Assembly: GCA_900314495.1 (NCBI GenBank) | Contig: OMVJ01000010.1 | Coordinates: 1-64,000 of the forward strand | Length of the DNA: 64,000 nucleotides | Reading direction: 5' to 3' | DNA from: an uncultured Olsenella sp. | GTDB taxonomy: Bacteria > Actinomycetota > Coriobacteriia > Coriobacteriales > Atopobiaceae | In this document: one piece after another, positions 1-64,000 of the stretch | Numbering within the stretch: the stretch's first letter is position 1 | How the letters are laid out: each line of letters opens with the position of its first letter | Position numbers and translations under genes: made by a program | The notes under the pieces: generated by a model | Told to the model about the DNA's origin: nothing | What the model saw: the letters and a program-made list of their open reading frames with translations, nothing else | The model's database searches: none

Positions 1-20
1 ACGGCCCCTCCCGGGGCCGT
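1..20 (-). terminator. Hairpin after the PTS EIIAB gene
   Basis: Perfect 8-bp inverted repeat (ACGGCCCC / GGGGCCGT, 4-nt loop) starting 1 nt after the EIIAB stop codon. A rho-independent terminator is likely, but any U-tract lies outside the window. Confidence 0.6.
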
Positions 21-21
21 T

Positions 22-798
22 TCAGTTCCAGATCGTTGTTTTCGCCCGCTGAGCTGGGCCTATGCCGGAATCTCTCCCACAGAAACCACCGAAGAGCCAT
101 ATTTCCGCGAGTTTGGAGACGGGAATCACGTTTGCGCGCACTCCGGGAGGCGCCGCCTCGACAATCAGTGTCTTGCGCATGGAATCCCTGGCCACGCCGT
201 CAGACACGACAACGATGCGGGTGGGAGACACCTGCTTTGCCCATGCGGTAGCCACCTGCCCGTGCAGCAGGCGGGAGTCGATGCGCGCAAGCGCGCACTT
301 GATGTGGCCGTCACCGATGACGGTGCCCGGCTTGAGGGTGATTTTGCTACCCGAGGCACTCGCAGGAGCGACGGTCAAGGCTTCGTGCGGCGTAAGGGAA
401 TCTGGGGTAATCGTCACTCCGATTTTTGCCCCTTGATACACCGAGCTCGCCACCTGCGCTGCGGTTTCCGCCCCATCGCGCGTTTCGTACGCCGAAAGCA
501 ACATGGGGAGATTGAGTCCCGTCACCGCAACCCAATCTTCATGAGAGCCTTCTTCCAGCAGCAGGCGCACCTGGTTATAGGGTGTGCCGCCCTTCAGGTC
601 AACCAAGAACAGCAAGTGTTCCTGGTCAGACACGGACGCAATCGCCTGGTCAAGACGCCCCCTGAAGTCCTTTGGCCCCATCTCCGGTGTTAGGGTTACC
701 GCAAACACATCCTGTTGCTGCCCAAAGATCATCTGACCAGACGAAAGGACACCTTCGGCAAGCGCACCGTGGCTCGCTAGAACGATTCCTACCACCAT
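22..798 (-). CDS. PTS mannose-family EIIAB component, EIIB domain truncated
   Basis: Cytoplasmic phosphotransfer protein of the mannose/sorbose/N-acetylgalactosamine PTS family. Residues 1-140 form an EIIA(Man) domain with phospho-site His10 in LASHGALAEG and the LVDLKGGTPYN stretch. After an Ala/Ser-rich linker (about 143-164) a EIIB domain starts, with phospho-site His179 in RIDSRLLHGQVA. EIIB domains normally run about 160 residues; here recognisable EIIB sequence stops near residue 233 and an unrelated tail of about 25 residues follows to the stop codon. Both phospho-histidines remain but most of EIIB is missing. No EIIC or EIID gene is in the window. It lies downstream of a DeoR-type regulator on the same strand, with three operator-like palindromes ahead of it. 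It could be a decaying gene or a shortened phosphorelay protein. Confidence 0.85.
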   Translation of the reverse strand: MVVGIVLASHGALAEGVLSSGQMIFGQQQDVFAVTLTPEMGPKDFRGRLDQAIASVSDQEHLLFLVDLKGGTPYNQVRLLLEEGSHEDWVAVTGLNLPMLLSAYETRDGAETAAQVASSVYQGAKIGVTITPDSLTPHEALTVAPASASGSKITLKPGTVIGDGHIKCALARIDSRLLHGQVATAWAKQVSPTRIVVVSDGVARDSMRKTLIVEAAPPGVRANVIPVSKLAEIWLFGGFCGRDSGIGPAQRAKTTIWN

Positions 799-884
799 CT
801 ACCTCCAATCCTTACACATCCATACCTTTGCGTGGCGACATATCATGCGCAATCGCCAGTTGCTCTGTCCGTAAGTATATTATC

Positions 885-1004
885 TTACGTTCGTAATTCT
901 TATTGATTTCTTTTCACTATGCGCGATTATCTGATGAGCGGTATGATTACGACCGTAAATGCTTTTTGCTACTAAATTGCCCTATCATGTGTTACGTTCG
1001 TAAC
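885..1004. promoter_or_regulatory. Triple operator TTACG-N2-CGTAA upstream of EIIAB
   Basis: Three perfect inverted repeats TTACG-N2-CGTAA at 885-896, 947-958 and 992-1003 (the last extends to GTTAC/GTAAC at 991-1004) in the 414-bp gap upstream of the EIIAB gene. The surroundings are AT-rich compared with the genes. A fourth, imperfect copy precedes the neighbouring DeoR-family gene, so that protein is the likely binder. The rest of the gap (1005-1114) shows nothing recognisable. Confidence 0.7.
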
Positions 1005-1114
1005 TTTCGAACGTCGACTTAGTGATGGAAATCGACAATGTCAGACGTTTGATTGCGTGTATCGGCTTTAGAATCCCCGCTCACAGGGATGATTCGGCCA
1101 AGCCTCGCCGTCAC

Positions 1115-1156
1115 AAAGGTCGCGTCGCACGCAGCTGTGACGGCGACGCGACCTTT
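1115..1156 (-). terminator. Hairpin after the DeoR-family gene
   Basis: 13-bp perfect inverted repeat (1115-1127 with 1144-1156) starting 57 nt beyond the DeoR stop codon. On the minus strand the 3' arm ends in TTT. A partly overlapping second stem (1108-1116 with 1136-1144) is mutually exclusive with it. Probable intrinsic terminator, weak U-tract. Confidence 0.5.
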
Positions 1157-1212
1157 GCTGAGTGTCCCTTATTTGAATCGCAGCAAGAACAAATGACCAG
1201 AAACCGGAAGCC

Positions 1213-1959
1213 CTACGCCAGGGTCACCTTGACGTTCGCCTTACGCAACTTCTGAAGATAGTCGTCAGACAGGCCACTGTCGGTTACGACGCCCAGCTGC
1301 CACTGCTCCAAGCGCAGGTGAGAAGTGCCGTGCTGCCCGAACTTGTTCGATTCCGTGACCACTACCACTTGGTTCGCCTGCCCTGCCATTGCACGGATGG
1401 CCTCTGCTCGCATCTGGTCGTTGTTCATGAAGCCGATTCCATCAACCCAGCCATCTACACCGACGAAGGCATACTCCACTAGGAACTCCTGGGCACAAAG
1501 ACGGACCAAAGGGCCCACCGTAACCTGCGAATCCCGCTGCATCATGCCACCCAGCAGGGTCGTCTGAACTGAGGCTTTGTCCCGCACGTATGCCGCTATG
1601 AATGCACTGTTGGTAATGATATGCACGCTGGTCTTGGTATCCGCCAACTCACGCGCCAGAAGAGCACAACAGCTGCCGTTCTCTATCATTACGGTAGAGC
1701 CGTCAGGCACCAGCTCTGCCGCCTTGCGTGCAATACGCTTCTTTTCTTCGTAGTGGAACGCCAACCTGCCACTCAGGTCATTGGGATTCGAAAGCAACGC
1801 GTACCCGTGTTCCCGCTGAACCAGGCCTCTGGATTGCAGCGCGTCCAAATCCTTCCGCATGGTCACATTCGAGACACCCAAACGTTCCGCGAGCGAAGCA
1901 ACCTCGACCTTCTTCTCGGATGTCAGAATCTCCAAGATTTGGGAATCGCGCTTGGACAT
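1213..1959 (-). CDS. DeoR/GlpR-family transcriptional regulator
   Basis: 248-residue sugar-operon regulator. Residues 1-60 hold the DeoR helix-turn-helix (ILEILTSEKKVEVASLAERL then GVSNVTMRKDLDALQSRGLV); the rest is the DeoRC sensor domain of the ISOCOT fold, including TVMIENGSCCALLA and FVGVDGWVDGIGF, which in this family binds sugar phosphates. I start it at the ATG at 1959, which has a GGGGGAG ribosome site; an in-frame ATG at 1995 lacks one. It precedes the PTS EIIAB gene on the same strand, and matching palindromes lie ahead of both, so it probably controls the PTS gene and itself. Confidence 0.9.
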   Translation of the reverse strand: MSKRDSQILEILTSEKKVEVASLAERLGVSNVTMRKDLDALQSRGLVQREHGYALLSNPNDLSGRLAFHYEEKKRIARKAAELVPDGSTVMIENGSCCALLARELADTKTSVHIITNSAFIAAYVRDKASVQTTLLGGMMQRDSQVTVGPLVRLCAQEFLVEYAFVGVDGWVDGIGFMNNDQMRAEAIRAMAGQANQVVVVTESNKFGQHGTSHLRLEQWQLGVVTDSGLSDDYLQKLRKANVKVTLA

Positions 1960-2003
1960 GCCTCTCCCCCTAGGGTAACTGCTTCCTTTTTCCACATATG
2001 ATA

Positions 2004-2015
2004 TTACGAACGAAA
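2004..2015. promoter_or_regulatory. Imperfect operator copy upstream of the DeoR-family gene
   Basis: TTACG-AA-CGAAA, one mismatch from the TTACG-N2-CGTAA consensus found three times upstream of EIIAB. It lies 45 bp ahead of the regulator's start, consistent with autoregulation. Confidence 0.5.
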
Positions 2016-2048
2016 TATCAATGGAAGGTAAACGAACCGCAATAGGGA

Positions 2049-2110
2049 GAGACAGGGGGACGCACCTTTTGTCTCATTCACATGAGACAAAAGGTGCGTC
2101 CCCCTGTCTC
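2049..2110. repeat. REP-like palindrome, family A (two head-to-head units)
   Basis: 29-bp perfect inverted repeat (2049-2077 with 2082-2110, 4-nt loop). Each arm is itself a GAGACA...TGTCTC unit with an ACGCACC/GGTGCGT core; further units lie at 9769-9795 and 10881-10941. It overlaps the TGA stop of the upstream GntR gene and can act as a terminator between it and the DeoR-family gene. Confidence 0.85.
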
Positions 2111-2846
2111 ACTGCCTAACGGACTCGCTGGAGATGACGCAGCGGTTGGCGGGCAGCCACACGCTGCCCCACTCGAAGGGCGTACCGTCCTCAAGCCTCA
2201 CAAGCTGGTCCAGCTCCAGCACCGGCGCGTGCTCGTCACACTTGAGCCAGCGGCCGCGCCGTTTGCCGGCCGTACGGGCGCTGTAGACCATCTCCGACCG
2301 GCCGATTTCCTGCCCGCTGGTGCGCTGCACGGCCGCGAAGAGGCCTTCCTTCTCAAAGTCCGCGTCCTCCAGTCCCGGGCAGGCCGAGAGGTTCAGGTGG
2401 CTCTCTATGAACATGAGCGGCCAGCCGTAGACGCTTCGCACGCGCGCCAGGTACAGGTAGGGCTCCCCCACCGCAATGCCCAGGTTCTCCGAGCAGACCT
2501 CGGTGGCAAGCTCCACCTCCTTGTTCACGACCTTCGTCACGTACTCAATGTGCTGCGCGTTCATGGACTCCGCGAACGAGAGCAGCCTGTTGGATGACGG
2601 CCGCGCGATCAGGGGCTGGGTCACGAAGGTGCCGCGACCGCGCTGCTGCACCAGCAGTCCCTCGTCCACCAGCTGGCGGATGCCCTTCTGCACCGTTCCG
2701 CGCGAGAGCCCCAGCATGTCCATGAGCTCGTGCTCCGAGGGGATGGGCTCGTTCACGCCCCATTCCTTGGAGTAGATCTTCTCGCGCACGTAGTCGGAAA
2801 CCTGCACGTAAAGCAGGTTGCCCTCTGACTTCTTGAACTTAGGCAT
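2109..2846 (-). CDS. GntR/HutC-family transcriptional regulator
   Basis: 245 residues. The N-terminal winged helix (about residues 8-75) has the GntR signature: YVQVSDYVREKI, IPSEHELMDMLGLSRGTVQKGI and LLVQQRGRGTFV. The C-terminal UTRA domain (about 95-240) is the ligand sensor of the HutC subgroup. The start at 2846 overlaps the 3' end of the Zn-PLC-like gene by 8 nt, so the two are translated together, and its own stop codon falls inside a REP-like palindrome. The effector is unknown; the coupled gene is the best clue to its regulon. Confidence 0.88.
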   Translation of the reverse strand: MPKFKKSEGNLLYVQVSDYVREKIYSKEWGVNEPIPSEHELMDMLGLSRGTVQKGIRQLVDEGLLVQQRGRGTFVTQPLIARPSSNRLLSFAESMNAQHIEYVTKVVNKEVELATEVCSENLGIAVGEPYLYLARVRSVYGWPLMFIESHLNLSACPGLEDADFEKEGLFAAVQRTSGQEIGRSEMVYSARTAGKRRGRWLKCDEHAPVLELDQLVRLEDGTPFEWGSVWLPANRCVISSESVRQ

Positions 2847-3711
2847 GTGTGCTTCCCTGCCACTTGGGCGTGTTCGGAATCGCCATGTGCACGGGCACGA
2901 CCTCGTCGTCAAAGGGCGGTTTGCGGCCGCGTGCCCGCATGCGGCGCTCGGACTCCGCGCCCATGCGCTCCACCCGGGCAATGCCCTCAAGCGCCCCCTC
3001 TGGGGACATGGTGAGGTAGCCCGGCATGACCTCGGCGACTCCCGGCGCCGTGGACCCGCACGCCGCGTGGGAGGCCAGCCCGGCACGAATCACGCGACTG
3101 ACCTCCGCCGAGGTCTCCGCAAAGAAGTCCGCCGTGAGCAGGCTGTACTCCGGCGTGCCATCCACCTGCCGCTCGGCGTTGGCATCCACGATGTCGCAGG
3201 CCGCTTCCGCCGCCGCGCGCACGTCCGCGGCGTCCAACCCGTACTGCGGGAAGGCGGCGGCCTGGGCCAGAAGGCCCTCCGTCACCTGCGGCTTCAGGCT
3301 GATTCTGAGCGTGCGGCCAAAGAGGTCGAAGTCCCCCTGCTTGCGAATGCGGGTCTGCTCGCCCGCCGGCACGCCAATGGACTGGATGTAGCGCGAGGTG
3401 TGCAGGTTGTAGATGTGGTCCGCCACAAGGTGGGCCCACGTGCCCAGGGTCACGTCCGAGGCATCCAGCCCGTCCACGTACAGGGCGGCAAAGAGGTCGA
3501 AGTGGGGCGTGGGAATGAAGTCGGGCTCCGCCAGGTGCGTGATGCGGTAGCGAATCTTGTGCGAGCAGGACCGCACCATGTACCCCACGTAGACGTCGGG
3601 CACAAAGTTGCCGAAGAGGAAGGCGTTGGCGTCGCGAATCCCCAGCGTCGCCAGGTCGTCGTGCGCGAGCAGCCCCTCAACGTGTGCGGTATGTATATTC
3701 CAACTAGGCAT
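2839..3711 (-). CDS. Zinc-dependent phospholipase C-like protein
   Basis: 290 residues related to the Zn-dependent phospholipase C / S1-P1 nuclease family (PF00882-like). Candidate metal ligands: His7 and His10 in MPSWNIHTAH, Asp39 in FGNFVPDVY, and the histidines of WAHLVADHIYN. There is no signal peptide, unlike secreted phospholipases, so a cytoplasmic hydrolase is likelier than a toxin. I chose the ATG at 3711 because AGGA lies 8 nt upstream; an in-frame ATG at 3720 sits directly against that site. Its 3' end overlaps the GntR gene. The substrate is unknown. Confidence 0.7.
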   Translation of the reverse strand: MPSWNIHTAHVEGLLAHDDLATLGIRDANAFLFGNFVPDVYVGYMVRSCSHKIRYRITHLAEPDFIPTPHFDLFAALYVDGLDASDVTLGTWAHLVADHIYNLHTSRYIQSIGVPAGEQTRIRKQGDFDLFGRTLRISLKPQVTEGLLAQAAAFPQYGLDAADVRAAAEAACDIVDANAERQVDGTPEYSLLTADFFAETSAEVSRVIRAGLASHAACGSTAPGVAEVMPGYLTMSPEGALEGIARVERMGAESERRMRARGRKPPFDDEVVPVHMAIPNTPKWQGSTHA

Positions 3712-3723
3712 GGCATTCATCCT

Positions 3724-3758
3724 AAACGAAAAGCTCCCCCCGCGCGAACGGGGGGAGC
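3724..3758 (-). terminator. Intrinsic terminator of the pheST operon
   Basis: Stem GCTCCCCCC / GGGGGGAGC (3733-3741 with 3750-3758) followed on the minus strand by TTTTCGTTT. It lies between the pheT stop and the Zn-PLC-like gene. Confidence 0.85.
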
Positions 3759-3774
3759 CCATCTTATCCAGAGC

Positions 3775-3805
3775 GTGACAAAAGGGAAACGTCCCCTTTT
3801 GACAC
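3775..3805. repeat. REP-like palindrome, family B (GTGACA type)
   Basis: Imperfect hairpin (3775-3786 with 3794-3805, one mismatch) directly after the pheT stop codon. The GTGACAAAAGGG / GGGAAACGTCCCC core recurs at 39817-39882. Confidence 0.8.
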
Positions 3806-3806
3806 G

Positions 3807-6263
3807 TTAGGCGCGGATCTCGCCGCCGACGCCCTTGAGCACCTTCTTGACCAGCCTGCTGTGTGCCTTGTCCACCTCGTCGGAGGTCAGCGTGTGGTCG
3901 TCCGCGCGGTACGTGAGCGAGAAGGCCATGGACTTCTTGCCCACGCCAACGCGCACGGGGTCGCGGTACACGTCGAAGAGGTGCACGTCGGCCAGGAGCT
4001 TGCCGCCCGCGGACGTGATGCGCTGCACCATGGTCTCGTACGTGACGTCCTCGTCCACGACGATGGCCAGGTCAACGTCCACGCCCGGCAGACTGGGCAC
4101 GTTCTGGTAGGGCAGCTCGCGCTTGGCCAGCTTCAGCAGGTGGTCGACGGAGAGCTCGAAGGCCACCACCGGCTCGTCGATGCCGAAGTTCTGCAGCGAC
4201 TCCGGGTGAATGTTGCCCACCCAGCCGATCTGCTGGCCCTGTGCCTGCACCTCGGCGGCGCGGCCGGGCTGCAGCCAGGGGTACTTCTCGGGCTTGGCCA
4301 CCTTGAAGCGGACCTTAGTGATGCGCAGCTCGTCCAGGAGCTCCTCCACCACGCCCTTGGCATCGAAGAAGTCCAGCTGGCCGTACTTGCGGTTCCAGCC
4401 GTCGTCGTCCCAGGAGCCGGAGAGCACGCCGGCCACCATGGTGGGCTCGTCGGGCTGGCTCTTGTTCTCGTGCGCGTAGAAGACGCGGCCAATCTCGTAC
4501 AGGGCCACGTTCTTCACGCCGTGGTCCTTGTTGTAGGCAACGGAGCGCAGCAGGCCCGGCAGCATGTCGCGGCGCATCTCGGACTGGTCCGCGACCAGCG
4601 GGTTGATGATGCGCACCGGAATGCCCTTGCCCTCCTCGGGCATGTTCAGGCGCTCAAGGTCGCGTGCGTCGGCAAAGCAGTAGGTGGACGTCTCGGAGAG
4701 GTGGCAGGCGCGCAGGGTGCGGCCGATCCTGCGAACGCGCTGCTGGTCAACCGTCAGGCCACCGGCGTGGTTGCGGGCGGCGGGCAGGGTCGGCGTGATG
4801 TCGCCCTCGCCCCACAGGCGGCAGACCTCCTCGATGAGGTCAACCTCGCGCGTGAGGTCCGGCCTGTTGGTGGGGGCGGTCACGGTCAGGGTCTCGCCCT
4901 CGCCCGAGACCGTGCAGCCCAGGTGCTGCAGGCGGTCCACCATGAACTGGTCGGGGATGTCCGCACCGCACAGGGCGCGCACGCGGGCGGGGCGCATGGG
5001 AATGACCACGGGCTCCACCGGCGCGGGGTACTCGTCCACGATGCCACCCACGACCTCCGCGCCGCAGCACTCCTCGAAGAGGGCGGCCGCCACGTCGGAG
5101 ACGCTGGCGCAGTTGGCGGTATCTATCTGGCGCTCGTAGCGGATGGAGGCCTCGCTCATGAGGTCCAGCCTGCGGCTGGTGCGGGAGATGTGGCCCGCGT
5201 CGAAGCTGGCGGACTCCAGGAGGACCGCCGTGGTGTTCTCGTCTATCTCGGAGTTGAGGCCACCCATGACGCCGGCCAGGGCCACGGGAGTGGCGCCATC
5301 GTCCGTGATCACGGCCATGTCGGACGTGAGCTCGCGCTCCTTGCCGTCCAGGGTGGTGACCTTCTCGCCGTCCTTGGCGGCGCGCACCACAATGTGGCGC
5401 TTGCCGTCGCGGACGCCCAGCTTGTTGAGGTCGAAGGCGTGCAGGGGCTGGCCGGTGAGGTACATAACGTAGTTGGTGACGTCCACCACGTTGTTGATGG
5501 TGCGGGAGCCGGCGGCGATCACGCGCCTGGCCAGCCACTCCGGGCTGGGGGCGATCTTCACGTTGCGCACAACGCGCGCCGTGTAGCGGGGGCAGAGCAC
5601 CGGGTCGTCAATGGTAACGTCCACCAGGTCGTGCACGTCCTCGGCGGTCTCGTGCTTGATGGCCGGGAGCTCGATGTGGGTGGGCTCGTCGTACATGGCG
5701 CTGACCTCGGTGGCCATACCGGTCATGGAGAGGCAGTCCGGGCGGTTGGGGGTGAGCTCGCAGTCAATCACGGTGTCGGACATGCCGTTGTAGTCCGTGA
5801 AGGGCATGCCAACGGGCGCATCCTGGGGCAGGATCATGATGCCCTGATGGTCGGAGCCCAGGCCAAGCTCGCGCTCGGAGCAGTTCATGCCGCAGGACTC
5901 CACGCCGCGGAGCTTGGACTTCTTGATCTTCACGCCGCCGGGGAGCTCGGCGCCGATCATGGCGGTCACAATGTGGTCGCCCTCGTTGAAGTTCTGGGCG
6001 CCGCACACAATCTGCAGCGGCACGGGGTTGCCGTCCGCGTCCACGTTGTTCTTGCCCACGTCAACCTGGCACAGCCACATGTGGTCCGAATCCGGGTGGG
6101 GCTTCTTGGAGACGACCTTGGCCGTCACCACGTGGTCCAGGTTGGCGCCGACCTTCTCCACAGCCTCCACCTCGGTGCCGGTACGGACGAACTCCTTCAC
6201 CAGGTCCTGGGGGTCCTCAGGCACGTCGACCATCGTCTTGAGCCATTCGTATGAAACGCGCAT
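3807..6263 (-). CDS. pheT: Phenylalanine--tRNA ligase beta subunit
   Basis: 818 residues, full length for the bacterial PheT family. With PheS it forms the alpha2-beta2 synthetase that charges tRNA-Phe in the cytoplasm. Visible domains in order: N-terminal tRNA-binding (EMAP/OB) fold about 40-155 (HPDSDHMWLCQVDVG), the B3/B4 editing region about 215-390, B5, the catalytic-like core, and the C-terminal FDX-ACB anticodon-binding domain about 725-818 (SLPGVDVDLAIVV). It follows pheS by 64 nt under the same T-box leader. A REP-like hairpin and an intrinsic terminator follow. Confidence 0.98.
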   Translation of the reverse strand: MRVSYEWLKTMVDVPEDPQDLVKEFVRTGTEVEAVEKVGANLDHVVTAKVVSKKPHPDSDHMWLCQVDVGKNNVDADGNPVPLQIVCGAQNFNEGDHIVTAMIGAELPGGVKIKKSKLRGVESCGMNCSERELGLGSDHQGIMILPQDAPVGMPFTDYNGMSDTVIDCELTPNRPDCLSMTGMATEVSAMYDEPTHIELPAIKHETAEDVHDLVDVTIDDPVLCPRYTARVVRNVKIAPSPEWLARRVIAAGSRTINNVVDVTNYVMYLTGQPLHAFDLNKLGVRDGKRHIVVRAAKDGEKVTTLDGKERELTSDMAVITDDGATPVALAGVMGGLNSEIDENTTAVLLESASFDAGHISRTSRRLDLMSEASIRYERQIDTANCASVSDVAAALFEECCGAEVVGGIVDEYPAPVEPVVIPMRPARVRALCGADIPDQFMVDRLQHLGCTVSGEGETLTVTAPTNRPDLTREVDLIEEVCRLWGEGDITPTLPAARNHAGGLTVDQQRVRRIGRTLRACHLSETSTYCFADARDLERLNMPEEGKGIPVRIINPLVADQSEMRRDMLPGLLRSVAYNKDHGVKNVALYEIGRVFYAHENKSQPDEPTMVAGVLSGSWDDDGWNRKYGQLDFFDAKGVVEELLDELRITKVRFKVAKPEKYPWLQPGRAAEVQAQGQQIGWVGNIHPESLQNFGIDEPVVAFELSVDHLLKLAKRELPYQNVPSLPGVDVDLAIVVDEDVTYETMVQRITSAGGKLLADVHLFDVYRDPVRVGVGKKSMAFSLTYRADDHTLTSDEVDKAHSRLVKKVLKGVGGEIRA

Positions 6264-6327
6264 CTTTGTTGCCTTTCTTGATGTACGCGGGGTTTGCTTG
6301 GAATTGCGGCCCTGCGGGCCGTCGGGG

Positions 6328-7395
6328 CTAGAACTGGCGCAGGAAGCGCATGTCGCCCGTCATGAGCGCACGCAGGTCAGGCAGGTCGTAGCGAAGTGCC
6401 GCCACGCGCTCCACGCCAATGCCGAAGGCGAAGCCGGTGTACTTCTCGGGGTCAATGCCCACGTACTGGAAGACGTTGGGGTCAACCATGCCGCAGCCCA
6501 GAATCTCCAGCCAGCCCGTGCCCTTGCAGAACCGGCAGCCCTTGCCACCGCACACGCCGCAGGAAACGTCCACCTCGCAGCTGGGCTCCGTGAAGGGGAA
6601 GAAGTGCGGGCGGTAGCGGGTGGCGCGGTCCTTGCCGAAGATCTCCCTCGTGAAGTAGTCCAGCGTGCCCTTAAGGTCGCCAAAGGTGATGCCCTCGTCC
6701 ACCACCAGGCCCTCCACCTGCGTGAACTGCGGCAGGTGGTTGGCGTCTGCGGTGTCCGGGCGGAAGACGGTGCCCGGGCAGATCATGTAGATGGGGGGCT
6801 GCTGCTTCTCCATGACGTGCACCTGCACGCCGGAGGTCTGGGTGCGAAGCAGCAGGTCGGAGGCAGAGAGGCCCAGGTCGCCCTTGCCCTCGGGCGCGTT
6901 GTCCACCACATAGAAGGTGTCCGACGCAGAGCGGCTGGGGTGGTTCTCCGGCGCGTTCAGGGCCGTGAAGTTGTGGTACACGTCCTCGATGAAGGGGCCG
7001 TCCTCAACGGTGTAGCCAAGGCCAGCGAAGACGTCCTCAATCTCCTCGCGAATCTGGCTGATGAGGTGCTGGGTGCCGGGCGAGAGCCTGCGGCCAGGCA
7101 GGGTGATGTCCGCCGCCTCCGCGTTCATGCGCTTGGCCATGGCCTGCTTGGCAAGCTCGGTCCCGCGCTCCATGATGGCCGCCTCCACGTTGGCGCGCAC
7201 GGTATTGGCCAGCTTGCCCATGGCAGGGCGCTGGTCCGCCGGAACCTGGCCCATCATGTGCATAAGTGCGGTGAGCGAGCCCTTGCGGCCCAGCGTCTTC
7301 ACGCGGAGCGAGTCCAGCTCCTTGGGGTCTGACACCTTGGCCAGGCCCTCCTTCACCTGTTCCTCAATGGCCTTGAGGTCATCGGACATTGCCAT
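6328..7395 (-). CDS. pheS: Phenylalanine--tRNA ligase alpha subunit
   Basis: 355 residues, the usual size for PheS, the catalytic subunit activating phenylalanine. An N-terminal coiled-coil tRNA-binding arm (about 1-85) precedes the class II core, with motif 2-like TVFRPDTADANHLPQFTQVEGLVV and motif 3 GFAFGIGVERVAALRYDL near the C-terminus. A small CGVCGGKGCRFCKGTGW segment carries extra cysteines, seen in a subset of PheS proteins. The ATG at 7395 has a strong GAAGGAGG site. First gene of the pheST operon. Confidence 0.98.
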   Translation of the reverse strand: MAMSDDLKAIEEQVKEGLAKVSDPKELDSLRVKTLGRKGSLTALMHMMGQVPADQRPAMGKLANTVRANVEAAIMERGTELAKQAMAKRMNAEAADITLPGRRLSPGTQHLISQIREEIEDVFAGLGYTVEDGPFIEDVYHNFTALNAPENHPSRSASDTFYVVDNAPEGKGDLGLSASDLLLRTQTSGVQVHVMEKQQPPIYMICPGTVFRPDTADANHLPQFTQVEGLVVDEGITFGDLKGTLDYFTREIFGKDRATRYRPHFFPFTEPSCEVDVSCGVCGGKGCRFCKGTGWLEILGCGMVDPNVFQYVGIDPEKYTGFAFGIGVERVAALRYDLPDLRALMTGDMRFLRQF

Positions 7396-7426
7396 GTGAG
7401 TAAAACCTCCTTCGGGCTCTTGCGAG

Positions 7427-7720
7427 CCAACAAAAAACCGCCCTTGGGCGCGTGCTGCCCAAGGACGGAGAATTCCGCGGTACCACCCTGGTTGGCCTGC
7501 GGTCTTGTGCCACAGTACCCACTCTTTGTTGCCCTTGCCGCGGGCAGGACGGCTTCCCTACTGAGCGCGCCGTCACGCGACGCGGGCCGTTCAGGTTGCA
7601 GCTGGTGGAGTGAACTTCGTCCGTCGACCTTCGCAGGAGCCTCTCAGCCGGTGAGCTCCCTCTCTTCTCCTCCGGTCACGCGACGGGCGAACCTCTCCGT
7701 CATAGCCTGCGGGCTAGGAT
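7427..7720 (-). promoter_or_regulatory. T-box leader of pheST
   Basis: The complement of 7474-7489 is the canonical T-box AGGGTGGTACCGCGGA. It is followed by a G+C-rich terminator stem (7438-7449 with 7457-7468) and a TTTTTT run at 7432-7437. The upstream 230 nt can hold stem I and the specifier loop; TTC triplets (Phe) occur there but I cannot assign the specifier without folding. Uncharged tRNA-Phe should favour the antiterminator and raise pheST expression. Confidence 0.95.
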
Positions 7721-7811
7721 AGCACACACGGCGCGAAGGGGGCTCGTTTTGTTGTAAGCAAACGAACAAAGTGACCAGAGATTCCGCTCGGCACTCTTGC
7801 AGCTTTGGCAG

Positions 7812-8729
7812 CTATATCACGTAGAACCACGTGGGCTCGGGCTCGTCGGGCCTGTGGACAATGATCTCTTGGTCCTTGAGCTTCACGCGGGCGTTCTCCG
7901 GCACGGACTCGCACACGAAGGCGGAGCCGCTGATCACGGCGCCGCTGCCGATGACCGTCTCGCCGCCCAGGATGCTGGCGTTGGAGTAGACCGTCACGTA
8001 GTCTCCCAGCGTGGGGTGGCGCTTGACGCCGCGCAGGGCCTGGCCCTTGCGGGTGGAGAGGGCGCCCAGGGTGACGCCCTGATACAGCTTGACGTGCTTG
8101 CCAATAATCGTGGTCTCGCCTATGACGATGCCCGTACCGTGGTCGATGAAGAAGTACTCGTCAATCTGCGCGCCGGGGTTGATGTCTATGCCCGTGCGGC
8201 CGTGCGCGTACTCCGTGAGGATGCGGGGAATCATGGGCACCTTCAGCGTGTACAGCACATGCGCCAGGCGGTACACGAAGGTGGCATAGAAGCCCGGGTA
8301 GGCAATGAGCACCTCCACGCGGCTCTCCGCAGCGGGGTCACCCTGGAAGAGCGCCTCGATGTCCGTGAGGAGCAGGGCGTGCACGTGGGGCAGCTCGTCC
8401 ATGAACTGGGCAGACAGGTCCGCGGCCTGCACGCGCGCCAGGCAGGGGTTCAGGTCTGCGTCGTCAAAGAGCAGGGCGTTGGCGATTTGGCCCGCCAGAA
8501 CACGCTCAATGTGCAGAAGACGCTCCGCAATCAGGTGGTCCGAGCTCTCCCCCGCCTTGCTGTCGTCGTCGAAGTAGCCAGGAAACATGAGGTTGCGGAT
8601 GTCCGTAAGGAGGTCAACGCAAACGGAGCGGTTGGGAAAGTACATCCTGGGCTTGCTGAAGAGCTCGCCCTCGTCCTTGTAGCCGCTCTTGAACGCCTCC
8701 ACGTTCTTGGTGAGCCTGCTGTCTTCCAC
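7812..8729 (-). CDS. cysE: Serine O-acetyltransferase
   Basis: 305 residues. Transfers acetyl from acetyl-CoA to serine, the first step of cysteine synthesis. The N-terminal half is the helical SAT domain; the C-terminal half has hexapeptide repeats of a left-handed beta helix, with DINPGAQIDEYFFIDHGTGIVIGET, KLYQGVTLGALS and catalytic-type histidines. The longer form (about 300 residues) resembles the EpsC/SAT variants of gut anaerobes rather than the 270-residue E. coli enzyme. I start it at the GTG at 8729, preceded by GGGGAGG at good spacing; a farther in-frame start adds unconserved sequence. No cysK is next to it. Confidence 0.9.
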   Translation of the reverse strand: MEDSRLTKNVEAFKSGYKDEGELFSKPRMYFPNRSVCVDLLTDIRNLMFPGYFDDDSKAGESSDHLIAERLLHIERVLAGQIANALLFDDADLNPCLARVQAADLSAQFMDELPHVHALLLTDIEALFQGDPAAESRVEVLIAYPGFYATFVYRLAHVLYTLKVPMIPRILTEYAHGRTGIDINPGAQIDEYFFIDHGTGIVIGETTIIGKHVKLYQGVTLGALSTRKGQALRGVKRHPTLGDYVTVYSNASILGGETVIGSGAVISGSAFVCESVPENARVKLKDQEIIVHRPDEPEPTWFYVI

Positions 8730-8844
8730 GCCAACCTCCCCATTCGGTGCCTGACCGTGCACGGCGCCAGTGGTACCCCTCCACAGGCAATCGCCGCTTC
8801 GCATTCACAGCAGGGTATACCCATACACTCCTGCCGACTGATAA

Positions 8845-8873
8845 AACATACTTTAAAGCTAGGAATTTGTCGA
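8845..8873 (-). promoter_or_regulatory. Candidate promoter for the serine acetyltransferase gene
   Basis: On the minus strand TCGACA (8873-8868), 17 nt, TATGTT (8850-8845), about 115 nt before the GTG start. A GGGTATACCC palindrome (8813-8822) lies downstream of the -10 and could be an operator. Pattern-based only. Confidence 0.35.
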
Positions 8874-8923
8874 TAGGGACAATCGCGAAACGGTCGCAGA
8901 GTGAGGCCCCCTACGGAATGCGA

Positions 8924-9655
8924 CTAGCCAATGCGGCAGTCGTGCCTGGCGGCCACTCGCACCACCACAAGATTCACGATGTAGATGGTGGCAACCACCA
9001 GCAGGAAGAGGCTGTCGCCCACCACGGAGCTGACCATGGCCGCAGAGTCATACGCACCGTGCAGGAACACTGAGAGCAAGTAGCCGCCCGCTATGCACGC
9101 CGCGGACTCGAGCCCGCGCCGGCGGAGGCTCATGCAGCGGGCCTGCCCGTACAGGAGTCCAAAGATGACGGCGAAGCCCATGTGTGCGGGAATGGCCATG
9201 AAGGCGCGCTGCACCAGGACGCCCGACCCGTAGGTCAGGCCGTACATGACGTTTTCCATGGCCGCGAAGCCCAAGGACGTGAAAACCGCGTACACCACCC
9301 CGTCAAAGCGACAGTTGAACGAGGGGTTGCGCCAGGTCTTGCGCGCCATGAGCCAATACTTGGCTCCCTCCTCTATGGCACCCACCACCACGAAGTCGCT
9401 CACGACCGTGAACTGCACGCTGTCGGGCTCAAGGCCGGTAAAGAGGCCCAGCGCCTGCATACCCACGCCCTCCAAGGCACCCGCGATGAGGCCAGCCAAC
9501 ACGCCACGCAGTACCAAGGACCACAGGAGCCCGCCCGGCTCCTTGTCAATGGGATCCAGCCGGTACACGTACACCATGAGAATGACCGCCGGCGCAAGCG
9601 CCAGCAGGAGGAAGATCTGCAGGTAGGGATCGATGCCCGGTAGAAGAAGGAACAT
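8924..9655 (-). CDS. PrsW-family intramembrane metalloprotease
   Basis: 243 residues with seven or so hydrophobic segments. PrsW family motifs: YRLDPIDKEP after the first helix, the EEGAKY pair (Glu95-Glu96), FDGVVYAVFTSLGFAAMENV, a His near 158 in AIPAHMGF and a later HGAYDSAA. In Bacillus, PrsW cleaves an anti-sigma factor; the family is wider and no sigma/anti-sigma gene lies here, so the substrate is unknown. The gene seems to be transcribed alone. Confidence 0.85.
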   Translation of the reverse strand: MFLLLPGIDPYLQIFLLLALAPAVILMVYVYRLDPIDKEPGGLLWSLVLRGVLAGLIAGALEGVGMQALGLFTGLEPDSVQFTVVSDFVVVGAIEEGAKYWLMARKTWRNPSFNCRFDGVVYAVFTSLGFAAMENVMYGLTYGSGVLVQRAFMAIPAHMGFAVIFGLLYGQARCMSLRRRGLESAACIAGGYLLSVFLHGAYDSAAMVSSVVGDSLFLLVVATIYIVNLVVVRVAARHDCRIG

Positions 9656-9687
9656 GGGTCTCTCCTATTTGTCGGCCTCATGCGATG

Positions 9688-9722
9688 GGGCTCGACGGGA
9701 AGCAACCTCCCGCGTCGAGCCC
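9688..9722. terminator. Hairpin between the radical SAM and PrsW genes
   Basis: 9-bp stem GGGCTCGAC / GTCGAGCCC (9688-9696 with 9714-9722), extended by an inner GGGA/TCCC pairing. The T-rich stretch follows on the plus strand, so its terminator activity for the minus-strand genes is uncertain. Confidence 0.4.
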
Positions 9723-9768
9723 TCTTGTTGGTTCTCCCCAATACTAGGATGAGCCGCCGTCCTTGCAT

Positions 9769-9795
9769 GAGACAAAAGGTGCGTCCCCCTGTCTC
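9769..9795. repeat. REP-like palindrome, family A
   Basis: Single GAGACA...TGTCTC unit identical in core to the arms at 2049-2110. It overlaps the TGA stop codon (9794-9796) of the radical SAM gene. Confidence 0.8.
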
Positions 9796-10708
9796 ACGCA
9801 GCGCGAGGCTCCAGCTGGCGCAGGTCGGCGATGGCGGCGTCCAGCTTGGCCAGGATCTTCTCGCGGTCCTGGGGCAGCTTGCCCTTGGTGTGCACCCACT
9901 GGGTGAAGGCGCGCTGCCAGGCGGGACCGTCACCCTCCGCAATGAGCTCGTCTGGCCGCACGTACTTGTTGTGGTAGCCCTCGAAGGTGCCGTCAATCTG
10001 CAGCAGGCTAACGAGCTCGCGCTCCTCCTCCATGCCCTCAAGGTCGGTGGCACGCACGAACTTGCCGTCCTCCTCCAGAAGGCCCAGCTCCGTCACGGGG
10101 CTCACGTTCATGTTGAAGTTGGTGACGAAGGCCGGCTGCAGCTCGTTGAGCAGGGCCGCCGTGGCACGGGCGTTCTCCATGCCGCGGCCGGCGCCGGCGA
10201 CGCCCGTCATGATGTGCGCACCAAGCTGGATACCGGCGGCGTGCAGGCGCGCCACCTGCTGCCGCGCCATGGCATTGGTGTGGTCCTTGTGCATGAAGCG
10301 CAGCACGTCGTCCAAACCAGACTCAATACCCACGTAGAACATCTGCCAGCCACGATTGCTCAGTGTACGAAGCTCCTCGTCACTCTTGCGCGAGATTGAC
10401 CAGATGGTGGCGTCGCTCACGATGCGCGTGACGGAGGGCAGGTAGTGGTCAATCATGTTCAGGATGGTCATGAGGCGGTCGAAGTCCATGTGCAGGGCGT
10501 CGCCGTCGCCCAACATGAGCTTGGTAGGCTTACCGCCCACGCTCTGCACGCGTTTGAGCTCCGCCTCCACCTGGTCCAGCGATACCTCACGGTAGGTGTC
10601 GCACTTGTACAGGTCGCAGAAGGCGCAGCGGTTGTACGGGCAACCGTGCGAGACGACGAGCCCGAACGCGCCGCGCTCGCCGGATGACTTGCAGATGCTG
10701 CCTGGCAT
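9794..10708 (-). CDS. Radical SAM protein
   Basis: 304 residues. N-terminal cysteines C23-x4-C28-x2-C31 (HGCPYNRCAFC) should hold the 4Fe-4S cluster; the x4 spacing, rather than the usual x3, is seen in Elp3-type and related radical SAM subgroups. Downstream, LMLGDGDALHMDFDRL and FYVGIESGLDDVLRFMHK match the SAM-binding face of the TIM barrel. There is no SPASM or B12 domain. The product is unknown, and no partner gene is adjacent. The stop codon is supplied by a REP-like element. Confidence 0.85.
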   Translation of the reverse strand: MPGSICKSSGERGAFGLVVSHGCPYNRCAFCDLYKCDTYREVSLDQVEAELKRVQSVGGKPTKLMLGDGDALHMDFDRLMTILNMIDHYLPSVTRIVSDATIWSISRKSDEELRTLSNRGWQMFYVGIESGLDDVLRFMHKDHTNAMARQQVARLHAAGIQLGAHIMTGVAGAGRGMENARATAALLNELQPAFVTNFNMNVSPVTELGLLEEDGKFVRATDLEGMEEERELVSLLQIDGTFEGYHNKYVRPDELIAEGDGPAWQRAFTQWVHTKGKLPQDREKILAKLDAAIADLRQLEPRAA

Positions 10709-10760
10709 GAGACCACCCCTCAGGTAATGCCCCGCAAAAGGATTGATTATTGTCTATATA

Positions 10761-10833
10761 TTACCCGCGGAGTGACAGAGCTAGACGCGGGTAAGGTGAT
10801 TACCCAAAAGTCTGCCACTCGTCACTCCGCGGG
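10761..10833. promoter_or_regulatory. Inverted repeats upstream of the radical SAM gene
   Basis: Two nested inverted repeats: TTACCCGCG/CGCGGGTAA (10761-10769 with 10786-10794) and the 13-bp CCCGCGGAGTGAC / GTCACTCCGCGGG (10764-10776 with 10821-10833). They share the left arm, so the structures are alternative. AT-rich sequence at 10741-10760 beside them may hold the promoter. Confidence 0.45.
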
Positions 10834-10880
10834 CAAAGGCTTGCGGTGGAGGCACCATGCCAGTGGGGCATCCTTTGCAT

Positions 10881-10941
10881 GAGACAAAAGGTACGTCCCC
10901 CATGTCTCATTGATGAGACGCGAGAACCGTCCCCGTGTCTC
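10881..10941. repeat. Two REP-like palindromes, family A, in tandem
   Basis: GAGACA...TGTCTC-type units at 10881-10908 and 10915-10941; the second has a diverged core (GAGACGCGAG). The second overlaps the ettA stop codon (10940-10942). Confidence 0.8.
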
Positions 10942-12619
10942 AGTCGCGGGTGAGCTTGCGGTGCAGTCGGTGGGGCTTGGAGAGATCGGGCCCCAGGCGC
11001 TTCTCGCGGTCCTTCTGGTAGTCCTCGAAGTTGCCCTCGAACCAGTGCCAAGCGCCAGGCTCGTCGTCCGTGCCCTCCCAGGCAAGGATGTGGGTGCAGA
11101 TGCGGTCCATGAACCAGCGGTCGTGACTGGTGATCACGGAGCAGCCGGGGAAGGCCAGAAGGGCCTCCTCCAGGCTCTCGAGCGTCTCCGTGTCCAAGTC
11201 GTTGGTGGGCTCGTCCAGAAGCAGCAGGTTGCCGCCCTGCTTGAGGGTAAGGGCCAGGTTCAGGCGGTTGCGCTCGCCGCCAGAGAGCACGCCCGCGCGC
11301 TTCTGCTGGTCCGTGCCCTTGAAGCCGAAGGCGCTCACGTACGCGCGGGAGGGAATCTCCTGCTCGCCCACCTTCATGAAGTCGTTGCCGTCAGAGACGA
11401 CCTCCCACACGGTCTTCTGGGGGTCGATGCCGGCGCGCATCTGGTCAACGTAGGAGAGCTTGACTGTCTCGCCCAGCTCCAGCGTGCCGGAGGTGGGCTG
11501 CTCCTGGCCCACGATCATCTTGAACAGGGTGGACTTGCCCACGCCGTTGGGGCCGATCACGCCCACGATGCCGTTGCGCGGCAGGTCGAAGTCCAGCCCG
11601 TCGAAGAGCACGCGGTCACCGAAGGCCTTGTGCAGGTCGGAGGCCACCAGGACCTTCTGGCCCAGGCGCGGACCCACGGGGATGTGGATGTCCGTGAAGT
11701 CCACGTCCCGCGTGCTCAGGGCCTCGGCCTCCATCTGCTCGTAGGCGGCCAGGCGCGCCTTGCTCTTGGACTGGCGGGCCTTCTGGGAGCTGCGCACCCA
11801 CTCCAGCTCGGACTTCATCTTCTTCACGCGCTTGGCGTTCTGCTTGGACTCCGCCTCCATGCGCGCGGCCTTGGTCTCCAGGTAGGTGGAGTAGTTGCCC
11901 TTGTAGGGGTACAGGGTGCCGCGGTCAACCTCGCAGATCCACTCGGCCACGTTGTCCAGGAAGTAGCGATCGTGCGTGACGGCCATGACGGCGCCCTGGT
12001 AGTTGTGGAGGAACTGCTCCAGCCACAGCACGGACTCGGCGTCCAGGTGGTTGGTGGGCTCGTCCAGCAGCAGCAGGTCCGGGGCCTCCAGCAGCAGGCG
12101 GCACAGCGCCACGCGCCTACGCTCGCCGCCGGAGAGGTGCGTCACGGGCTCGTCCGGGTCCGGGCACTGCAGGGCGTCCATGGCCTGGGAAAGCTGGGAA
12201 TCCAGATCCCAGCCGTTGGCGGCGTCAATCTCGTCCTGCAGACGGCCCATCTCCGCCATCAGGGAGTCGAAGTCGGCGTCTGGGTCCGCCATCTCCTCGC
12301 CAATCTGGTTGAAGCGGTTGACCTTGGCAATGATGTCGCCGAAGGCCAGCTCGATGTTCTCCTTGACGGTCTTGGTCTCGTCCAGCGGGGGCTCCTGCTC
12401 CAGCATGCCCACGGTGTAGCCGGGGCTGAGACGCGCCTCGCCGTTGGTGATCTCCTCCTTGCCGGCCATGATCTTGAGCAGGGTGGACTTGCCCATGCCG
12501 TTGGGGCCCACCACTCCAATCTTGGCGCCGGGGAAGAAGCCCATGGTCACGTCGTCCAGGATGACCTTGTTGTTGAAGGACTTCCTGACCTTGTACATTT
12601 GGTAGATGAACTCTGCCAT
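10940..12619 (-). CDS. ettA: Energy-dependent translational throttle protein EttA (ABC-F)
   Basis: 559 residues against about 555 in E. coli. Soluble ABC-F ATPase that binds the ribosomal E site and gates early elongation according to ATP/ADP. Two ABC domains: Walker [10 protein letters not shown] and signature [15 protein letters not shown] in the first, GPNGVGKST and [15 protein letters not shown] in the second. A lysine/arginine-rich linker with the P-site tRNA interaction motif lies between them. Start at 12619 with an AAGGAGAACGG site; the longer in-frame reading has none. It has no transmembrane partner, as expected for ABC-F. Confidence 0.95.
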
Positions 12620-12737
12620 CCGTTCTCCTTTTGCTGTGGGAGGGCTTATGCGGCGGCGCATGCCAAGACGCGCCCGCCGCGCGTGCGCAATCCTTGCCAT
12701 TATCACATGCCATGGGTGCTAGGCCAGCTCGTGCGGG

Positions 12738-13535
12738 CTAGTCCACGAGAAACGCCACGACCTCCGCCACGGAGTCCACCACCTTGGTCACGCGGCACTG
12801 TAGCGGTTCCGGCGAGCTTTCGAACGTGAAGCTCTGGTCCGCTGCCACGAGCATGGGCAGGTCGTTGTAGGAGTCCCCCACCGCAGCGACCTCGGCGGCA
12901 CGGAAGAGCCCGCGCAGCTCCGCGATGGCCGTTCCCTTGGAGACCCCGCGCGCCACCACGTCCACGTTGCGCACGTTCTGGTAGGCCACCAAGGTGGAGG
13001 CGGCCTGGGCGTTGATGCGGTCCGCAATTCGCGCTGCAGCCTCTGGCGAGCCGGGTGCAAGAGAGATGCCAAACACGTTGCCGCCCAGGTCCGCGATGGA
13101 ATCTATATGCACCTGCTCGTAGAAGGGCTCGCCGAAGGTGTACATGTGGTCGCCACCCTGGATGACGCTGGGGACCTGGGCAAACGTGTCGTGAACCCAC
13201 TGCACGGCAGCTGGGTCCGCGCGGTGGCCAACCAGCTCGTGCCCCTCCGCGTCCAGGATCAGCGCGCCGCTGGCCACGATGCAGAAGTCCAGCCGCAGGT
13301 CCACGCCGTCGTCCTGGAAGGGCTTAAGCGCACCCCCGTACGAGCGACCCGTGCACAGGCCGAAGATGTTGCCCGCACTCTGGAAGACCCGCACCGCGGC
13401 TATGTCCTCGGTGCGGAAGTAGCGATCTCCGTCGCTGCGCCGCAGGTAGAGGGTGCCGTCAAGGTCAGTTGCAAGCACCGTGGGAGCGCCGCCGGTCGGC
13501 TGCGCTGCTGTGGCCCCCGTCTCGCGCTGCACCAC
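12738..13535 (-). CDS. HAD-superfamily (Cof-type) phosphatase
   Basis: 265 residues. Motif I DLDGTLYLRRSD, motif II LCTGRSYGG, motif III/IV VGDSYNDLPMLVA: a class IIB HAD hydrolase that dephosphorylates a small molecule such as a sugar phosphate. I start it at GTG 13535, one base after the stop of the ThrH-like gene, with GGCGGAG lying in that gene's last codons; translation is probably coupled. The exact substrate cannot be read from sequence. Confidence 0.85.
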   Translation of the reverse strand: MVQRETGATAAQPTGGAPTVLATDLDGTLYLRRSDGDRYFRTEDIAAVRVFQSAGNIFGLCTGRSYGGALKPFQDDGVDLRLDFCIVASGALILDAEGHELVGHRADPAAVQWVHDTFAQVPSVIQGGDHMYTFGEPFYEQVHIDSIADLGGNVFGISLAPGSPEAAARIADRINAQAASTLVAYQNVRNVDVVARGVSKGTAIAELRGLFRAAEVAAVGDSYNDLPMLVAADQSFTFESSPEPLQCRVTKVVDSVAEVVAFLVD

Positions 13536-13536
13536 G

Positions 13537-14139
13537 CTACTCCGCCAGCGCCCTGTCGAAGGCGGCCAGCAGCTCGTCGTAGGTCTCGTACGCCGGCAGG
13601 TCCGGGTTGTCCGCCATGATGGCAGGCGTGGACCGGAAGAGGAAGCCCGCCTTGCTGGCACGGATCATGGCCAGGTCGTTGTAGGAGTCGCCGGTGGCAA
13701 TGGTGTCGAAGCCCATGGACTGCAGGCCGCGCACGGTGGTGAGCTTGGAGTCCTTGCAGCGCATCTGGATGCCCGTGACCATACCGTCCGTGACCTGCAG
13801 CTTGTTGCAGAAGATGGTCGGCCGGCCCAGCTTCTGAATCAGCGGCTTGGCAAACTCCTCAAAGGTGTCGGAGATGATGATCACCTGGCACATGTCACGC
13901 AGCTGGTCCAGAAACTCGCGCGCGCCGGGCAAGGGGTCGATGGTGGCAATGACGTCCTGAATCTCCTTCAGGCCCAGCCCGTGCTCCTTGAGGATGGCAA
14001 TGCGGTAGGCCATGAGCTTGTTGTAGTCAGGCTCGTCTCGAGTGGTGCGGCGCAGCTCCGGAATGCCGGACGCCTCCGAGAACGCAATCCAGATCTCCGG
14101 GACGACAACGCCCTCCATGTCCAGGCAGGCAACGTACAT
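13537..14139 (-). CDS. thrH: ThrH-like phosphoserine phosphatase / homoserine phosphotransferase
   Basis: 200 residues, the ThrH length (Pseudomonas ThrH about 205). Opens with CLDMEGVVVPEIWIAF, where the HAD DxD motif is D7-x-E9 as in ThrH, then IISDTFEEFAKPLI and GDSYNDLAMI. ThrH dephosphorylates phosphoserine and can move the phosphate to homoserine, linking serine and threonine synthesis. The ATG at 14139 has a GAGGAGAG site; an upstream extension is not conserved. It is followed at once by a second, coupled HAD gene. Confidence 0.88.
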   Translation of the reverse strand: MYVACLDMEGVVVPEIWIAFSEASGIPELRRTTRDEPDYNKLMAYRIAILKEHGLGLKEIQDVIATIDPLPGAREFLDQLRDMCQVIIISDTFEEFAKPLIQKLGRPTIFCNKLQVTDGMVTGIQMRCKDSKLTTVRGLQSMGFDTIATGDSYNDLAMIRASKAGFLFRSTPAIMADNPDLPAYETYDELLAAFDRALAE

Positions 14140-14254
14140 GGTCTCTCCTCTTCGCCGGCGGCACGTGCATTCATTGTGCACGCCCGTCCCGCGCCAGCGC
14201 CGCCACGGGACGGCCTTTGGTAGCAAACGGCAACGTGAAGCGACGATCACTCGC

Positions 14255-14815
14255 CTAGAGCTGCGCCTCCACGGCCGCGCGCACGTCGTCCATGTTGGCC
14301 GTGGGCTCGAAGCGAGCCACCACGTTGCCCTGACGGTCCACCAGGAACTTGGTGAAATTCCACTTGATCTTGGAGTTGCTCTTGTAGTCCTTGTCGATCT
14401 TCTTCAGCATGACGCTCATGGCCATGGCCTTGGGCCCCTTGCCGAAGCCCTCGAAGGTCTTCTGGCTCTTGAGGTAGGTGTAAAGCGGCAGCTCCTCCTC
14501 GCCCGTCTCCGGGTTGTTGTTCACGTTGGATTTGTGCATCTGCGGGAACTGCGTGTTGTAGTGCAGGGTGCAGAAGTCGTGAATCTCGTCGTCCGTGCCA
14601 GGGGTCTGGCCGGCAAACTGGTTGCAGGGGATATCCAGAATCTCCAGGCCCTTCTCGTGCAGGTCCTCGTACATCTTCTCCAGCGGCTCGTACTGGGGGG
14701 TGAAGCCGCAGCCGGTGGCGGTGTTCACCACCAGCACCACCTTGCCGGCAAAGTCGGCCATCTTGACCTCGTTGCCCTTGCGGTCCTGAACGCTGTAGTC
14801 GTAGAAGCTTGCCAT
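14255..14815 (-). CDS. Glutathione/thioredoxin peroxidase (GPx family)
   Basis: 186 residues, full GPx length. Peroxidatic Cys36 in NTATGCGFTPQYE; other motifs CNQFAGQTPG and WNFTKFLVDRQG supply the conserved Gln and Trp of the active site. The selenocysteine of animal enzymes is a plain Cys. Bacterial members usually use thioredoxin. In an anaerobe it would deal with peroxide stress. Monocistronic. Confidence 0.92.
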   Translation of the reverse strand: MASFYDYSVQDRKGNEVKMADFAGKVVLVVNTATGCGFTPQYEPLEKMYEDLHEKGLEILDIPCNQFAGQTPGTDDEIHDFCTLHYNTQFPQMHKSNVNNNPETGEEELPLYTYLKSQKTFEGFGKGPKAMAMSVMLKKIDKDYKSNSKIKWNFTKFLVDRQGNVVARFEPTANMDDVRAAVEAQL

Positions 14816-15028
14816 TGCTGGGTTCCTTTCTTCCAGTGCGGCCTTCGGTTTTCAACATCAATTGTACGCAATTTAATTTGTAGCGCAAGGGTTACTCGCA
14901 ACAAAGCCCTCTCAGGAACGTTCGCGTCCAGCCAATGCCCTTGACGCTAATGCGAATTCGTCACCAACGGCACGGCAAGCGCCGCCAGCGGCATGTCGTG
15001 TTTCACACCTGTTTCCACGTGATGAACG

Positions 15029-15103
15029 CAGGCAACCGGTGGATAAAAACCAAGCAGAGGCGCCGCGCGACCAGTGCCCGCGGCACCACCGGGCTCTTGC
15101 CTG
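15029..15103 (+). promoter_or_regulatory. Structured leader upstream of the ORD-like dehydrogenase
   Basis: In the 335-bp gap between gpx and the next gene, 15029-15042 pairs with 15086-15103 as a long stem with a 4-nt bulge, enclosing a second 6-bp stem (15062-15067 with 15079-15084). The leader ends about 48 nt before the ATG, after two TTTGCAA repeats. I do not recognise a named riboswitch in it. The remainder of the gap (14816-15028) shows nothing clear. Confidence 0.5.
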
Positions 15104-15150
15104 AAGTTTGCAACGAGCGTTTGCAAGGCACTTGTTGAAGGGAGCACTTC

Positions 15151-16191
15151 ATGGGACGTAGGCCAATCAGGGTTGTTCAGTACGGGTGCGGCAAGATGGC
15201 AAAGTACACCATCCGTTACCTGCATGAGCACGGTGCGCAGCTGGTGGGTGCCATCGACGTGAGCCCCGCCGTCGTTGGTATGGACGCAGGCGACTTCGCG
15301 GGCCTGCCCATCAAGCTGGGCGTCAAGATCTCCGACAACGCGGAGAAGGTCCTGGACGAGACCGCACCCGACATCGCCATAGTCACGCTCTTCTCGCTGG
15401 TGGACGACATCGCCCCCATGGTGGAGCAGTGCGCGCGCCGCGGCATCTCCGTCATCACCACCTGCGAGGAGGCAACCTTCCCCTGGACCACCTCCTCCGC
15501 AACCACCAACCGCCTGGACGCCATTGCCCAGAAGACCGGCGCCACCATCGTGGGCGCCGGCATGGAGGACGTTTTCTGGGTGCACATCGTGGGCCTCTTG
15601 GCCGGCGCGGTGAACAGCATCAAGAAGATCGAGGGCTCCGTCAGCTACAACGTTGAGGAGTACGGCCTGGCCCTGGCCAAGGCGCACGGCGTGGGCCTCA
15701 CCACGGACGAGTTCGAGAAGACTCTTGCCCACCCGGACGAGGTTGTCCCCTCCTACGTGTGGAACTCCAACGAGGCGCTGGCCCAGCTGCTGGGCCTCAC
15801 CATCAGCCAGGTCATCCAGGAGAACGTGCCCTACGTGGCCGAGCAGGACACCTGGTCAGACACCATGGGCGCCACCATTCCCGCCGGCAAGGTCCTGGGC
15901 ATGAACACGCGCGTCACAACCAAGACCTACCAGGGCATCGACATCATTACCTCGCAGATCGGCAAGGTCTACGGCCCCGACGACGGCGACCTGTGCGACT
16001 GGAAGATCTACGGCGAGCCCGACACCACCTTCCACGTTGAGAAGCCCGCGACCGTGGAGCACACCTGCGCCACCATCGTCAACCGCATCCCCACGGTGCT
16101 GAACGCCCCCTCCGGCTACCACACCTTCGACGAGCTGGAGCCCCTGCGCTTCCAGACGGAGCCCCTCATGATCGAGGACTTCGGCATCTAG
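15151..16191 (+). CDS. NAD(P)H-dependent amine dehydrogenase, DapB/2,4-diaminopentanoate dehydrogenase-like
   Basis: 346 residues. The N-terminal Rossmann fold ([17 protein letters not shown], then Asp36 in [11 protein letters not shown]) is of dihydrodipicolinate-reductase type; the rest matches the family holding Ord, the 2,4-diaminopentanoate dehydrogenase of ornithine fermentation ([21 protein letters not shown]). No other ornithine-pathway gene (ortA/B, oraS/E) is nearby, so the substrate is open; an amino-acid-derived amine or imine is most likely. GAAGGGAG precedes the ATG. It is the first plus-strand gene after a minus-strand run and has its own structured leader and terminator. Confidence 0.75.
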
Positions 16192-16220
16192 GCGAGCACG
16201 CTGGGCACACCGCGCGCTGG

Positions 16221-16258
16221 GCGGGGCTGGCCCCTCGTGGGCCGGCCCCGCTTCTTGT
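16221..16258 (+). terminator. Terminator of the ORD-like gene
   Basis: GC-rich hairpin (16221-16233 with 16239-16251) followed by TTCTTGTT, 30 nt after the stop codon. It also separates this gene from the convergent NlpC/P60-like gene. Confidence 0.8.
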
Positions 16259-16266
16259 TACGCGGC

Positions 16267-16824
16267 CTACCCCAGCGCTATGCTGCCCAGCCAGCCCCAA
16301 CGCGGTTCCGCCATGACCCCGTACGCCGTAAGCCACAGCTCCAAGGGGACGGTCCGCACCTCACCTGCGACGGAGTCCATGAGCTTGCCGTCACCTATGT
16401 ACAAGCCCACGTGGCCAAAGCCCCGCGCCCCCAGCGAGAAGGGATGCGCCGGCACCGCCACGATCATCCCCACCTTCAGGTCCGCGGTGTCCGTGAGCGG
16501 GCAGTAGCTCTGGTAGAGCTCCAGCGCGTCTCCGCCAACCATGCAGATGCCCAGCCGGCCGAAGACCACCTCCACCCAAGCGGCGCAGCGGTTCTCGCCG
16601 GGGGACGGCGTGGCGTAGGCGCACGCCACCAGGTTCCGCTGCAGGGCCGTGGCGTCCATAAGGCGCTGGGGCTCGTGGCCGGGCTCGATGGTGCGCCGCA
16701 CCGTCTGCCCGTATATGCTCGTATCCCCCCGAGAGATGCCGCGGCGCTGTAGCTCCGCCTCCAGCCGCTCCTGAGCGGAGCCAGGAGCGGACCCCTTGGG
16801 CGGGCGCTGGGGGCCGCTACGCAT
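16267..16824 (-). CDS. NlpC/P60-like (CHAP-type) protein
   Basis: 185 residues. The core shows a papain-like arrangement: Cys80 in NRCAAWVEVVFGRLG and His138 in GFGHVGLYIGDGKLMDS, typical of NlpC/P60 cysteine peptidases acting on cell-wall peptides. There is no signal peptide or wall-binding repeat, unusual for a wall hydrolase. Its ATG overlaps the stop codon of the GH2 gene (ATGCGTAG), so translation is coupled. It may act on imported muropeptides, or be a structural remnant of the fold; activity is not proven. Confidence 0.65.
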   Translation of the reverse strand: MRSGPQRPPKGSAPGSAQERLEAELQRRGISRGDTSIYGQTVRRTIEPGHEPQRLMDATALQRNLVACAYATPSPGENRCAAWVEVVFGRLGICMVGGDALELYQSYCPLTDTADLKVGMIVAVPAHPFSLGARGFGHVGLYIGDGKLMDSVAGEVRTVPLELWLTAYGVMAEPRWGWLGSIALG

Positions 16825-18682
16825 TCGCGCCACCCACGCCGTCCAGCAGCTTGTTGACGCGCCGGTCGTAGGTAAGGAGGCCGTTCGTCTCCTCCTCCAC
16901 GTCGCTGAGCTGCGTGAACACATAACCGGAGCAGCCCTGCCCCTCCAGCTCGTCGGCCTTGGACAAGAGCTCCCGCACCGCGGCCCGCCAAGACGCTCCG
17001 TCCTCGTAGGCGTCGTAGCCATAGGCCTCGGGAAGGGAGCTGTGCCCGTCCACGTGCCAGGTAAGCCCGCCAAACTCGCTCATGAAGAAGGCTCGCTGCA
17101 GTCCCGCCCGCTCCGCGGCGGGGTACTCCGGGTACACCGCCGGCGGCCGGAAGTAGTTGTGCACCGTGTGGTAGTCACCCGTCGCCTGGTCAAACCAGCC
17201 GCTGGTGGCGCTCACGGGGCGCGACCGGTCCGCCGCACGCGCCAGGCCAACGGCGGCCCGCGCGTCAAACTGTCCCCAGCCCTCGTTGAAGAGATTCCAC
17301 GTGACTATGCAGGGGTGGTTGCCAAGGTAGGCAATCTGCTCCACGCAGGTCGCGCGCCATTCCTGCTGGTAGGCCTCGTCGTCCGAACCCATGTGCCGCT
17401 GGTGCTCCGGCGTGCGGTCGTCGTAGGCATCCCAGCTGTGCCTCACGAGGTTGGGAATTCGGTTCACGCGCACCATGTCGTAGGCGCCGCCGCCCGTGGG
17501 AACGTCCTGCCACACCAGCATGCCCAGCCGGTCGCACATCCAGTACCAGCGGTCGCGCTCCACCTTAATGTGCTTGCGCAGCAGGTTGAAGCCCGTGCGA
17601 CGGGCCTCCAGAACGTCGTGCTCCAAGGCCTGGTCGGAGGGGGCAGTCATGAGGCCGTCCGGCCAGTAGCCCTGGTCCAGGAGGCCCCGCAGGAAGAGGG
17701 GCCTGTGGTTCAGGCAGAACCGCGGCAGGCCATCGGGGCCCGCCTCTATGCGCACGGTGCGGAAGCCGCAGTAGCTCTCGACCGCATCGCTTCCGTAGGT
17801 TACGCGCAGGGAATACAGGAAGGGGTCGTCGGGAGACCACAGGTGGGGGCACGGCACGCGCACGGCAAACAGGAGCTCGCCATCCGCAGCTGGCTGAACG
17901 GGGCCAGCGCAGAGGGTCTCCTCCTCGCACCGCACCTCCAGGCGCCCCACGGCACCCGCCTCGCTCACGCGGGCGCGGATGCGAATCATGCCAGAATCCG
18001 CATCGGCCTCCACGCGAAACCGCCGCAGGTGCGCCGCCGGCACGACCTCCATCCACACCGGCTGCCAGATGCCCGATTGGGACGTGTACCAAACGTTTCC
18101 CCGCTCCATGCGCTGCTTGCCGCGCAGCTGGGTGCCGTGCTCGCTGGGGTCCCACACGCAGACGCGCAGCGTGGCAACCGCGGCACCAGGCGCCAACGCA
18201 TCCGTCACGTCGCAACAAAACGGCAGGTAGGCACCCACGTGCTCCCCCACCTTCACATTGTTCACCCAAACGGAGCACGCGTAATCCACGGCCTCAAAGT
18301 GCAACAGAAGCCGCTCGCCTTGGCGCAGCGCGGGGACCTCGAACGTGCGCTCGTAAAAGAGCAGCTCGTCGGGGCGCACCGTGCGCCCCACGCCCGAAAG
18401 CGGTGCCTCGGGCGAGAAGGGAACAAGAATCCGCCCGTCCCAACCCTCAGGCCGCCGCGCACTCCTCCACCGCTGGGAAGCGTCGCTGGAGGCCAGGACC
18501 GCATAGCGCCAGTACCCGTTGAGGGTCTGGAAGCGCTCGCGCGCGAACTGCGGGTGCGGATGCTCCTCCAGCACGTGGCCTGGGTCCAGGGCCTGGCCCC
18601 ACGGGGTAAGAACCCGTGCCAGCCCAGCCGGCTTCGGCTTGGATGGCACGGCACGAATTACACGCACGAGGTCCAGTTCCAT
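16817..18682 (-). CDS. Glycoside hydrolase family 2 protein
   Basis: 621 residues in the GH2 layout: an N-terminal jelly-roll sugar-binding domain (about 50-210), an immunoglobulin-like domain (about 215-320) and the TIM barrel. Catalytic acid Glu467 in WNLFNEGWGQ and nucleophile Glu536 in FFMSEFGG are both present. GH2 includes beta-galactosidases, beta-glucuronidases and beta-mannosidases; the sequence alone does not choose. No signal peptide, so it probably acts on imported oligosaccharide. Coupled by a 4-base ATG/stop overlap to the NlpC/P60-like gene. Confidence 0.85.
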   Translation of the reverse strand: MELDLVRVIRAVPSKPKPAGLARVLTPWGQALDPGHVLEEHPHPQFARERFQTLNGYWRYAVLASSDASQRWRSARRPEGWDGRILVPFSPEAPLSGVGRTVRPDELLFYERTFEVPALRQGERLLLHFEAVDYACSVWVNNVKVGEHVGAYLPFCCDVTDALAPGAAVATLRVCVWDPSEHGTQLRGKQRMERGNVWYTSQSGIWQPVWMEVVPAAHLRRFRVEADADSGMIRIRARVSEAGAVGRLEVRCEEETLCAGPVQPAADGELLFAVRVPCPHLWSPDDPFLYSLRVTYGSDAVESYCGFRTVRIEAGPDGLPRFCLNHRPLFLRGLLDQGYWPDGLMTAPSDQALEHDVLEARRTGFNLLRKHIKVERDRWYWMCDRLGMLVWQDVPTGGGAYDMVRVNRIPNLVRHSWDAYDDRTPEHQRHMGSDDEAYQQEWRATCVEQIAYLGNHPCIVTWNLFNEGWGQFDARAAVGLARAADRSRPVSATSGWFDQATGDYHTVHNYFRPPAVYPEYPAAERAGLQRAFFMSEFGGLTWHVDGHSSLPEAYGYDAYEDGASWRAAVRELLSKADELEGQGCSGYVFTQLSDVEEETNGLLTYDRRVNKLLDGVGGANA

Positions 18683-18704
18683 GGCTCTCCGTTCCCACGC
18701 CGTC

Positions 18705-18734
18705 GCGAAGAACCCAATGGGGCCGTCCCCTGGG
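18705..18734 (-). terminator. Terminator of the lactate/malate dehydrogenase gene
   Basis: CCCA-x-GGGG / CCCC-x-TGGG hairpin (18713-18734) followed on the minus strand by TTCTTCG, just beyond the gene's stop at 18747. Confidence 0.5.
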
Positions 18735-18746
18735 CTGCCCCGGGCT

Positions 18747-19703
18747 CTACAGGTCGATCTTCTTCAGGTAATCGCGCAGGACGTCCAGGGACTTCTGCAT
18801 GAGCTCCTGCTCGTTGCCGGAAAGCTCAAGCTCAAGCACCTGCTCCACGCCCTGGTTGCCCAGGACGCACGGCGTGCCGGCACAGAGGTGGCGGCCGCCG
18901 TACTCGCCATCCAGGTGCACGGAGAGGGGCATCACGCGCTTCTCGTCGTGCAGGACGGCAACAATGATGTCCGCCACGACGCCAGCGATGCCGAACTCCG
19001 TGCAGCCCTTGCCCTGGACGATGGTCCCACCGGCGGCACGAACCTCCTTGATCACCTTGTCAAGGTCGAGGTTAGCCTTGAACTCCGGACGCAGACGCAG
19101 GTACTCCTTGAGCGCGAGGCCACCAACGGTGATGTGCGAGGCGGGGATGAAGGAGGAGTCACCGTGCTCGCCCATGCAGAAGGCCTGGACCTGCGTGCGC
19201 GCCACGCCCAGGTTGTCGGAGAGGATGCGACGCAGACGGGCGGAATCCAGGCCCGTGCCCGTGCCGAAGACCTGGCCGCGCGGCAGGCCCAGCTGCTGGT
19301 ACACGTACTCCGTCACGATGTCGCACGGGTTGGAGACGTTGATGAAGATGCCGTGGAAGCCGGAATCCTTGATGGGCGTCACAATGTTCTGGAGCACCTT
19401 GACGGTCCCCTCCAGCATGGCAAGGCGGGACTCGCCGGGCTTGCGGCTGCGGCCGGCCGTGTTGACCACGAAGTGGGCGTCCTCGCAGTCCGCATAGGTG
19501 CCACCGCGAATGATGAAGGAGTCGCCCATGCCGGCGGCCAGGTCGTCCAAGTCCATGACCTGCGCGCGCACCGCCGCATCGTTGATGTCCAGGAAGACAA
19601 TCTCGTTCACCAGGTGCTGGAACATGAGGCACAGGGCAATGTGCGCCCCCACGTGCCCCGCCCCGATGATAACAACCTTGCGCGTCTTTACCCTTGTCGC
19701 CAT
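18747..19703 (-). CDS. Lactate/malate dehydrogenase-family 2-hydroxyacid dehydrogenase
   Basis: 318 residues, NAD-binding GAGHVGAHIA at the N-terminus, GTGTGLDSARLR (substrate Arg156) and catalytic His180 in GEHGDS: LDH-type enzyme. In the specificity loop (AGRSRKPGESR) Arg87 occupies the place where L-lactate dehydrogenases have Gln (Q102 in standard numbering). Malate dehydrogenases have Arg there, and the Q102R change is known to switch LDH to oxaloacetate. Overall sequence looks LDH-like, so the real substrate (pyruvate, oxaloacetate or another 2-oxo acid) is uncertain. Start at 19703; the longer in-frame form is not conserved. Monocistronic. Confidence 0.85.
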   Translation of the reverse strand: MATRVKTRKVVIIGAGHVGAHIALCLMFQHLVNEIVFLDINDAAVRAQVMDLDDLAAGMGDSFIIRGGTYADCEDAHFVVNTAGRSRKPGESRLAMLEGTVKVLQNIVTPIKDSGFHGIFINVSNPCDIVTEYVYQQLGLPRGQVFGTGTGLDSARLRRILSDNLGVARTQVQAFCMGEHGDSSFIPASHITVGGLALKEYLRLRPEFKANLDLDKVIKEVRAAGGTIVQGKGCTEFGIAGVVADIIVAVLHDEKRVMPLSVHLDGEYGGRHLCAGTPCVLGNQGVEQVLELELSGNEQELMQKSLDVLRDYLKKIDL

Positions 19704-20043
19704 GCTGGTGCTCCTTACTGAGACTCCGCTGCGCGGAGGTTCTCGGTGCGGTGTTTTCGTGTTCAAAATGCAACGGCGCGAGCATAGCACCACACACCGC
19801 GGCGGATGCGTCGTCTCGTTACCCTAATTGGTGGCCGCGAATACTCATCGCGATTCTTTTTGTCTAGAATGGCTCCACGAGTTCTTCTCAAGCGTTCCGA
19901 TAACCGACTGTTACATTCCCATTACCGAGAATCCTGCCACGCGAAACCCAAAAGGACGCACCGTTGTAAGAGCACGCAATGTGCGCATGGCACACGTGGG
20001 GGCAGGACCACCCACTTCAATCAACATTCGCAAGGAGCAAGCA

Positions 20044-21711
20044 ATGCCCGAGGCCATCCGCAAGGTCAACGTCATTGGTCACCAGCATCCAGATACTGAC
20101 AGTATCTGCGCGGCGATCAGCTACGCTTACCTCAAGAACCAGACCGACAAACCCATCTACGAGGCCCGTCGCGCCGGCGCCCTCAACCGCGAGACCCAGT
20201 TCGTGCTCAAGCACTTCGGGTTCAACGAGCCGGCCCTCATCACGAGCGTCCGTCCGCAGATCAAGGACCTCTCCATCCAGCGCCAAGAGGGCATTGACGC
20301 GGAGACCAGCCTCTTCACCGCATGGAGCCTCATGCGCGAGACCAAGGTCGACACCCTGGCCATCACGGACGAGCACAACGAGCTCGAGGGCATCATCTCC
20401 ATCAAGGACATTGCCACCTCCACCATGGAGATGAGCAAGTCCGTCATCTCGGACGCCAAGACCAAGATCATCAACATCCTGGACACCCTGCAGGGCGAGC
20501 TCATTGTTGGCGACCCCGAGGGAACGATCGAGCGCGGCAACCTGGTCGTGGGCACCTCGCCCGAGATGATGGACGGCCTGCTCAACGAGGGCGACATCGT
20601 CCTGGTCACCAACCGCTACGAGAGCCAGCGCTTTGCGGTGGACGCCGGCGCGGGCGTGCTCATCGTCTGCAACGGCGCACAGGTCACCAAGGCCGTTATC
20701 AACGCCGCCCAGCAGAACGGCATCACCATCATCACCACCCCCTACGACACCTACGCGGCCGCCCGCTTGGTCTCCCTCTCCGTGCCCGTGCGCTCCCGCA
20801 TGCTCAAGGCCGAGAACGTCCTGCACTTCTCCGTCAACACCACCGTGGACGACGCCCGCAAGATCATCACCCAGTCCCGCCACCGCTTCTTCCCCGTGCT
20901 GGACGAGGCGGGCAAGTACGCCGGCGTCGTCTCCACCCCCAACCTGCTGTCCGTGCAGAAGAAGCACGTCATCCTGGTTGACCACAACGAGAAGACCCAG
21001 GCGGTGGACGGCCTTGACCAGGCCAACATCATGGAGATCATCGATCACCACCGCATCGGCTCCATCGAGACCTCCTCGCCCGCGCTCTTCCGCAACGAGC
21101 CCGTGGGCTGCACCTGCACCATCCTCTACACCATATTCGGCGAGAAGGGCGTGGAGATTCCCAAGAACATCGCCGGCCTCATGATGAGCGCCATCCTGAG
21201 CGACACCCTGTGCTTCCGCTCGCCCACCTGCACCTCCCGCGACGTGCACGCCGGCGAGGCGCTTGCCAAGATCTGCGGCGAGGACGTGGACGCCTACGCG
21301 GATGCCATGTTCGACGCCGGCGCGGACCTCACCGGCCGCACCGCCGAGGACTTCTTCAACTCCGACTTCAAGGTCTTCTCGCGCGGCAGCGTGCGCTTCG
21401 GCGTGGGCCAGGGCTCCTTCATGACGGAGAACAGCCGCAAGGCCGCCGAAGCCCTGACCGGCCCCTACCTGAAGGAGGGCGCGGAGGCCAACGAGATTCC
21501 GCTGGTGTTCTACATGTTCACCGACGTGAAGTCCCAGACCACCGAGATGCTGTATTGGGGCGACAACGCGGAGGCCGTGGTTTCCCGCGCGTTCAATACC
21601 AAGTCCGAGAACGGCATTGCCACCCTGCCTGGCGTCGTCAGCCGCAAGAAGCAAGTCACGCCCGCCCTCATGACCACCCTGCAGTCCATGAAGGAGGAGG
21701 AGAGCGAGTAG
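20044..21711 (+). CDS. ppaC: CBS-domain manganese-dependent inorganic pyrophosphatase (family II)
   Basis: 555 residues. Hydrolyses pyrophosphate in the cytoplasm. The DHH catalytic domain is split: GHQHPDTDSICAA at the start and VDHNEKTQ...IIDHHRIGSI near residue 330, with the C-terminal DHHA2 part ending in the SRKKQ substrate loop. Between them lie two CBS domains with a DRTGG domain inserted, the arrangement of nucleotide-regulated CBS-PPases (AMP inhibits, ATP or diadenosine polyphosphates activate). AAGGAG precedes the ATG. The 340-bp gap upstream (19704-20043) should hold divergent promoters for this and the dehydrogenase, but I see no clear boxes. Confidence 0.95.
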   Translation: MPEAIRKVNVIGHQHPDTDSICAAISYAYLKNQTDKPIYEARRAGALNRETQFVLKHFGFNEPALITSVRPQIKDLSIQRQEGIDAETSLFTAWSLMRETKVDTLAITDEHNELEGIISIKDIATSTMEMSKSVISDAKTKIINILDTLQGELIVGDPEGTIERGNLVVGTSPEMMDGLLNEGDIVLVTNRYESQRFAVDAGAGVLIVCNGAQVTKAVINAAQQNGITIITTPYDTYAAARLVSLSVPVRSRMLKAENVLHFSVNTTVDDARKIITQSRHRFFPVLDEAGKYAGVVSTPNLLSVQKKHVILVDHNEKTQAVDGLDQANIMEIIDHHRIGSIETSSPALFRNEPVGCTCTILYTIFGEKGVEIPKNIAGLMMSAILSDTLCFRSPTCTSRDVHAGEALAKICGEDVDAYADAMFDAGADLTGRTAEDFFNSDFKVFSRGSVRFGVGQGSFMTENSRKAAEALTGPYLKEGAEANEIPLVFYMFTDVKSQTTEMLYWGDNAEAVVSRAFNTKSENGIATLPGVVSRKKQVTPALMTTLQSMKEEESE

Positions 21712-21735
21712 AGCTCCCCCAAGCCTTGCACCACG

Positions 21736-21766
21736 GGCGGCCGTCCCCACGGGATGGCCGCCTTTT
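21736..21766 (+). terminator. Terminator of ppaC
   Basis: 12-bp stem with one G-U pair (21736-21747 with 21751-21762) and a TTTT tail, 25 nt after the ppaC stop. Confidence 0.8.
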
Positions 21767-21852
21767 GTGTGCGCGGCAACCCTGCCGCGGGCAGCACAAG
21801 GCGGAGGGTATACTGTGCCGCGTCACAAGACCACGACCACGCTAGGACCCCC

Positions 21853-22782
21853 ATGCACGGAATGCACACCCGCGTACCCAAGCACTTTGTTCTTGAGGAG
21901 CGCCTCGAGCGCTATGCCGACGCCCTTGAGCCCGCCCCGCGCCAATGGCGCGGCCTGTGGGCCGAGGCCTGCCACCCGCTTGACCCGGCCCACCCTGGCC
22001 AGAACTACCGGGAAGTGCGTCTGGACATGGGCTGCGGCAAGGGCACCTTCACCGTGGAGGCGGCCCGCCGGGAGCCGGACGTCCTCTTTGTGGGCATTGA
22101 CTACGAGCCCCTCTGCCTTGCCTACGCGGCGCAGCGCGCAATTGAGGCTGGCACCAAGAACGTGATCTTCGTGCCAGCCCGCGGCGACGAGGTGAGTGAG
22201 CTCTTCGCCCCCGGGGAGCTGGCCCTGGTGTACCTCAACTTCCCGACCCCCTTCCCGCGCTCCAAGCGCGCGTCCCTGCGCCTGACCCACCTGGACCGCC
22301 TAATGGACTACCGCAAGGTCCTGGCGCCCGGCGGCGCCGTCCAGCTGAAGACCGACAGCCAACCCCTGCGCGACTTCACGCTGACCCAGCTGCAGATTGC
22401 CGGCTACCGCGTGGTCTGGAGCACGGACGACTGCCGCACCGTCCTGCCCGACGACCCCGTGACGGGCTACGAGGCCCGCCTGACGGCCAAGGGCGCCAGC
22501 GTCTTCGGCATTCGCGCGGTTCCCGGACCGGTGCCGGAACACGTGGTGCAGACGGCCAAGCTTTCGCTGGTGGACTACCTGCCCCAGGACCTGAGCACCA
22601 TGGGCTACATTCCCCACGGCATGGAACGCACCGTCACCAACCTGCGCAACCTGGAGGCCAAGGGCAAGGAGCGCGACCTTGCCGCGCAGAGCAGGCGCAT
22701 GCAGGCCGGGCGCGAGGCGGCAAGGAAGGCCGGGCACGCCGCAAGCGGTGGCCAGACCGGTCATACGGGACGCCAGGCGTGA
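21853..22782 (+). CDS. trmB: tRNA (guanine-N7-)-methyltransferase
   Basis: 309 residues; makes m7G46 in tRNA. SAM-binding motif I is LDMGCGKGTFTVEAARREPDVLFVGID; the family NFPDPWPK loop appears as NFPTPFPRSKR, followed by LMDYRKVLAPGG and a C-terminal part longer than in E. coli (239 residues). The basic C-terminal tail (about 280-309) is low-complexity. The start at 21853 has AGGA upstream; an ATG 9 nt later is possible. Transcribed after the ppaC terminator, probably alone. Confidence 0.88.
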   Translation: MHGMHTRVPKHFVLEERLERYADALEPAPRQWRGLWAEACHPLDPAHPGQNYREVRLDMGCGKGTFTVEAARREPDVLFVGIDYEPLCLAYAAQRAIEAGTKNVIFVPARGDEVSELFAPGELALVYLNFPTPFPRSKRASLRLTHLDRLMDYRKVLAPGGAVQLKTDSQPLRDFTLTQLQIAGYRVVWSTDDCRTVLPDDPVTGYEARLTAKGASVFGIRAVPGPVPEHVVQTAKLSLVDYLPQDLSTMGYIPHGMERTVTNLRNLEAKGKERDLAAQSRRMQAGREAARKAGHAASGGQTGHTGRQA

Positions 22783-22881
22783 GTTTCGCACTACGCCAGA
22801 TGGGTAAACTAAAGGGTGCTCAATAATCCCCGCACGGTGCGGCGGCTAGCATGCGCCGCGCGGTCCCCGAAAGGTACCCTC

Positions 22882-25266
22882 ATGCCCAAAATCACACCAG
22901 GAAACGAACTGTACCTATACCAGCTGTTCTCGCGGGAGCTCGGCATTGGCAGGCAGACCCTTGCATCCAAGGTGGAAGAGGTGCTCCGCAAGGACGGCAT
23001 TGACCCCTACGACCTTGGGTGCGACAGCACCAAGGAGCTGCTAGACGCCCTGAGCGGCTTCGTGAAGGTTACCACCTTCAAGCGCGGCAACGTATATGCG
23101 ACCGTCCTGCGCCGGGAAGACCTGGACGAGATGCTCCTTCGCGCCACCCAGGGCTCGGAGGGCAAGAAGCAGGCGGGCAAGCCATGGAAGCGGCACGGCG
23201 GCAAGAAGACCCCTACGCCCTCCAAGCCCCGCCACCGCGAGAGGCCCGTCCAGAAGGCGCCCGAGAAGCCAGCGCAGGAGGCAGCAGCGCAGGATTCCAA
23301 GGAGCAGGAGACCGTGGCTCCGCAGACGGAGGGCGCCCCGACAACGCCCGTGCCAAACGAGGCTCCGGCCGCCGTTCCGCAGGCAAGCGTGGCCGTTGAG
23401 GCCGCGGCTGCCAAGGTCGCGGCTGTCGAGGTAGGCCCTGCCGTTGTGGAGGAGCCCCAGGCGACTGCGACGGCGGAGGCCCCCGCGCCCAAGCGCCAGC
23501 CGAGCATATTGGAGCAGCTGGCTCAGCTTGAGTGGGACACCAGCGCCACCGAGGAAGTCGCTTCCGCAGAGAAGGACGCGGTTGAAGCTGAGCCAGAGCC
23601 CGAACCCACGGCTGAGGCGAATGTTGCTCCCGAGCCCGCCTCACCCGCCGAGCCCGAAACGGCACCCCAGCCCGCGACGGAACCCGAGCCCAAGCCCGAA
23701 GCGGAGCCCGAGCCAGAGCCAGAGCCCGTGGGACAGGCTCCCACGGTCAAGCTGAACATCACCTACGACCCCTATGCGGACATGGAGTCCGACCTCGCGC
23801 AGGCAAACGCAAGCCGCGCGGCAGACCACGCCGCCGCCGAGGACGAGGCGCGCCGCTACCAGACGCAGCCACCCGCGCCAGCGGTCCCCGCAACTCCCCC
23901 CGCTCCGCCCCAGCCCGCCCGCGCAGGCACGCGTCCGCAAGACCTCCTGCAGGTGGACCTGCCGCAGCACTTCGCCGCGGACGTCCACACCAAGGACGAG
24001 CTTCTCCGCGTGCTGTACCAGCTGCTTCCGTATGACGCCGACCCAACGCGCGTCCTGGACGAGGACTGGCGCGTCTCTCGCGCGACGGGCACGCTCTCTG
24101 GCACCCGCAGCCGCGTCACCTTCCCCCTGCGCTACCTGCACTCGGACGGCACGCCGATCGAGGTGACGCTCAAGCGCGCGGCACGGACCGTAAGCGGCAA
24201 GCACTGGGCCCTCGCCTACGTGGACGGCGACGACGGCACGGGAACCGCGCACGAGGCCCTGGACCTGGAGGGCGCTCCCAAGGGTGACGAGGGTGCCTGG
24301 CAGGACCTCTCGGGCAATGCCCGTAGCTGGGCGGATTCCGTGAGCCCGCTGCGTGAGTTCGCCCAGTTTGCCGTCATTGGGTCCTGGGACTCCCTTCTGG
24401 GGTCCCTTGCCGCGGTGGCCGCGCCAGAGCGCTGGAACTACCCGGGCGAGGGCGTTGGCCGCGCGAGCCGGTATGGCGTGCTGAGGGAGTACCTTGCCGT
24501 TACCTTCCACCGCATCGCGCGCGAGGGCAAGCTGGCTGTCTCTGCGGACGCGAGCTTCGCCGCGTTCGACACGGGCCTCCTGACGCCCTTCTCGGAGGAC
24601 ATCTACGCTTGCTTCAGCGCCCGCAAGGGGGACATCCCCTGGAACTTTGCCGGTTTCTGTACGGCGGGCTCGGGCGAGCTGGGCGCCAGGCTGGCGGCGC
24701 TGCTCAACCCCCTGCCCCAGCCCGCACGCTACCTGCAGCAGCTTGGTGACGTAACCCCCCAGTCCGACCGTATGCTCATCCTGGACACCGACGGCATCGT
24801 GATGCGTCAGCTTGGGCGCCTGCCGCGAGCCTTCCTGCGGGAGACCCTCTTCTCCAACACCGCAGCCTCCAACCTGCTGGAGCAGGCCCTGCCGGAGAAG
24901 GGCCCCGCGAACGCCGACGCGCTGCGCGACCTCTCTCGCACCATCAAGGGGGACCCGGGCCTGTACCGGCGCATGGGACGCGCGCTGGACGACGCCGCCG
25001 CCCTTTCCGTGCGGCGCACGCGCGTGAGCTACCGGCTTGCCGCCCCCGCCTACGACCCGCAGGACGACCAGATCAAGCTGCTCCTGCCGCTGAGCCTGGT
25101 GGATGACGCACACGTGGACTGCGCACTGGTACTGGCCCCTCAGCCGTCGGGCAGCTACCAGGGGACGGCGGTTCTCCCGCTGGACCGCGCCTACGCGTGT
25201 GCCCGCGTAGTGAGCGCCGAGCAGCCGGGCTGGCTCACACCCGAAGTGGCACTTGCCAGCAACTGA
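22882..25266 (+). CDS. DUF3825-domain protein with winged-helix-like N-terminus
   Basis: 794 residues in three parts. Residues 5-90 form a compact helical domain ending in a basic beta hairpin (FVKVTTFKRGNVYATVLRRED), resembling OST-HTH/LOTUS-type RNA-binding winged helices. Residues about 95-370 are Lys-rich, then a Glu/Pro/Ala-rich low-complexity linker with runs of alternating EP. Residues 375-790 hold the DUF3825 domain (LREFAQFAVIGSWDSLLGSLA and FDTGLLTPFSEDIYACF). The function of DUF3825 is unknown; in other bacteria it occurs with RNA-binding or defence-like partners. Start at 22882 with AAAGG; monocistronic with a strong terminator. Confidence 0.75.
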   Translation: MPKITPGNELYLYQLFSRELGIGRQTLASKVEEVLRKDGIDPYDLGCDSTKELLDALSGFVKVTTFKRGNVYATVLRREDLDEMLLRATQGSEGKKQAGKPWKRHGGKKTPTPSKPRHRERPVQKAPEKPAQEAAAQDSKEQETVAPQTEGAPTTPVPNEAPAAVPQASVAVEAAAAKVAAVEVGPAVVEEPQATATAEAPAPKRQPSILEQLAQLEWDTSATEEVASAEKDAVEAEPEPEPTAEANVAPEPASPAEPETAPQPATEPEPKPEAEPEPEPEPVGQAPTVKLNITYDPYADMESDLAQANASRAADHAAAEDEARRYQTQPPAPAVPATPPAPPQPARAGTRPQDLLQVDLPQHFAADVHTKDELLRVLYQLLPYDADPTRVLDEDWRVSRATGTLSGTRSRVTFPLRYLHSDGTPIEVTLKRAARTVSGKHWALAYVDGDDGTGTAHEALDLEGAPKGDEGAWQDLSGNARSWADSVSPLREFAQFAVIGSWDSLLGSLAAVAAPERWNYPGEGVGRASRYGVLREYLAVTFHRIAREGKLAVSADASFAAFDTGLLTPFSEDIYACFSARKGDIPWNFAGFCTAGSGELGARLAALLNPLPQPARYLQQLGDVTPQSDRMLILDTDGIVMRQLGRLPRAFLRETLFSNTAASNLLEQALPEKGPANADALRDLSRTIKGDPGLYRRMGRALDDAAALSVRRTRVSYRLAAPAYDPQDDQIKLLLPLSLVDDAHVDCALVLAPQPSGSYQGTAVLPLDRAYACARVVSAEQPGWLTPEVALASN

Positions 25267-25336
25267 CGGCCGAAGGAACCCCCGGCAGGCCGGACACACG
25301 GGACGGACGTTCCCCGTGACCAAACCGAATGGGTCA

Positions 25337-25369
25337 GGGCCCGCACCTGAGCACAGGTGCGGGCCCTTT
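25337..25369 (+). terminator. Terminator of the DUF3825 gene
   Basis: Perfect 12-bp stem (25337-25348 with 25355-25366), 6-nt loop, TTT tail. The rest of the gap to 25555 is AT-richer and holds an ATTCAC/GTGAAT inverted repeat at 25412-25433, a possible operator for the next gene. Confidence 0.85.
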
Positions 25370-25555
25370 GCGCCTGCGGCAAGTGCTGAGTGCTTTGCTT
25401 CTGATGTATGCATTCACACGTATATTCGTGAATCTTATCACACATAACTGCAGGTATTAGGCACTATACATCCAAAGTTTGAGGGCTTATCATTCCATCA
25501 CCAGCTGGCGTGGTGCATCCGGAGCACCCGATGACGGTCACGGAATGGAGTCCAC

Positions 25556-27190
25556 ATGCACCTAAACGAAGAACAAGCGGCTCGCTTCACAACCACGGCA
25601 ACCTCGCTCCTAGACTACGCGGACGACCGGTACCACCTCGCCAGCGCCCTCCCGCCCTCCGCCAGCACCTACGACAGCTCCGTGCGCTCTCGCATACTGT
25701 GGCAGTACGTATGCGAGCACCCCCAAGTCATCGATGACTTCGTTCGGGACAACCCGGACGGATTGCCGCAGAAGCACCTCGACACGGCCATGACCTGGAA
25801 GGATGCACTCGGCGGCCAGTTCAATCTTGTTGGTTACACGCGCGGACAGGCGATCCTGCTCCACGACGCAAGCCCCATATTGGCCATGGGCGTCTCGCGC
25901 GATGCGAAGGACTTCCTAGGGCAGGGCTCCATGTCACTAATCACCGTGCTGGTACCAATGGATAACCACATCGTCTTCGCGGACACCGTAACCTGCGAGT
26001 ACGTCTACCAGGGCGTCCTGGCGGTACGCCTCAGCAGGGAGCTCGCCCGCAGGCGCAGCAGGGAGGGCATTGCCAAGACGCCGAAGCAGTTCGTCGAGCG
26101 CGTTCGTGCGTACAAGATGAGGAAACTTGCAATCGACGAGCAGATGCGGGCAAGGAGCGCGGAGGCAATTCTGGAGCAGCCGGCCGGGTATCATCGCAGC
26201 CCCCTCCTCGACCTGAGCCCTCAGGGGGCACGCGACAAGGCAAGGGAACTCCTGAACGAGGCAACGATGCAAGATTACTTCGAGGTCACGTTCCCTGACT
26301 TGAATGCCGCGCATGCCGCGAGGACGATTGGGCCGGTGATAGCGCTTGCGCACTCGGCCGCCATTCTGCGTGGCATCATGCCCGTCGACGAGCTGTACCA
26401 GCAATACCTCAACATCGTCCAGCCAAAGAACCCGCTCACCGAGCAAGCCTTCCGCGACATGATCTTTGCCGGGTGTGACAGGTGCGTGTTCAAGTACGAC
26501 CTCTGGACGAACGAGGAGGGACGCGAGTACGTGGCCTTCGAGAACCTCACCGAAAGGGGTGCCATTTGCGAGTGCATGCGCACCCAGCTGTCCCTCTCGC
26601 AAACGGAGGAGGAGTTCAGCCGACGGATGCACGAGGAGATTCCCCACCTCAAGCGTGAGATGGCGGATGCGGAGCGCCGAAGGAACGAGATCCTTGCCGA
26701 AGTTCAGACATCAGAAGTCACCCCGAAGCCCATTGCGAGAGAGATGATGAATTGCGAGAACTTGACCGGGTGGCTGGAGGCCATCCCCGAGGTGAGCAGA
26801 CTCACGGAGTTCTTCCTCGAGCACACGCCCGACGGCGAGAACGAGGCATTTGGGTACCGCCTGACGAACATCATCGTCACCGCCAGCATCTGTGGACCGG
26901 GCCAGCAGCTGGACGTGCTGCATGTCCCCCTGCAAGTCGGCATGGCTGACTATTGCACGGATGACGCGCGGTGCGACATCATGGCGCGTCTCATTACGAA
27001 CGCCATCAACGCGGTTCCCAATTGGAAGAACCTCGGGTGGTCGCGCTCAGAGGCGACCGAGCAGTACACGGGCAGGCGGATGTTCTACAACCCGGACGGG
27101 ACCATCATGGACCTTAGAACGAACGACCCCTGCCCCTGCGGCAGCGGACGCGCTTACGGCCAGTGCTGCGGGCACATAGCGGCCGCATAG
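25556..27190 (+). CDS. SEC-C motif protein of unknown function
   Basis: 544 residues. Only the C-terminus is recognisable: a SEC-C zinc finger (NDPCPCGSGRAYGQCCGH, about residues 522-540) as in SecA and many stand-alone proteins. The remaining 500 residues are soluble and mostly helical, with a charged segment (about 340-395) suggesting a coiled coil; no catalytic motif is visible. Codon use is a little less GC-rich than in neighbours, which could mean acquisition. No operon partner; the next gene (icd) is 142 bp away with its own promoter region. Confidence 0.65.
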   Translation: MHLNEEQAARFTTTATSLLDYADDRYHLASALPPSASTYDSSVRSRILWQYVCEHPQVIDDFVRDNPDGLPQKHLDTAMTWKDALGGQFNLVGYTRGQAILLHDASPILAMGVSRDAKDFLGQGSMSLITVLVPMDNHIVFADTVTCEYVYQGVLAVRLSRELARRRSREGIAKTPKQFVERVRAYKMRKLAIDEQMRARSAEAILEQPAGYHRSPLLDLSPQGARDKARELLNEATMQDYFEVTFPDLNAAHAARTIGPVIALAHSAAILRGIMPVDELYQQYLNIVQPKNPLTEQAFRDMIFAGCDRCVFKYDLWTNEEGREYVAFENLTERGAICECMRTQLSLSQTEEEFSRRMHEEIPHLKREMADAERRRNEILAEVQTSEVTPKPIAREMMNCENLTGWLEAIPEVSRLTEFFLEHTPDGENEAFGYRLTNIIVTASICGPGQQLDVLHVPLQVGMADYCTDDARCDIMARLITNAINAVPNWKNLGWSRSEATEQYTGRRMFYNPDGTIMDLRTNDPCPCGSGRAYGQCCGHIAAA

Positions 27191-27236
27191 GTGAAGCCAA
27201 CCGCACCTGCCTCGCCTTGCCCCTCAGTTGTAACCC

Positions 27237-27271
27237 ACGGGCAATAGCCCGTCCAAACCCGCGGGTACAAT
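27237..27271 (+). promoter_or_regulatory. Hairpin and -10-like element before icd
   Basis: ACGGGC-AATA-GCCCGT hairpin (27237-27252) followed by TACAAT (27266-27271), 62 nt before the icd start. No good -35 box at 17 nt; promoter assignment is tentative. Confidence 0.3.
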
Positions 27272-27332
27272 GTACTCGTCAGTACGCTGGTGACGGACCC
27301 GTCTGCCACCCATAGACGTTACGGAGGCCAAC

Positions 27333-28547
27333 ATGGCCAAGATTCAGATGAAGACGCCGCTCGTGGAGATGGACGGCGACGAGATGACCCGCATCATGTG
27401 GAAGATGATCAAGGATGACCTCATCCTGCCGTTCGTCGACCTCAAGTCCGAGTACTACGACCTTGGCCTGGAGAACCGCGACGCGACTGACGACCAGGTG
27501 ACCATAGACTCCGCCAACGCCACAAAGAAGTACGGCGTAGCCGTTAAGTGCGCCACCATCACCCCCAACGCGGCTCGCATGACGGAGTACAACCTCAAGA
27601 AGATGTGGAAGAGCCCCAACGGCACCATCCGTGCCATCCTGGACGGCACCGTCTTCCGCGCGCCCATCGTAGTCAAGGGCATCGAGCCCTACGTCAAGAA
27701 CTGGAAGGCCCCCATCACCATTGCCCGTCACGCCTACGGCGACGTGTACCGCGACGTGGAGATGTACGTGCCCGGCCCCGGCAAGGTGGACCTGGTGTAC
27801 ACCCCCGCGGACGGCGGCGAGCCCCAGAGCGTGACCGTGCACGACTTCAAGGGTGCCGGCGTCGTGGAGGGCATGCACAACCTGGACGACTCAATCACCG
27901 GCTTCGCTCGCGCCTGCTTCAACTACGCACTGGAGACCAAGCAGGACCTCTGGTTTGCCACCAAGGACACCATCTCCAAGACCTACGACCACCGCTTCAA
28001 GGACATCTTCGCGGACATGTACGAGGCCGACTACAAGGAGAAGTTCGAGGCAGCAGGCATCGAGTACTTCTACACCCTCATCGACGACGCCGTTGCCCGC
28101 GTCATGCGCTCCGAGGGCGGCTTCATCTGGGCCTGCAAGAACTACGACGGCGACGTGATGAGCGACATGATCTCCACCGCCTTCGGCAGCCTGGCCATGA
28201 TGACCTCCGTGCTGGTGAGCCCCCACGGCTACTACGAGTACGAGGCCGCGCACGGCACCGTTCAGCGCCACTACTACAAGCACCTGAAGGGCGAGACAAC
28301 CTCCACCAACTCCGTTGCCACGATCTTCGCCTGGTCCGGCGCCCTGCGCAAGCGCGGCGAGCTGGACGACCTGCCTGAGCTGGTCGACTTTGCCAACAAG
28401 CTGGAGAAGGCCACCATCGACACCATCGAGTCCGGCAAGATGACGGGCGACCTGGTGCTCATCACCACCCTGCCCGACCCGGTAAAGCTGGACACCGAGG
28501 GCTTCATCCTCGCCATCGCCGACGAGCTGAAGAAGCAGCTCGCGTAA
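27333..28547 (+). CDS. icd: NADP-dependent isocitrate dehydrogenase (homodimeric, eukaryote-like type)
   Basis: 404 residues, the size of the IDH1/IDH2-like class. Oxidatively decarboxylates isocitrate to 2-oxoglutarate. Motifs: [13 protein letters not shown] at the start, the substrate loop [17 protein letters not shown], metal site [29 protein letters not shown], and the cofactor segment [13 protein letters not shown]. No citrate synthase or aconitase gene is adjacent; in a fermenter its job is presumably 2-oxoglutarate/glutamate supply. Clear GGAGG upstream. Monocistronic. Confidence 0.97.
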
Positions 28548-28682
28548 GGGACTTCGTTCACATACACCGTCCATGGTTCGACTTCTGGGCGGCGCTGGGA
28601 TTGCCGACTGCGGTATCCTAGCGCCGCCCTGCATTTGTCTGCAGGCAGCACGGCACCCGTCGGCATCCTGATTGGAGCGAAG

Positions 28683-29501
28683 ATGACCTCTCCCTACAAG
28701 CTCTTGGCACTGGACATGGATGGAACGCTCCTTGACTCCAGGAAGCAGGTAAGCCCCAAGACGCAGCAGGCCATAGAGGAGCTTGCCAAGACGGGCGTCG
28801 CAGTCGCCTACTGCACCGGCCGCAGCCTGCCGGAGATGCGGGACGTGCGCCGTGCGCTGCCCTTCGTGCGCTATGGGTCCCAGGTCTCGGGTGCCCTCAC
28901 GTACGACTTCGAGACGGACACTGTAATAAGCGCCACGCCCCTCTCCACCGACATCTGCCTGCAGCTCATTCGCGCCGGCGCGCTGGAGAACGCCATGGTC
29001 CACATGCACTGCGTGCACGCGTCCGTCACCCGGCAGGTCGACATCGACCGCATGCACCTGGTGAGGATGGCCACGTACAGGAGCATGTTCGAGGAGGTCT
29101 GCACCCGAACCGACGACCTGGAGGCCTACGTGCGCGAGCACGAGGGACAGGTGCTCAAGATCAACCTCTACCACATGGACACGGAGTCCCGCGAGCGGAC
29201 GCGCAGGCGCATTCAGGGCCTTCCCATCAAGCTAGCCGACTCCGAGAGGACCTCGCTTGAGAGCACGGCCCAGGGCATCAGCAAGGACAAGGGCATCGAG
29301 AGGATCTGCAGCCGGTTGGGCATTGGAATGGACCAGGTGGTCGCCATCGGCGACGCCCCCAACGACACGGACGTGCTGCGCGCCGCGGGCTGCGCCGTGG
29401 CCATGGGCAACGCCACACCAGAGATTAAGCAGCTGGCAGACCTAGTTGTTGCAGACAACGACCACGACGGCATTGCTGAGGCGATTGAGCGGCTGTTCTA
29501 G
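28683..29501 (+). CDS. HAD-superfamily (Cof-type) phosphatase
   Basis: 272 residues. Motif I LALDMDGTLLDSRKQV, motif II YCTGRSLPEM, Lys in ISKDKGIERI, and VAIGDAPNDTDVLRAAG: the class IIB HAD sugar-phosphatase/Cof group. The ATG at 28683 has GGAG at suitable spacing. It lies 135 bp after icd with no shared function visible. One of three Cof-type proteins in the window; the substrate is unknown. Confidence 0.87.
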   Translation: MTSPYKLLALDMDGTLLDSRKQVSPKTQQAIEELAKTGVAVAYCTGRSLPEMRDVRRALPFVRYGSQVSGALTYDFETDTVISATPLSTDICLQLIRAGALENAMVHMHCVHASVTRQVDIDRMHLVRMATYRSMFEEVCTRTDDLEAYVREHEGQVLKINLYHMDTESRERTRRRIQGLPIKLADSERTSLESTAQGISKDKGIERICSRLGIGMDQVVAIGDAPNDTDVLRAAGCAVAMGNATPEIKQLADLVVADNDHDGIAEAIERLF

Positions 29502-29532
29502 CACGAGGATTGACGAGTGCGACTGCACGCAT

Positions 29533-29559
29533 TTGCCAGCAACGTGCGAGGTTGTGCGC
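29533..29559 (+). repeat. Left direct repeat flanking the DUF4160 cassette
   Basis: 27-bp repeat, 25 of 27 bases identical to 30484-30510 (core GCAACGTGCGA-N-GTTGTGCGC), same orientation. It lies 32 bp after the HAD gene stop. An AGCAACGTGC/GCACGTTGCT inverted repeat (29538-29547 with 29568-29577) overlaps it and may end the HAD transcript. Confidence 0.75.
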
Positions 29560-29613
29560 AGCCTGCGGCACGTTGCTAATGGCGATCCCCCCGGTCAACG
29601 ATGGCCTTCTGCC

Positions 29614-29892
29614 CTAGCCCCTGTAGTAGCCCTGGTCGCTTATCGATGACCAAGTCTTGTACATGTCCTTGTAGTTAACCTTGATGAAGGCCTGAATCTT
29701 CCGAAGCTCGCGATCGGTCAGGCGCCCCCGGTTACGCACCTCGCTGCTTCCATCGCTACGGACAAAGAGCTTCGCCGACCCCTCCTCGGTGAGACGGGAG
29801 TCGCTGGCGTGGACGTGCATGCACTCGACAATGCAATGCGCCGTGAAATACAGGTAGTACCCCGCCACCTTGAACTCGAAGTACTTGGGCAT
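29614..29892 (-). CDS. DUF4160-domain protein
   Basis: 92 residues. Shows the DUF4160 layout: an N-terminal beta hairpin (FEFKVAGYYLYFTAHC), a conserved HVHAS segment, AKLFVRSDGSSEV, and a C-terminal helix (LTDRELRKIQAFIKVNYKDMYKTW). DUF4160 genes often sit in small toxin-antitoxin-like pairs (typically with DUF2442), but no activity is established. Last gene of a three-gene minus-strand cassette, 2 bp after the 75-residue gene. Confidence 0.7.
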   Translation of the reverse strand: MPKYFEFKVAGYYLYFTAHCIVECMHVHASDSRLTEEGSAKLFVRSDGSSEVRNRGRLTDRELRKIQAFIKVNYKDMYKTWSSISDQGYYRG

Positions 29893-29894
29893 GG

Positions 29895-30122
29895 CTACTC
29901 CTCAATGAACTGGCGATTTGCGGCGAAGTAGTCTCCAACAACAGCAAGCTCAATGTCGTCCATGTTCGTCTCGAGCACCGCGCCGTCGCCGGCAAGAACT
30001 GCGGCGTGGGTAGGAATGTTGAGGTTCAGCACACGGACGTTTCCCTCGGGAGTGCGGGTGAACGCGTACCCACCCACGACGATGTCAGCGCCATCCGCGA
30101 CGCTACGCAGCCTCTCGTCCAT
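29895..30122 (-). CDS. Small protein of unknown function, DUF4160 cassette
   Basis: 75 residues, acidic, no membrane segment. Mixed alpha/beta: GADIVVGGYAFTRTPEGNVRVLNLN then an acidic C-terminus. I do not recognise the family. GGAGG lies 6 nt before the ATG. It overlaps the gene before it by 20 bp and leads directly into the DUF4160 gene, so the three are probably cotranslated. An antitoxin-like or regulatory role is only a guess from context. Confidence 0.6.
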   Translation of the reverse strand: MDERLRSVADGADIVVGGYAFTRTPEGNVRVLNLNIPTHAAVLAGDGAVLETNMDDIELAVVGDYFAANRQFIEE

Positions 30123-30390
30123 AGCACACCTCCACGCGCTCGATCTGCCCCAGGAACCGTTCCGGATCCATGTACAGGTTCTCGAGGATCGGGACGAGGT
30201 CGATGTACTCCTCCACGGGCGAGGCGAGCCCGGCGTACTGTGCCTGGCAGACCAGGTAGCCAGCGTCCCAGCCGGTCACGCACAGGTAGCGGACCAGGCG
30301 GGACGAGGTGCGGAACCTGACGTCGCACCCGCCGTAGCTAAAGCACGTCATATCGCCGCTGCTGCTGAGCCGCGCGACCCCGTCGCCCAT
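30103..30390 (-). CDS. Small protein of unknown function, first gene of the DUF4160 cassette
   Basis: 95 residues from the ATG at 30390, which has GAGGGGG at 6 nt; a GTG at 30411 would add seven residues. The sequence is compact alpha/beta (RLVRYLCVTGWDAGYLVCQAQY, then EEYIDLVPILENLYMDPERF), three cysteines, no membrane segment. I do not recognise the family. First of three overlapping genes flanked by direct repeats. Confidence 0.6.
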   Translation of the reverse strand: MGDGVARLSSSGDMTCFSYGGCDVRFRTSSRLVRYLCVTGWDAGYLVCQAQYAGLASPVEEYIDLVPILENLYMDPERFLGQIERVEVCYGREAA

Positions 30391-30483
30391 GTTCGTCCCC
30401 CTCGCATCCACACCGAATCAATCGCCCCCATATTAGCCAACTGCGACAGTCATGACCGCCGAAACTACGAACATCATGCGCAG

Positions 30484-30510
30484 TTGCCCGCAACGTGCGA
30501 AGTTGTGCGC
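30484..30510 (+). repeat. Right direct repeat flanking the DUF4160 cassette
   Basis: Near-identical copy (25 of 27) of 29533-29559, 951 bp away in the same orientation. It includes a GTTGC-CC-GCAAC mini-hairpin (30483-30494). The pair brackets exactly the three small genes. Confidence 0.75.
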
Positions 30511-30550
30511 GTTAAGTAGACCGTGGTGCGAACCAACGCACGCGAATTGT

Positions 30551-30958
30551 TCACACCCACCGGAAGCAGGTGGCCGTCATGCGGGCCACGGGGGTGCCCA
30601 GCTCGTCGCGCACGTCGATGGTGTAGAAGCCCAGCGACCGGCCACTCTTGTCTGCGTCGCAGGTGGCAATGAGGCGCCCACCCTTGGCCCCGCTCATGAA
30701 CTCGATGGAGTTGCTGACGGAGACCGTGGGCTGCTCGCCGATGTTGCAGGCAATGGCCAGGGCGAAGTCCGCCAGCGTGAAGATGGCACCGCCCATCACG
30801 CCACCCTGGGCGTTGCGATGGATGTCCTGAATGTCGAACTCGCACACGGCATGGCCGCGCGCGGCCTCCACCACACGGCAGCCGCAGGCCTCCGTGGCAT
30901 AGTGGTCGTTGGCAAAGAGGGCGCGGACCTCGTCTATGGTGCAGCTCTCGTCAATCAC
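30551..30958 (-). CDS. PaaI-type hotdog thioesterase
   Basis: 135 residues, single hotdog fold. The family pattern is present: HAVCEFDIQDIHRNAQGGVMGGAIFTLADFALAIACN, in which the Asn/Gly pocket and the Asp on the central helix (TLADFA) form the active site. Hydrolyses an acyl-CoA thioester. Start is GTG at 30958 with GAGGAGG 6 nt upstream, overlapping nothing but only 11 nt after the CmpB-like gene, so the two are an operon. Confidence 0.85.
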   Translation of the reverse strand: MIDESCTIDEVRALFANDHYATEACGCRVVEAARGHAVCEFDIQDIHRNAQGGVMGGAIFTLADFALAIACNIGEQPTVSVSNSIEFMSGAKGGRLIATCDADKSGRSLGFYTIDVRDELGTPVARMTATCFRWV

Positions 30959-30969
30959 GTTGGCCCTCC

Positions 30970-31893
30970 TCAGCCGTTGATGACCATGTTCTGGAACCGC
31001 TCGGACATGAACTCGTCCGTGTAGTGGTCGTCTATCCACTGCTCGAAGCCGTTCTCCGGCGGGACGCCCCGGTCGCGCTCCGCCCGCCTGCTGAAGCACG
31101 AGAGGGTCATAAAGATGTCCAAGCCAAGATACGCCGCCAGCAGGGCGACAAAGACCACCTGCCGCTGGGTGGTGGGCTCGCCGATGGTCCAGAGCAGCCA
31201 CGGCATCACGAACTTGGTCCAGACCAGGCCGAGCAGACCCCACATGAACAGGAACGGGATTGAGACCCACTTGGTCAGATGGCCGGGCACGTTGGAGTAG
31301 TCCCAGGACACCGCGCCCATGAAGGTCTCCATGCTCCAGCCGGTCACCTGCTCCAAGAGGCCGCCGACCACCATGCCCACCAGGAAGATCTGCCACCAGG
31401 TGGCGTGCTTCTTGCGAAGCTCGAAGCAAATGAGCGTCAGCAAAACCGCGCCCACGCCGTACAGCGGCGAGAAGGGACCCCACACCAGCCCCACGCGGCT
31501 CTGCGTGAGACCGGCGGTGATGAACATCCAGATCTCCTCGATGATCAGGCCGCCCACGCTGCCCACGAAGAAGATGATCACGACGGGGTACCAGCTGATT
31601 TCCAGGTTGTCCAGGAAGTTCTCGCGCACGATGGCCTCTGCCTTGCGGACCAGCTTGCGCTGGCCCGGCGTAAGGCGCAGGGGCATGTCCATCTCTTGGC
31701 CCAGCGCCTTGGCGGCGTGGTACATCTCCAGCCCGCGCGCGGCAATCTGCACATCCTCCGGCACGTTCTGGCTTTCCGCCACGCGGTGGATGCGCTTGCC
31801 GCGGCCCAGCCAGAGGAAGAACTCGCGGACCAGCCAAACGATGCCGCGCACGATTGCATAGATGATGAGCAGCGTGACAAGTAGCCAGAACAC
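30970..31893 (-). CDS. Putative ABC transporter permease, CmpB family (type IV)
   Basis: 307 residues. One N-terminal membrane helix, a soluble helical stretch (about 30-95), then five or six further helices. The CmpB domain is clear: VGGLIIEEIWMFI, GLVWGPFSPLYGVGAVLLT, WDYSNVPGH. The family is called ABC-transporter type IV, but no ATPase or binding protein is beside it, so the transport role is doubtful. GTG start at 31893 with AGGAG at 7 nt. Confidence 0.75.
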   Translation of the reverse strand: MFWLLVTLLIIYAIVRGIVWLVREFFLWLGRGKRIHRVAESQNVPEDVQIAARGLEMYHAAKALGQEMDMPLRLTPGQRKLVRKAEAIVRENFLDNLEISWYPVVIIFFVGSVGGLIIEEIWMFITAGLTQSRVGLVWGPFSPLYGVGAVLLTLICFELRKKHATWWQIFLVGMVVGGLLEQVTGWSMETFMGAVSWDYSNVPGHLTKWVSIPFLFMWGLLGLVWTKFVMPWLLWTIGEPTTQRQVVFVALLAAYLGLDIFMTLSCFSRRAERDRGVPPENGFEQWIDDHYTDEFMSERFQNMVING

Positions 31894-31968
31894 CCTGTGC
31901 TCCTATCAACGGATGCGGCCCCACGTTGCCGCGAGGCCGCGTGTTGGCAAGAAACTCCTGCTACAGGC

Positions 31969-33279
31969 CTACAGGTCGCGGAAGTGGAACTGGCTCCTGC
32001 CCGTGGCGTAGTCGTCCACCAGCTGGCCGTGACCCTCCAGCCTGTACTTGTAAGTCTCCAGACCCTCCAGGCCAACGGGGCCGCGAGCGTGCAGCTTGCC
32101 GGTGGAGATGCCTACCTCCGCGCCAAAGCCGTAGCGGAAGCCGTCCGCGAAGCGGGTTGAGCAGTTGTGGTACACACCCGCGGAGTCCACCATGCGCATG
32201 AAGTAGTCGGCAGTCTGCTGGTTTGTGGTCACGATGCAGTCCGTATGGTGCGAGCCCCAACGGTTTATGTGGGCCACGGCCTCGCGCACGTCCGCCACGA
32301 CCTTGGAGCTCATGATGTAGTCGCCGTACTCCGTGCCGAACTCGTCGTCGCCCATGGGCTCCACCGCGGGCTCCACGCCGTCGGCCTGCGTTGCGGCGAT
32401 GACCTCCTCGGTACCGCGCAGACGGGCCTTCTTCTGGGCAAGCGCCGCCTGCACGCGGGGCAGGAACTCGGCCGCAATGTCGCGGTGCACCAGCAGGGTC
32501 TCCGCCGCGTTGCAGACGGCCGGGTACTGGGTCTTGGCGTCCACCACAATGCGGGCGGCCATCTCCTGGTCCGCGTCCTTGTCAACGTACACGTGGCAGA
32601 TGCCCGCGGAATGGCCCATGACGGAAATCTTGGTGTGGTCCATGATGTAGCGCACAAAGGCGTTGGAGCCGCGGGGAATCAGCAGGTCAACGTACTCGTC
32701 GCAACCCAACAGCTCGTCGATGTCCGCGTGGGACTCGGCCAGGGCCAGGCAGTCCGCCGGCAGGCCGGCTGCAACCGCGGCCTCGTGCACAATGGAGAAG
32801 AGCACGCGGTTGGAGTTGGCAGTCTCCTTGCCACCCTTGAGGATGGCGCAGTTGCCGCTCTTGATGCAGAGGCTGGCCACCTGCACCAGGGCGTCCGGCC
32901 GCGCCTCGAAGATGACGCCAATGACGCCGATGGGGCAGCTCACGCGGGTGAGGGTGAGGCCCTCGTCCAGCTCGCGCCGCAGCAGCACGCGGCCGATGGG
33001 ATCGGCCAGGCCCTGCAGGCCCTGCAGCTGGGCCAGGCTCTCCGCCATCTTGCCCTCGTCGTAGCGCAGGCGCTTCTGAATGGTCTGCGCGATGCTGGCG
33101 TCGCGGGCGGCGGCGAGGTCCTGGGCGTTTGCGGCAAAGACCTCGTCCTTGTGCGCCTGCAGCCCCGCCGCAATGCGGGCCAGCGCGTCGTTGCGAACCT
33201 CAACCGGCGTCGCCGCAAGCTCCGGCGCGCACAGCTTCATCTTCTGGGCCTGTTCCCTTATGTCCAAGGTGACCTCCAT
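31969..33279 (-). CDS. proA: Glutamate-5-semialdehyde dehydrogenase (gamma-glutamyl phosphate reductase)
   Basis: 436 residues, normal for ProA. NADPH-dependent reduction of gamma-glutamyl phosphate, second step of proline synthesis. Motifs: GVIGVIFEARPDALVQVA, catalytic Cys in YPAVCNAAETLLVH, GTEYGDYIMSSKVV and the C-terminal FADGFRYGFGAEVGIST. The ATG at 33279 has a weak ribosome site; a TTG at 33267 directly follows GGAGG and gives the usual (L/M)DIREQAQ start, so it may be the true one. proB is not in the window. Confidence 0.95.
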   Translation of the reverse strand: MEVTLDIREQAQKMKLCAPELAATPVEVRNDALARIAAGLQAHKDEVFAANAQDLAAARDASIAQTIQKRLRYDEGKMAESLAQLQGLQGLADPIGRVLLRRELDEGLTLTRVSCPIGVIGVIFEARPDALVQVASLCIKSGNCAILKGGKETANSNRVLFSIVHEAAVAAGLPADCLALAESHADIDELLGCDEYVDLLIPRGSNAFVRYIMDHTKISVMGHSAGICHVYVDKDADQEMAARIVVDAKTQYPAVCNAAETLLVHRDIAAEFLPRVQAALAQKKARLRGTEEVIAATQADGVEPAVEPMGDDEFGTEYGDYIMSSKVVADVREAVAHINRWGSHHTDCIVTTNQQTADYFMRMVDSAGVYHNCSTRFADGFRYGFGAEVGISTGKLHARGPVGLEGLETYKYRLEGHGQLVDDYATGRSQFHFRDL

Positions 33280-33378
33280 TCCAGGTGGGATGGGCGCAGC
33301 GCTGCGCCTCGGTTGGAATGAGTCTACCTGTTCTGGGGCGGGTTCGGGTGCTTGTCGCGCTGGAAAGGGCCCTTTGCG

Positions 33379-34368
33379 CTAATCGGCGCGAGCTGCCCGG
33401 TTTCGCAGGGCACGTTCGGCGTTGCGGCGCAGCACGTCAGCGTCTCCCCAGCCCAGATGGTTGGCGGACTTGGCAATGACCTCCTTCTGCAGGAACTCGT
33501 CCGAGTCCTGCAGCACGGCCTCTGGCACCAGCTTTGGCGCGATAGCATCCACGTCCGAGAAGGGCTCCCCCTCGCTCCAGTCGTGCCGGCGGTTGTGCGG
33601 ACAGGCGTCCTGGCAGTTGTCGCAACCAAGAATCCACTCCTGGTACATGCCCTCGGTCAGGAACGGCGGCACGGCGCCCTTGCCAAAGGTGGTCCAGAAG
33701 CCTATGCAGCGGATGGGATTCATGGTGTACGGCCCACACAGCGCACCGCTCCTGCAGGCCTTCTGGCACTCGTGGCACTTCTCGCTGCAGGGCGTGAGCG
33801 TGCATTCCCGCACCAGCGTGCAGTCGCAGTCTGCCAGGCAACCGAACAGCACCGCGTTGGAACCCTTCTCCGTGTAGAAGAAGTTGTTCTTCCGCACGAT
33901 GCCCAAGCCCGCCTTGGCGGCTGCAAAGCGCAGGGGGAACCTGTCTCCACCGGTTATATGAATGCCCATCGCGCGCACCCTGCGCATGAAGGCCAGCTGG
34001 TCAAACTCGTTGTTGTCTGCGGCCTCTGGCGTGAGGAAGAAGGACTTGCCGTAGCGTCCCTGCAGGGACTGGGGAAAGCGAAACTTGCCATAGTCCCAGG
34101 TCAGCACGATGGCGGCCTTCGCCCAGGGGTACCTTTCCTTCACGGGGGGAAACATCCCGCCATAGAACGCCCTGCTCTCGGGCACCTTGGCCATCCGCTC
34201 CTCCAGGCGGTCACGGTAGCCCTCCAAGGCGTCAATAGAGACGATGCCGCAGTCGTCAAAGCCGCAATCCAGCGCAGCCTGACGTATGTCTTCCGCCAGC
34301 CCCACCCTTGCCACCAATCTGCGCCCGCGCGCACGTGCGCCAACCTTCCTCGCCTCATCTTGCAGCAT
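33379..34368 (-). CDS. Epoxyqueuosine reductase (QueG)-like iron-sulfur protein
   Basis: About 329 residues. C-terminal dicluster ferredoxin motifs CSEKCHECQKACRSGAL and CDNCQDACPHN match the QueG family, which reduces epoxyqueuosine in tRNA using a corrinoid plus two 4Fe-4S clusters. An additional cysteine pair (CLADCDC) lies ahead. It lacks the HEAT-like C-terminal repeats of some QueG proteins, and no other queuosine gene is near, so a QueG-related reductase of other substrate is possible. The start is uncertain: the ATG at 34368 has no good ribosome site, and a GTG at 34305 is an alternative. Confidence 0.75.
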   Translation of the reverse strand: MLQDEARKVGARARGRRLVARVGLAEDIRQAALDCGFDDCGIVSIDALEGYRDRLEERMAKVPESRAFYGGMFPPVKERYPWAKAAIVLTWDYGKFRFPQSLQGRYGKSFFLTPEAADNNEFDQLAFMRRVRAMGIHITGGDRFPLRFAAAKAGLGIVRKNNFFYTEKGSNAVLFGCLADCDCTLVRECTLTPCSEKCHECQKACRSGALCGPYTMNPIRCIGFWTTFGKGAVPPFLTEGMYQEWILGCDNCQDACPHNRRHDWSEGEPFSDVDAIAPKLVPEAVLQDSDEFLQKEVIAKSANHLGWGDADVLRRNAERALRNRAARAD

Positions 34369-34592
34369 TTTGGCACATCAACGCAAACCTTTACCTTGAA
34401 GGTCAAGTAGTTGGGGCCGCCGATGGTGCACGCGGCACAAGACGTTTGCGTTCTTTTCTCGCAGATGTACGTTCACCGACAGAAATACGACGTTCGCAAG
34501 ATAAATTAGTTGAGTTTGTATCGAAGAACTCTCAAAGAATGACGACTCCTTCTGGACGTCTGAGCCAGAGCAGTCGCTGGAGAAAGAACCAC

Positions 34593-36215
34593 ATGCCAGA
34601 ACTGAACATGAACGAAAACGAAGCCAGCGCGCTGGACGCCACCCCCACCTTCGAGGAGCTGGGTCTCTCCGGCCGCATCCTGGACGCCATTGCCGACATG
34701 GGCTACACCGAGCCCACGCCCGTGCAGGCGCAGGCAATTCCGCAGGTGCTGGCCGGCCACGACGTAATGGCCGCCGCCCAGACCGGCACCGGCAAGACCG
34801 CCGCCTTCCTGCTTCCCTCCTTCCAGCGCCTGGGCCGCGCCAAGCGTGGCCAGGGCCCGCTCATGCTGGTGGTCACCCCCACGCGCGAGCTTGCCCAGCA
34901 GATTCAGGAGGTTGCGGAGAGCATCTGCACCCGCACGCGCCACCACACGGCAGCGGTGGTGGGCGGCGTGAGCTACGAGCCGCAGCGTGCCGCCCTCAAG
35001 CGCGGCTGCGACCTTCTTGTTGCCACGCCCGGCCGCCTCTTGGACCTCATCAACAGCGGGGACTGCCACTTGGGCCAGGTCAAGGTGCTGGTGCTGGACG
35101 AGGCGGACCGCATGCTGGACATGGGCTTCCTGCCCGACATGCGCAAGATCGTGGCGCAGACCCCGCTGGACCATCAGACCCTGCTCTTCTCGGCCACGCT
35201 GGACGACAACGTACTGAAGCACACGCGTTCCCTTGTACACGACCCCGTCCGTGTTGAGATTGCGCCCAATGGCACCGCAGCCGACGCGGTGGAGCAGTAC
35301 GTGCTTGGCGTGCAGAAGTCTGCCAAGTGCGCTCTCCTCTGCCAGCTGCTGCAGCGAGAGGGCTCCAAGCGCGTCATCGTCTTCACCAACGGCAAGCACC
35401 GCGCGGACTTCCTGTGCCGCAAGCTGCGCAAGGCGGGCGTGAGCTGCGCACCCATCCACGGCGACCGCAGCCAGAACCAGCGCCAACGCGCACTGCGCGA
35501 GTTCGACGAGGGCAAGGTGGACGTGCTGGTGGCCACGGACGTGCTGGCGCGCGGCATAGACGTGACGGACGTCAGCTACGTGATCAACTACGACGTCCCC
35601 AACGACGAGCCCGAGTCCTACATCCACCGCATTGGCCGCACTGGCCGCGCCGGCGAGGAGGGCTGGGCCCTCACCCTGGTGACCAGCGAGGACTACCTGG
35701 AGCTGCGCGACGTTGAGCAGCTCATGGGCAAGGTCATCCCAGACTTCCCGCGCGCCGAGGACCTTGAGCTGGGCGAGGAGCCCCTGGTCATGGACCCCGA
35801 CCGCGACCCGGCGGAGAAGCTCCCCACCAAGAAGGCCCGCAAGCGCATGGCCAAGCAGCGCGAGGCCGCCGCCAAGGCCGGCGCTGCCGCAGCCAGGGCC
35901 GAGCGCAGAGAGAAGGGCAAGGAGAAGGCCGTGGTAAAGTCCGAGCCCATGCCCCAGCCCAAGGCAGAGGCCAAGCCCGAGCCTGCCGCCAAGCCCAAGC
36001 CCAAGCGGCCCGGCAAGAAGGCCGCCCGCCCGGAGGAGCGCAGCCCGAAGGCGCAGGTGCAGACCCAGAAGCCCCGTCGCAAGCAGGCGCGCAAGGGTAA
36101 CCGCCCGTCCCCCAAGGCCAAGGCGGCGTCGCAGGCAGAGCCCTTCTACCGCGACACGACCGCCGGCAAGAAGCAGGGCAGGCGCCACCCCGGAGACCAC
36201 GGCGGGCAGCGCTAG
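34593..36215 (+). CDS. DEAD-box ATP-dependent RNA helicase
   Basis: 540 residues. All core motifs are present: Q motif GYTEPTPVQAQAI, motif I AAQTGTGKT, Ia PTRELAQQ, II DEAD, III SAT, V ATDVLARGID, VI HRIGRTGR. The C-terminal 130 residues are Lys/Ala/Pro-rich and strongly basic, as in RhlE-like helicases of actinobacteria, and probably bind RNA. Likely role in ribosome assembly or RNA turnover. It has a long AT-richer leader (34369-34592), common for cold-induced helicases, with no box I can define. A strong terminator follows. Confidence 0.93.
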   Translation: MPELNMNENEASALDATPTFEELGLSGRILDAIADMGYTEPTPVQAQAIPQVLAGHDVMAAAQTGTGKTAAFLLPSFQRLGRAKRGQGPLMLVVTPTRELAQQIQEVAESICTRTRHHTAAVVGGVSYEPQRAALKRGCDLLVATPGRLLDLINSGDCHLGQVKVLVLDEADRMLDMGFLPDMRKIVAQTPLDHQTLLFSATLDDNVLKHTRSLVHDPVRVEIAPNGTAADAVEQYVLGVQKSAKCALLCQLLQREGSKRVIVFTNGKHRADFLCRKLRKAGVSCAPIHGDRSQNQRQRALREFDEGKVDVLVATDVLARGIDVTDVSYVINYDVPNDEPESYIHRIGRTGRAGEEGWALTLVTSEDYLELRDVEQLMGKVIPDFPRAEDLELGEEPLVMDPDRDPAEKLPTKKARKRMAKQREAAAKAGAAAARAERREKGKEKAVVKSEPMPQPKAEAKPEPAAKPKPKRPGKKAARPEERSPKAQVQTQKPRRKQARKGNRPSPKAKAASQAEPFYRDTTAGKKQGRRHPGDHGGQR

Positions 36216-36239
36216 CAAACCGCGCCCTCCATCAAACAA

Positions 36240-36279
36240 CGCCCCAGGTAGCCACCGCTACCTGGGGCGTCTTCGTTTT
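36240..36279 (+). terminator. Terminator of the DEAD-box helicase gene
   Basis: 12-bp perfect stem CGCCCCAGGTAG / CTACCTGGGGCG (36240-36251 with 36258-36269) followed by TCTTCGTTTT. Confidence 0.9.
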
Positions 36280-36326
36280 GGCGGGTTACCCTGCGCGCCC
36301 AGAGCCGCAAGGGCGCCCGCGGCTGG

Positions 36327-36800
36327 CTACACTTGGAAGGGCTCCACCTGCCGGTACCTCACGCCGCAGGAGTCGAACACCCTGCGGGAAATCTGGTTGT
36401 CCACCGTACCGGCGTACTTGTCGTCCAGGTAGACGACCTCGCCAATGCCGGCCTGCACCAGCATCTTGGCGCACTCGTGGCAGGGGAAGAGGGTCACGTA
36501 CACCGTGGCGCCCTGCACGTCCTTGAGGGAACCGCGGTAGTTCAGGATGGCGTTGGCCTCCGCGTGGACCACATAGCTGTGCTTGTCCATGAGGGGGTCA
36601 TCGCTGGCGCCCCAGGGAAAGTCGTCGTCGTTGATGGCAACGGGCGTGCCGTTGTAGCCGACGGAGAGAATCCTGTGGTTGGTGTCCGCGATGCAGGCGC
36701 CAACCTGCGTGTTCGGATCCTTGCTGCGCATGGCGGCGGCAAGCGCGACGCGCATGAAGAACTCGTCCCACGAAATCACGTCGCGGCGCTTGTCTGGCAT
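36327..36800 (-). CDS. Deoxycytidylate (dCMP) deaminase
   Basis: 157 residues, the dCMP-deaminase/ComEB length. Zinc-binding and catalytic residues are visible: HAEANAI (His and proton-shuttling Glu) and PCHECAK (two Cys). DDFPWGASDDPLMDKHSYVVHAEANAI is typical. Converts dCMP to dUMP for thymidylate synthesis. The start at 36800 has AGGAGGGAG. It follows the BFD-ACT gene by 44 nt and may be cotranscribed, with no obvious functional link. Confidence 0.92.
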   Translation of the reverse strand: MPDKRRDVISWDEFFMRVALAAAMRSKDPNTQVGACIADTNHRILSVGYNGTPVAINDDDFPWGASDDPLMDKHSYVVHAEANAILNYRGSLKDVQGATVYVTLFPCHECAKMLVQAGIGEVVYLDDKYAGTVDNQISRRVFDSCGVRYRQVEPFQV

Positions 36801-36844
36801 GTATGCTCCCTCCTGCCGAGGATGGCGCTCCCAGGAGCGTCCGC

Positions 36845-37450
36845 CTACTCCTCGGCAAACACGCGGTCGAAGTCCTCGGACTTCACCAGCACATAGTCGG
36901 TATCGTACGTGGAGACCGCAAAGCAGCTGACCCCACGCTTGGCAAGGTCGTGCGTGATGGCCTCCAGCACGCCTATGAGCGAGAACTCCAGGATGCCCGC
37001 CACGCGCAGCGCGCGCCAGCCATCCTCGCGAGCGACCGTCTCCGCGGGGACCTTCCCCGTGGGACACACGAGCGAGAGCTCCGTGTCGGTCTTGGCCACG
37101 AAGGTGAAAGGCACGGAGAGGTCTATGGCGGAGGGGTCCTGGACCTTGCACACCGTGAACTCGCCCTCCAGGGGCTCAAGCTCGAACTTGAACCGGTCCT
37201 TCTTCTTGCTGGGCTCCTCCTTCTTGACTGCATCGCCCTTGTCTTCGGGTTCGGACATCTTGGCAAGCTCGCGCTTGATGATCTTCTTCACGTCGTCCTT
37301 GCAGTCGCCGCACTTGGACCCCGCACCCGTGGCCTTCTTGACCTGCTTGTACGTGGTCGCGCCGTCCGCGATTGCGCGCTTTATGTCCGCCTCGGTCACG
37401 CCGCAGCACGAACAGACCGTCTTGCTCTTCCCCGCCTTGCCCTTGCCCAT
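36845..37450 (-). CDS. BFD [2Fe-2S] - ACT domain fusion protein
   Basis: 201 residues with two known folds joined. Residues 10-60 are a bacterioferritin-associated-ferredoxin (BFD) domain with four cysteines (VCSCCGVTEADI and GSKCGDCKDDV), expected to hold a [2Fe-2S] cluster. After a lysine/glutamate-rich linker (about 65-85), residues 95-200 match CASTOR-type ACT proteins (LSVPFTFVAKTDTELSLVCP, GWRALRVAGILEFSLIGVLE, FAVSTYDTDYVLV), which bind amino acids. The ACT module is normally a stand-alone protein. The fusion suggests coupling redox or iron state to amino-acid sensing; function unknown. Start at 37450 with AGGGAG. Confidence 0.8.
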   Translation of the reverse strand: MGKGKAGKSKTVCSCCGVTEADIKRAIADGATTYKQVKKATGAGSKCGDCKDDVKKIIKRELAKMSEPEDKGDAVKKEEPSKKKDRFKFELEPLEGEFTVCKVQDPSAIDLSVPFTFVAKTDTELSLVCPTGKVPAETVAREDGWRALRVAGILEFSLIGVLEAITHDLAKRGVSCFAVSTYDTDYVLVKSEDFDRVFAEE

Positions 37451-37559
37451 CTTCTCTCCCTTTACGCGTGGGTCCCGGGCGCGAACCTGGCCCGAGACCC
37501 ACTCGAACGACACCATGCGTTGCCGGCAGGTCCTCCCCGGGACCCGCCCCAATCAAACT

Positions 37560-38807
37560 TTAGCCGAGTTCTGCCTGAATCTCCTCCTCGGTCTTGGCGA
37601 GCCCTTCCGCCGCGCGCTTGTCGGCCGCAAGCGCATCCTTGAGGGCAGCCTCGGCACGCGCAAGGCGCTTCTCGGCATCGGAGCGGGAGGCCTTCGCGGA
37701 CTCCACGGCAGCCCTTGCCTCGCCGGCAATCCACTCCGCCGCGGCGCGATCGCTGGCGGCCTTGTCTGCCGCAGCCTGGGCGATGTTGCCCTTCTGGACG
37801 GCCTCGCCCAGGGCTGCCGCTGCCTTGTCGCGCTCCTGCCAGGCCAGGCTTGCCTCCGCGGCAAGCTTCTTCTCGACTTCCTTGCGCTCCGAGACCACGG
37901 AGTACTCAGCGTCCAGGCGCTCCTCGGACCTCTTCTGGTGCTCCTTCGCTGCGGCCAGGTTCTTCTTGGCCTCGGCAAGGGCATTCTCTGCCTCCGCGCG
38001 CACCTGCGCCGCACGGTCCGCTTCCGCCTTGGCCGCCGCCTCCTTGGCAACCAGCTTGCGAGCCACCAGTCCGTTCTCCTCCAGAATGCAGGGCAGCAGC
38101 TGGCCAGCCTCCTCCTGCCACCAACCCCAGTCCGGAGTCACGTCGTAGCCCCAGTACTCAAAGGTGGACTCTATGCCCTTCTGGGCAAAGAGGGTGTCCA
38201 GCGCACGCTGGGTCTCGATTCCGTGCTCGTACTCAGACTGGCCGCAGACGAAGGCGGTGGGCATGGCGGAGAGCGCCTTGCCCGCCTTGCTCTTGGGGTC
38301 AAGCTCCGCGGCAATGTCAACGGGCGAGACGCTCTTCCAGTCGTCGTCCAGATCTCCGCCGAGGTAGTAGCGCGCGTCGTAGGCGCCAGACATGGCAAGG
38401 AGGCCGCCGAAGAGCTCCGGGTGGTGGAAGGCCTCCACCGCGGCGTTCACAGCGCCCATGCCCGCGCCGATGAGGATGGGCTTCTGCTTGCTGGAGGTGT
38501 GCTTGGCAACGAAGTCCAGCAGGTCCTCCTCCACGAAGTCATAGAAGGCGCTCAGGTTCTCGTACCGGTAGGCGGGATCGCCCTCGCGGAAGTACCAGCT
38601 CTCGTCGTCGGCAGAGTCGACGCACACAAGCTGCAGCTCGCCAGCGTCAATCAGTTGGGACAGGGCGCCGACCATGCCGCCGTTCTCCCAGCTGGTGCAT
38701 GTGGAATCGCCCTCTGGGAAGGCAATTGCCACGCGCCCGGCGTTGCCGTAGACGGAAACGTCGTAATCCTTGTCCTCACGGGTCAGGGTGTAGTCCAATA
38801 CTTCCAT
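37560..38807 (-). CDS. Esterase-like protein lacking the nucleophile, with C-terminal coiled coil
   Basis: 415 residues. Residues 1-260 resemble the putative-esterase (EstD-like) alpha/beta hydrolase fold: VAIAFPEGDSTCTSWENG, PILIGAGMGAVNAAVEAFHHPELFGGLLAMSGAYD and a late FEYWGYD. The nucleophile elbow G-x-S-x-G is G114-A-G116-M-G118, so the catalytic serine is replaced by Gly. Residues 265-415 are an Ala/Glu/Lys/Arg-rich continuous coiled coil. A structural or tethering role is more likely than hydrolysis. I start it at the ATG at 38807; a TTG 27 nt upstream is possible. Confidence 0.7.
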   Translation of the reverse strand: MEVLDYTLTREDKDYDVSVYGNAGRVAIAFPEGDSTCTSWENGGMVGALSQLIDAGELQLVCVDSADDESWYFREGDPAYRYENLSAFYDFVEEDLLDFVAKHTSSKQKPILIGAGMGAVNAAVEAFHHPELFGGLLAMSGAYDARYYLGGDLDDDWKSVSPVDIAAELDPKSKAGKALSAMPTAFVCGQSEYEHGIETQRALDTLFAQKGIESTFEYWGYDVTPDWGWWQEEAGQLLPCILEENGLVARKLVAKEAAAKAEADRAAQVRAEAENALAEAKKNLAAAKEHQKRSEERLDAEYSVVSERKEVEKKLAAEASLAWQERDKAAAALGEAVQKGNIAQAAADKAASDRAAAEWIAGEARAAVESAKASRSDAEKRLARAEAALKDALAADKRAAEGLAKTEEEIQAELG

Positions 38808-39009
38808 GGAAGCCGCCTTACTCTTGACGCCCAATCACAGCCAACAAACTGGAGGGCCTGCGACCCGGTGCGGTAAGGTGCAACCCCACGGGGCCAACGC
38901 AACCCAACACACTCATTTTGCCCCGTCCCGCCATGCTTTTAGTGGCCGATTCACCAGACGGTAGCTTCGTGGGCGGACCGCACACAAAATGCACGGCCCG
39001 CCCAACTTG

Positions 39010-39375
39010 CTATAGTTCCCCGCGCGCCTTGGCCCGGCGAATGGCGTATTCCATGTGCGCCACCATGGGGTCGGCGCTTCCGCCCGCAGCCAGGGGTTCG
39101 GTCTTGGACATCTCGTTGATCAGGCTCTCCAGCGGGTCGTTCTTCGCGTCCTCCGTGGGAACGTAGCCCCGCACGTCGTAGCCCGCGGCACCCAGCGCCA
39201 GGCCCACAATGGAGAGGTCCACGCCGGCCTCCGCCGCCAGCTCCGCCAGCGTCTTGGTAGGGTCCGCGTCCTCGAAGCCCATCTCGGACAGGACGGCCGC
39301 GAGCTCCGGGTCTGCGGCAGTGACCTCGCCAAAGGGCTTGGCCAGGTCCGCGATCTTCTCGCTCTGCTCAGCCAT
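39010..39375 (-). CDS. Small protein of unknown function (DUF1858-like fold)
   Basis: 121 residues, acidic, no membrane segment. Residues 20-70 (DPELAAVLSEMGFEDADPTKTLAELAAEAGVDLSIVGLAL) follow the pattern of DUF1858 domains but without the cysteine of redox-type members, so the match is weak. It lies 9 bp after the deformylase-like gene on the same strand, probably in the same transcript. The intergenic stretch before the next gene downstream (38835-39009 side) shows nothing clear. Confidence 0.55.
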   Translation of the reverse strand: MAEQSEKIADLAKPFGEVTAADPELAAVLSEMGFEDADPTKTLAELAAEAGVDLSIVGLALGAAGYDVRGYVPTEDAKNDPLESLINEMSKTEPLAAGGSADPMVAHMEYAIRRAKARGEL

Positions 39376-39384
39376 GGCTGCCGC

Positions 39385-39804
39385 CTACACGTACTTGCCG
39401 TTGCAGTGGTCAATCATGTGCTGGATCATCTGGGCCTCCCAGCCAAGGAAGTCACGCTTGCGCGGCTTAAAGGCGCCGTCCACCAGCTCGTCGTAGCTCA
39501 CCTTGACCTTGGCGTAGCGGGTCACCTTGGACTCCTCCTCCTTGGTGAGGCAGCCCTCCACAAGGCGCGCGGCCTGCAGGCCCATGACCAGGCGCGGGTT
39601 GTACATGACGTGGGGCTTCTTGTCCTCGTCCAGGTAGGCGATGACCTGCTTGGTCACGCCAATCTGGTTGGCGGCCAGGCAGGCGCCGTCCTCGATGGAG
39701 TTCAGGGTGTCAACGAGGTCCTGGGCAACCGCGGCGTCCTCCGGCGTTGCCTTGGCGCAGCGCGTCTTCAGAACGGCCTCGTCCTTGCAGAGTTCCTTGA
39801 TCAT
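39385..39804 (-). CDS. Peptide deformylase-like protein with altered HExxH
   Basis: 139 residues, close to the short PDF-like class. PDF motif 1 is GACLAANQ (residues 40-47; canonical GxGxAAxQ), motif 2 EGCLT with metal ligand Cys85, and motif 3 QHMIDH with both metal histidines His129 and His133. The catalytic Glu of HExxH is Met130. Metal binding looks intact but deformylation in the usual way should not occur. It is flanked upstream by a COG0523 metal-chaperone GTPase gene, separated by a REP-like double palindrome. It may be a non-catalytic paralogue; a true def is presumably elsewhere. Confidence 0.8.
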   Translation of the reverse strand: MIKELCKDEAVLKTRCAKATPEDAAVAQDLVDTLNSIEDGACLAANQIGVTKQVIAYLDEDKKPHVMYNPRLVMGLQAARLVEGCLTKEEESKVTRYAKVKVSYDELVDGAFKPRKRDFLGWEAQMIQHMIDHCNGKYV

Positions 39805-39816
39805 GATTCTTCCTTC

Positions 39817-39882
39817 CGTGACAGAAGGGGACGTTTCCCTTCCGTCACGCGTGTCAAAAGGGAAACGTCCCCTCTTGTCACG
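39817..39882. repeat. REP-like palindromes, family B (two units head-to-head)
   Basis: Two GTGACA-type hairpins (39817-39849 and 39850-39882) in opposite orientation, so the whole 66 bp can also form one long stem. Same core (GGGAAACGTCCCC) as 3775-3805. It ends one base before the stop codon of the COG0523 gene and lies just upstream of the deformylase-like gene. Confidence 0.85.
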
Positions 39883-41016
39883 CTAGTGGACCCAGTCGGT
39901 AAGGCAGGCATCCAGGCCGGCGATAAGCGCGTCCTTGTCCATATGGCGGCCGATGATGCAGATCTTGGTCTGGCGGTCACCCACGATGGGATCCCAGTCG
40001 TCCAGCAGCTGGGGGTTGTCACCCAGGATCTGCTGGCGCTCGTCATCCGGCGCGGAGGCCACGAAGAGGCCGTTCTCCGTCAGCGTGACCTGCTGGCCAG
40101 CCTGCTCAAACACGTAGCACATGTCCGGGTCCTGCGCGGCCCACAGCATGCCCTTGGAGCGGATGACGCTGTCGGGCCAGGTCTGCACGTAGTCGGACAG
40201 CTTGTCAATGTCGAAGGGCTTGCGGCGCTCGTACACGAAGGTGGTGATGTCGTACTCCAGGACCTCTGGGTCGTCGTGCTCCTCCGGGTGCTCCATGGCG
40301 TCTGCCCAGACGGCGGAGTCGTACGCATCCTCGAAGTTGAAGCGGCCGGTGTTCAGCAGCTCGTCCATGGGGACGTCGCCGTTGACGGCCTCCACGATCT
40401 TGGCGTTCTTCTGCAGGCTGCGGACGATGGCCTTGAGCTCGGCAATCTGCTCCAGCGTCACGGTGTCGGTCTTGTTGAGGATGACGGTGGTGCAGAACTC
40501 CAGCTGCTGGATGAGCAGGGCCTCGATGTCGTCCTCGTCAATGTCCTTCTTCAGCAGGGCCTTGCCGCCGCTGAACTCGTCGAACATGCGCTTGCAGTCC
40601 ACCACGGCCACAATGTTGTCCAGCGCGAGCGGCGCGTCGTTGCGCCCCTTCTCCTGGTCGCAGAAGGCCGAGATGGTGTAGGCGATGGGAATGGGTTCGC
40701 AGATGCCGGAGGCCTCGATGATGATGTAGTCGAAGTCACCGGAGTTGGCGATGGACTGCAGCTGGTCCGTCAGGTCGTTGGAGAGCGTGCAGCAGATGCA
40801 GCCGTTGGTCATGGGGATGAGGGTGTCGGTCTGGGAGAGGCCGCCGTCCTTGATGAGGCCGGCGTCCACGTTGACCTCGCCGATGTCATTGACGATGACG
40901 GCGGCACGAATGCCCTCGTCGTTGCCGAGGATGTGGTTGAGCAGCGTGGTCTTGCCCGCGCCGAGGTAGCCGGTCAGGAGGATGATCTTGACCTGCTTCT
41001 TGCGTTTTCCGAACAT
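39883..41016 (-). CDS. COG0523 (CobW/YjiA-like) metal-chaperone GTPase
   Basis: 377 residues. G1 Walker A TGYLGAGKTTLLNH, the family metal motif GCICCT (CxCC), G4 NKTD, and a C-terminal CobW_C domain (LEYDITTFVYERRKPFD). These GTPases deliver zinc, cobalt or other metals to target enzymes. The next gene downstream is a deformylase-like metalloprotein, a pairing that suggests a metallation target or a metal-limitation response. Start at 41016; a longer in-frame reading is not conserved. No Zur-like operator seen in the 111-bp gap upstream. Confidence 0.9.
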   Translation of the reverse strand: MFGKRKKQVKIILLTGYLGAGKTTLLNHILGNDEGIRAAVIVNDIGEVNVDAGLIKDGGLSQTDTLIPMTNGCICCTLSNDLTDQLQSIANSGDFDYIIIEASGICEPIPIAYTISAFCDQEKGRNDAPLALDNIVAVVDCKRMFDEFSGGKALLKKDIDEDDIEALLIQQLEFCTTVILNKTDTVTLEQIAELKAIVRSLQKNAKIVEAVNGDVPMDELLNTGRFNFEDAYDSAVWADAMEHPEEHDDPEVLEYDITTFVYERRKPFDIDKLSDYVQTWPDSVIRSKGMLWAAQDPDMCYVFEQAGQQVTLTENGLFVASAPDDERQQILGDNPQLLDDWDPIVGDRQTKICIIGRHMDKDALIAGLDACLTDWVH

Positions 41017-41127
41017 GGTTCGCCTTTCGTCTGACGCCCTGGCGGGCGCGATTCGCAACGGCCATATCCTACCCCGACGCGAGCGGTTTCAACGCACCGT
41101 GCGCAACAACCACACGGCTCTTCCCGC

Positions 41128-43389
41128 CTACCCCAACAGGTGCCAGATGTCCCGGTCGTACTCGGCAATCGTGCGATCGCTGGAGAACTCCCCCGCCTGC
41201 GCCACGTTGACCAGGGACTTGCGCAGCCATGCATCGCGGTCCTCGTAGTCCGCGTACACGCGCTCCTTGGCCTGGATGAACTCCTCCAGGTCCAGCAGGG
41301 CCATGAAGTAGTCGTGTCCCGCCATGTCGTCGTGCAGGCGGCGCAGGCGCTCCGGGTTGCCCATGGCCGCAAAGCGGGGGTTGACCAGGAAGTCCACCAG
41401 CAGCTTGATGCCAGGCCGGCGGTAGTAGCTCGCGGGGTCGTAGGCGCCCTCGCGGTAGAGCCGCTCCACCTCCGCGCTTGGAGTGCCGAAGGTGTAGATG
41501 TTCTCCGGCCCCACGAGCTGCGCAATCTCCACGTTGGCACCGTCCAGGGTGCACAGCGTCACGGCCCCGTTGAGCATGAACTTCATGTTGGAGGTGCCGC
41601 TGGCCTCCTTGCTGGCCAGACTGATCTGCTCGGAGATGTCTGCCGCGGGAATCAGCCGCTCCGCCGCGCTCACGTTGTAGTTCTCTACCATGACGACCTG
41701 CAGGTAGGGCGCCACGTCCGGGTCCGCCGCAATCCACTTGGAGAGCGTCAACACCAGGTGGATGATGTCCTGGGCAAGGGTGTAGGCTGGCGCCGCCTTG
41801 CCGCCAAAGATCACTGTGATGGGCCGCGGCGGAATGTTGCCGTTCTTGATGTCCATCCACTTCCAAATGAGGTACAGGGCCAGCATCTGCTGGCGCTTGT
41901 ACTCGTGGAAGCGCTTCACCTGCACGTCTATGATGGCGTCCTCGGGCACCCGCACGCCCTGGTTCTGCCACAGGAAGTCGCGCATACGAGCCTTGGCGTC
42001 GTCCTTGGCGGCAGCGAGACCCTGCAGCACCTCAGCGTCGTTCGCATGCTCCATGAGCCCCGTCAGGTCGCCCGTGCGGTGCCAGTCCGTGCCCAGCGTG
42101 CGGTCCAGAAGCGCCGTCAGGGCCGGGTTGCAGGCCATGATCCAGCGGCGGAAGGTGATGCCGTTGGTCTTGTTGGAGAACTTCTGCGGGTACAGGTCAA
42201 AGAAGGGGCGCAGCTCCGTCTGCTCCAGAATCTTGGTGTGGAGCTCCGCCACGCCGTTGACGGAGAAGCCGTAGTGGATTGCCAGGTGCGCCATGTGCAC
42301 CACGTCATCTTGGATGATCTGCACCTGGGGCTCCGGATGCTCGGCTTCCACCAGCTTGTCCAGCTTCAGGATGATCTGCGCAATACGGGGAGAGACGCGC
42401 TCAATGTATTCCAGCGGCCACTTCTCCAGCGCCTCGGCCAAAATGGTGTGGTTGGTGAAGGCCACCATGGACCGCACGATGCCCACGGCCTCATCAAAGT
42501 CCAACTCGTGCTCGTCCACCAAGAGGCGAATGAGCTCCGGGATCACCATGGTGGGATGGGTGTCGTTTATCTGCACCACGGCATAGTCGGCCAGGTCGTG
42601 CAGGTTGCTGCCACGCTCCAGCGCCTCGGCAACCAGGAGCTGCGCCGCATTGCTCACCATGAAGTACTGCTGGTACACGCGAAGCAGACGGCCCGCCTCG
42701 TCGGAGTCGTCCGGGTAGAGGAAGAGCGTGAGGTTCTTCTCCAGCGCGGTCTTGTCAAAGGCGATGGAGTCCTGCGGCACCAGCGCGTCATCCACGCCCA
42801 CCAAGTCAAAGAGGCGCAGGCGGTTCTTTGTGGTGCGTCCGTAACCCAGCACGTCCACGCTGTAGAGGCGCGAGGTGACGGAGAAGTCCGCGAAGGGTAC
42901 CGTGAAGCTGGTTGGTTCCTCGTGCAGCCAGCCCTGCTCGGCCAGCCACTCGTCGGGCAGAGCCGTCTGCTGACCGTCAACGAAGCGCTGGTGGAAGAGG
43001 CCGTAGTGGTAGTTGAGGCCCACGCCGTCGCCCGGCAGGCCCAGCGTCGCCATGGAATCCAGGAAGCACGCAGCCAGCCGTCCTAGCCCGCCGTTGCCCA
43101 GGGACGGCTCCACCTCGCACTCCTCCACGCGGCACATGTCGTGACCGGCGGCCGCGAGCTGCTCGCGTACCTCGTCGTATATGCCCAGGTTGATGAGGTT
43201 GGTCGTCAGCAGACGCCCCAGCAAGAACTCGGCAGAGAGGTAATAGAGCCTGCGCTTGCCGGGGTTGGCGGGCATCTGCGCCGCCTTCTCACGCACAAGG
43301 CTTTCCAGCAGGCGCAACACCTGGGCATCCGTGAGCTGGGAAAGCTCTTTGCCAAGGGTTTTGCGCGCACGAACATCAAGGTCGATCAT
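41128..43389 (-). CDS. glgP: Glycogen/maltodextrin phosphorylase
   Basis: 753 residues. Releases glucose-1-phosphate from alpha-1,4-glucans. PLP enzyme with the lysine site EASGTSNMKFMLNGAVTLCTLDGANVEI; the N-terminus (YYLSAEFLLGRLLTTNLINLG, EVEPSLGNGGLGRLAACFLDSMATL) and the glucan loop NDTHPTM are typical of the long GlgP family. Lacks the N-terminal regulatory phosphoserine of animal enzymes. The ATG at 43389 has AAGGGAG. Last gene of the importer-malQ-glgP run, so it completes the breakdown of imported maltodextrins to glucose-1-phosphate. Confidence 0.96.
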   Translation of the reverse strand: MIDLDVRARKTLGKELSQLTDAQVLRLLESLVREKAAQMPANPGKRRLYYLSAEFLLGRLLTTNLINLGIYDEVREQLAAAGHDMCRVEECEVEPSLGNGGLGRLAACFLDSMATLGLPGDGVGLNYHYGLFHQRFVDGQQTALPDEWLAEQGWLHEEPTSFTVPFADFSVTSRLYSVDVLGYGRTTKNRLRLFDLVGVDDALVPQDSIAFDKTALEKNLTLFLYPDDSDEAGRLLRVYQQYFMVSNAAQLLVAEALERGSNLHDLADYAVVQINDTHPTMVIPELIRLLVDEHELDFDEAVGIVRSMVAFTNHTILAEALEKWPLEYIERVSPRIAQIILKLDKLVEAEHPEPQVQIIQDDVVHMAHLAIHYGFSVNGVAELHTKILEQTELRPFFDLYPQKFSNKTNGITFRRWIMACNPALTALLDRTLGTDWHRTGDLTGLMEHANDAEVLQGLAAAKDDAKARMRDFLWQNQGVRVPEDAIIDVQVKRFHEYKRQQMLALYLIWKWMDIKNGNIPPRPITVIFGGKAAPAYTLAQDIIHLVLTLSKWIAADPDVAPYLQVVMVENYNVSAAERLIPAADISEQISLASKEASGTSNMKFMLNGAVTLCTLDGANVEIAQLVGPENIYTFGTPSAEVERLYREGAYDPASYYRRPGIKLLVDFLVNPRFAAMGNPERLRRLHDDMAGHDYFMALLDLEEFIQAKERVYADYEDRDAWLRKSLVNVAQAGEFSSDRTIAEYDRDIWHLLG

Positions 43390-43474
43390 ACGGTCTCCCT
43401 TCGGTAGAACATCTATGGAGTTACACAGGGGTAGGAATCGCCGGCGCCACGCGCAAGGCACCGGACCACGAGTC

Positions 43475-44980
43475 CTATTGCGGCAGGGGCGGCTCTGGCG
43501 CACCCGGCACGCGGGCGTACGTCTCGGAGAGGTCGCGCAGGTACGCCTCCAGCCCCGGCGCCAACGCGCCCTCGCGCATGCGCCAGCACCAGTTGCCACC
43601 CACGGTGGCTGGCGTGTTCATGCGGGCCTCGTCTCCCAGGTCCAGCAGGTCCTGCATGGTGTAGATGCAGGTGTCGCTCACGCTGGCGGCAATGCCGCGG
43701 CAGAAGGCCTGGCTGGGCAGCTCGTCCGGCGCGCGGTGCAGGTAGCGGTCCGCCTGGGCGCGCTGGGCGTCCGTCGCCGCCTCCCACCAGCCCCGCAGGG
43801 TCTGGTTGTCGTGCGTGCCCACGTAGGCCACGGTGTTGGCTACGTAGCGGTGAGGCATGTAGTAGGACTCGTTGGCCCCGTCGAAGGCAAACTGCAGGAT
43901 CTTCATGCCCGGGAAGCCCGTGGCATCGCGCATGTCCAGCACCTCGGGCGTGAGGAAGCCCAGGTCCTCCGCAATGATGGGCAGATCCCCCAGCTGGCGG
44001 CGCAGCTCGTCAAAGAGGGCCATGCCCGGCCCCTTGGCCCAGTCTCCCGCGGCTGAAGTCGCCGAGCCGAAGGGCACATCCCAGAACGACTCGAACCCGC
44101 GGAAGTGGTCCAGACGCACCACGTCGTAGAGCGAGAGGGTCCAGCGCATGCGCTCCACCCACCAGGCGTAGCCGTCCTGGGCCATGGCCTCCCAGTCGTA
44201 GATGGGGTTGCCCCAGTACTGGCCCGTGGCGCTGAACTGGTCTGGTGGGGTGCCGGCGACGTCCGTGGGCGTACCGTCCGCATCCACCAGGAAGAGCTCC
44301 GGCTGTGCCCACATCTCAACCGAGTCGCGCGAGACGTAGATGGGCAGGTCCCCCACCACCAGCACGCCGCGCTCGTTTGCGTAGGCCTTGAGGTCGTTCC
44401 ACTGCTGGTAGAAGAGGTATTGCGTCATCTGGTGGTACAGGATGCGCTCCGGGTGCCGCCCGCACAGCTCCGCCGAGGCGGCCCCACGGCGGCGGTACTC
44501 CCGCGGCCACTCGTGGTAGGCGCGCAGGCCAAACTCCTCCTTCACGCACATGTACTCACAGTAGGGCTGAAGCCAGGAGGCGTTGCGCTCGCAGAAGGCC
44601 GCAAAGTCCTCTGGCGGGGCCGCTGCAAACCTCTCTACTGCCCGCTCCAGTGCAACCCGGCGCGCTCGGAAGATTGCGGCGTAATCCACCTGCTGGGGAT
44701 CGCTCCCCCAGTCCAGCCCCTCCAGGTCCTCGTCCTTCAGGAGGTCGTCCCACTGCAGCGCGTCCAGATCTATGAAGTAGGGGTTTCCCGCGTAGGCCGA
44801 GAAGGACTGGTAGGGGGAATCCCCATAGCTCGTGGTGGTGAGCGGGAGGACCTGCCAGTAGCGCTGCTCGGACCGGGCCAAGAAGTCGACGAAGTCGTAG
44901 GCGTCCTTGCCAAAGCACCCGATGCCATAGGGTCCCGGCAGCGCAGAGATCGGCATCAGGACACCGCTCGCTCGTTCCAT
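43475..44980 (-). CDS. malQ: 4-alpha-glucanotransferase (amylomaltase)
   Basis: 501 residues, GH77, standard length. Active-site residues: nucleophile Asp in VRLDHFRGFESFW, acid Glu in IIAEDLGFLTPEV, and Asp in YVGTHDNQTLRGWW. Disproportionates short maltodextrins to longer chains usable by phosphorylase, releasing glucose. Starts at 44980 with GGAG, 26 nt after the ATPase gene; glgP follows 85 nt later. This order (importer, malQ, glgP) is a classic maltodextrin unit. Confidence 0.96.
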   Translation of the reverse strand: MERASGVLMPISALPGPYGIGCFGKDAYDFVDFLARSEQRYWQVLPLTTTSYGDSPYQSFSAYAGNPYFIDLDALQWDDLLKDEDLEGLDWGSDPQQVDYAAIFRARRVALERAVERFAAAPPEDFAAFCERNASWLQPYCEYMCVKEEFGLRAYHEWPREYRRRGAASAELCGRHPERILYHQMTQYLFYQQWNDLKAYANERGVLVVGDLPIYVSRDSVEMWAQPELFLVDADGTPTDVAGTPPDQFSATGQYWGNPIYDWEAMAQDGYAWWVERMRWTLSLYDVVRLDHFRGFESFWDVPFGSATSAAGDWAKGPGMALFDELRRQLGDLPIIAEDLGFLTPEVLDMRDATGFPGMKILQFAFDGANESYYMPHRYVANTVAYVGTHDNQTLRGWWEAATDAQRAQADRYLHRAPDELPSQAFCRGIAASVSDTCIYTMQDLLDLGDEARMNTPATVGGNWCWRMREGALAPGLEAYLRDLSETYARVPGAPEPPLPQ

Positions 44981-45006
44981 GTCAGCTCCAATCCGCAAGA
45001 AGGCAG

Positions 45007-46212
<1,206 letters not shown>

Positions 46213-46279
46213 TGTGCTGCCCTTCCTCGGGTTTGGATTGGCCCTGCAGGGGCCAGGACGTTTCTTTTCTTATTGGGAT

Positions 46280-46311
46280 GGGCGCCCCAACTGGGGGATG
46301 CCGGGGCGCCC
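46280..46311 (-). other. Intercistronic hairpin between permease and ATPase genes
   Basis: GGGCGCCCC / GGGGCGCCC stem (46280-46288 with 46303-46311) in the 109-bp gap, 10 nt after the permease stop. There is no clear U-tract, so partial termination or mRNA end protection is likelier than a full stop, which would allow different levels of importer and downstream genes. Confidence 0.5.
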
Positions 46312-46321
46312 CGTTGGGCAC

Positions 46322-47161
46322 TTAGCCCTTGACGGCACCGGACACGACGCCGCTGATGATGTACTTCTGGCACACCAGGTAAACCACCACGATGGGGATG
46401 ATGACCATCATGATGCAAGCCATCATGGGGCCCAGCTCAACGTGGCCGAAGCCGCCGCGGAAGTACTGGATGAGGATGGGGATGGTCTTGTACTTGGTGC
46501 TGTCCAGCACGAGGTAGGGCAGGAGGTAGTCGTTCCAGACCCACATGGTCTCCAGAATGCCCACGCTGATGTAGGTGGGCTTCATGATGGGCAGAACCAC
46601 GTGGAAGAAGACCTGCAGGGGGCTGCATCCGTCAATCATGGCCGCCTCCTCGATCTCCGTGGGGATGGTCTTGACGAAGCCGGCGAACATGAAGACCGCC
46701 AGGCCCGCGCCGAAGCCCAGGTAAATGAAGCAGATATTGAACGGGGTGTTGAAGCCGAGCTTGTCTGCCAAGCCGGAGAGTGTGAACATGAGCATCTGGA
46801 AGGGTACGACCATGGAGAACACGAAGAGGAAGTACACCGCCTTGCAGAAGCGGTTGTTCACGCGCACCACGTACCAGGCGCACATGGAGCAGCACACCAG
46901 GATCAGCGCCACGGAGGTCACCGTGATGATGAGCGAGTTCATGAACGCCGCGGCGAAGCCCTGGCGCGTGAGTGCGTTGACGTAGTTGGCAAGGCCGTTA
47001 AAGTTCTGGGCACCAAGCAGCTCGAAGACGCTGGTGGTGTTGATGGAGCTCTCGGTCTTGAAGGAGTTCACCAGGATCATGAACATGGGGTAGATCCACG
47101 CCAAGCTCAGGATGGTGAAGACAATGGTGAGCACGCGGTTGGTTGACTTTTCCTTCTGCAT
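46322..47161 (-). CDS. Carbohydrate ABC transporter permease (MalG type)
   Basis: 279 residues, six membrane helices. CUT1 inner-membrane subunit with the EAA loop TEIEEAAMIDGCSPLQVFFHVVLPIMKP, which contacts the ATPase. Start overlaps the last base of the MalF-type gene stop (ATG at 47161). With the MalF-type partner it forms the channel for maltodextrin-type sugars; specificity is set by the binding protein and inferred from malQ/glgP. Confidence 0.93.
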   Translation of the reverse strand: MQKEKSTNRVLTIVFTILSLAWIYPMFMILVNSFKTESSINTTSVFELLGAQNFNGLANYVNALTRQGFAAAFMNSLIITVTSVALILVCCSMCAWYVVRVNNRFCKAVYFLFVFSMVVPFQMLMFTLSGLADKLGFNTPFNICFIYLGFGAGLAVFMFAGFVKTIPTEIEEAAMIDGCSPLQVFFHVVLPIMKPTYISVGILETMWVWNDYLLPYLVLDSTKYKTIPILIQYFRGGFGHVELGPMMACIMMVIIPIVVVYLVCQKYIISGVVSGAVKG

Positions 47162-48015
47162 TACTGCTGCACCTCCTTGGACCTGGTGAACTTAAGCTGG
47201 ATGAGCGCGATGCAGACCACGAGGATGCAGAAGATCACAGCCTTGGCCTGGCCGATGCCCATCCACTTGGCGCCCACGCGCGAATAGAACGTGTTGTAGA
47301 TGTTGAGGGCCAGCATCTCGGACATGTGGTCGGGGTCACCGCCGGTGAGGGCCAGGTTCTGGTCGAAGAGCTTGAAGCCGTTGGTGAGCGAGAGGAAGAG
47401 GCAGATGGTGATGGTGCTCATGAGGTTGGGAATCTTCACCTTCCAGAGCGTCTGCCAGGCGTTGGCGCCATCCACCTTGGCCGCCTCCAGGTAGTCCGCG
47501 GGAATGGACTGCAGGCCAGCGATGTAGATGATCATCATGTAGCCAACCTGCTGCCAAAGAGTAAGGACGATCATGCCCCAGAAGCCGGCCGTGGTGTTGA
47601 GCGAGAGGAGCTGCGCCCCTACGCTGGAGAGCACGGCGTTGATGAGAATCTGCCAGATGTAGCCCAGCACGATCCCGCCAATGAGGTTGGGCATGAAGAA
47701 GACCGTGCGGAAGGTGTTGGTGCCGCGCAGGTGCTTGCGCGTGAGGGCCAGGGCTATGGCAAGCGCGATTACGTTGATGAGCACGGTGGAGAGGAACGCG
47801 AAGGCTGCGGTGAGCCAGAAGGCGTGGGCGAACTCGGGATCCTGGAAGGCCGCTGCGTAGTTGCTGAACCCTACGAACGTTGCCTTGTTGATGGTCTTGA
47901 ACTTGCAGAACGAGAGGTACGCACCCTGGAAGAACGGGATGATGAACCCGAACGTGAAGGAAAGGACCGTAGGCAGCACGAAGAGTGGCCACCACTTCCG
48001 AAGCACCTTCCCCAT
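47161..48015 (-). CDS. Carbohydrate ABC transporter permease (MalF type)
   Basis: 284 residues, six membrane helices with the EAA loop ADYLEAAKVDGANAWQTLWKVKIPNLMS. CUT1 partner of the MalG-type protein, whose ATG it overlaps. It lacks the extra N-terminal helices and large periplasmic loop of E. coli MalF, as usual in Gram-positive importers. It lies 79 bp after the binding-protein gene. Confidence 0.93.
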   Translation of the reverse strand: MGKVLRKWWPLFVLPTVLSFTFGFIIPFFQGAYLSFCKFKTINKATFVGFSNYAAAFQDPEFAHAFWLTAAFAFLSTVLINVIALAIALALTRKHLRGTNTFRTVFFMPNLIGGIVLGYIWQILINAVLSSVGAQLLSLNTTAGFWGMIVLTLWQQVGYMMIIYIAGLQSIPADYLEAAKVDGANAWQTLWKVKIPNLMSTITICLFLSLTNGFKLFDQNLALTGGDPDHMSEMLALNIYNTFYSRVGAKWMGIGQAKAVIFCILVVCIALIQLKFTRSKEVQQ

Positions 48016-48094
48016 ATGACACCCCTTCCCTTAGAAGGGGCGGAACGCCGGCGCGTCCCGCCCCACAATGACTGAAACCTGTGAAGTCCGCGCC

Positions 48095-49429
48095 TTACGC
48101 GTTGGCGGCCTTCTCGGTTGCCCAGTTGTCAACGAAGGCGGTCTTGACGTCGTCCCACGAGCCGCCAGCCGCATACTTGTTGAGGGCGTTGGCCAGGTCG
48201 TCGCGGTACTCCTGGTTGGGCTGCACGGAGAAGGCCCAGGCAACGGGCTTCTTGCCGGCGTCGATCATGCTGTTGGCAGCCTTGGTGATGGGGTTCGTAG
48301 ACTCCTTGGCACTCTTGAAGGGGCAGTTGAAGCCCATCTCGTCCGCCATGGCGGAGGTGCCCTCCTCGGAGGTCACCACCCACTTCAGGAAGTCCAGCGT
48401 TGCCTTCTGGTCCTCCTCGGAGGCGTCCACGTTGACGGCCCAGTAGTTCTCGGTGCCGGAGCAGGGGCCCTGGTTGGCCTGGTCGCCGGCACCGATGTAC
48501 AGGGGCAGCAGGCCAATGTTCTCGTCGCCAATGGACTTGATGTCCTCGTAGCCCCAGTCGCCGTTCTGGTAGAAGACTGCCTCTCCGTTCACGAACTCAG
48601 AGACCGCGTCATCGGCCGTCTTGGCGGAAAGCTCGGCCTTGTCGCAGGTGGAATCGGTGATGTAGAGGTCGAAGATGTCCTTGTAGTTGGGCAGGTAGGT
48701 GCCCTTGATGGAGTCGGGGTTGGTCTCGCCGTCCTCCTCGAACTCGAAGGCCAGCGGCATGTTGGCAAGGTGGTTGGTGAAGCGCCAGCTGGAGGAGGAG
48801 TCCAGGCCGGAGGAGACGAAGGCACCCTTGACGCCCAGTTCGTCCTTGCGGGCCTGGATGTCGTCCGCGACCTTCTTCAGGGACTCGAAGTCCGTGATGT
48901 CATCCTCGGAGTAGCCAGCCTTGGTCAGCAGGGACTTGTTGTAGACGATGCCGAAGTTCTCCTGCACGAAGCCCACGGCGTCGACCTGGTCGCCGTCCTT
49001 GAGCACCAGGTCGGGGTTGGAGAGCTCCTGGTAGACCTCGGAGTCAGAGAGGTCCAGGCAGTAGTCCTTCCAGTTCTCCAGGCCCACGTAGCCGCTGATC
49101 TGGAAGAGCGTGGGTGCGGAGCTCTTGGGCATCTCGGAGGTGAGCTTCTCCTCGTAGGTGCCGGAGGCGGCGGTGACAACCTGCACGTCCACGCCGGTCT
49201 GCTCGGTGTAGGTCTTGGCCAGCTTCTTCCAAGCCTCGTCAACCTCGGGCTTGAAGTTCAGGTAGTACACCTTGCCCGAACCCGCCGCTGCGCTGCTGGA
49301 GCTACCCGCGGCGCTCGAACCTGCTGCGTTGTTTGCACTTGTGTCTGCACAACCAGCCAGACCAAGGCCAAGAAGAGTGGTTGCACCAAAAGAGATGAAC
49401 TGACGCCTGCTCATGCCGCCGTTTGCCAT
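48095..49429 (-). CDS. Carbohydrate-binding lipoprotein of the ABC importer
   Basis: 444 residues, extracellular solute-binding protein family 1. N-terminus has a twin-arginine motif (SRRQFISFG) and a lipobox LAGC with Cys27, so it should be exported by Tat and anchored as a lipoprotein. A Ser/Ala-rich spacer precedes the binding fold (VYYLNFKPEVDEAWKKLAKTY). First gene of the importer-malQ-glgP operon; maltodextrins are the likely ligand from context. AAGGA lies 8 nt before the ATG at 49429. Confidence 0.92.
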   Translation of the reverse strand: MANGGMSRRQFISFGATTLLGLGLAGCADTSANNAAGSSAAGSSSSAAAGSGKVYYLNFKPEVDEAWKKLAKTYTEQTGVDVQVVTAASGTYEEKLTSEMPKSSAPTLFQISGYVGLENWKDYCLDLSDSEVYQELSNPDLVLKDGDQVDAVGFVQENFGIVYNKSLLTKAGYSEDDITDFESLKKVADDIQARKDELGVKGAFVSSGLDSSSSWRFTNHLANMPLAFEFEEDGETNPDSIKGTYLPNYKDIFDLYITDSTCDKAELSAKTADDAVSEFVNGEAVFYQNGDWGYEDIKSIGDENIGLLPLYIGAGDQANQGPCSGTENYWAVNVDASEEDQKATLDFLKWVVTSEEGTSAMADEMGFNCPFKSAKESTNPITKAANSMIDAGKKPVAWAFSVQPNQEYRDDLANALNKYAAGGSWDDVKTAFVDNWATEKAANA

Positions 49430-49564
49430 GATGTGTCCTTCCCTACCATTTACCTGCGTTTTTGTTGACCAAATGAGTCTTCCCCGCTCACCTGGCCAAG
49501 AGACCTTCCCTGTGGTTCTGGTCTCTTTCCTTAACGAGAAGATAAGCTCATTCTTTAGTTATTT

Positions 49565-49814
49565 GAACATCTTGTTCGCCAACGGTCGATACAATACGGT
49601 GGACGGCATGAGGGTCAATTATCAACGTTTACGCGGAATGTTGTTCAAATTCCGTCAATATTCTGGTGAACAGGTACTATGATAAGGCAGAATGCGTCAA
49701 CAGCACGCCTATATACAGGTGAACATCTACCCACGTATGATGGACGTTGTGCTGCTTAAACGTCCAAACAACTACCCACAGAATCCACTTCGCAGAAAGT
49801 CGTTCAAACGTTCA
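49565..49814. promoter_or_regulatory. Operator region between the importer operon and its GntR regulator
   Basis: AT-rich 440-bp divergent gap. A perfect palindrome GAACA-TCT-TGTTC lies at 49565-49577, overlapping likely promoter boxes of the importer operon. Further TGTTCA/TGAACA half-sites occur at 49642-49647, 49667-49672 and 49720-49725 (the last shares GAACATCT), and CGTTCA repeats at 49801-49814. The divergent GntR protein is the likely binder. Confidence 0.55.
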
Positions 49815-49869
49815 TAATGCTATGTGGATGGCGGCCGTGCGCAGGCAGGCGTATGTGGGGAGGCGCGAA

Positions 49870-50589
49870 TTGCCCAAGGCAATATATGAGGATATCTACC
49901 GGGACCTCAAAGGCAAGATTCAGGAGGGAACCTACTCGTACCAGGAGTTTCTCCCTACCGAAAACGAGCTGACCGTCTCTTACGGTTGTTCGCGCAACAC
50001 GCTGCGCCGCGCCATCTCCATGCTGGCGGATGACGCCTACGTTCAGCCCATGCACGGCCGTGGCGTCCGCGTCATCTGGCAGCGCGACCAGCGCGTGGCC
50101 CAGGGATCGCTGGACGGCGTGGAGTCCTTTGGCGAGTACGCCAAGCGCAACGACGCGCAGCCCACAACCTCCGTCAAGTCGTTCGAACAGGTGACGTGCG
50201 GCGCCGGCCTTGCCAGCCGTACCGGCTTTCCGGAAGGCTCGGAGCTCATCCGCGTCGTGCGCGTGCGTTCCCTCAACGGCGTGGCGCGCCAGGTGGACCA
50301 CGACTACTTCCTGGCCTCCGCGGTGCCCGGCCTCACGCCGGAGATTGCCTCCACGTCGGTGTACCGCTACCTGGAGGGCCAGCTCAACATGCGCATCCTC
50401 ACCAGCCGCCGCCGCATAACCGTGCAGCTGGCCACCGACGAGGACTGCAGCTACCTGAACCTGGGCCCCTACAACTGCGTGGCTGTCATAGAGAGCCAGT
50501 CGTACAACTCGGCGGGCATCATGTTCGAATACACGCAGGTGCGCCACCACCCCGAGGAGTTCAGCTACAACACGGTGTCGCGCCGCTAG
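49870..50589 (+). CDS. GntR/HutC-family regulator (TreR-like)
   Basis: 239 residues. Winged helix with IYEDIYRDLKGKI, LPTENELTVSYGCSRNTLRRAISML and MHGRGVRVIW, then a UTRA sensor domain. Length and layout resemble TreR-type repressors of alpha-glucoside operons. I start it at the TTG at 49870, preceded by GGGGAGG at 6 nt; upstream ATGs (49822) have no ribosome site and lengthen the N-terminus beyond the family norm. Divergent from the maltodextrin importer, with half-sites in between, so it likely controls that operon and perhaps the PTS gene on its other side. Confidence 0.87.
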   Translation: MPKAIYEDIYRDLKGKIQEGTYSYQEFLPTENELTVSYGCSRNTLRRAISMLADDAYVQPMHGRGVRVIWQRDQRVAQGSLDGVESFGEYAKRNDAQPTTSVKSFEQVTCGAGLASRTGFPEGSELIRVVRVRSLNGVARQVDHDYFLASAVPGLTPEIASTSVYRYLEGQLNMRILTSRRRITVQLATDEDCSYLNLGPYNCVAVIESQSYNSAGIMFEYTQVRHHPEEFSYNTVSRR

Positions 50590-50604
50590 CGGTCGCGCGC
50601 AACG

Positions 50605-51411
50605 TTAGATGAGCCCCAGCATGCGCATGCCCTGCGCAACGCCGTCCTCCCCCACGCTGCCACAAACGAACTTGGCGCGCCGCTTGGCCTCCTCGGACGC
50701 ATTGCCCATGGCCACTGGCACGTCCACCGCCTGGAAGAGCGCAAGGTCGTTCTCCGAGTCCCCAAAGCCGTACGTGGTCCCCACTTCGTCACCCAGGTAC
50801 CCCAGCACGGTCTGGACTCCCACCTGCTTGGTGTTCTGGGCCATGCCAACCTCACTGTTGAGGTCGTCCAGACGGCTCACCCCCAGGCGCTGAGCCAGCT
50901 CTGGCACGCAGAGGAGGCGTCCCACCACCGCATTGCTCACCACGAGCTTGTGAACGCGCCCGCCTTGCAGGGACTCGGCGGCATCCCGCATGCTTGCGTA
51001 CGTCCCACCGCGAGTTCCCTCGGGACCGCCACGCAACTCTCGCACGCCCCACGCGCTCTCCAGCAGGGCGCCCTCGTGCGCCGCGCGCAGAACCTCGTCC
51101 ACCCGCGCCAAGAGCTCGGCCGATATGCACACGTCCCGCAGGAGTACGCCACGCACCTCCACGTAGGCGCCCGAGAGACCCACGATTCCAGTCAGGGGCA
51201 GGTCGCGCAGGGTGGGGTGCACAGACACCGGGGAGCGGCCAGTGCAGAGGAGCGCATTTCCGCCAAGTTCAACGAACTGCGCTATTGCGTCCCTCACCAC
51301 TGGGGACGGGCGGGGTGAAAGCTCGCGCTCCTCCGCCGGCAACGAAGCCGTGGTCGTAGGGTCACGCCACGCCAGCGTGCCGTCAATGTCAAAGAAGACT
51401 GTTGCTTTCAT
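50605..51411 (-). CDS. HAD-superfamily (Cof-type) phosphatase coupled to the PTS gene
   Basis: 268 residues. Motif I FFDIDGTLAWRD, motif II LLCTGRSPVS, motif III/IV YGFGDSENDLALF: class IIB HAD. Its ATG overlaps the PTS EIICB stop (ATGA), so translation is coupled. In such a pair the phosphatase may remove the phosphate added during PTS uptake, freeing maltose or a related disaccharide for MalQ and GlgP; this is inference. It converges with the GntR gene, whose stop is 15 bp away. Confidence 0.85.
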   Translation of the reverse strand: MKATVFFDIDGTLAWRDPTTTASLPAEERELSPRPSPVVRDAIAQFVELGGNALLCTGRSPVSVHPTLRDLPLTGIVGLSGAYVEVRGVLLRDVCISAELLARVDEVLRAAHEGALLESAWGVRELRGGPEGTRGGTYASMRDAAESLQGGRVHKLVVSNAVVGRLLCVPELAQRLGVSRLDDLNSEVGMAQNTKQVGVQTVLGYLGDEVGTTYGFGDSENDLALFQAVDVPVAMGNASEEAKRRAKFVCGSVGEDGVAQGMRMLGLI

Positions 51412-53018
51412 CTCCATCCCTCCCCATTGACGCCGGCGTTGGCCTCCTGGGCGTCCAGCATCTCCTGCACGTGTCCGCAGACCTCGGTCACGCCCATGCC
51501 CACGATCACCTGCACGGCATTGCCGCCGAAGACGACTCCCCGCACGCCGGGAGAGGCCGCGAACTCCTCCTCACTCGCCACCAAGGAAGGGTCCACCACG
51601 CCCACGCGCAGGCGGGTCACGCAGCTCGTGGCGGCATCTATGTTGGCCGCGCCGCCCAGGAGTCGCACCAAGTTGGCAGCAAGCTCACGGCTGCTGGGGG
51701 CAGGCGTGGCGTAGTCCATGACCCTGCGGTAGTCCTCCTTGGAGCGCAGACGCACGTCGCCGGCCACGCCACGGCCCGGCGTCATGAAGTCAAAGCGCAG
51801 GATGAGCCACCTGAACACCAGGAAGTACACGACCATGTAGACGAGCCCTATTCCCAGCGCCACCAGGTAGGTGCCGCCGTGGGAGGCCCCCAGCGGAATG
51901 AAGTTGAAGGAGCTCATCTCTATGAGCCCGCCCGAGAACACGCCCACCACCCCCGCCAGGTTCATGGTGGCGGAGAGAAGGGCCGCCAGGACGGCGTGTA
52001 CCACGTACAACTGCGGAGCCACGAAGAGGAAGGTGAACTCTATGGGCTCCGTAACACCGCACAGCACCGCGGTAAGGGTGACGGGCACCAGCATGCCCAG
52101 AAGCCGCTTGCGATTCTCTGGCCGCGCCGTCACGTAAAACGCCGCCGCAATGCCTGGCACGCCGAAGAGCTTGGACCAGCCGGTGGCCGTGAGGGACGCC
52201 CAGGGTGCCAGGTCCTTGAGCGGACGCGTGGACGCCGCCAGGTCTGGCAGCGCGTTGGCCCAGGCGGCGTAGATGCCACCGTCCACGACGACGGAGTCGT
52301 AGTAGATGGGGGCATACAGCAGGTGGTGCAGGCCAAAGGGGATGAGCGTCCTCTCCAGGAACACGTAGATTCCCACGCCCAGGGTGCCCGCGCTCACGAT
52401 GGCCCCCTGCAGGAAGCGCATGCCCTCCTGCACGCGCGGCCACACCACGGCCACCACCCCGGCGAGAGGAACCATGGCAAGGAACGCGAGCATGTACACG
52501 AAGGTGGAGCCCGAGAAGACCCCCAGCCACTCCGGCAGGCGCGTGTCGAAGAAGCGGTCGTGCAGGGCCACCACGATGCCGGCCACCAGCAGCGCGCCAA
52601 TCATTCCCGTGTCCAGCGTCTTTATGCCGGCCAGGTTCGCCAGGCCAGACGCCTGCCCCACCTCCGCGGAGAAGTCCACTCCCAGCTGCGGGCCCCAGAA
52701 GCTGAGAATCTGGTTGAGGAAGTAGTTGAACGTGAGGTACGTGACGATGGACTCCATGCAGCAGCGGGCCTGCTGACGCTTGGCCAGGCCTATGGGCAAC
52801 GCCACCGCAAAAAGTATCGGCAGCTGATTGAAGACGGTCCACCCGCCTGCAAGCAGGACGTTCCACACGTCGGACCACACGGTGCCGTCAGCCGCAAGTG
52901 GGCCCATGAGGCTTTGGGTGGTGAAGAGGGTACCTAGGCCCACCACCACGGCGGCAAACGTGAACAGCATGACGGGGGCGAACATAGCCCCGCCAAAGCG
53001 CTGTATCCTCTGCATCAT
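51408..53018 (-). CDS. PTS glucoside-type EIICB component (maltose/alpha-glucoside class)
   Basis: 536 residues. EIIC (about 1-415) has ten or so membrane helices and GVTEPIEFTFLFVAPQLYVVHAVL, the GITEPIEF signature of the glucose superfamily. EIIB (about 455-530) has the phospho-cysteine in AATSCVTRLRV. EIIA is absent, as for MalX/AglA/GlvC-type transporters that borrow EIIA-Glc. It takes up and phosphorylates a sugar, likely an alpha-glucoside by class and context. The start at 53018 has GGGGGAG; the longer reading is not conserved. Followed by a coupled phosphatase gene. Confidence 0.92.
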   Translation of the reverse strand: MMQRIQRFGGAMFAPVMLFTFAAVVVGLGTLFTTQSLMGPLAADGTVWSDVWNVLLAGGWTVFNQLPILFAVALPIGLAKRQQARCCMESIVTYLTFNYFLNQILSFWGPQLGVDFSAEVGQASGLANLAGIKTLDTGMIGALLVAGIVVALHDRFFDTRLPEWLGVFSGSTFVYMLAFLAMVPLAGVVAVVWPRVQEGMRFLQGAIVSAGTLGVGIYVFLERTLIPFGLHHLLYAPIYYDSVVVDGGIYAAWANALPDLAASTRPLKDLAPWASLTATGWSKLFGVPGIAAAFYVTARPENRKRLLGMLVPVTLTAVLCGVTEPIEFTFLFVAPQLYVVHAVLAALLSATMNLAGVVGVFSGGLIEMSSFNFIPLGASHGGTYLVALGIGLVYMVVYFLVFRWLILRFDFMTPGRGVAGDVRLRSKEDYRRVMDYATPAPSSRELAANLVRLLGGAANIDAATSCVTRLRVGVVDPSLVASEEEFAASPGVRGVVFGGNAVQVIVGMGVTEVCGHVQEMLDAQEANAGVNGEGWR

Positions 53019-53211
53019 GATTGGTCTCCCCCTTGGGCCGCGCCTCGTGCGACCATTCGATGGCATCGCAAAATGGTAAATCTTGTTTAAACGAGTTGTC
53101 CTTGCAATGCGCATACTAACCCGCCGTCGGCGGTTGGTGCAACCGCAGGCGGCGGGCACAACGAAGACGGCTCACACCGTTGGCTTCGTGGGAGGAATCA
53201 CGAAACGGCCG

Positions 53212-53619
53212 TTAGAACTCGACGGTCCAGCCTTCCTTGTTCTTGGCAAGGGACGCGAGCGTAGCCTTGGCCTTGGTCATGTACAGCACCGCGGTGTTGT
53301 CGTCGTTCTCGTCGTACATCTTGCGCAGGCCGGGGTTGGCGTCCAGCATGGCCTTCTTGGCGGCAACGGAGTCGTCGTTCACCAGCGTGGTCTCAATGCG
53401 CAGCCAGTCCGCGCCAGAGCAGGCCTCTATCTCCACCTTGGGGTTGGCCATGATCTGCTTGAAGACGTCCTTCTTCTTGCCGGTCTGGATGTAGAGCCTG
53501 CCGTCGATAATCTCCGCAGTGCCAAAGGGGCGCACGCGCGGCTGGTCGCCCTCCAGCGTGGCCAGGTGGTAGATCTTTGCCTTCTTCAGGAAGTCGCGCA
53601 CGTCCTCCATGGTTGCCAT
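53212..53619 (-). CDS. Pyridoxamine 5'-phosphate oxidase-like flavin protein
   Basis: 135 residues, split-barrel FMN-binding fold (YHLATLEGDQPRVRPFGTAEIIDGRLYIQTGKKKDVFKQI, then IEACSGADWLRI). The small size fits stress-related or F420/FMN-dependent members rather than PdxH. Substrate unknown. ATG at 53619 with AGGGGC. It is divergent from the ZTP-riboswitch purine operon; the 193-bp gap downstream to the PTS gene shows nothing notable. Confidence 0.82.
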   Translation of the reverse strand: MATMEDVRDFLKKAKIYHLATLEGDQPRVRPFGTAEIIDGRLYIQTGKKKDVFKQIMANPKVEIEACSGADWLRIETTLVNDDSVAAKKAMLDANPGLRKMYDENDDNTAVLYMTKAKATLASLAKNKEGWTVEF

Positions 53620-53748
53620 GAGATGCCCCTTTCCTTGCGGTGAGCTTGCGGTCGAATTTACCTGCCACCCTACCACCCCAAAACATGGGGTAATCATGAC
53701 GCGAAACATCCGAATCGGCGAGCGCCCGCACCGTGCTAAAGTGCAAGG

Positions 53749-53864
53749 GAACGCGCTGTTACTGACGGATGAACCTGGTCACCAGGGTGGAGCAGCGTCG
53801 CAACCAAACAAAACCGCCGACCGTCTGGGCAAGCCGTTCTCGCATGAGGATGACTTGCCTTTTT
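53749..53864 (+). promoter_or_regulatory. ZTP (pfl) riboswitch with transcription terminator
   Basis: Aptamer about 53751-53835: P1 arms CGCTG/CAGCG (53753-53757 with 53793-53797), ACTGACGG and an internal CCTGG/CCAGG hairpin, and the conserved 3' block GCCGACCGTCTGGGCA (53816-53831), which matches the Fusobacterium ZTP aptamer I remember. The end of this block, GGCAAG (53828-53833), can pair with CTTGCC (53854-53859) ahead of TTTTT, so ZMP/ZTP binding would block the terminator and switch on the purine genes downstream. Confidence 0.9.
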
Positions 53865-53916
53865 GCGTCTTGCGCGCAGGGGCAGTCATTCCAAGCGGGG
53901 CGTCACAAGGGAAAGG

Positions 53917-54564
53917 ATGCACATGCAAGACCTGACCGAACTGCTGAAGGGCAACCCCTACCCCGGCCGCGGCATCGTGGTGGGCAAGGGCCGCGTGTAC
54001 TACTGGATCATGGGCCGCAGCTCCAACAGCCGCAACCGCGTCTTTGAGCTGACCGAGGACGGCATTCGCACCAAGGCCTTCGACGAGAGCAAGCTCGAGG
54101 ACCCCAGCCTCATCATCTACCACCCAGTGCGCACCGCTGGTGAGGACCTGGTGGTCACCAACGGCGACCAGACCGACACCATTGTGGAGAAGGGCTTCCG
54201 CGAGGGCTGCATGGCTCGCGAGTACGAGCCCGACGGCCCCAACTGGACCCCGCGCATCAGCTCCGTCATCCACCCTGACGGCAGCTTTGAGCTCTCCATT
54301 CTGAAGCACGACCCCAACTCCGCCACCGACCGCTGCCTGCGCCAGTTCTTTGCCTACGAGAGCGCGGACGAGGGCGTGGGCTACTTCATCAGCACCTACC
54401 AGGGCGACGGCAACCCCCTGCCCAGCTTTGCCGGCGAGCCCATTGCCGTGCGCATGGGCGAGCCCGACGAGGTCTGGGCCGCCCTCAACGCCGACAACAA
54501 GGTGTCCATGTACGCCAACGTTGCCGGCCAGGTGAAGCTCTACAACAAGAACCTGGGCGACTAG
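53917..54564 (+). CDS. purO: IMP cyclohydrolase (PurO-type)
   Basis: 215 residues (ATG 53917, or 53923 six bases on; both have AAGG-type sites). PF07826-like family: NPYPGRGIVVGKGRVYYWIMGRSSNSRNRVF, HPVRTAGEDLVVTNGDQTDT, FAYESADEGVGYFISTYQGDGNPLPSF. Closes FAICAR to IMP, the last step of purine synthesis. First described in archaea; some Gram-positive anaerobes use it in place of the N-terminal half of PurH. The following gene is the matching AICAR transformylase, and a ZTP riboswitch precedes both. Confidence 0.9.
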   Translation: MHMQDLTELLKGNPYPGRGIVVGKGRVYYWIMGRSSNSRNRVFELTEDGIRTKAFDESKLEDPSLIIYHPVRTAGEDLVVTNGDQTDTIVEKGFREGCMAREYEPDGPNWTPRISSVIHPDGSFELSILKHDPNSATDRCLRQFFAYESADEGVGYFISTYQGDGNPLPSFAGEPIAVRMGEPDEVWAALNADNKVSMYANVAGQVKLYNKNLGD

Positions 54565-54586
54565 CCCCTTTCGAAAGGAAACGCAT

Positions 54587-55768
54587 ATGAACGAGCTCGA
54601 GCTCAAGTACGGCTGCAACCCCAACCAGAAGCCTTCCCGCATCTTCATGAAGGACGGGTCGGACCTGCCCGTCACCGTCCTCTCCGGCAAGCCCGGCTAC
54701 ATCAACTTCCTGGACGCCCTCAACTCCTGGCAGCTGGTCAAGGAGCTGAAGGAGGCCACCGGCCTGCCCGCGGCCGCAAGCTTCAAGCACGTCTCGCCGG
54801 CCGGCGCCGCCGTGGGCCTGCCCCTCTCTGACGTAGACAAGCAGATCTACTTCGTGGACGAGGCCGACGGCGAGCTTACGCCCATCGCCTGCGCCTACAT
54901 TCGCGCCCGCGGCGCGGACCGCATGAGCTCCTACGGCGACTGGGCCGCGCTTTCCGACGTGTGCGACGCCCGCACCGCCAAGTACATCAAGCACGAGGTG
55001 TCCGACGGCGTCATCGCCCCCGGCTACACCGACGAGGCGCTTCAGATTCTGCGCTCCAAGAAGGGCGGCAAGTACAACGTGGTCCAGATCGACCCCGCCT
55101 ACCAGTGCGCCCCCGTGGAGCAGAAGGACGTCTTCGGCATCACCTTTGAGCAGGGCCACAACTTCTTCCCCATCAACCGCGAGCTGCTCTCCAACGTGGT
55201 GACCAAGAACAAGAACATCCCCGAGCAGGCGCAGATTGACATGATCGTGAGCCTCATCACGCTCAAGTACACGCAGTCCAACTCCGTCTGCTACGTGAAG
55301 AACGGCCAGGCAATCGGCGTGGGCGCCGGCCAGCAGAGCCGCGTGCACTGCACCCGCCTTGCCGGCAACAAGGCCGACACCTGGTACCTGCGCCAGAACC
55401 CCAAGGTCCTGAGCCTGAAGTTTGTGGATGGCATCCGCCGCGCCAACCGCGACAACGCCATTGACGTCTACATCAGCGACGAGCACGACGACGTGCTGCG
55501 CGAGGGCGAGTGGCAGAAGTGGTTTGCCCAGAAGCCCGAGGTCCTGACCGCGGAGGAGAAGAAGGCCTGGATTGCCACCCAGACCGGCGTGACCCTGGGC
55601 TCCGACGCCTTCTTCCCCTTTGGCGACAACATCGAGCGTGCCCACAAGTCCGGCGTGAGCTACGTGGCCGAGCCCGGCGGCTCCATCCGCGACGACAACG
55701 TGATCGAGACGGCCGACAAGTACAACATGGCCATGTGCTTCACCGGCATGAGGCTCTTCCACCACTAA
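54587..55768 (+). CDS. purH: AICAR formyltransferase (PurH transformylase domain, stand-alone)
   Basis: 393 residues: only the AICARFT half of PurH, formylating AICAR with 10-formyl-THF. Motifs: LKYGCNPNQKPS, ASFKHVSPAGAAVG (catalytic Lys-His), and SNSVCYVKNGQAIGVGAGQQSR. The N-terminal IMP-cyclohydrolase (MGS-like) half is missing and replaced by the separate purO gene 22 bp upstream. Together they complete de novo IMP synthesis. Terminated by a long palindrome. Confidence 0.96.
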   Translation: MNELELKYGCNPNQKPSRIFMKDGSDLPVTVLSGKPGYINFLDALNSWQLVKELKEATGLPAAASFKHVSPAGAAVGLPLSDVDKQIYFVDEADGELTPIACAYIRARGADRMSSYGDWAALSDVCDARTAKYIKHEVSDGVIAPGYTDEALQILRSKKGGKYNVVQIDPAYQCAPVEQKDVFGITFEQGHNFFPINRELLSNVVTKNKNIPEQAQIDMIVSLITLKYTQSNSVCYVKNGQAIGVGAGQQSRVHCTRLAGNKADTWYLRQNPKVLSLKFVDGIRRANRDNAIDVYISDEHDDVLREGEWQKWFAQKPEVLTAEEKKAWIATQTGVTLGSDAFFPFGDNIERAHKSGVSYVAEPGGSIRDDNVIETADKYNMAMCFTGMRLFHH

Positions 55769-55843
55769 TCCTGCCGGAGAGCGGGTTCCGCTCACCACGA
55801 CCAGCAGGCGCGGCACGAACACCAGGCGCGAAAGAAGCAGCAG

Positions 55844-55877
55844 GCGCGGCATTTGAAGCTTCAAATGCCGCGCTTTC
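55844..55877. terminator. Long palindromic terminator after purH
   Basis: 30-bp perfect palindrome centred on AAGCTT (55844-55873) followed by TTTC. It serves purH and, from the other strand, the DUF2442 gene that ends 20 bp away. A CAGCAGGCGCGGCA-type direct repeat lies just upstream (55802-55815 and 55838-55851). Confidence 0.8.
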
Positions 55878-55892
55878 AGGTTTCAACTGGCT

Positions 55893-56147
55893 TTATAGCA
55901 GGTGATGCTGCATCCGCTCGCTTGAGCGCAGCGTGGGCGGAGGGGCAGCCGCATCCCACGAGACGGCATCATTCAGCACCGTGAGCCTGTCTCGGAAGAA
56001 TTCCAGGTCGGCCAACTGGGCAAACACTCCGCCGCGTGCAATGAGCGGCTTGATGTCCGCGAGCCGGATGCTCCCGTCCGAGAAGTACGCGTACACCGTG
56101 TAGTCGTCGCCCGCAACGGCCTGAACGACGGAAGGCATGTACTCCAT
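55893..56147 (-). CDS. DUF2442-domain protein, altered C-terminus
   Basis: 84 residues. DUF2442 pattern: MPSVVQAVAGDDYTVYAYFSDGSIRLADIKPLIARGGVFAQLADLEFFRDRL then VSWD. After the conserved Trp-Asp the usual end (a short loop and xLDPxxLYE) is replaced by Ala/Pro-rich residues and the reading ends, so the 3' end looks remodelled. DUF2442 proteins usually pair with DUF4160, and a DUF4160 remnant lies directly upstream. Start at 56147, or the ATG at 56138. Confidence 0.6.
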   Translation of the reverse strand: MEYMPSVVQAVAGDDYTVYAYFSDGSIRLADIKPLIARGGVFAQLADLEFFRDRLTVLNDAVSWDAAAPPPTLRSSERMQHHLL

Positions 56148-56162
56148 ATGGCCTCACGCCTC

Positions 56163-56274
56163 CTACATGAGGGGGGGCAATCGGCACGAGGGGCTTCTCG
56201 TCCCGTGCCAGCTCCCAGTTCTGCATCATTCGGGAACTAAAATACCGCGGACCAACGGGGCACCACTGCGGCCA
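56163..56274 (-). pseudogene. Remnant of a DUF4160 gene 3' end, with a C7 frameshift
   Basis: After the GntR stop, the minus strand reads a short segment containing NWELARDEKPLVPIAP, the usual C-terminal end of longer DUF4160 proteins. A run of seven C (G7 at 56171-56177) puts the frame out; with six C it would end ...PIAPLM at a TAG (56163-56165), just ahead of an AGGAGG site for the DUF2442 gene. The N-terminal part of the gene is absent. Confidence 0.5.
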
Positions 56275-57066
56275 TCACGCCGCAGAGACGGAATTAGCCT
56301 CGCCCGCCGCGGGGACCGCCCGGTCCACAATCTTGCCGTCGGCACCCACGTGGAAGTGGTAGCTCACGCGATCACCGCGCAGGACCGTCTTGGAATAGTG
56401 AAGCGGTGTGCCGTCCGCGCAGCACATGAGCTTGCGCAGCACGAAGAGCGGGGCGCCCGCAACGCACTTGAGCAGCTCGGATTCCTCCAGCTTGGCGGAC
56501 GACACCTCAATGATTGCGTCCTCCTCCCCCAGCTGAATGCCATATTTGTCGCGCACCAGCCCATAAAAGGACTCGCCCCCGCTCATGAACTCCATGAGGC
56601 CCGGCAGCAGGCGCGAGCTGGCATACAGCTCGTCAATGGAGATGGGGTAGCCGTCCTGCAGAATCAGACGGCGCATGTGCGTAACCTCGTCGCCCACTGC
56701 AATCTGCAGCTTGGAGGCAATCTTCTCGTCCGCGCGCGTGCGTTCGGCCGAGAGGACCTCGCGTTTCGTGGTGGCGCCTAGGGACGTCAGGCTGGAGAAA
56801 CCCCGCGTTCCATCCCCAATGGTGGTGCTCTCGTGCTTCGGAACGGCCACGAAGGTGCCCCGGCCCTGGACCGTCTCGAGCAGGCCCGCGCCCACCAGGT
56901 CCTGAACGGCCCGCCGCACCGTGATGCGGCTCACGCCGTGCTCTCGGCACAACTCCTGCTCCGTGGGAATCCTCGACCCCACGGGGTACACGCCGGAAAT
57001 GATCTGCTCCTTGAGTGCGCCCTCGAGCTGCAGGTACAGAGGCCGATTATCCACGTGGCTCACCAT
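56275..57066 (-). CDS. GntR/HutC-family regulator of the Opp/kinase operon
   Basis: 263 residues. Winged helix (LYLQLEGALKEQI, IPTEQELCREHGVSRITVRRAVQDLVGAGLL, VQGRGTFVA) and a UTRA sensor (about 95-245). HutC-type proteins bind small metabolites; FrlR, the regulator of fructoselysine genes in Bacillus, belongs to this subgroup. It is last in line after the kinase and Opp genes on the same strand, with a palindrome in its own upstream region. Confidence 0.88.
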   Translation of the reverse strand: MVSHVDNRPLYLQLEGALKEQIISGVYPVGSRIPTEQELCREHGVSRITVRRAVQDLVGAGLLETVQGRGTFVAVPKHESTTIGDGTRGFSSLTSLGATTKREVLSAERTRADEKIASKLQIAVGDEVTHMRRLILQDGYPISIDELYASSRLLPGLMEFMSGGESFYGLVRDKYGIQLGEEDAIIEVSSAKLEESELLKCVAGAPLFVLRKLMCCADGTPLHYSKTVLRGDRVSYHFHVGADGKIVDRAVPAAGEANSVSAA

Positions 57067-57118
57067 ATGAGCGACCCCACCCCTCGTTCCAAGTCCATGC
57101 CGCCAAACACAGCCCCTC

Positions 57119-57158
57119 AGATGTTATACCAAATTCGACAAAACATCATATAACATCT
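57119..57158. promoter_or_regulatory. Inverted repeat upstream of the HutC-type regulator
   Basis: AGATGTTATA / TATAACATCT, 10-bp perfect arms (57119-57128 and 57149-57158) in an AT-rich gap between oppF and the regulator gene. Likely an operator for autoregulation; no U-tract that would make it a terminator. Confidence 0.55.
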
Positions 57159-57199
57159 TTGCGGTATTCCAAGAAGGGTGCCTTGGCGCCCGGCCATTC

Positions 57200-58141
57200 C
57201 TAGACCCAACGCTCCAGTTCCTCTTGGGTGCCCAAGACCTCGTGGCCCGCCTCCACCTGGTGATACGTGCCTGCCGTGTAGTCAATTCCCAGCGACTTGG
57301 CGTCGTAGACCATAGGCTTGCGGTCGCGTTCGGTCTCTGGGTTCACCCGCGGAATGGCGGAGATGAGGGACTTGGTGTAGGGGTGCACCGGGTTGGAGAA
57401 AACCTGGTCCGTGGCACCCTGCTCCACGACGTGCCCCAGATGCATGACCGCAATGTGATCCGAGATGTAGCGCACCATGGAGAGGTCGTGTGCAATGAAG
57501 AGGTAGGCAGCACCGCTCTCCTGCTGGATGTCGCGCATGAGGTTCACGACCTGCGCCTGAATGGACACGTCCAGGGCAGAGATGGCCTCGTCCGCGATGA
57601 TCAGCTTGGGGTTCATGATGAGGGCACGGGCAAGCCCCACGCGCTGGCGCTGGCCACCGGAGAACTGGCTTGGGTAACGGTTGGCCTGCGAGCGCGATAG
57701 GCCCACGCGGTCCATCATCTGGTACACGTGCTCCATGCGCTCCTTGCGGTCCATCCGGGGAAAGTGGGCATCCAGGCCGGTGGCGATGGTGTCAGAGACC
57801 TTGCGGTAGGGGTTGAGCGACGCCATGGGATCCTGGAAGACCATGGACATGTTGGTGCGCATCCTCTTCTCTACCTCGCCCGTAACCCTACCGGAGATGT
57901 CATCACCGTCGAAGGTAATGGTACCGCTGGTTATGGGATCCAGCTTGATGATGGCGCGTCCTGTGGTGGACTTGCCGGAGCCGGACTCTCCCACCAAGCC
58001 GAAGGTCTCGCCCGGCATGATGTCGAAGGAGATGTCGTCCACGGCCTTCACCACCGAGCCGCCGGGGATGGGAAAGTACTGCTTAAGGTGTCGCACGCTC
58101 AGGAGCGGCTGCGACGCGCTCGTGGTCTTGTTGCTAGGCAT
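57200..58141 (-). CDS. oppF: Oligopeptide ABC transporter ATPase OppF
   Basis: 313 residues. Walker [15 protein letters not shown], signature FSGGQRQRVGLARAL, Walker B LIIADEAISALD, plus the C-terminal oligopeptide-transporter region (VFSNPVHPYTKSLISAIP). Cytoplasmic ATPase of the peptide importer. The ATG overlaps the oppD stop by 8 nt. Completes the Opp set. Confidence 0.95.
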   Translation of the reverse strand: MPSNKTTSASQPLLSVRHLKQYFPIPGGSVVKAVDDISFDIMPGETFGLVGESGSGKSTTGRAIIKLDPITSGTITFDGDDISGRVTGEVEKRMRTNMSMVFQDPMASLNPYRKVSDTIATGLDAHFPRMDRKERMEHVYQMMDRVGLSRSQANRYPSQFSGGQRQRVGLARALIMNPKLIIADEAISALDVSIQAQVVNLMRDIQQESGAAYLFIAHDLSMVRYISDHIAVMHLGHVVEQGATDQVFSNPVHPYTKSLISAIPRVNPETERDRKPMVYDAKSLGIDYTAGTYHQVEAGHEVLGTQEELERWV

Positions 58142-59231
58142 TGCAGGCCTCCTTCAGATGCGCGGCCTCCGCCCTCATGTCGCCTATGCGCCTCTTCAGC
58201 TGCTCGGGCATCTCCACCTTGGGCGCACGGGGGTCCAGAAGCCAGGTTGCAGCCCAGTGGTGGTCGTTCACCTGGAAGCGCGGCGGCTCCTGCTTGTAGT
58301 CAATCTCCAACGCATAGGGGTTTCTGGGGGCAAAGGCGTCGCCCACGATCTCGTTCATGAGGTTGGGCGGATTGCCCTTAATGGCAAAGAGCCGCTCGTC
58401 TCGGTTCGCGTCCACGGAGGGCATGCTGGAGAGGAGCCCCCAGGTATAGGGGTGTCGCGGGTCGTAGAGAATGTCCGCCAGGGTACCGCTCTCCACTATC
58501 TTGCCCGCATACATGACGTTGACGTAGTCGGCCACCTTGGCAACCACGCCCAGATTATGGGTGATGAAGAGCACGGAGATGCCCAGCCTGCACTGCAGGT
58601 CTATGATCAGCTGCAGGATGCGCGCCTGGATGGTCACGTCCAGTGCGGTGGTGGGCTCGTCGCAGATGAGCAGCTCTGGGTTGCACGAAAGGGCGATGGC
58701 TATGACCACGCGCTGCCGCATGCCGCCGGAGAGCTGGTGCGGGTAGCTCCTGAGACGGGCCTCCGGATCCGTAATGCCCACTAGGTTCAGAAGCTCCAGG
58801 CACCTGTGGTGCAGCTCGTCGCCCTCCAGGTGCTCGTGGAAGGCCACGCTCTCGCCCAGCTGTCGCTCTATGCTCATGGTGGGGTCAAGCGAAGTCATGG
58901 GGTCTTGGAAGACCATGGCGATGTGGTCGCCCTTTAGGGCCTGGTGCTCCTTGGGGGTCACCTTCATGAGGTCCACCGTCTTGCGGGTACCGTCGGCGTC
59001 CGTGTACGTGAAGTCGATGGAACCGGACTCCACCACCTCGTTGGGCGAGTGGATGCCCATTATCTGCTTCACGGTGACCGACTTGCCAGAGCCGGACTCG
59101 CCCACGATGGCAACGGTCTCTCCGCGGTGGAGGTCCATGTCCAGCCCCCGCACAGCGCGTACCAGGCCGTTCGCGGTCCTGAAGGAGACCCTGAGGTCCC
59201 GGACCCTAATGATGCGTTCTCTCTCAGCCAT
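58134..59231 (-). CDS. oppD: Oligopeptide ABC transporter ATPase OppD
   Basis: 365 residues. Walker [15 protein letters not shown], signature [15 protein letters not shown], Walker [13 protein letters not shown], and the C-terminal [13 protein letters not shown] motif of OppD/DppD. A longer C-terminus than OppF includes cysteine-poor basic sequence. Nine nt after oppC, overlapping oppF. Confidence 0.95.
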
Positions 59232-59240
59232 AGCTCTCCC

Positions 59241-60275
59241 CTATCCGCGGTTGGGCTCGATGGCGTCGCGCAGGCCATCGGCAAAGAGGTTGAATCCCAG
59301 CATGAGCAGCGCGAGCACGATGACGGGGAAGGCGACCATGAAGGGGTAGGTCATGGCGGACTTGTAGCCGTCGTTGATCATGGAACCGAGCGACGCCAGC
59401 GGCGCGGGCACGCCCAGACCCACGAAGGCCAGGAAGGCCTCCAGGAAGATGGCCTGCGGCACAGAGAAGAGGAATGTCACGATGATCTGCGGCAGCACGT
59501 TGGGCAGAATCTCCCTGAAGACTATCTGCGTCCACTTAACGCCCAGCGTTCGGGCCGCCAACACGAACTCCTGCTGCTTGAGCTTCAACACCTGCGCGCG
59601 AACCACACGGCTCATGTCTATCCATCCGGTTATGAGCAGGACGATAATGATGTTGCCCAGGCCGGGCTTCATAACCACCAGCATGAGGGTCACGATGACC
59701 AGCTGGGGTATGGAGCTCAAGACCTCCGTGATGCGTTGCATCACGATGTCCACTGTGCCTCCCAAGTAGCCGGAAATCAGGCCGTAGGCGATGCCGATGA
59801 CCACGTTCACGATCATCGAGACGAAGGCGATGGTGAGCGAGACGCGCGTTCCGCTCCACACGCGGGTCCAGATGTCTCGACCCAGGTTGTCCGTGCCAAA
59901 GAGGTGGTACTGGTCCTGGCAACCCTTCTGGGCGTACACGTCCACGCCGCCCTGTGTGCCGTCAAAGATGCCCACCTGCTCCAGGCCTGGCACCCGCGGG
60001 GGCAGGTTGGTGGCGTTGGAGTCAACGCCCTCGTAGGTGTAGGCGCTCACCATGGGGGCCACTATGGCCAGCACGATGATGAGGGCGATGATGATGGTGG
60101 CTACCACGGCGCCCTTGTTGTCCCTGAAGCGGCTCAGGACCTCCTTGGCGTAGGAGTAGTCCGCGTACTCGCGGTCGGACTCCTGACGGTGGTCCGCCGA
60201 AGCCGGCACGAAGTCCGAGGGGCTTGCCGCAGGGGCCGGCCGACCCAGCGTCGCTTCCGTTTCCAATGCAGCCAT
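59241..60275 (-). CDS. oppC: Oligopeptide ABC transporter permease OppC
   Basis: 344 residues. A soluble N-terminus (about 50 residues) then six membrane helices, with an extracellular insertion after the first helix (about 80-140) as in OppC proteins. BPD_transp_1 EAA motif LAARTLGVKWTQIVFREILPN. Two nt after oppB. Confidence 0.94.
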   Translation of the reverse strand: MAALETEATLGRPAPAASPSDFVPASADHRQESDREYADYSYAKEVLSRFRDNKGAVVATIIIALIIVLAIVAPMVSAYTYEGVDSNATNLPPRVPGLEQVGIFDGTQGGVDVYAQKGCQDQYHLFGTDNLGRDIWTRVWSGTRVSLTIAFVSMIVNVVIGIAYGLISGYLGGTVDIVMQRITEVLSSIPQLVIVTLMLVVMKPGLGNIIIVLLITGWIDMSRVVRAQVLKLKQQEFVLAARTLGVKWTQIVFREILPNVLPQIIVTFLFSVPQAIFLEAFLAFVGLGVPAPLASLGSMINDGYKSAMTYPFMVAFPVIVLALLMLGFNLFADGLRDAIEPNRG

Positions 60276-60277
60276 TG

Positions 60278-61216
60278 CTACCTCTCCCCTCCGGCGAGCC
60301 TCACGCGCGGGTCGATGACTCCGTAGAGAATGTCCACGAGGAGCATGGCCACGATGAACATGACGCTGTAGATGAAGCTGATTGCGAGCACAACGTTGTA
60401 GTCGTTGGACTGGATGGCCGTGATGTAGAGCGTGCCCAGTCCCGGGATGGAGAAGATCTTCTCGATAACGAGCGAGCCCGTCATGAGCGAGACAAGAAGG
60501 GGTGCCAGCACCGTGATCACGGAGATGAGGGTGTTCCTCAACGCGTGCCGCAGTACCAGCATGCGCTGGGGCAGGCCCTTGGAGCGCGCCAGCTCCATGA
60601 AGTCCGAGTCCATGATGGAGACCATCTCGGAGCGCGTGTAGCGCTCCACGCTGGCCAGGGTGAACATGGAGAGCGCGATCACGGGCAAGACCGACGAGGC
60701 CCAGGGGTGGTTGGCGTCATAGAGGATGGGAAAGAGCTTGGCCTTGAAGCCAAGGAAGTACGAGAGGGCGAGGGCAAAGACGAAGCTGGGCAGGCTCACA
60801 CCCAAGACGGCCACCACGGTGGAGACCGTGTCGATGGCGGAGTGGCGCTTGAGGGCGGCGGCTATGCCCAGCAGGAGTCCCACGATGGTGCCCAGAACGC
60901 CCGCCTCGAGGCCGATGCCCATGGTCACCGCAAGACGGGATCCGACCATCCTAGAGATGGGCATGTTGGTCTGGATGTTGTACGAGACGCCAAAGTCACC
61001 GTGCAGCATGTTGCCAACATAGATGAAGAACCGCTCCAACACCGGCTTGTCCAGGCCGTAGTAGGCCTCGAGCTGCGCTATCTGTTCTGGGGACATCTTC
61101 TCGGTGTTGTTGAACGGAGAGCCCGGCATGAGGGAGAGCAGCATGAAGAGCACGAACAGGATTACGACGAGCGTAACGGCGGCCACGACGAGTCGCTTGA
61201 GTATGTACTTCCCCAT
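60278..61216 (-). CDS. oppB: Oligopeptide ABC transporter permease OppB
   Basis: 312 residues, six membrane helices. MGKYILKRLVVAAVTLVVILFVLFMLLSLMPGSP is the typical OppB start; EAA loop MELARSKGLPQRMLVLRHALRN. The ATG at 61216 has GGGGGAG; an in-frame extension upstream is not conserved. Confidence 0.95.
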   Translation of the reverse strand: MGKYILKRLVVAAVTLVVILFVLFMLLSLMPGSPFNNTEKMSPEQIAQLEAYYGLDKPVLERFFIYVGNMLHGDFGVSYNIQTNMPISRMVGSRLAVTMGIGLEAGVLGTIVGLLLGIAAALKRHSAIDTVSTVVAVLGVSLPSFVFALALSYFLGFKAKLFPILYDANHPWASSVLPVIALSMFTLASVERYTRSEMVSIMDSDFMELARSKGLPQRMLVLRHALRNTLISVITVLAPLLVSLMTGSLVIEKIFSIPGLGTLYITAIQSNDYNVVLAISFIYSVMFIVAMLLVDILYGVIDPRVRLAGGER

Positions 61217-61289
61217 GCCTCCCCCTTTGCCTTTGCGATGATCGGATCCCATGTCTTGCCAACCCCTTGTCAGTACGGGCGCCTAGCGG

Positions 61290-62972
61290 CTAGTCCTTGG
61301 TGGTGTACTTGTAGAAGCAGTCGATACCGGTAATGTGGTCGGTCTTGCCGTGGAGCGACGACTGGGTGAGCGTGGCCAAGCCCTCCTGGAAGATGGGGAT
61401 GCACACGGCCTGCTCGGTGCAGACGGCGTTGCAGTGCTTGAGGTCCTCCCAGCGGGCGCTGGCGTCGCCGGCGTCAGTGGTGTTGGCCTTGTCGTAGGTA
61501 GTGTCGAAGTCATCGGACGCCCACTGGCTGTAGTTGCTGGGGTGGTCGGACTTGTACATGGCCAGGATTGCCGTGGCGTCGGAGTAGTCGGGACCCCAGC
61601 CCCAGAACAGAATCTCGAAGTTGTGGTCGTAGGCCATCTGCAGACGGTTCTTCTTGGGAGTTGCCTGGATGTTCACCGTGAGGCCATCCAAGGTGTTCTG
61701 CAGCGCGGACTGTATATAGGCGCAGGCGTTCTGCGCGAAGTCCTTCTCCTGATCGTAGGTGATGGTGATCTCGCGACGGTCGGTCTCGGCCTTGGCCTGC
61801 TCCCAAAGCTCCTTGGCCTTCTCGGGGTCGTAGTCGAAGAACTGCTCGGAGTCCTCGGCGAAGTCCTTGCCGTCCTCGTTGCTCCAAAGGCCCTGCATGC
61901 ACATTTGGTTGACGGGCTGGGAACCGTTCTTGAGGATGTTGTCGCAAATGTCGGCGCGATCGATGCAGTAGGCGATGGCCTGACGGAAGGCCAGGCTGTC
62001 ATAGCCGTCCACCTTGGTGTTGATCATGAAGTAGTAGTTGAAGATGCCGGGACCCACCTTGAAGCCCTCGTTGTCCTTGTACTGCTCCACCAGGTCGCCG
62101 GACAACTGCACGTAGTCCACAGTACCGTTCTCGTAGGCCATGACGGCAGACTGGGTGTCAGGAATGACCTGGAAGTTGACCTCGTCCAGATCAACGTTCT
62201 CGGCATCCCAGTAGTCCGGGTTCTTGGTCATGGTGAAGGTGTTGCCAGCGGTGTCGTACTGGGTGAGGGTGAAGGGGCCGTTGTAGAGGATGTCGTCCTT
62301 GGTCAGGCCGAAGTTGGTGTCCTTCTCCTCACAGAACTTCTGGTTGACGGGAACCCAGGGTGTGAAAGCAAGGATGTCCAGCAAGAAGGGCACTGCGTTC
62401 TCGGTCTCCACCACGATGGTCTTGTCGTCAGGCGCGGAGATACCCAGGTCCGTCACAGGAGCCTCGCCGGCCAGGACGGCCGCTTGGTTCTTGATGGAGG
62501 CCATCTCAATCTGGTACTGGAAGGCGGCCGCGTCACCGGTTGCGGAGGCGTTACGCTGCCAGGCGTACACATAGTCGGCCGCGGTCACGGGGTCGCCGTT
62601 GCTCCACTTGAGGCCGTCGCGCAGGTGGAAAGTGTAGGTGAGCTGGTCGTCGGACACGTCGTAGCTCTCGCACTGCGCAGGCTGCACCTGGTCGTTCTCG
62701 TCGATGGAGAAGAGGCCCTCCACCACGTTGGAGATCATGCACATGGAGACCGAGTCGCCGGCAACAATGGGATCAAGGTTGACGGCCGCGGTTGCCACGG
62801 CGATGGTAGCCACCTTGTTGCCGGTGCCAGCCGCAGAGGAGCCAGTGCCTGCGCTGCCGGAGCCACCGCAGCCGGCAAGGAGCATGCCCGCACCTGCCGC
62901 AGCCGTGCCGAGCGACGACTTCACGAAGCCGCGCCTGGTGAGCCTGAAGAGACCGTTACCGTTCTTTTTCAT
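61290..62972 (-). CDS. oppA: Peptide-binding lipoprotein OppA
   Basis: 560 residues, solute-binding protein family 5. A Tat-type motif (TRRGFVKSS, Arg13-Arg14) and lipobox LLAGC with Cys35 indicate an exported lipoprotein. Fold segments such as NVVEGLFSID, YTFHLRDGLKWSNGDPVTAADYVYAWQR and AFRQAIAYCIDR are clear. Binds peptides or related ligands for OppBCDF. The gene is 54 bp after the FrlD-like kinase gene, so one transcript is likely. Confidence 0.94.
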   Translation of the reverse strand: MKKNGNGLFRLTRRGFVKSSLGTAAAGAGMLLAGCGGSGSAGTGSSAAGTGNKVATIAVATAAVNLDPIVAGDSVSMCMISNVVEGLFSIDENDQVQPAQCESYDVSDDQLTYTFHLRDGLKWSNGDPVTAADYVYAWQRNASATGDAAAFQYQIEMASIKNQAAVLAGEAPVTDLGISAPDDKTIVVETENAVPFLLDILAFTPWVPVNQKFCEEKDTNFGLTKDDILYNGPFTLTQYDTAGNTFTMTKNPDYWDAENVDLDEVNFQVIPDTQSAVMAYENGTVDYVQLSGDLVEQYKDNEGFKVGPGIFNYYFMINTKVDGYDSLAFRQAIAYCIDRADICDNILKNGSQPVNQMCMQGLWSNEDGKDFAEDSEQFFDYDPEKAKELWEQAKAETDRREITITYDQEKDFAQNACAYIQSALQNTLDGLTVNIQATPKKNRLQMAYDHNFEILFWGWGPDYSDATAILAMYKSDHPSNYSQWASDDFDTTYDKANTTDAGDASARWEDLKHCNAVCTEQAVCIPIFQEGLATLTQSSLHGKTDHITGIDCFYKYTTKD

Positions 62973-63026
62973 AATCCTTACCTTCCTTTTGGGATGCTAC
63001 CGCCTAGAAAAAAGAGAGCTTGCAAG

Positions 63027-63860
63027 CTAGCGCTTGCCCCACACGCCATCGTCGGCGTGAGGATGACCGAATGCCCCATGCACGGTGCAGGTATGCGCTG
63101 CACGCTCGGCGGCAAACGCAAGCGCCGCATCCACGTCATGGGTGTCGAAATAGCGGACGAGAAGGGCCGCGGCGAACGAGTCGCCCGCACCCATGGAATC
63201 CACGGCATTCACCTCGCGAATGCTCTGGCGGTAGAGGGTGCCGTCCGCAATGCACACGCTCCCCCGCCCTCCCATGGTGATGATCACCATCTGGGGTCCA
63301 AGGGTTTGCAGGTGACGGGCAAACGCCTCGCAGTCAGTTTGCGAGAGCCCGTCACCAGAGCAGAACGCGATGTTCACGTTGGGCGCCACCTTGGCCAGGT
63401 AGGCCTCGTCGCGCTCGGTGGAGAAATCGAAAGATACGGCGGTAACGCCGTGGATGGCCGCGAGGTCATCCTCCGTGCCCGACTCGTTCGTGGTGTGGCA
63501 CACGTCGAAGCCGCCAAAGTATTGCAGGTCTTCCTTGCAGATTCTCAGCTTGAGGAGATGCGCGACGGAATCGCGCGGGCCACGCATGAACACGCGGTCA
63601 CCATCCAAGATGCGTACCCCGGGTGCAGCCGTTGCGGCATATGCCTTGCGGCAGCGCACGAGCGATACGCCCTCCTCGGCAAGCGAGGCACGAATGTGGT
63701 CGGCACGAGCGTCGTCGCCGAAGACTCCTAGGTATGCGGCAGCCTCGGCCCCGTCCTGGGCGGCGTTGGCGGCCACGTTCACCGCTTGGCCACCGGGGTA
63801 GTAGACCCCCTGTTCCACGTACGAGTCCGTGACGTTGTCACCAACGGCTATGAGTCTCAT
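63027..63860 (-). CDS. PfkB-family kinase, fructoselysine-6-kinase (FrlD)-like
   Basis: 277 residues. PfkB/ribokinase fold with YYPGGQAVNVAANAAQDG near the start and the anion hole DSMGAGDSF with catalytic Asp227. Closest known relative I can name is FrlD: GDNxxDxY opening, VxxRCRKxYAAT-like and an HGAFGHP end corresponding to FrlD's YHGAWG. FrlD phosphorylates fructoselysine at C6 before a deglycase frees lysine. Here the kinase heads an operon with a peptide importer and a HutC-type regulator. I start it at the ATG at 63860 after GGAGG; a TTG 12 nt upstream is less likely. A generic sugar kinase is the alternative. Confidence 0.82.
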   Translation of the reverse strand: MRLIAVGDNVTDSYVEQGVYYPGGQAVNVAANAAQDGAEAAAYLGVFGDDARADHIRASLAEEGVSLVRCRKAYAATAAPGVRILDGDRVFMRGPRDSVAHLLKLRICKEDLQYFGGFDVCHTTNESGTEDDLAAIHGVTAVSFDFSTERDEAYLAKVAPNVNIAFCSGDGLSQTDCEAFARHLQTLGPQMVIITMGGRGSVCIADGTLYRQSIREVNAVDSMGAGDSFAAALLVRYFDTHDVDAALAFAAERAAHTCTVHGAFGHPHADDGVWGKR

Positions 63861-63940
63861 GTGCGCCTCCAACGGATTGGAAACTTCGACACCGAACGCA
63901 AGGCAAGGTCTTCGGCCGTCGGCACGGATGCCCGAAGGGC

Positions 63941-63967
63941 GGCCTGGGTCCCAACGGGACCCAGGCC
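63941..63967 (-). terminator. Hairpin upstream of the kinase operon
   Basis: 12-bp stem GGCCTGGGTCCC / GGGACCCAGGCC (63941-63952 with 63956-63967), 3-nt loop. It probably ends a gene lying beyond 64000. A second short stem (GCCC-TTCG-GGGC-like, 63931-63941) follows; no clear U-tract. The sequence beyond 63968 carries no gene in view. Confidence 0.4.
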
Positions 63968-64000
63968 CGGGGGAAGGGAAGAAGGAGGAGAATCTAGTAC

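Follow-up and report, generated by a model that had tools for sequence, protein, structure and literature searches.

Proteins of the DUF4160 family have been described as toxins that act beside a DUF2442 partner. In Dickeya dadantii 3937 the DUF4160/DUF2442 pair forms DhiTA, with growth inhibition by DUF4160, rescue and autorepression all reported, and the toxin and antitoxin action of the pair has been shown in both D. dadantii and E. coli (PMC8198452). In a plasmid module of Thermus, DUF4160 is the likely toxin and DUF2442 the antidote, with a plasmid that keeps DUF4160 without DUF2442 found not to be introducible, and the reverse construct found to be introducible (PMC12724237).

The window analysed here, a 64,000-nt stretch of DNA from an uncultured Olsenella sp., carries a DUF4160 gene as the last of three small genes, all on the minus strand and lying between two direct repeats. 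An earlier note on this DNA had placed three small genes between repeats that match at 25 of 27 positions with a spacing of 951 bp, which is borne out. The first and second genes overlap by 20 nt, and 2 nt separate the second from the third.

30103..30390, minus strand: DUF7724 gene, operon gene 1, 95 residues; candidate antitoxin (PF24849, E = 1.5e-28)
29895..30122, minus strand: DUF7723 gene, operon gene 2, 75 residues; candidate antitoxin helper or adaptor (PF24848, E = 2.1e-27)
29614..29892, minus strand: DUF4160 gene, operon gene 3, 92 residues; candidate toxin of a family homologous to DhiT (PF13711, E = 1.1e-8)

Each of the three proteins exceeds the curated cut-off of its family in a Pfam profile search, and the statement in the same note that two of them are unrecognised was wrong. 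The DUF4160 protein scores 35.6 bits against PF13711 (cut-off 23), a profile also matched by 9 of 9 members of its clade, and its residues E23, H26, H28, K41 and W81, unchanged in all three DUF4160 clades compared, are a candidate active site. The DUF7724 gene starts at an ATG with a GAGGGGG ribosome site, with an alternative GTG at 30411 that would extend the protein to 102 residues. DUF7724 and DUF7723 are functionally undescribed Pfam families, mentioned by no publication found in the literature searched. A PDB fold search with AF2 models of DUF7724 (pLDDT 91) and DUF7723 (pLDDT 94) returned no confident match, the best for DUF7724 reaching a Foldseek E of 0.05 and a Z of 3.9, and the best for DUF7723 being a weak, polo-box-like match with a Z of 4.9. 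A sequence search against solved structures likewise gave no match, and a PHROGs search gave weak matches only, to DUF4160.

The operon resembles DhiTA in its small DUF4160 protein, its compact organisation, its small partner and its overlapping or abutting genes. It differs in that DUF7724 and DUF7723 precede DUF4160, whereas in DhiTA the toxin gene comes first and the partner is DUF2442. The DUF4160 component is present without an adjacent DUF2442. The nearest DUF2442 gene lies 25 kb away (55893-56147, minus strand), and the clade profile recognised no DUF4160 gene beside it. By eye, the pattern YIDLVPILENLY..DPE.F of DUF7724 resembles DUF2442, and DUF7724 was considered as a diverged DUF2442; hhalign gave no support to this proposal, with neither the DUF7723 nor the DUF7724 profile showing similarity to DUF2442. 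The operon would work like DhiTA and yet lies outside the DUF4160/DUF2442 type, because a DUF2442 partner was looked for and not found. With the Persistence Enhancing Module of Thermus thermophilus, in which loss of the partner is not tolerated, the operon has the DUF4160 family in common; unlike that two-gene, plasmid-borne module with its DUF2442, the unit in the window is chromosomal, has three genes and has no plasmid match. The toxin Aave_1720 of Acidovorax, considered as a further DUF4160 relative, was rejected as BrnT-like.

Another set of DUF4160 pairs occurs in the same bacterial family, in this genome at L243 1068-1770 (C29:56443-56712 and the region upstream), and also at L227, L228, L231, L232, L235, L236 and L239. 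These likewise have a small upstream partner overlapping the DUF4160 gene, but their DUF4160 proteins belong to another clade (31-36% identical) and the partner has no Pfam family. The consensus of this partner, M-YxYxELxDGTxVAYSDVxxDGTVxVxVERP...GFSxxEL...NAPLI, shows no profile similarity to DUF7723 or DUF7724, and a proposed relationship with DUF7723 was rejected on this comparison; the partner is a candidate new antitoxin family.

The order DUF7724-DUF7723-DUF4160 is conserved at 11 loci (the window, L045, L046, L047, L053, L056, L059, L060, L157, L156 and Treponema L041), with dN/dS values of 0.05-0.33 for all three genes indicating strong purifying selection. Of 140 genomes from the bacterial family, 19 carry DUF7724; both congeners examined lack it. 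DUF7723 is present in 2 of the 396 genomes of the phylum sample. The patchy presence of the operon, its low G+C content in other genomes and its conserved order argue for horizontal spread. Searches of plasmids and of viral contigs returned no relatives of the operon, and a phage origin was rejected. Two records labelled Bacteriophage sp. do carry DUF7724 (L155 and L156; GenBank MT835787 and MT837901), however these are likely bacterial contamination, because they also contain chromosomal genes, among them smpB, rnr and engA.

Loss of the genes is asymmetric. Among the 140 family genomes, every intact DUF4160 of the operon clade lies beside both DUF7724 and DUF7723 (8 of 8 cases), the other traces of this clade being one frameshifted copy, one pseudogene and fragments. 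An intact DUF7724 domain without an intact DUF4160 occurs at about 13 loci. These counts are approximate, since drafts and loci at contig ends are among the data, and the events are not independent, since several loci descend from one ancestral insertion. DUF7724 on its own is under selection in several lineages, including Clostridia (L042 and L043), with dN/dS values of 0.06-0.18 in pairs where at least one DUF7724 stands without DUF4160. That intact DUF4160 of this clade is never alone, and DUF7724 often alone and under selection, fits a toxin neutralised by DUF7724, perhaps with DUF7723. The general features of type II toxin-antitoxin systems are seen here, namely small coupled genes that are conserved as a unit and spread horizontally, and a candidate toxin gene never found intact without its candidate antitoxin, which may itself stand alone.

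The operon lies between two genes that are neighbours elsewhere, and the repeats lie inside this interval.

28683..29501, plus strand: HAD hydrolase, left flank (PF08282, E = 9e-50; G001 ortholog at 51%)
29528..29559, plus strand: direct repeat copy 1, between the convergent HAD and DUF4160 genes; member of a dispersed family
30478..30510, plus strand: direct repeat copy 2, between the start of the DUF7724 gene and the end of the thioesterase gene; matches the full family consensus
30551..30960, minus strand: PaaI-type thioesterase-like gene, right flank; named from reading the sequence alone

The earlier note had called for a search for an empty site in close relatives, and one was found in the congener G001 (L153). 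Here the thioesterase ortholog (62% identical) directly follows the HAD hydrolase as its convergent neighbour, with the HAD stop at 2676, the thioesterase stop at 2834, 157 bp between them and no operon, compared with about 1050 bp between the two genes in the window. The operon was either gained in the lineage of the window or lost in G001, with gain favoured because the distribution of the operon is patchy. The repeat family of the window was not found in G001, including at the empty site. A G001-specific intergenic repeat (GCCCCGGACCGACGAGCCC), unrelated to that of the window, occupies L153 2751-2826. Between the thioesterase gene and proA, which are adjacent in G001, the window also carries a PF06541 membrane gene (30970-31893), so that this locus has seen another gain or loss.

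The repeats themselves, at 29533-29559 (TTGCCAGCAACGTGCGAGGTTGTGCGC) and 30484-30510 (TTGCCCGCAACGTGCGAAGTTGTGCGC), align at 91% identity over 32 nt when extended to 29528-29559 and 30479-30510, and their 21-nt core occurs twice, against 0.01 occurrences expected in shuffled windows. Copy 1 is able to form a hairpin with 29560-29577. Both are members of a species-specific, dispersed intergenic family with the consensus GCGCAGTTGCCCGCAAC-N6-AGTTGTGCGC, of which pattern searches of the same genome located at least five further copies, on C35, C42, C24 and C38 and, more weakly, on C11. None of these adjoins the operon, and on C35 and C38, the contigs with ORFs listed, the repeat lies between unrelated genes. 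Allowing three mismatches, the family was found in none of the 139 other family genomes, those bearing the operon included. The two flanking copies are nevertheless each other's closest relatives, with a common 6-nt spacer, GTGCGA, that differs from the spacers of the other copies, suggesting that one was probably duplicated from the other.

A control within the window shows such an arrangement around another gene. The ordinary gene at 9794-10708, which is radical-SAM-like with a CxxxCxxC motif, lies between copies of a different dispersed repeat (GAGACAAAAGGTGCGTCCCC) at a spacing of 1112 bp, and pairs of this kind were also seen on further contigs. This repeat region spans 9763-10907, with two more copies head to head at 2056-2103. 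Since the flanking repeats belong to a dispersed family, an ordinary gene is likewise flanked, and the repeats differ between the orthologous insertions L047 and L053, flanking repeats alone are poor evidence of a cassette boundary, and those of the window are not specific to the operon. The earlier note's proposal of a mobile or exchangeable cassette therefore stands in part, with the empty site, patchy distribution and several unrelated sites supporting an acquired unit, and the repeats as its boundaries weakly supported at most. The outcome that the note named as counting against its proposal, a dispersed repeat unrelated to the cassette, was likewise seen in part.

We consider it probable that the three genes form a horizontally acquired, toxin-antitoxin-like operon, with DUF4160 as the toxin and DUF7724, probably together with DUF7723, as the antidote. 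The toxin-antitoxin-like character suggested by the earlier note agrees with DUF4160 being an experimentally supported toxin family. We infer that DUF4160, encoded by the last gene, would act as the toxin, and that DUF7724, encoded by the first gene and probably assisted by DUF7723, would neutralise it, taking the place that DUF2442 holds in DhiTA-type pairs; the same proteins may repress the operon. Because the genes overlap or nearly touch, their translation would be coupled, with the antidote produced before the toxin. The operon would have inserted between the HAD-hydrolase and thioesterase genes after the species split from G001, and the two repeat copies probably derive from a single resident copy that was duplicated during insertion or later. 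Against the toxin-antidote model stand the lack of profile similarity between DUF2442 and either DUF7724 or DUF7723, the lack of a confident fold match for these two, the gene order, which is the reverse of DhiT-DhiA, and the absence of any match between the PADLOC models of anti-phage defence systems and the operon proteins at E 1.

That the direct repeats are instead true scars of a small, recombinase-free mobile cassette that inserts with target duplication is a possibility we regard as unlikely, though it draws on several sites. The spacer GTGCGA is confined to the two flanking copies. In genus g28 the operon lies inside the 5' end of hsdR (a name given by inspection of the sequence), with the first ~18 hsdR codons fused to DUF7724 and the intact hsdR start recurring after DUF4160; the first 42 nt (L059) or 55 nt (L060) of hsdR are thereby duplicated as direct repeats. 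At L062 DUF7724 alone remains between 48-nt hsdR repeats, and hsdR starts free of the operon are seen at L200 and L191. The copies at L045 and L050 follow a tRNA-Val gene and have a short CCACCA-containing repeat downstream, and at L053 23-nt repeats adjoin the operon. Insertion with target duplication is possible from these sites, however the sequence and length of the repeats vary at every one of them, no recombinase or shared termini were found across the insertion sites, and no flanking repeat was found at L046, L056, L157 or L041. The orthologous insertions L047 and L053 align in the operon and outer flanks and yet have unlike repeats, and on this ground a 248-nt repeat around L047 was not accepted as a scar of insertion. 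The ordinary gene of the window flanked by dispersed repeats also counts against this explanation. More doubtful is the fuller proposal of a ~0.9 kb recombinase-free toxin-antitoxin cassette that spreads among unrelated sites (intergenic repeats, the 5' end of hsdR, the 3' end of tRNA genes), duplicating a target of 20-55 nt each time.

The persistence of solo DUF7724 under selection could reflect a separate function of this protein, and DUF7724 may be the functional unit, as a regulator or ligand-binding protein, with DUF7723 and DUF4160 as dispensable accessories. We think this improbable, as DUF4160 is a tested toxin in DhiTA and a likely one in Thermus, and the constant company of DUF7724 with intact DUF4160 of the operon clade is the dependence expected of a toxin. 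Least credible is the suggestion that these are ordinary resident genes with a housekeeping role, and that the repeats are incidental. The G+C content of the operon (61.5%) is indeed near that of the window (63.7%), however in other genomes it falls 9-13 points below the locus average, and the genes are missing from both congeners and most of the family, with an empty site in G001; the patchy distribution already contradicts this reading.

If the toxin-antidote model is true, the DUF4160 toxin family would switch its antidote, being paired with DUF2442, with DUF7724 and DUF7723, or with the un-named upstream family. The operon is also a possible study case of target duplication around a recombinase-free module. 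For DUF7724 and DUF7723, the model would provide a first testable function.
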